Of a DNA stretch of 17,265 nucleotides, positions 1 to 17,265 are shown piece after piece. Position 1 is the first letter of the stretch. Every line of letters begins with the position of its first letter. Below the pieces are notes generated by a model, which saw only the letters and a program-made list of their open reading frames with translations, had not been told where the DNA came from and made no database searches. Position numbers and translations under genes: made by a program. The stretch covers positions 1 through 17,265 of the forward strand of contig JAUYMV010000122.1 of NCBI GenBank assembly GCA_030698645.1, given 5' to 3'. This stretch comes from Mesorhizobium sp. GTDB taxonomy: Bacteria; Pseudomonadota; Alphaproteobacteria; Rhizobiales; Rhizobiaceae.

Positions 1-575
1 TCCCGATCATCGCCTCGCAGATCTACAAATTCGTCGCGCCCGGCCTCTACAGGAACGAGCGGCACGCCTTCCTGCCGTTCCTGATCGCCTCGCCGATCCT
101 CTTCATCATCGGCGGCGCGCTGGTCTATTTCTTCTTCACGCCAATGGTGATGTGGTTCTTCCTGGCCATGCAGCAGAGCGGCGAGGGCGGCGAGGTGCAA
201 ATTTCGCTGCTGCCCAAGGTGTCGGAATATCTCAGCCTGATCATGACCCTGATCTTCTCCTTCGGCCTCGTCTTCCAGCTTCCGGTGGTGACCTCGCTGA
301 TGGCGCGCGTCGGCCTGCTGTCGTCGCAGGCGCTGGCCGACAAGCGCAAATGGGCGATCGTCATCGCCTTCGTCGTCGCCGCCGTGCTGACGCCGCCCGA
401 TCCGGTCAGCCAGATCGGCCTCGCGCTGCCGACCATCCTGCTCTACGAGGTGTCGATCTGGCTGGCGCGGCGCATCGAGCGCCAGCGCGAGAAGCAAAAG
501 GTCGCCAAGGACGCGGCGGACGTCGCCGAAGCGGCAGCCGAAAAGGCCGCGGCCGAGGCCAAGCCCGCGGAATAG
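1..575 (+). CDS. tatC: Sec-independent protein translocase TatC, C-terminal part (5' end outside window)
   Basis: This is the end of TatC, the polytopic inner-membrane subunit that recognises twin-arginine signal peptides together with TatB in the Tat export pathway for folded proteins. The reading frame is already open at base 3 and encodes about 190 residues. The first residues ([20 protein letters not shown]) match the cytoplasmic loop of TatC with its conserved F/Y-x-APGL segment. Hydrophobic membrane segments follow ([59 protein letters not shown]), including the family's FGLxFQLPV and TPPD signatures. The charged, Ala/Glu-rich tail after the last membrane helix is cytoplasmic and typical of rhizobial TatC. 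It is the last gene of what is probably a tatABC group, and serS follows 155 bases downstream. The N-terminal third is missing only because of the window edge. Confidence 0.95.
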
Positions 576-730
576 CGCCTGCTGTTTGGCGCCGGCGAGG
601 CGTCCCGCCTTGCCAATCGATCGCCTTCGGTTTACCCGCTTGCGCTGAATTGTCGGAGCCGAAGTGCTTCGTCGCGCCCCCTCTGGCCTGCCGGAGGGAG
701 GCGATCAAGCGCACCGTTTGGAAGCCTGCC

Positions 731-2260
731 ATGCTCAATATCCGCTGGATCCGTGACAATCCGAAACTGCTGACGGCGGCGCTCGTGAAGCGCGGCCAGT
801 CGCCGGAGGCGGCTGAGGCGACCGTCGACGACCTGATCATGAAGGACGAGGCGAGGCGCGCGCATCTCGGCGAACTGCAGGTCAAGCAGGAGCGCCGCAA
901 CGCGGCGTCGAAGGAGATCGGCAACGCCATGCGCAATGGCGACCAGGCGACGGCCGAGCGGCTGAAGGCCGAGGTGCAGGGCATCAAGGAATTCATCCAG
1001 AACGGCGAGACGCGCGAGCGCGAACTGGACAAGGCGCTGAACGATGCGCTCGCCGTGATCCCGAACATCCCGCTCGACGACGTGCCGGTCGGCAAGGACG
1101 AGCACGACAATGTCGTGCTCAGGAAAGTCGGCGAGGTGAAGCCCAGGCCGAACTGGGCCAAGGAGCATTTCGAACTCGGCGAAGCGCTCGGCATGATGGA
1201 TTTCGAGCGCGCCGCGCGCATGTCGGGCAGCCGGTTCACCGTGCTGAAGGGCGGGCTGGCGCGGCTGGAACGGGCGCTCGGCCAGTTCATGCTCGACCTG
1301 CACACGACGGAGCATGGGTATGAGGAGGTCCAGCCGCCGCTGCTCGTGAAGGACGCGGCGATGTACGGAACGGGGCAATTGCCGAAGTTCGAGGAGGACC
1401 TGTTCAAAACCACTCACGTCCTGAAGGAACAACTCTACCGCGCGTACCGTCGTCGCGACAACATGATCGCACACCGCGACCTATTGGACGGTCAGATAAA
1501 TTCGCTCCCGGATGCGGAAGGGGTGACCCGCGCGCTTTTTCCGCCCAATGGGTTGGAAATCCTTTCGGAGATAGAAGAGATCAATGGGTTTCTCGAGAAA
1601 ATGGACGAGGAGATTGAGCAACTCTCGGCCGGGGTAAAGCAGATTTCATCTGACTTTTATCTCATCCCCACAGCCGAAGTCCCGCTGACCAATCTCGTCC
1701 GCGAGGAAATCCTCGACGGCAAGACGCTGCCGCTGCGCTACACGGCGCTGACGCCGTGCTTCCGCTCGGAGGCCGGCTCCGCCGGGCGCGATACGCGGGG
1801 GATGCTGCGGCAGCACCAGTTCAACAAGGTGGAACTCGTCTCGATCACCGACGCGGAGTCCTCGCTTGCCGAACACGAGCGGATGACCGCCTGCGCGGAA
1901 GAAGTGCTGAAGCGGCTCGGGCTGCCGTTCCGCACGATGGTGCTGTGCACCGGCGACATGGGTTTTGGGTCGCGCAAGACGCATGACATCGAGGTCTGGC
2001 TGCCCGGACAGAATGCCTATCGCGAGATCTCGTCCTGCTCGGTGTGCGGCGATTTCCAGGGCCGGCGGATGGACGCGCGCTACAGGAGCGCGGACGCCAA
2101 GGGCACGAGTTTCGTCCACACGCTGAACGGCTCGGGCGTCGCGGTCGGGCGCGCGCTGATCGCGGTGATGGAGAACTACCAGAACGAGGACGGCAGCATC
2201 TCCGTGCCGGACGCGCTGCTGCCCTATATGGGCGGCGTCACGAAGATCGAGAAGAAGTAG
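731..2260 (+). CDS. serS: Seryl-tRNA synthetase with an internal insertion
   Basis: Class II aminoacyl-tRNA synthetase that charges tRNA-Ser (and tRNA-Sec where present) in the cytoplasm. The start at 731 gives the typical N-terminus [11 protein letters not shown]. Residues about 30-105 form the charged coiled-coil arm that grips the tRNA long variable arm. The catalytic core follows: motif 1 around 171-203, the serine-binding TAE at 314-316, motif 2 ([14 protein letters not shown]) at 344-357, and motif 3 ([15 protein letters not shown]) at 469-483. The protein is 509 residues, about 80 longer than the usual 425-430. The excess lies at residues about 229-307, between FKTT and YLIPTAEV, and is described as a separate feature. 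All motifs are intact, so the enzyme is probably functional. It lies 6 bases upstream of surE. The frame is open further upstream, but that extension runs through tatC and is not believable. Confidence 0.96.
1415..1651 (+). other. In-frame insertion within the serS catalytic domain (about 79 codons)
   Basis: Bacterial SerRS normally passes from LPKF..D.F to YLIPTAEV in roughly 5-20 residues. Here about 79 extra residues are present (serS residues 229-307). The segment is highly charged and looks helical: basic [10 protein letters not shown], then a Pro-containing turn near SLPDAEG and LFPPNG, then acidic [20 protein letters not shown]. This suggests a helical hairpin. By hand count it is about 54% G+C, clearly below the surrounding serS sequence, and it uses codons such as ATA, TTG and TTT that are rare nearby. 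There is no intein splice motif, no stop codon and no frameshift. I do not recognise it as a known domain. Confidence 0.75.
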
Positions 2261-2266
2261 GCTCCG

Positions 2267-3028
2267 ATGCGCATTCTGCTGACCAATGACGACGGCATCC
2301 ACGCCGAGGGCCTGGCGGTGCTGGAGCGCGTCGCGCGGACGCTCTCCGACGACGTCTGGGTCGTGGCGCCGGAGACCGACCAGTCGGGCTTTGCCCATTC
2401 GCTTTCGCTGTCGGAGCCGCTGCGCATGCGCAGGATCGACGACAAGCATTTTGCGCTGCGCGGCACGCCGACCGACTGCGTCATCATGGGGGTGCGCAAG
2501 ATCATGGATTCGCCGCCGGACCTGATCCTGTCCGGCATCAATTCCGGCTCCAACGTCGCCGACGACGTGACCTATTCGGGCACGATTGCCGGCGCGATGG
2601 AGGGCACGCTCCTCGGCATCCGCTCGATCGCCATCAGCCAGGGCTACACGAATTCGCCGGAAGGCGTGCGCTCGCTGCCATGGGGGACGGGCGAGGCGCT
2701 GGCGCCGGCTTTGCTTGAAAGACTCATCGGCGTCGACCTGCCGGCCGGCGTGTTCCTCAACCTGAATTTCCCGAACTGTTCGGCCGACGAGGTCGAGGGC
2801 GTCGAGGTGACCGTGCAGGGCAAGATCGTGCACGGGCTGTGGATCGACGAGCGCGCCGATGGCCGCGGCTTCCCCTATTACTGGCTGCGCTTCGGGCGCG
2901 AGCCGTCGGAAATCATCGCCGGCACCGACATGCATGCGCTGCGCGAGCGAAAGATCTCGGTGACGCCGCTGAAACTCGACCTGACGGCGCACGAGGTGCG
3001 CGCCGATCTGGCAAGGGCGCTGGCATGA
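2267..3028 (+). CDS. surE: 5'/3'-nucleotidase SurE
   Basis: SurE is a divalent-metal-dependent survival protein that dephosphorylates nucleoside 5'- and 3'-monophosphates and, in some species, short polyphosphate. The protein is 253 residues, the usual size. The N-terminal [10 protein letters not shown] supplies the metal-binding Asp8-Asp9. Ser40 lies in APETDQSG, and Asn92 in LSGINSGSN completes the family's DD/S/N metal site. [12 protein letters not shown] is the second conserved SurE block. The start 6 bases after serS suggests co-transcription. The stop overlaps the pcm start (ATGA at 3025-3028), indicating translational coupling. The surE-pcm pairing is a well-known stationary-phase and stress-survival arrangement in proteobacteria. 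Confidence 0.96.
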
Positions 3029-3678
3029 GCCAGGCGACCAGCGACCAGGAGGGGTTCGCGGCCTTCCTGCTCCGCGCGCGCGCGCGCGGCCTGACCGACA
3101 AGGCATTGATCGCGGCCGTAGAGGCCACGCCCCGGCGGGCATTCGTGTCCGGGCAATGGCAGGCCCAGGCGTTCTCCGACCGCATGCTGCCGATCGAATG
3201 CGGCGAAGCGATCGAAGGCCTCGACCTGCAGGCGCAGGTGATCGCGGCGCTCGCCATCGACCCGTCGCACCGCGTGCTGGAGATCGGCACAGGGTCGGGC
3301 TTCACCGCCGCCGTGATGTCCAGGCTCGCCGCCCGCGTGCTGACGCTCGACCGCTACAAGACGCTCTGCATGCAGGCGCGCCAGCGGCTGGAGGCGCTCG
3401 GCATCGGCAACGTCACCGTCCGCCACGCCGATGGCGGCAACGGCATGGCGGCGGAAGGGCCGTTCGACCGCATCGTGTCGTGGGTGGCGTTCGAGAGCCT
3501 GCCGCGCAATTTCGTGGACCAGTTGTCCAGCCATGGCGTGCTCATCGCGCCGATCGGGGCTGCGGAAAGCGAGCAGGCGCTGGCGAAGCTGACCAAGGTC
3601 GGCAGCCGCTTCGACCGCGAGGACATCGCCACCGTCCGGCTGCAGCCGATTACGGCCGGTATGGCGGCGTTTCTGTAG
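3025..3678 (+). CDS. pcm: Protein-L-isoaspartate O-methyltransferase family protein
   Basis: SAM-dependent methyltransferase of the PCMT family, which starts repair of isoaspartyl residues in aged proteins. The protein has 217 residues. SAM-binding motif I ([10 protein letters not shown]) is at 84-93, with the motif II/III region [15 protein letters not shown] downstream. The start is set by the four-base ATGA overlap with surE. One oddity: the loop that in canonical Pcm reads GQTISQP, containing the Ser/Thr used in substrate binding, is GEAIEGL here (60-66). As I recall, this variant is common in the rhizobial clade, so the family assignment is firm but the exact substrate is less so. The C-terminus ends in ITAGMAAFL, and a gap of about 100 bases follows before the next gene. 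Confidence 0.88.
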
Positions 3679-3716
3679 GGGGCTGCGCCGTCGAATCCGC
3701 AATTTCGCCCAGAGGC

Positions 3717-3732
3717 TTAACCGACCAGTAAC
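3717..3732 (+). promoter_or_regulatory. Possible CtrA-type box upstream of the LysM/LytM gene
   Basis: TTAACCGACCAGTAAC matches TTAA-N7-TTAAC, the binding motif of the alphaproteobacterial cell-cycle regulator CtrA, except that the second half is GTAAC (8 of 9 bases). A second TTAAC follows at 3734-3738 and a TTTAAT at 3744-3748, making an AT-rich TTAA cluster in an otherwise G+C-rich 100-base gap. CtrA control of a cell-wall hydrolase activator would make sense, but the call rests on motif resemblance only. Confidence 0.3.
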
Positions 3733-3779
3733 ATTAACGCGCTTTAATCCGGCCTGTTGAGTAACGGGTACGCGCGGGT

Positions 3780-5261
3780 ATGGTCATGCGGGTCGAGTAT
3801 TTTCGAGGCAATCAGCGCATCTTGATGCGCGGCGCCGCCATCCTTCTCGTCGGCGGACTGGCGAGCGGATGCAGTTCCAGCGTGTCGCGCTTTTCGGACG
3901 GCCTCTTCACCGGGTCGACGGCCAACCAGCGCACCATCATCGCCGCCAACAACCAGCCATTCCCGGGCGACAAGGCGCGGCCCGCGCCGGTCGACGGCAG
4001 CCATACCGGTTCGGTCAATCGCGCGGCGGTGACGCCCGCGCCCGTCGCCGCGCCGGTGACACGCTCGACCTTGCCGCCCGTCGGCGCAGCGCCTGTCGCG
4101 GCTCTGCCCGCTCCGACGCCCGTCGCCGCCGCGCAGAAGCCCACGCTCGACCGCACGCCGACCGGTTCGGTCGCCGCCCAGCCGGCATCCGCAACGCTGC
4201 CCGCCGCGAAGGAGGGCTGGACGCGGGACGGGGGCGCCGAGGTGACCCTGCAGGACGGCGATTCGATCGGCTCGCTGTCGCAGCGCTTCGGCGTGCCGGT
4301 CAAGGCCATCCTGAAGGCCAATGATATTGCCGATGCGAACAATGTGCGTATCGGCCAGAAGATCGTCATCCCGCGCTATGTGCGTGCGCCAAGGCCAGGC
4401 GACGCGCCGAAATCGGCCGACGCCAAGCCGCGCAACGGCGACACGCCGGCGCCGGGCCAGAAGCCCGACGGCAAGGTGGCCGTGCTGCCGGCGCAGCCGA
4501 AATTGAAGGAGCCGAACGGCCAGCCGGCGGCGACCGACGGCAACGTCGCCTCGGCAACGCCGAAGAAGGCGACCGGAGACGTCTATACGGTGGTTTCGGG
4601 CGACACGCTCCATGGCGTCGCGAAGAAGACCGGCACCAAGGCCGAGGCACTGAAATCCGCCAACGGGCTGACCACGGGCGCGCTGAAGATCGGGCAGAAG
4701 CTGAAGATCCCGACCGCTGCGACGACGAAGGTCGCGACGGCGACGCCGGCCGGCGTCGATCCGATCATCACCGGAACAGCGGGTTCGGCAAAGGCGCAGC
4801 CGGAGAAGGTCGCGACCTACACGCCGCCGCGCAAGAACGACAAGCAAATCAAGGATGCGGAAGCCGCCAGCGACGATGCGGCGCCGGACGGCACCGGCAT
4901 CGGCAAGATGCGCTGGCCGGTGCGCGGCCGCGTCGTCGGCACCTATGGCACGGGCAACAATGACGGCATCGACATCTCGGTGCCGGAGGGAACGCCGGTG
5001 AAGGCGGCCGAAAACGGCGTCGTCATCTATGCCGGCGAAGGTCTCAAGGATTTCGGCAAGACGGTGCTGGTGCGCCACGCCGACGGCAAGGTCACGGTCT
5101 ATGGCCACACCAGCGAAATCAAGGTCAGCCGTGGCGACACGGTGAAGCGCGGCCAGGAGATCGCACGCTCCGGCATGACGGGCAAAACCGACTCGCCGAA
5201 GCTGCACTTCGAGGTGCGCGAGAATTCCGAACCGGTCGATCCCAAGCAGTTTCTCGAATAG
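3780..5261 (+). CDS. LysM/LytM (M23-like) lipoprotein, probable NlpD/DipM-type amidase activator
   Basis: A 493-residue lipoprotein likely to bind peptidoglycan and activate cell-separation amidases. The N-terminus has a basic stretch, the hydrophobic segment GAAILLVGGLASG and lipobox Cys31. A long Ala/Pro-rich linker follows. LysM 1 is at about 154-200, LysM 2 at about 267-312, and the C-terminal LytM fold at about 377-491. Compared with active M23 endopeptidases, the first zinc ligand His is Asn394 (NDGID), while Asp398 and His443 (VYGH) remain. In the HxH motif the first His is Lys474 and only His476 remains. This loss of catalytic residues is the signature of activators such as E. coli NlpD and Caulobacter DipM, so it is probably not itself a peptidase. 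An alternative start lies at 3786. Its position after surE-pcm mirrors the surE-pcm-nlpD order of gammaproteobacteria. Confidence 0.9.
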   Translation: MVMRVEYFRGNQRILMRGAAILLVGGLASGCSSSVSRFSDGLFTGSTANQRTIIAANNQPFPGDKARPAPVDGSHTGSVNRAAVTPAPVAAPVTRSTLPPVGAAPVAALPAPTPVAAAQKPTLDRTPTGSVAAQPASATLPAAKEGWTRDGGAEVTLQDGDSIGSLSQRFGVPVKAILKANDIADANNVRIGQKIVIPRYVRAPRPGDAPKSADAKPRNGDTPAPGQKPDGKVAVLPAQPKLKEPNGQPAATDGNVASATPKKATGDVYTVVSGDTLHGVAKKTGTKAEALKSANGLTTGALKIGQKLKIPTAATTKVATATPAGVDPIITGTAGSAKAQPEKVATYTPPRKNDKQIKDAEAASDDAAPDGTGIGKMRWPVRGRVVGTYGTGNNDGIDISVPEGTPVKAAENGVVIYAGEGLKDFGKTVLVRHADGKVTVYGHTSEIKVSRGDTVKRGQEIARSGMTGKTDSPKLHFEVRENSEPVDPKQFLE

Positions 5262-5315
5262 CCAGGAAGAGCGTTCGCGCGGCGTCCGGCCTCCAGTCCG
5301 CCCGCGCCAACTCAG

Positions 5316-5389
5316 CCGCCCCGCCAGTGCTTCTGCTCCACCGTCCCGAAGGACAACGGTCGAGCCGAATTGCAGGCGGGGCGGTTTTT
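5316..5389 (+). terminator. Structured intrinsic terminator, or short terminator-ended RNA
   Basis: CCGCCCCGCC (5316-5325) pairs perfectly with GGCGGGGCGG (5375-5384), followed at once by TTTTT (5385-5389). The intervening 49 bases contain a second nested hairpin: GCTC (5335-5338) with GAGC (5362-5365), enclosing GTCC-CGAA-GGAC (5343-5354). It lies 55 bases after the LysM/LytM gene and just before the convergent DUF815 gene. Termination is the simplest role; the large folded interior is unusual. Confidence 0.7.
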
Positions 5390-5417
5390 CTTTGGCGCGA
5401 TCCGGGCGCGCCGCTGC

Positions 5418-6296
5418 TCAGGCGTCGAGGCGCTGGCCGAGGCGGCCGGCCAGATCCTGGATGAACTGCCAGGCGACGCGGCCGGACCGGCTGCCGCGCG
5501 TGGTCGCCCATTCGAGCGCCTCGGCGCGCAGCCTTTCGGCGTCGATGCGCAGGCCGTAATGGGCGGCATAGCCGGACACCATCTCCAGATATTCGTCCTG
5601 GCTGCATTTGTGGAAGCCGAGCCAGAGGCCGAAACGGTCGGACAGCGAGACCTTCTCCTCGACGGCTTCCGACGGGTTGATCGCCGTCGAGCGCTCGTTC
5701 TCGATCATGTCGCGTGGCAGCAAATGGCGGCGGTTGGAGGTCGCGTAGAGGATGACGTTGGCAGGCCGGCCCTCGACGCCGCCCTCGAGCGCGGCCTTCA
5801 GCGACTTGTACGAGGTGTCGTCATTGTCGAAGGACAGGTCGTCGCAAAACAGCACGAAGCGGAAGGGGGCGGCCTTCAGCAGCGCCATCAGGCGGGGCAG
5901 GGTGGCGATGTCCTCGCGGTGGATCTCGACCAGCTTGAGGGCCGGCGTGCCCGGAGCGCGGTCGGCATTGACGGCGGCATGTGCCGCCTTGACCAGCGAC
6001 GACTTGCCCATGCCGCGGGCGCCCCACCGACGCGTGTTGTTGGCGGGCAGGCCGGCCGCGAAGCGCGCGGTGTTGTCGAGCAGGATGTCGCGCACGCGGT
6101 CGACGCCCTTGATCAGCGCGATCTCGACCCGGCTGACGCGGGCGACCGGCGCCGGCCAGCCCTGTTCGGCATCCCAGACGAAGCAGTCGGCCGCGGCGAA
6201 ATCGGCTAAGGGCGGCACCCGGGGCGACAGGCGGGCGACCGTCTCGATCAGGCGGTCGAGCTTGTCGTTCAGCGAATCGATGGCGCGTTCGGTCAT
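5418..6296 (-). CDS. DUF815-family AAA+ ATP-binding protein
   Basis: A 292-residue cytoplasmic P-loop ATPase of the DUF815 family (PF05673 as I recall), common in alphaproteobacteria and of unresolved function. Walker A is GARGMGKSS at 92-100, Walker B is FVLFCDD at about 147-153, and the sensor-1-type segment ATSNRRHL follows. The DRFGLWLGFHK block and a C-terminal helical lid complete the AAA+ fold. There is no signal peptide or membrane segment. The start at 6296 is supported by a GAGG Shine-Dalgarno about 7 bases upstream. It is convergent with the LysM/LytM gene and divergent from yajC, as in many rhizobia, so it is probably its own transcription unit. Confidence 0.9.
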   Translation of the reverse strand: MTERAIDSLNDKLDRLIETVARLSPRVPPLADFAAADCFVWDAEQGWPAPVARVSRVEIALIKGVDRVRDILLDNTARFAAGLPANNTRRWGARGMGKSSLVKAAHAAVNADRAPGTPALKLVEIHREDIATLPRLMALLKAAPFRFVLFCDDLSFDNDDTSYKSLKAALEGGVEGRPANVILYATSNRRHLLPRDMIENERSTAINPSEAVEEKVSLSDRFGLWLGFHKCSQDEYLEMVSGYAAHYGLRIDAERLRAEALEWATTRGSRSGRVAWQFIQDLAGRLGQRLDA

Positions 6297-6388
6297 GCTT
6301 TTGCCTCATGCGGCGCGCCGAAGCGCAATTGACGCGGCATAACACGCGGATTCACCGCCGAAAAGCGCGCGCGGCGGCAGTGGCCGCG

Positions 6389-6416
6389 GTTGCATTGGCG
6401 ACTTTAGAGACTATAT
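6389..6416 (+). promoter_or_regulatory. Probable sigma70-type promoter for yajC-secDF
   Basis: CTATAT at 6411-6416 is a full match to the alphaproteobacterial -10 consensus. GTTGCA at 6389-6394 is a modest -35 match at 16-base spacing. Transcription would start near 6423, leaving a leader of about 55 bases with the 6429-6451 hairpin close to its 5' end. Confidence 0.5.
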
Positions 6417-6428
6417 TCCGGCCAACTT

Positions 6429-6451
6429 TGGCTGGCCCGGCGGGCCGGCCA
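6429..6451 (+). promoter_or_regulatory. Stable hairpin in the yajC leader
   Basis: A 10-base-pair stem (TGGCTGGCCC with GGGCCGGCCA, one G-U pair as RNA) closes a three-base GGC loop. CTTTGTCATTTTTC follows before the Shine-Dalgarno AGGAG at 6466-6470. It could protect the 5' end of the transcript, attenuate it, or act as a leaky terminator. Folding is clear; function is inferred. Confidence 0.5.
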
Positions 6452-6476
6452 CTTTGTCATTTTTCAGGAGAAGTCC

Positions 6477-6818
6477 ATGTTCGTTTCCCCCGCCTACGCG
6501 CAGACAGGAGTCGGCGGCGCGCCCGACATGCTGATCAGCATCCTGCCCTTCGTGCTGATCTTCGTGATCATGTATTTCCTGATCATCCGCCCGCAGCGCG
6601 CGACGATGAAGAAGCGTGAGGAAATGCTGAAGAACATCCGCCGCGGCGACCAGGTCGTCACCGGCGGCGGCCTGGTCGGCAAGGTCACCAAGGTAATCGA
6701 CGAGCGCGGCGAACTGGAAATCGATCTCGGCGGCGCCAAGGTGACGGCGGTGCGCGCGACGATCGCGGACGTGCGCGCCAAGGGCGAGCCGATCGCCAAC
6801 CAGAACGCCAAGAGCTGA
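6477..6818 (+). CDS. yajC: Preprotein translocase accessory subunit YajC
   Basis: YajC is a small inner-membrane protein that associates with SecDF in the holotranslocon and supports Sec-dependent export and membrane insertion. The protein is 113 residues. After a short periplasmic-side N-terminus it has one membrane segment (ISILPFVLIFVIMYFLIIRP, about 22-41), followed by the family signature RPQ.....K.......I..GD.VVT.GG..G.V and a basic cytoplasmic domain. A good Shine-Dalgarno (AGGAGAAG, 6466-6473) fixes the start at 6477. secDF follows after 63 bases containing two short hairpins. The yajC-secDF order is conserved across bacteria, so the two are almost certainly co-transcribed. Confidence 0.96.
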   Translation: MFVSPAYAQTGVGGAPDMLISILPFVLIFVIMYFLIIRPQRATMKKREEMLKNIRRGDQVVTGGGLVGKVTKVIDERGELEIDLGGAKVTAVRATIADVRAKGEPIANQNAKS

Positions 6819-6825
6819 TCCGAAG

Positions 6826-6862
6826 GCCGGGCACGCCCGGCACATCGGCGGCCCGCGCCGCC
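6826..6862 (+). promoter_or_regulatory. Two tandem hairpins between yajC and secDF
   Basis: GCCGGGC (6826-6832) pairs with GCCCGGC (6835-6841), and GGCGGC (6847-6852) pairs with GCCGCC (6857-6862) around a CCGC loop. They end 5 bases before the secDF ribosome-binding region (AAGGAAA from 6868). No T-tract follows, so they are more likely mRNA-processing or translation-tuning structures than terminators. Confidence 0.4.
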
Positions 6863-6881
6863 GCGCAAGGAAACAACGGCC

Positions 6882-9443
6882 ATGCTGCATTTCACGCGCT
6901 GGAAGACCATCCTGATCTGGCTGACGGTCGCGCTCGGCGTGCTGTTCGCCGCGCCGAACCTGCTTCCGGAGTCCACGCGCAACGCGCTGCCGGACTTTCT
7001 GGCCGAAAGCAAGCTGACGCTTGGCCTCGACCTGCAGGGCGGCTCGCACATCCTGCTGCAACTCGACCGCAACGACCTCATCAAGGAACGCCTGGAGACG
7101 GCGCGCAACGACATTCGCGCGGCGCTGCGCGATGCGCGCATCGGCTATACGGGGCTTTCCGGCACCGCCAACTCGGTGCAGGTGCGCATCCGCGACGCGG
7201 CCGACATCGAGAAGGGCCGTACCGCGCTCGAGGCCCTGACGCAGCCCGTCCAGGCCGGCATCTTCAGCGGCGGCAGCGTGACCGAACTGGAGATGGACGA
7301 GCCGGAGCCCGGGCTTCTGCGCTTCACGCTAACGGAAGAGGGCATCAACTATCGCATGAGTTCGGCGCTGACGCAGTCGATCGAAGTGCTCGGACGGCGC
7401 GTCAACGAACTCGGCACGACTGAGCCGGTCATCCAGCGCCAGGGCGCCGACCGGGTGCTGGTGCAGGTGCCCGGCCTGCAGGATCCGGACCGACTGAAGG
7501 ACATTCTCGGCCAGACCGCGAAGCTGACCTTCCAGATGGTCGACCAGTCGATGCCCGTGCAGGAGGCGATCGAGGGCCGTCCGCCGGCGGGCTCGGTGGT
7601 GATGTATTCGACCGACGACCCGCCGACGCCCTATCTGATTGAAACGCGGATCATCGTGTCCGGCGAGAACCTGGTGGACGCACAGGCGACGTTCGACCAG
7701 CGCACCAGCGAGCCGGTCGTGTCGTTCCGCTTCGACAACAAGGGCGCCACCCGCTTCGGCGCGGCGACGCAGGAAAACGTCGGCAAGCTTTTCGCCATCA
7801 TCCTCGACGACCAGGTCATCTCGGCGCCGCAGATCCGCGAGCCGATCCTGGGCGGGACCGGGCAGATTTCGGGCAATTTCTCGGTCGACGGCGCCAACGA
7901 CCTGGCGGTGCTGCTGCGCGCCGGCGCGCTGCCGGCGACGCTGACCATCATCGAGGAGCGCACGGTCGGCCCGAGCCTCGGCGCTGATTCCATCGAAGCG
8001 GGGCAGTTCGCCTCGATCGTCGCCGCCATCCTGGTGCTCGTCTTCATGGTGCTTGCCTACGGATCGCTCGGCATCATCGCCAACATCGCGCTGATCGCCA
8101 ACATCGCGATGATCATCGCCATCCTGTCGGTGCTCGGCGCCACGCTCACGCTTCCGGGCATCGCCGGCATCGTGCTGACGATGGGCATGGCGGTGGATTC
8201 CAACGTCATCATCTACGAACGCGTGAAGGAGGAAAGACGGGCCGGGCGATCGATCGTCCAATCGCTCGACGCCGGCTTCTCGCGCGCGCTGGCGACTGTC
8301 GTCGACGCCAATCTGACGACGCTGATCGCCGCGGTGATCCTGTTCTATCTCGGCTCGGGGCCGATCCGCGGCTTCGCGGTGACGCTTGCCATCGGCATCG
8401 TGACGACCGTGTTCACGGCGTTTACCCTGACCCGCTGGCTGATCGCGATCTGGCTGAAGCGGGTTCGTCCGACCGAAATGCCGCGCGGCGTTGTCAACAT
8501 CGTGCCGGACAACACGACCGTTCCGTTCATGTCGTGGCGGCGCTACGCCTTTGCCTTCTCGATCCTGATCTCGATCGCCTCGTTCGGGCTCTTCATGACC
8601 AAGGAGATGAACTACGGCATCGACTTCCGCGGCGGCTCCAGCATCGAAGTCAAGGCGCTGCAAGGCCCGGGTGACGCGGGCGACATCCGCGCGCGGCTGG
8701 GCGAGCTGAACCTCGGCGACCTTCAGGTCCAGGCCATCGGAGACGAGGGCGAATATCTCATCCGCATCGAAGGCCAGGGCGCCGGCGACAATGCCGAACA
8801 GAGCGTCGTGGAGAAGGTGCGCGGCGAGTTGCTGGCCGACTACGAGTTCCGGCGCATCGAGTCGGTCGGCCCGACGGTTTCGTCCGAACTCGCCTGGGCC
8901 GGCGGCATCGGCGTCGTGGTCGCGCTGCTCGCCATGCTCGTCTACATCTGGTTCCGCTTCGAATGGCAGTTCGGCCTTGGCGCGATCATCTCGACCCTGC
9001 ACGACGTGGTCATGGTGATCGGGTTCTATGTCTTGCTGGGCCTGGAGTTCAATCTCTCCAGTATCGCGGCGGTGCTCACCGTCGTCGGCTACTCGATCAA
9101 CGACACCGTCGTCGTCTACGATCGCGTGCGCGAGAATTTGCGACGATACAAGAAGATGCCGATGGACCAGTTGCTCGACCTGTCGATGAACCAGACGCTG
9201 TCGCGCACCTTCCTGACCGGCCTGACGACGCTGTTCGCGCTGACGGCGCTCTACATGTTCGGCGGCGAGGTCATCAGTTCGTTCACGCTGGCGATGATCT
9301 TCGGCATCGTGGTCGGCACCTATTCGTCGATCTTCATCGCGGGGCCGCTCCTGATCCTGTTCAAGCTCAGGCCCGATATCTTCGACCGCGACGACAATTT
9401 GCTCGCCAAGGTGGATGCGAGGCCGGCTCCGACGAAGGCCTAG
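6882..9443 (+). CDS. secDF: Fused protein translocase subunit SecDF
   Basis: This proton-motive-force-driven RND-type membrane protein assists late steps of Sec export from the periplasmic side. The 853 residues join SecD (about 1-530) and SecF (about 550-840) in one chain, a known arrangement in several bacterial lineages including many Hyphomicrobiales. SecD begins with a membrane helix (about 8-25), then LGLDLQGGSHILLQLD with Asp50, a large periplasmic P1 domain, and the membrane block ending in GMAVDSNVIIYERVKEE. SecF starts near MSWRRYAFAF (550), with MNYGIDFRGGSS around Asp581 and its own membrane block SINDTVVVYDRVREN. Both halves keep the Asp-containing helices linked to proton coupling. 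A stretch rich in AAGGAAA lies upstream. The Mth938-like gene begins 4 bases after the stop. Confidence 0.97.
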   Translation: MLHFTRWKTILIWLTVALGVLFAAPNLLPESTRNALPDFLAESKLTLGLDLQGGSHILLQLDRNDLIKERLETARNDIRAALRDARIGYTGLSGTANSVQVRIRDAADIEKGRTALEALTQPVQAGIFSGGSVTELEMDEPEPGLLRFTLTEEGINYRMSSALTQSIEVLGRRVNELGTTEPVIQRQGADRVLVQVPGLQDPDRLKDILGQTAKLTFQMVDQSMPVQEAIEGRPPAGSVVMYSTDDPPTPYLIETRIIVSGENLVDAQATFDQRTSEPVVSFRFDNKGATRFGAATQENVGKLFAIILDDQVISAPQIREPILGGTGQISGNFSVDGANDLAVLLRAGALPATLTIIEERTVGPSLGADSIEAGQFASIVAAILVLVFMVLAYGSLGIIANIALIANIAMIIAILSVLGATLTLPGIAGIVLTMGMAVDSNVIIYERVKEERRAGRSIVQSLDAGFSRALATVVDANLTTLIAAVILFYLGSGPIRGFAVTLAIGIVTTVFTAFTLTRWLIAIWLKRVRPTEMPRGVVNIVPDNTTVPFMSWRRYAFAFSILISIASFGLFMTKEMNYGIDFRGGSSIEVKALQGPGDAGDIRARLGELNLGDLQVQAIGDEGEYLIRIEGQGAGDNAEQSVVEKVRGELLADYEFRRIESVGPTVSSELAWAGGIGVVVALLAMLVYIWFRFEWQFGLGAIISTLHDVVMVIGFYVLLGLEFNLSSIAAVLTVVGYSINDTVVVYDRVRENLRRYKKMPMDQLLDLSMNQTLSRTFLTGLTTLFALTALYMFGGEVISSFTLAMIFGIVVGTYSSIFIAGPLLILFKLRPDIFDRDDNLLAKVDARPAPTKA

Positions 9444-9446
9444 GCG

Positions 9447-9836
9447 ATGCCCGCCGGCATCGAGATTCGGGAGGCGCACTTTCCCGGCCGCGCCCCGGTC
9501 GAGGCCTATGGCAATGGCGGTTTCCGGTTCGCCGGCATGTCGCATCGCGGCTCTATTCTGTGCCTGCCGTCGGGCATTCATGGCTGGTCGACGGTAGACC
9601 CGCTCGCCCTGACGGAGGCTGATTTCGCGCCGCTGATGGCGGAGGCCGGCGGCATCGAAATCCTGCTGGTGGGCATGGGACGCGACCCGCGGCCGTTGCC
9701 GAAGCCGTTGCGCGAAGCGCTTCGGGCGCATGGCATGGCGACGGATGCGATGTCGACGGGGGCGGCGGTGCGCACCTTCAACGTGCTGCTCGCCGAGGAC
9801 CGCGCCGTGGCGGCGGCGCTGATCGCCGTCGACTGA
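9447..9836 (+). CDS. Mth938-like domain protein (NDUFAF3 / DUF498 family)
   Basis: A 129-residue single-domain protein of the Mth938-like family. Diagnostic stretches are the N-terminal YGNGGFRF..M.HRGSIL, the central LLVGMGRDPRPLPKPLR, and the C-terminal helix and strand MSTGAAVRTFNVLLAEDR.VAAALI. The family includes human NDUFAF3, an assembly factor for mitochondrial complex I. The bacterial role is not well defined. The start follows the secDF stop by 4 bases and the stop precedes the phytoene-synthase-like gene by 7, so it is embedded in the secDF transcription unit. No signal peptide or membrane segment is seen. The linkage of this family with SecDF in alphaproteobacteria has been noted in work on NDUFAF3. 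Confidence 0.9.
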   Translation: MPAGIEIREAHFPGRAPVEAYGNGGFRFAGMSHRGSILCLPSGIHGWSTVDPLALTEADFAPLMAEAGGIEILLVGMGRDPRPLPKPLREALRAHGMATDAMSTGAAVRTFNVLLAEDRAVAAALIAVD

Positions 9837-9843
9837 CCGCGGC

Positions 9844-10686
9844 ATGGACGCGAACGCGAGCCTTGCGATGCAACTGGTCCGGCAGGCCGATCCGGACCGC
9901 TATCTCAGCGTGCTCTATGCGCCGGAGGCCAAGCGCGGGGCGCTGTTCGCGCTCTATGCGTTCAATGCCGAAATCGCCCGCATCCGCGACGTCGTCAGCG
10001 CGCCGATGCCGGGCGAAATCCGCCTGCAATGGTGGCGCGACGCGATTTCATCGGGAACCATCGAGGGGGCGGGCGGGCATCCGGTCGCGTCGGCGCTGCT
10101 GGCGGCGATCGCCGAGCACGGTCTGCCCGGCGCCGCGTTGCAGAACTGTCTCGATGCGCGCGTCTTCGACCTCTACGACGATGCGATGCCGGGACGCACC
10201 GAACTCGAAGGCTATTGCGGCGAGACGGCGTCGGCGCTGATCCAACTCGCGGCAATGATCCTCGATCCGCATGCAGCGCCCGACTTCGCGGCGCTTGCCG
10301 GCCATGCCGGCTGCGCCCAGGCCATCGCCCTGCTGATCCGCCATATGCCGCTGCACCGGGCGCGCGGGCAGTGCTACGTTCCGCCGGAAATCCTGGCGGC
10401 GGCCGGGCTGACGCGCGATGCCTTCATCGCCGGCGAACCGGCGTCGGCGATGCGGGCGGCGGTGTCGGCGATGGCGGCGCTTGCCGGCGAACACCACGCG
10501 GCGTTCCTGCGCGGCGCGGCGCGCATTCCGGTATCGCTTCGCCCGGCCTTCCTGCCACTGGCGCCGACGGCGGCCAGGCTCGACCGCATCGAGCCGGACA
10601 CCGCCTGGACGGCGCCCGCCACGGACATCTCGGCGCTGCGCCGGCAATGGCTCTTCCTGCGCCGCGCGGCGAAGGGGTGGGGATAG
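9844..10686 (+). CDS. Squalene/phytoene synthase-family protein, NDUFAF6-like
   Basis: A 280-residue member of the trans-isoprenyl diphosphate synthase (squalene/phytoene synthase) fold. The N-terminal region PDRYLSVLYAPEAKRGALFALYAFNAEIARIRD (about 17-49) and IRLQWWRDAI (59-68) are typical of the NDUFAF6 subgroup. The first Asp-rich motif of true phytoene synthases is not visible where expected, and the second region has only FDLYDD (108-113). Carotenoid or hopanoid synthesis is therefore doubtful, and no carotenoid or hopanoid genes are nearby. Direct coupling to the NDUFAF3-like gene (7-base gap) favours a respiratory-complex assembly or envelope role. That role is inferred from the eukaryotic homologues. 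Confidence 0.85.
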   Translation: MDANASLAMQLVRQADPDRYLSVLYAPEAKRGALFALYAFNAEIARIRDVVSAPMPGEIRLQWWRDAISSGTIEGAGGHPVASALLAAIAEHGLPGAALQNCLDARVFDLYDDAMPGRTELEGYCGETASALIQLAAMILDPHAAPDFAALAGHAGCAQAIALLIRHMPLHRARGQCYVPPEILAAAGLTRDAFIAGEPASAMRAAVSAMAALAGEHHAAFLRGAARIPVSLRPAFLPLAPTAARLDRIEPDTAWTAPATDISALRRQWLFLRRAAKGWG

Positions 10687-10702
10687 CGACGCCGTCGCAT
10701 CT

Positions 10703-10718
10703 TTGACGTTTACGTCAA
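10703..10718. promoter_or_regulatory. Perfect palindrome, LiuR-like operator
   Basis: TTGACGTTTACGTCAA has perfect 6-base arms, TTGACG and CGTCAA, around TTTA. It resembles the operator class bound by MerR-family LiuR, the regulator of branched-chain amino acid and acyl-CoA catabolism in proteobacteria, as I recall it. It lies 80 bases upstream of the 144-residue unknown gene. The left arm can also serve as a -35 (TTGACG), with TAGGCT at 10725-10730 as a weak -10, so a bound regulator would cover the promoter. Confidence 0.5.
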
Positions 10719-10798
10719 GAGTGCTAGGCTTCGCCGATGAGACCGGGGAGGTATTCGAGCGAGTCTGCCGCCGATCGCGCGGCTGCGGAGGCGTCGCG

Positions 10799-11233
10799 AT
10801 GAGCCTGCCGCTCCTCGTCGCCGTCGTTACCATCGGCATCGGCCTGATCGTGGCGGCGATCCACCTGACCGGCGGGAGCCGGCGCGCGACGATCGCCAGC
10901 GCCGAGCAGGCAATCGATCGTTTTCGCGAGGATTTTCCGGGCGAGCCGGTCGGCGCCGTGCGCCTGACTCGATCGGCCGAAACTGCGTTCCTGGAACTGA
11001 ACGACGGCCGGGTCGGCATCGTCCATGCGGTCGGCGACCGCTTCCTGACGCGGGCGCTGACGCCACGCGACGTCGCCTCGTGCAGCCGCGCCGGTGAGAC
11101 CGGCCTGTCGGTCCGGCTTTCCGACTTCACCTTCACGGGCGGCAATTTCGATTTCGCCGACAGGCAGGCGGCCGACGCGGTGGCGGCCCTGCTGGCGCCG
11201 GCCAGGATACATGCGGTGGAGGCCGCCCGATGA
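10799..11233 (+). CDS. Hypothetical membrane-anchored protein
   Basis: I do not recognise this 144-residue protein. It has one N-terminal hydrophobic helix (LPLLVAVVTIGIGLIVAAIHL, about 3-23), then a soluble domain of about 120 residues with alternating strands and a central FLELNDGRVGIVHAVGDRFLTR segment (64-85). The body, likely cytoplasmic given the basic GGSRRAT just after the helix, contains one Cys (95). The start at 10799 has a good Shine-Dalgarno (GGAGG, 10787-10791). The stop overlaps the next start (ATGA, 11230-11233), so it is translationally coupled to the sterol desaturase-family gene and probably works with it. A possible promoter and palindromic operator lie at 10703-10730. Confidence 0.75.
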   Translation: MSLPLLVAVVTIGIGLIVAAIHLTGGSRRATIASAEQAIDRFREDFPGEPVGAVRLTRSAETAFLELNDGRVGIVHAVGDRFLTRALTPRDVASCSRAGETGLSVRLSDFTFTGGNFDFADRQAADAVAALLAPARIHAVEAAR

Positions 11234-12186
11234 ACCCATATTCCTTTCCCAACGTGACGCAGATCGCCATCCCGTTCTTCGTGGCGGCCATCCTGCTCGA
11301 ACTTTTTCTTGTCCGCACCGGCCGCGCCAGGGGCGCGTTCGAAACGCGCGATTCGGCGACCAGCCTGCTGATGGGAACCGGCAACGTCGTCGCCGGCCTG
11401 CTGCTCGGCTTCGTCTCGTTCTGGGCGCTGCTGTGGGTCTGGCAGTTCCGATTCTTCGATCTCGGCCTGTCATGGTGGGTTTTCCTGGCCGCCTTCCTGC
11501 TCGACGACCTGCGCTACTACTGGTACCACCGCTTCGCGCACCGGGTGCGCTGGGTGTGGGCCGAGCACGTCAACCACCATTCGAGCCAGCACTACAATCT
11601 GTCGACGGCGCTTAGGCAGAGCTGGACCGGGCTGTTCACCGGCATGTTCGTGCTGCAGGCGCCGCTGGTCCTGCTCGGCTTCCACCCCGCGGTGATCGCC
11701 TTCGTGTTCGGCTTCAATCTGGTCTGGCAGTTCTGGATCCACACCGAGACGATCGGCCGGATGTGGGCGCCGATCGAATGGGTCTTCAACACACCGTCGC
11801 ACCATCGCGTCCACCACGCGACCAATCCGCGCTATCTTGACGCCAATTATGCCGGCACGCTGATCATCTGGGACCGCATGTTCGGCACCTTCGTGCCGGA
11901 ACTGGACGAGGACCGGCCGCGCTACGGCATCGTCAGGAACATCGGCACGTTCAACCCGCTGAAGGTGGCGTTCCACGAATATGCCGGCATCTTCAAGGAC
12001 ATCGCCGCGCCCGGCCTGACGCTGCGCCAGCGCCTCGGCTACATGTTCATGCCGCCCGGCTGGAGCCATGACGGTTCGCGCCAGACGTCGGAAGGCCTCA
12101 AGGCGGATTATGTCAGGCGCAATCCGGGCGAGGCGGGCAAGCCGGGGCTGCCGGGGGCGGGAGACGGCGCGCAGCCGGCGGAGTAG
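11230..12186 (+). CDS. Sterol desaturase / fatty acid hydroxylase-family membrane protein
   Basis: A 318-residue integral-membrane di-iron oxygenase of the fatty acid hydroxylase superfamily. It has several membrane helices in the first 90 residues and another pair around 135-170. The histidine ligand boxes are intact: HRFAH (100-104), HVNHH (113-117) and HHRVHH (191-196), with a further His171 in WIHTE. Such enzymes hydroxylate or desaturate lipid substrates such as sterols, fatty acids, ceramide-like lipids or ornithine lipids. The substrate cannot be told from sequence here. It is coupled to the unknown gene upstream by an ATGA overlap. Its stop directly abuts the stop of the convergent ParE-like gene with no spacer, and no obvious terminator separates them. 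Confidence 0.92.
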   Translation: MNPYSFPNVTQIAIPFFVAAILLELFLVRTGRARGAFETRDSATSLLMGTGNVVAGLLLGFVSFWALLWVWQFRFFDLGLSWWVFLAAFLLDDLRYYWYHRFAHRVRWVWAEHVNHHSSQHYNLSTALRQSWTGLFTGMFVLQAPLVLLGFHPAVIAFVFGFNLVWQFWIHTETIGRMWAPIEWVFNTPSHHRVHHATNPRYLDANYAGTLIIWDRMFGTFVPELDEDRPRYGIVRNIGTFNPLKVAFHEYAGIFKDIAAPGLTLRQRLGYMFMPPGWSHDGSRQTSEGLKADYVRRNPGEAGKPGLPGAGDGAQPAE

Positions 12187-12519
12187 CTATTCGTCTTCTC
12201 CCGACTGCGGATCGCCGCGCAGAATCGCCTCGAAGTCGCGGCCGGCGCGGAAGATGTTGGTGATCCAGACCGCGTCTTCCATGATGCGGTAGCAAACGAG
12301 GGCCGATTTTTCGAGGGGTATGATGCGCAGGCCTGGCGAGAGATCGTCTCGTCTAGCACCACCGAACGGAACAAGTCCGATCTTCTCGCATCGGACCTGA
12401 ATTCGGCGCGAATAGGCAATGGCGATGGCGGAAGAGCCCGGCGCCTCGGCGATGTAATCGACGAGGTCGTTCATATCCTTCTCCGCAGGGTCACTCCAAC
12501 GGATTGGAAGGCTCTTCAT
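12187..12519 (-). CDS. ParE/RelE-superfamily toxin
   Basis: A 110-residue protein of the ParE/RelE toxin fold. The N-terminal strand and helix IRWSDPAEKDMNDLVDYIAE, the middle GLVPFGGARRDDLSPGLRIIPLEKSALVCYRI, and the C-terminal VWITNIFRAGRDFEAIL are the usual ParE blocks. ParE toxins poison DNA gyrase, while RelE-type relatives cleave mRNA. The sequence favours ParE but does not prove the target. The start at 12519 overlaps the antitoxin gene by 29 bases, the typical translationally coupled antitoxin-then-toxin order. The C-terminal GDPQSGEDE is an acidic tail. The open frame continues upstream, but that extension lies inside the antitoxin gene. Confidence 0.87.
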   Translation of the reverse strand: MKSLPIRWSDPAEKDMNDLVDYIAEAPGSSAIAIAYSRRIQVRCEKIGLVPFGGARRDDLSPGLRIIPLEKSALVCYRIMEDAVWITNIFRAGRDFEAILRGDPQSGEDE

Positions 12520-12799
12520 GAAACCCTCCACCGGTAGCCTTGGCTTCGAGCCGCGCCCGCAGGCGTCCGAACACCTCCTCGCTCGAATGTCCGGGTCCCG
12601 GGTTGTCCACCGACGCCTTGATGCGCGCCTTGATCGAGGAGATGCGCTCGGCGTGTTCCTGGTCGTCCTTCTGGAGCGCCCGCAAGGCCGCACGGATGAC
12701 CTCGCTGGCGGACGCATAGCTGCCCGACGCGACCTTCTCGCGAATGTCCCGCGCCATCGCGGCGGTCACGGTCACTGACATCTTCTCAACCTGTTCCAT
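12491..12799 (-). CDS. ParD-like ribbon-helix-helix antitoxin
   Basis: A 102-residue antitoxin. The N-terminal part, KMSVTVTAAMARDIREKVAS followed by GSYASASEVIRAALRAL (about 6-42), is a classic ParD/CopG ribbon-helix-helix DNA-binding domain. The longer than usual, charged C-terminal part would wrap the toxin. The start at 12799 is chosen because GGGAG lies about 8 bases upstream. A secondary Met (MSVTV, start at 12781) is possible. It would repress its own promoter, and a palindrome at 12822-12840 lies where an operator is expected. The tail carries HSSEEVFGRLRARLEAK, which could be the toxin-neutralising helix. Confidence 0.87.
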   Translation of the reverse strand: MEQVEKMSVTVTAAMARDIREKVASGSYASASEVIRAALRALQKDDQEHAERISSIKARIKASVDNPGPGHSSEEVFGRLRARLEAKATGGGFHEEPSNPLE

Positions 12800-12821
12800 C
12801 GGCTGATCTCCCGGCATAAAG

Positions 12822-12840
12822 TCGGATGTTATCCTACCGA
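12822..12840. promoter_or_regulatory. Palindromic operator candidate of the toxin-antitoxin unit
   Basis: GGATGTTATCC (12824-12834) has perfect 4-base arms around GTT and is nested in an outer TCGG/CCGA pair (12822-12825 and 12837-12840). It sits 23 bases upstream of the antitoxin start. On the minus strand CTTGAA lies immediately upstream and could be a -35. Ribbon-helix-helix antitoxins usually bind such sites to repress their own promoter. Confidence 0.4.
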
Positions 12841-12891
12841 TTTCAAGGCGGCAATGGCGACCGGGCCGCTTGCCCGCCGTTCCGTGGAGGC

Positions 12892-13722
12892 TCACATCCG
12901 CAGCAAATCCGCGAACATCGCCTCGCTCTTCGCCATCTTGGCCTGCACCGCCGTCATCAGTTCGGCCGGGCGCAGCATGCCGGCGTTCCAGGTGGCGATG
13001 TAGTCGAGGCCGTCGGCGACGGAGTGATCGCGCGCATAGGCGAGGTTGCGCTTGATGCCGGCGATCGCGAGCGGAGACTTCCTGGCGATCGATTCCGCGA
13101 GATCGAACGCGGCCGCGGAGAGGGCCACCCGGTCGGGCAGCACCTGCGAGACGAGGCCGATCGCCCTGGCTTCGTCAGCCGGGAAGCGGCGGCCGGTATA
13201 GGCGAGTTCGGCGGCGATGGAGGGCGCGATCAGCTTGGGCAGGCGCTGCAGCGTGCCGACGTCGGCCGCCATGCCGATGTGGATCTCCTCGATGGAGAAA
13301 TAGGCGTCGGCGGCGGCCAGGCGGAGGTCGCAGGCGGTGATCATGTCGATGCCGGCGCCGATGCAGGCGCCGTGCACGGCGGCGATGACCGGGAAGCGGG
13401 CGCGCTCGATCGCGTTGAAGGCGCCCTGCAGCGCGAGGATCGTGTCGCGCATGGCATAGGCCGCGCGTCCGGGCTCATTGTCGAACAGTTTCGCGATGTC
13501 GGCGAAAGCGGCCAGATCCATGCCGCCGGTAAAATGCCGGCCTTCGCCCGAGATGATGGCGACACGGACGGTCTCGTCGCGGCCAAGCGCGTCGACCAGG
13601 CGGGGGAGGTCGCTCCAGAAGTCGGCGGTCATGCCGTTCGCCTTGTCCGGCCGGTTCATCACCAGATGGGCGATCGCGCCGTCGCGCTCGACGCGAAAGA
13701 AGCTGCTGGCCAGATCGCTCAT
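12892..13722 (-). CDS. Crotonase, probable delta(3,5)-delta(2,4)-dienoyl-CoA isomerase
   Basis: A 276-residue crotonase/enoyl-CoA hydratase-superfamily enzyme, cytoplasmic. The oxyanion-hole regions are present (HFTGGMDL at 63-70; HGACIGAGIDM at 117-127). The catalytic pattern is that of dienoyl-CoA isomerase (ECH1): Asp126 in GAGID, Glu146 in SIEEIHIG and Asp154 in MAADVGTLQRLPK. The spacing of 20 and 8 residues equals that of Asp176, Glu196 and Asp204 in rat ECH1, as I recall it. That favours isomerisation of 3,5-dienoyl-CoA in beta-oxidation of odd-position unsaturated fatty acids over simple hydration. The start at 13722 is supported by GGGAGGA upstream. It is downstream of trmFO, separated by 42 bases, in the same direction. 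Confidence 0.9.
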   Translation of the reverse strand: MSDLASSFFRVERDGAIAHLVMNRPDKANGMTADFWSDLPRLVDALGRDETVRVAIISGEGRHFTGGMDLAAFADIAKLFDNEPGRAAYAMRDTILALQGAFNAIERARFPVIAAVHGACIGAGIDMITACDLRLAAADAYFSIEEIHIGMAADVGTLQRLPKLIAPSIAAELAYTGRRFPADEARAIGLVSQVLPDRVALSAAAFDLAESIARKSPLAIAGIKRNLAYARDHSVADGLDYIATWNAGMLRPAELMTAVQAKMAKSEAMFADLLRM

Positions 13723-13764
13723 GAAAACGTCCTCCCACGCAACGGCCGCGCGGCCGCGATGGAC

Positions 13765-15207
13765 CTATTCGGCGGCCTCGGCCGCCGGAATGGATGCGCC
13801 GGGCAATGCCAGCCAGGCGCGGCAGTCGGCGAGCGCGCGCGCGGCCATCGCCTTCTTGCGGGCGACCGACTTGTCCTTGCCGCGGAAGCGGCCGCCGAAA
13901 TCGTCGGGCTTCAGCTTGGTGCCGGGGGCGAGCGGCGGAAACAGGCCGAAATTGACGTTCATCGGCTGGAAGGAGCGTTTTCCCGGCTCGTCCTCGGAGA
14001 CGATGTGGCCGCCGGTGATGTGATTGAGCAATGCGCCGAAGGCGGTGGTGACCGGCGGCAGTCCGGCTGCGCGTCCGAGCCGTTCCGCGGCGGCGAAACG
14101 GCCGGCGAGCAGGCCGATGGCGGCGCTCTCGACATAGCCCTCGCAGCCGGTGATCTGCCCGGCGAACCGTAAGCCGGGGCGCACCTTCAACTGCAGGTCG
14201 GGGCCGAGCAGGGTCGGCGAGTTGAGATAGGTGTTGCGGTGGAGGCCGCCGAGACGCGCGAATTCGGCGTTCCCGAGGCCGGGAATCATGCGCAAGATGC
14301 GCGTCTGCTCGCCATGCTTCAGCTTGGTCTGGAAGCCGACCATGTTGTAGAGCGTGCCGAGCGCATTGTCCTGGCGCAGCTGCACGACAGCGTAAGCCTT
14401 GACTGACGGATTATGCGCGTTGGTCAGGCCCATCGGCTTCATCGGACCGTGGCGCAGCGTCTCGACGCCGCGCTCGGCCATGATCTCGATCGGCAGGCAG
14501 CCGTCGAAATAGGGCGTGCCTTCCCATTCCTTGAATTCGGTCTTGGCGCCGTCGTTGAGCGCCTGGACGAAGGCCAGATACTGGTCCTTGTCCATCGGGC
14601 AGTTGATGTAGTCCTTGCCGGTGCCGCCCGGCCCGACCTTGTCGTAGCGCGACTGGAACCAGCAGACATTCATGTCGATCGAGTCGAAATGCACGATCGG
14701 CGCGATGGCGTCGAAGAAGGCGAGCGCATCGGCGCCGGTCGCCTCGGCGATGGCGGCGGCGAGCGAAGGGGCGGTGAGCGGTCCGGTCGCGACGATCGCC
14801 TGGTCCCAGTCCGCCGGCGGCAGGCCGGTGACTTCCTCGCGGGCGATCTCGATCAGCGGATGCGCCTGGATGCGGGCCGTCACGGCTTCGGCGAACCCGT
14901 CGCGGTCGACGGCGAGCGCGCCGCCGGCCGGCACCTGGTGCGCGTCGGCGGACGCCATGATCAGCGACCCGGCAAGCCGCATCTCGGCGTGCAGCAGGCC
15001 GACGGCATTGCTTTCGGCGTCGTCGGAGCGAAACGAATTGGAGCAGACGAGTTCCGCGAGGCTGTCGGTCTTGTGCGCATCGGTGCCGCGCACGGGGCGC
15101 ATCTCGTGCAGGATGACCGGGACGCCGGCCGAAGCGATCTGCCAAGCCGCCTCGGAACCGGCCAGGCCGCCGCCGACGATGTGAACGGGTTTCATGGTCA
15201 TCGCCAT
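13765..15207 (-). CDS. trmFO: Methylenetetrahydrofolate-tRNA (uracil-5-)-methyltransferase TrmFO
   Basis: TrmFO makes 5-methyluridine at position 54 of tRNA using methylenetetrahydrofolate and FADH2. The protein is about 480 residues, slightly longer than most. It begins with the FAD-binding [14 protein letters not shown], followed by HEMRP and the block [11 protein letters not shown], whose Cys is family-conserved. A second conserved Cys lies in [12 protein letters not shown]. The C-terminal [22 protein letters not shown] and [11 protein letters not shown] are diagnostic. Three Met codons are possible starts (15207, 15201, 15195); none has a strong Shine-Dalgarno. I used the longest, and the shortest gives [10 protein letters not shown]. 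The frame is open further upstream, but that would overlap the divergent lipoprotein gene. Enzymes of this family are typical of alphaproteobacteria and Firmicutes, in contrast to SAM-dependent TrmA. Confidence 0.95.
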
Positions 15208-15301
15208 GAGATAGTCCGCCGTGGCCGCGAAGGCAACGCCTCGGCAAGGCGGCGATTGCAAGCGCGCCGCGCTGCAATTACGATGGGCCATGGGGATTTC
15301 A

Positions 15302-15901
15302 ATGACAACGACTTCGGCGCTGGCCGCCGTGCTTCTCGCCAGCCTCGCCGGCTGCACATCCGTTTCATCCAACTATGGCGTCGTCGTCAAGCAGACCAAC
15401 TCCGCGCGGCTGATGATTTGCCACGGCTTCGACTGCCGGAACCAGACCAAGCTGGATCTCTCGGAGGCCGACTCCGCGCGCTTCAAGGCGATCATGGCGA
15501 AGGGCGCCGCCTCGGCGGAGTCCGAGCGCGCGGCGATCGCCAAGGCGGTGAGCTATTTCGAGGATCGCGCCGGCCAGGCGATCGGCATCCGCGACACCGC
15601 CAAGTCGACCATCGCCCAGTCCGGCCGCATGGGACAGATGGACTGCATCGACGAATCGACGAACACACGCACGCTGCTGCTGCATCTCGAGGCGCGCGGC
15701 CTGCTGAAGCACCACAAGGTCGAACGCAACGTGTCGCGCGGCTTCTTCGCCGACGGGCGCTATCCGCACTCGACGGCGGTGGCAAGCGACAAATCCGGCA
15801 AGAAATGGGCGATCGACAGCTGGTACGAGCCGATGGGCGCGCCGCCGGACATCATGCCGCTGTCCAAATGGCAGTCGCGCGGCGTCCTGGGCGAGCGATA
15901 G
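15302..15901 (+). CDS. Hypothetical lipoprotein
   Basis: A 199-residue predicted lipoprotein of unknown function. The N-terminus [18 protein letters not shown] is a hydrophobic stretch ending in lipobox LAGC with acylated Cys18. The mature part has [14 protein letters not shown], with a closely spaced Cys pair (about 36-41), and a third Cys in [18 protein letters not shown], which may form disulphides in the periplasm. The C-terminal region [22 protein letters not shown] is conserved-looking. I recall similar proteins as uncharacterised in Hyphomicrobiales. The start at 15302 is chosen because GGGGA lies 5 bases upstream; an in-frame ATG at 15290 would add MGIS. The signal peptide lacks a basic n-region, which is odd. 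It is divergent from trmFO, with about 95 bases between them. Confidence 0.8.
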
Positions 15902-15999
15902 GGCGGGACGGTCGCAAGCGCCGATGGCGCGGTATCGTTTGTCCGACCGACAGGCGGGCGCAATCCTGCCATGGTCCGGCCGGCGGTCGGCCGAGGCTT

Positions 16000-16042
16000 A
16001 AAACGACAACACCCGCCGGGGGAGGAGGTCCGGCGGGTGTCG
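16000..16042 (-). terminator. Intrinsic terminator ending the DUF1127 / small-RNA unit
   Basis: On the minus strand a perfect 11-base-pair stem (16030-16040 with 16009-16019) can be extended by CGAC/GTCG (16039-16042 with 16004-16007, using a three-base bulge). TTTT (16003-16000) then follows. The 10-base loop carries CCTCCTCCC, so the terminator is also the third hairpin of the small RNA. Confidence 0.8.
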
Positions 16043-16116
16043 CTGTATGTGGCCGTCATCCGGGAGGAGGTGGACTTCGGCCGTATCCCACGGGGTCTGG
16101 GAGGAGGATGACCCCG
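16004..16116 (-). ncRNA. 'Cuckoo' / CcsR-type small RNA: three hairpins with CCTCCTCCC loops
   Basis: On the minus strand, 18 bases after the DUF1127 stop, three hairpins follow in series. Hairpin 1 (16116-16091) has a perfect 7-base-pair stem CGGGGTC/GACCCCG. Hairpin 2 (16082-16051) has GGCCG/CGGCC and TCC/GGA stems around a 3x3 internal loop. Hairpin 3 (16040-16009) has an 11-base-pair stem. Each loop carries the same nine bases, CCTCCTCCC (16107-16099, 16070-16062, 16028-16020). This sequence mimics the anti-Shine-Dalgarno end of 16S rRNA. In Rhodobacter, CcsR RNAs with such loops are co-transcribed with and processed from a DUF1127 gene and act in oxidative and heat stress. Location, strand and motif all fit. 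How many mature RNAs arise cannot be told from sequence. Confidence 0.85.
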
Positions 16117-16134
16117 GCGAGATTTCGTGGTTCG

Positions 16135-16275
16135 TCAGACTGCCTTGCGGGCGACGAACGGAATATCGCTGCGGCTGATGCCAAGGTCGGTCAGTTCACG
16201 GTTCGACAGGCGGCTCAGCTCGTTCACGGTTTCCCGGTAGCGGCGCCAGTTGCGATAGTTGCGGATCAGTGTCAT
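16135..16275 (-). CDS. DUF1127 small protein (CcaF1-like)
   Basis: A 46-residue basic protein with the DUF1127 signature: MTLIRNYRNWRRYRETVNEL, then LSRLSNRELTDLGISRSDI (20-38), ending FVARKAV. Members of this family in alphaproteobacteria are small, Arg-rich RNA-binding or phosphate/carbon-metabolism-linked proteins. In Rhodobacter the homologue CcaF1 is co-transcribed with the CcsR small RNAs and affects their maturation. Here the same pairing is seen: the three CCTCCTCCC hairpins follow the stop directly. The start at 16275 is chosen because the family begins there. An upstream in-frame ATG at 16380 would lie above the probable promoter. The Shine-Dalgarno (GAGCACTGAA) is weak. Confidence 0.92.
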   Translation of the reverse strand: MTLIRNYRNWRRYRETVNELSRLSNRELTDLGISRSDIPFVARKAV

Positions 16276-16329
16276 TTCAGTGCTCGATTCGTCTTTGTTC
16301 GTTTTTCGTCTGTGTTCGTTACGAATGGA

Positions 16330-16358
16330 AGATAGGTATGCGTCCGGGGGTTGGAAAG
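16330..16358 (-). promoter_or_regulatory. Probable promoter of the DUF1127 / small-RNA unit
   Basis: On the minus strand CTTTCC (16358-16353) and CTATCT (16335-16330) are spaced by 17 bases. The extended -10, CCTATCT, fits the CYTATNT pattern I recall for heat-shock sigma factor RpoH in alphaproteobacteria, although the -35 lacks the TTG core. Either RpoH or the housekeeping sigma factor could use it. The leader would be about 48 bases. Confidence 0.5.
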
Positions 16359-16363
16359 CCCGT

Positions 16364-16380
16364 TTGTTGCATGGCAGCAA
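16364..16380. promoter_or_regulatory. Imperfect palindrome 1 (TTGTTGC-ATG-GCAGCAA)
   Basis: TTGTTGCATGGCAGCAA has 7-base arms matching at 6 positions. It starts 6 bases upstream of the DUF1127 -35 element, so a bound protein would touch RNA polymerase. The TGC-rich form resembles PhaR-type sites (polyhydroxybutyrate regulator); that likeness is from memory and weak. Confidence 0.4.
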
Positions 16381-16385
16381 TGCGG

Positions 16386-16402
16386 TTGGTGCATTGCAGC
16401 AT
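16386..16402. promoter_or_regulatory. Imperfect palindrome 2 (TTGGTGC-ATT-GCAGCAT)
   Basis: TTGGTGCATTGCAGCAT is identical to palindrome 1 at 14 of 17 positions and starts exactly 22 bases further from the DUF1127 promoter, about two helical turns, so both sites face the same side of the DNA. It lies between DUF1127 and the divergent DUF2157 gene and could affect either. Confidence 0.4.
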
Positions 16403-16519
16403 TAACGAGACATGCGACTCAGGCGGCGTCGCGCGACGATCCGGTTTCAGATCGAGGCCGACGCGGCATCATTCTGAAACACATACATAATTATCTGGCG
16501 CCGACAGGGGGGGCTCGCG

Positions 16520-17265
16520 ATGGCCGGCTACGCGGACAAGATCAGGAAAGACGTGGCGCGCTGGTCGCAGGACGGGCTGTTGTCCGGCGACGTTGCGGCC
16601 GCGCTCCTGCGCGATATCGAAAGCCGCTACGGGCGCGGTTTCAGTTTCGGTTACGTGCTCGCCATGATGGCCGCGCTCTTGTTGTGCGCGGCGCTGCTGA
16701 TCACGGTCGCGGCCAATTGGGAGGTGATTCCTCGGCTCGGCCGCGTCGCCGCGCTGTTCGCGCTGATCGCCGGCGGCTATGTCGGCGGCGCGGTGCTCAA
16801 GCAGCGCGGGCATTCCGAATATGGCGAGGCGGCCTGGCTGATCGCCGCGGCGGCCTTCGGCGGCTCGATCGCACTGATCGGCCAGATGTACCATCTCTCC
16901 GGCGACGAGACGCAGGCGATCCTCGTCTGGTGCGGCGGCACGATGCTGGCCGCGGCGGGCCTGCGGTCGCCGCTGCTGACCGTCGCCGCGGTCGCGCTGG
17001 CGACGGTCTGGCTCGGCTACCCGGTGCTCCAGTTCAGCATCGACATCTCGCACGGCTTCCTGCTGCTGATTGTCGCCTTGTGGGCTCTCTCGATGTGGAG
17101 CGGCAGCGTGGCGGCGCGGCACATGATCCTGCTGGCGCTGATCTTCTATTGCATGCTGGTGTTCATCGATAACGGCGTGCTCGCGCTGATCGCGCTTGCG
17201 ATCGGCTCGGCCGGGGTGCTCGTGGCGGCCGCGCTGCGCGGCGATGCCGTCGAACGGCTGACAGG
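16520..17265 (+). CDS. DUF2157 membrane protein, N-terminal part (3' end outside window)
   Basis: At least 248 residues are encoded and the frame runs off the window. The N-terminus (MAGYADKIRKDVARWSQDGLLSGDVAAALLRDIESRYG, about 1-38) is the short charged helical region that defines DUF2157, with the typical WxxxGLLS pattern. A row of hydrophobic segments follows: YVLAMMAALLLCAALLITVAANW (46-68), LGRVAALFALIAGGYVGGAV, AAWLIAAAAFGGSIALIGQMYHL with the family's IGQ.YHL, and others. It is therefore a polytopic inner-membrane protein of unknown function. The start at 16520 has a G-rich stretch (16507-16513) 6 bases upstream. In many bacteria a GDYXXLXY-domain protein follows this family, but that lies beyond this window. 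Confidence 0.88.
   Translation, partial: MAGYADKIRKDVARWSQDGLLSGDVAAALLRDIESRYGRGFSFGYVLAMMAALLLCAALLITVAANWEVIPRLGRVAALFALIAGGYVGGAVLKQRGHSEYGEAAWLIAAAAFGGSIALIGQMYHLSGDETQAILVWCGGTMLAAAGLRSPLLTVAAVALATVWLGYPVLQFSIDISHGFLLLIVALWALSMWSGSVAARHMILLALIFYCMLVFIDNGVLALIALAIGSAGVLVAAALRGDAVERLT

Follow-up and report, generated by a model that had tools for sequence, protein, structure and literature searches.

A three-hairpin ar14-family anti-Shine-Dalgarno RNA behind a DUF1127 gene in Mesorhizobium sp., with a candidate LsrB/VtlR-type control site in front

The alpha-r14 RNAs (Smr14C2, SmelC397, NfeR1; Rfam ar14, RF02344) consist of three hairpins whose stems differ, with CCUCCUCCC unpaired in each. 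The three anti-Shine-Dalgarno (aSD) motifs redundantly silence target mRNAs in S. meliloti, and mRNA silencing through aSD motifs has been demonstrated for NfeR1 (PMC10746234; this and all other sources are cited from their accessible parts). The literature presents NfeR1 as an RNA that stands alone and has its own promoter, CTTAGAC-N17-CTATAT; LsrB, a VtlR homologue, activates it via TGCA-N6-GCAT at -72 to -57/-60 of PnfeR1 (PMC10746234). SmelA075 and SmelA099 of Sinorhizobium meliloti are described as having three and four hairpins, respectively, with CCUCCUCCC loops and variable stems, and two-hairpin Rhodobacter relatives are reported with them; a DUF1127 neighbour is unmentioned in the accessible part of that paper (PMC3927594). 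DUF1127 genes frequently lie next to CcsR-like RNAs in alphaproteobacteria, an arrangement named the CIN1 locus (PMC10253847). In the ccaF1-CcsR1-4 locus of Rhodobacter sphaeroides, a DUF1127 gene for 71 aa is followed on the same strand by four two-hairpin RNAs and a terminator-like end, with an RpoHI/RpoHII promoter and processing by RNase E/CcaF1 (PMC10253847, PMC8625941). Brucella VtlR, whose motif is CAATGCAGCCATGCA, activates three DUF1127 genes together with AbcR2 (PMC12595884). Agrobacterium atu1667 is likewise a DUF1127-type small gene behind a VtlR box, and its authors call it unknown whether it is a protein gene or a small regulatory RNA (PMC7486931). The accessible parts of these last two papers make no mention of an aSD RNA on the same transcript.

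The window, that is, the whole stretch of 17,265 nucleotides analysed here, has a DUF1127 gene directly followed on the minus strand by a three-hairpin RNA element:

16135..16275, minus strand: gene for a small arginine-rich DUF1127 protein, 46 aa (PF06568, 66.1 bits, cut-off 23.3)
16004..16126, minus strand: ar14-family (alpha-r14 / NfeR1-type) three-hairpin RNA (Rfam RF02344, E 7.5e-15)
16085..16123, minus strand: hairpin 1, CCUCCUCCC in the loop (16099-16107), -19.4 kcal/mol, 13 pairs, both-side change in 12 of 13 aligned pairs
16051..16082, minus strand: hairpin 2, CCUCCUCCC in the loop (16062-16070), -15.2 kcal/mol, 9 pairs, both-side change in all 9 aligned pairs
16006..16043, minus strand: hairpin 3, CCUCCUCCC in the loop (16020-16028), -28.3 kcal/mol, 14 pairs, then GUUUU

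The window contains exactly three copies of the motif CCTCCTCCC, all on the minus strand (16020-16028, 16062-16070 and 16099-16107), with start-to-start steps of 37 and 42 nt, and the first copy begins 27 nt past the stop codon of the DUF1127 gene, which is the best DUF1127 match of its genome. Folding of the minus strand places one copy in the loop of each of three separate hairpins, all with different stem sequences. Exact search, folding and the Pfam match thus agree with the preliminary description, which had drawn both this motif arrangement and the same-strand DUF1127 gene from the letters of the sequence. A chance origin of the three motif hairpins is ruled out: dinucleotide shuffles have a mean of 0.16 motifs, and none of 200 reaches three copies. 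Nor does any of the 200 shuffles used for folding equal the whole element, which folds at -63.6 kcal/mol (z -5.51); the hairpins taken one by one have z -2.19, -2.68 and -6.13.

Among the RNA families, the element fits ar14/NfeR1 best and not CcsR1. The ar14 model is matched over its full length (1-123 of 123) and scores 86.7 bits, well over its gathering score (58.8), and motif search and folding recover the three hairpins with unpaired CCUCCUCCC that characterize this family. The CcsR1 model (RF02791) reaches 31.8 bits, under its cut-off of 65.3, with a match that covers hairpins 1 and 2 only; membership in that family was dropped on this score. The broad call of a cuckoo/CcsR-like anti-SD RNA behind DUF1127 therefore stands, while the precise family is a different one, and the covariance-model search suggested with that call succeeds for ar14 and fails for CcsR1. 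Three hairpins had been thought an odd number, to be explained perhaps by a two-hairpin RNA plus a single one; since ar14 is defined by three hairpins, the count is normal, and since its match spans all three in one piece, the split was discarded as unneeded.

The stems covary. Twenty-six DUF1127-linked three-hairpin RNAs were aligned with MAFFT, using no structure model, and read against the fold of the window as the reference structure. Half of the rows (13) had been selected for the exact motif, and the other 13 comprise the window and covariance-model matches; L032, which has a shorter third loop, and the longer-distance four-motif loci were left out. Changes on both sides are found in 33 of the 38 stem pairs. 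Paired cells make up 81.8%, against 69.6% in shuffles and 36-47% with a slid structure, cells with both-side change number 147 (54.6 shuffled, 26-68 slid), and covariation scores 0.421, compared with 0.221 in shuffles and 0.09-0.16 when the structure is slid. In hairpin 3, 92.5% of cells are paired across the relatives. Motifs 1 and 2 show no variation in any of their nine columns across the 26 rows, partly by construction because of the 13 exact-motif rows, whereas motif 3 differs at a few positions; the stem covariation, unlike the motif invariance, is not built in by this choice of rows. The expectation of RNA-level selection, with loops kept and stems free to vary through compensatory changes, is thus borne out by the alignment. 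The loci named L041 to L160 come from a scan needing three exact motifs (at least 120 stretches), which biases both the conservation of the motif and the number of hairpins among them.

Hairpin 3 probably doubles as an intrinsic terminator, because ...GUUGUCGUUUU comes directly 3' of it. The terminator predicted at this end in the preliminary description is seen as the hairpin followed by GUUUU, although the terminator scan of the window does not list it: the minus-strand output lacks hairpin 3, and the two sites given are both on the plus strand. That scan accepts loops of 3-8 nt, and the 10-nt loop of hairpin 3 is above this limit. The terminator-like shape would also suit a role in which the hairpins merely end or protect the DUF1127 mRNA, or bind partners other than mRNA leaders, the loop motif being no mRNA seed. 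Next to no credence is given to such a role, against which stand the invariance of motifs 1 and 2 in the 26 relatives (13 of them exact-motif picks) while the stems vary, and the redundant silencing by the S. meliloti motifs described above (PMC10746234).

The gap between the DUF1127 stop codon and the ar14 match is only 8 nt, so a promoter specific to the RNA would need to sit within the DUF1127 coding region. Promoter-like features are found in front of the gene instead:

16380..16393, minus strand: TGCA-N6-GCAT dyad, the LsrB motif of the nfeR1 promoter, exact match
16368..16382, minus strand: VtlR/LsrB-type LysR box CATTGCTGCCATGCA, 2/15 mismatches to the VtlR motif, starting 107 nt before the ATG
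16353..16358, minus strand: putative -35-like hexamer CTTTCC, 17-nt spacer, likened to the published nfeR1 promoter
16330..16335, minus strand: -10-like hexamer CTATCT, inside the conserved block of the 16-locus alignment

Box and dyad come first, followed by CTTTCC-N17-CTATCT and then by the DUF1127 gene, and this promoter block is conserved in the alignment of 16 linked loci. With the start site assumed at 16323, 7 nt past the -10, the dyad lies at -70 to -57, which is the distance published for nfeR1. The putative promoter thus carries both the published VtlR binding motif, with its two mismatches, and the exact LsrB dyad, as is characteristic of the LsrB/VtlR regulon. Judged from its sequence, it looks more like the LsrB-controlled nfeR1 promoter than like the RpoHI/RpoHII promoter of ccaF1-CcsR1-4. 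The locus shares with alpha-r14/NfeR1 the three hairpins, the CCUCCUCCC loops, the divergent stems, the upstream dyad and the presence of several genomic copies, and differs in that box and hexamers precede DUF1127 and the RNA lies in the predicted 3' UTR.

This difference bears on a reading in which a promoter within the DUF1127 coding region drives the ar14 RNA independently of that gene, just as NfeR1 has a promoter of its own (PMC10746234). The own genome has three ar14 matches above cut-off, namely the copy in the window and copies on C545 and C763, and the latter two, neither of which is preceded by a DUF1127 gene within 600 nt, are consistent with independence. However, the LysR box sits upstream of DUF1127, the exact nfeR1 promoter consensus is absent from the window and thus not directly upstream of the RNA, and a scan for E. 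coli-type consensus promoters scored nothing at the locus, the -10-like CTATCT included. An NfeR1-type promoter next to the RNA marks the NfeR1 homologues rather than the ar14 family as a whole. Independence from DUF1127 is considered very unlikely.

The box was surveyed within 200 nt before the DUF1127 start, at up to three mismatches, in linked loci and in control stretches; five clusters near contig ends (L043, L057, L108, L112, L147) were dropped, and L045 and L095 were assigned to Rhodobacterales by judgement, their titles naming no order. Among the matches listed, 23 of 42 linked Rhizobiales loci have the box, against 8/1760 control stretches; the genus group contributes 6 of 7 (control 0/92) and other Rhizobiales 17 of 35 (control 8/1668). 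In the remaining 19 of the 42 listed loci the box is weak or missing. All eight linked loci listed that have 200-322 nt between the DUF1127 stop and a four-motif array are without it, and L017, the best ar14 match of a genus relative, belongs to this long-distance class and has no box. Stand-alone Rhizobiales loci among the matches listed have the box in 7/70 at up to three mismatches (control 8/1668) and in 27/70 at up to four (control 55/1668). In Brucella rhizosphaerae (L116, minus strand), four CCUCCUCCC motifs start 27 nt past the stop of a DUF1127 gene whose start is preceded, at 112 nt, by a VtlR box with two mismatches.

The exact 16-mer box is found in the own genome (G000) at this locus only, with one-mismatch copies on C129 and C336, and at up to three mismatches that genome has 62 sites against 11 for the reversed control. 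When up to one mismatch is allowed, 25 genomes yield 19 sites, spread over 13 of them, and none for the reversed pattern. Twelve of the 19 lie no more than 500 nt, in either direction, from a DUF1127 gene or an aSD array: 8 are close to both DUF1127 and aSD motifs, 1 to aSD motifs alone and 3 to a DUF1127-like gene alone. The other 7 have neither. TGCA-N6-GCAT alone is not rare, with 2 in the window against 0.71 expected and at least 2 in 35/200 shuffles; for the 15-mer box at up to three mismatches in the window, 24/200 shuffles give at least two matches.

The survey also weighs on the possibility that the same RNA is driven, as in Rhodobacter, from a promoter of the heat-shock sigma factor RpoH, with the DUF1127 protein and RNase E maturing it, the locus being a CcsR operon with three hairpins rather than eight. 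In close relatives the -35 is CTTTGAA, which we take to be not far from an RpoH-type -35 and which could also fit RpoH. The gene order is identical to that of ccaF1-CcsR1-4, and a short DUF1127 gene adjoins a CcsR-like aSD RNA on the same strand, as in CIN1 loci. To this extent the earlier comparison with the Rhodobacter locus holds, but it does not extend to the RNA family, given the sub-threshold CcsR1 match, or to the promoter, which has a LysR-type box. Where the Rhodobacter locus has four two-hairpin RNAs, the window has a single RNA of three hairpins. Since the box is found in 23/42 Rhizobiales but in only 2/20 Rhodobacterales-group linked loci among the matches listed (control for the latter, 1/385), an RpoH-driven operon is thought unlikely.

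A candidate for the regulator is encoded elsewhere in the own genome. On one strand of C714, the end of a trxB-like gene (pyridine-nucleotide-disulphide oxidoreductase), a gene for a LysR protein of 298 aa and an ar15/AbcR RNA (46 bits, cut-off 40) follow each other in this order. The LysR gene is a likely LsrB/VtlR orthologue, because this gene order matches the conserved trxB-vtlR-abcR order that has been published (PMC7486931).

The preferred reading, held with fair confidence, is that DUF1127 and the ar14 RNA are transcribed together under LsrB/VtlR control and that the 3' end of this transcript silences mRNAs. The analysis shows the family, the covarying structure, the order of the genes and the conserved box, from which we go on to infer co-transcription, the regulator, processing, the targets and any part that DUF1127 has in RNA maturation. 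The control site in front suggests, from its sequence, that one redox-sensing regulator may switch on both DUF1127 and the RNA. The two would constitute an operon in which the RNA forms the 3' UTR. An LsrB/VtlR-type LysR regulator, probably the one on C714, would bind the box ~105 nt before the DUF1127 start and activate the unit in response to redox or nutrient stress, and the transcript would run from this promoter through DUF1127 and stop at hairpin 3. The RNA would act while still joined to the mRNA or once cut off downstream of the DUF1127 stop codon, its three CCUCCUCCC loops, partly redundant, pairing with purine-rich Shine-Dalgarno sites of several mRNAs and blocking their translation. 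By analogy, these could be mRNAs of transporter and nitrogen-control genes. The DUF1127 protein may possibly aid RNA maturation, as reported for CcaF1 in Rhodobacter. This role is not easily transferred, however, since in Agrobacterium DUF1127 proteins work via the sensor kinase PhoR, and Salmonella YjiS showed no RNA binding, according to the accessible part of PMC12501420. S. meliloti duf1127 is reported to be subject to attenuation by an upstream ORF (PMC12218461).

The ar14 kind of RNA and its pairing with DUF1127 are already known, and as a family member the locus is ordinary; what is new is a modest regulatory reading. It joins two published threads, LsrB to NfeR1 and VtlR to DUF1127 genes, by placing both products on one predicted transcript. 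VtlR/LsrB, DUF1127 and anti-Shine-Dalgarno were not found together in the print record within reach, which lacks some key papers, and no priority is claimed. A broader proposal, whose chances are judged to be even, is that in many Rhizobiales one LsrB/VtlR-controlled transcript bears both the DUF1127 protein and an ar14 RNA, the regulator driving stand-alone and protein-coupled copies alike. If so, phenotypes credited to VtlR-activated DUF1127 genes could come partly from the RNA in the 3' UTR. Deleting such genes or the regulator may also remove the anti-SD RNA, a testable confounder.

In 41 genomes (the own genome and 40 relatives), an ar14 match at E 0.01 or better is present in 33 and above cut-off in 25, and none is found in 14 control genomes. 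Three further matches in the own genome, on C200, C416 and C560, score 18-21 bits, below cut-off. The strongly reduced 1.1-Mb genome G012, of the same family, retains a match (L034) at 61.7 bits, above cut-off. Among the matches listed, Rhodobacterales loci L118, L134, L122 and L087 have clusters of 9-12 motifs behind DUF1127 with steps of ~37-52 nt, and these arrays reach up to 14 motifs per merged cluster.

Other genes near such boxes may be recorded. On C129 of the own genome (L163 1236-1516, minus strand), another DUF1127-like gene, of 55 aa, scores 20.8 bits, which is under the Pfam cut-off; its one-mismatch box lies 116 nt before the start, and no aSD motif occurs within 500 nt. On C336 (2596-2611, minus strand; L164 1501-1516), the one-mismatch VtlR-type box lies 113 nt before a gene for an E1 dehydrogenase component (PF00676, 67.1 bits), pdhA-like by eye. 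In the window itself, a gene for a predicted DUF2157 membrane protein (16520-17265, plus strand; PF09925, 115.7 bits) is divergent from the predicted DUF1127 operon and continues past the contig end.
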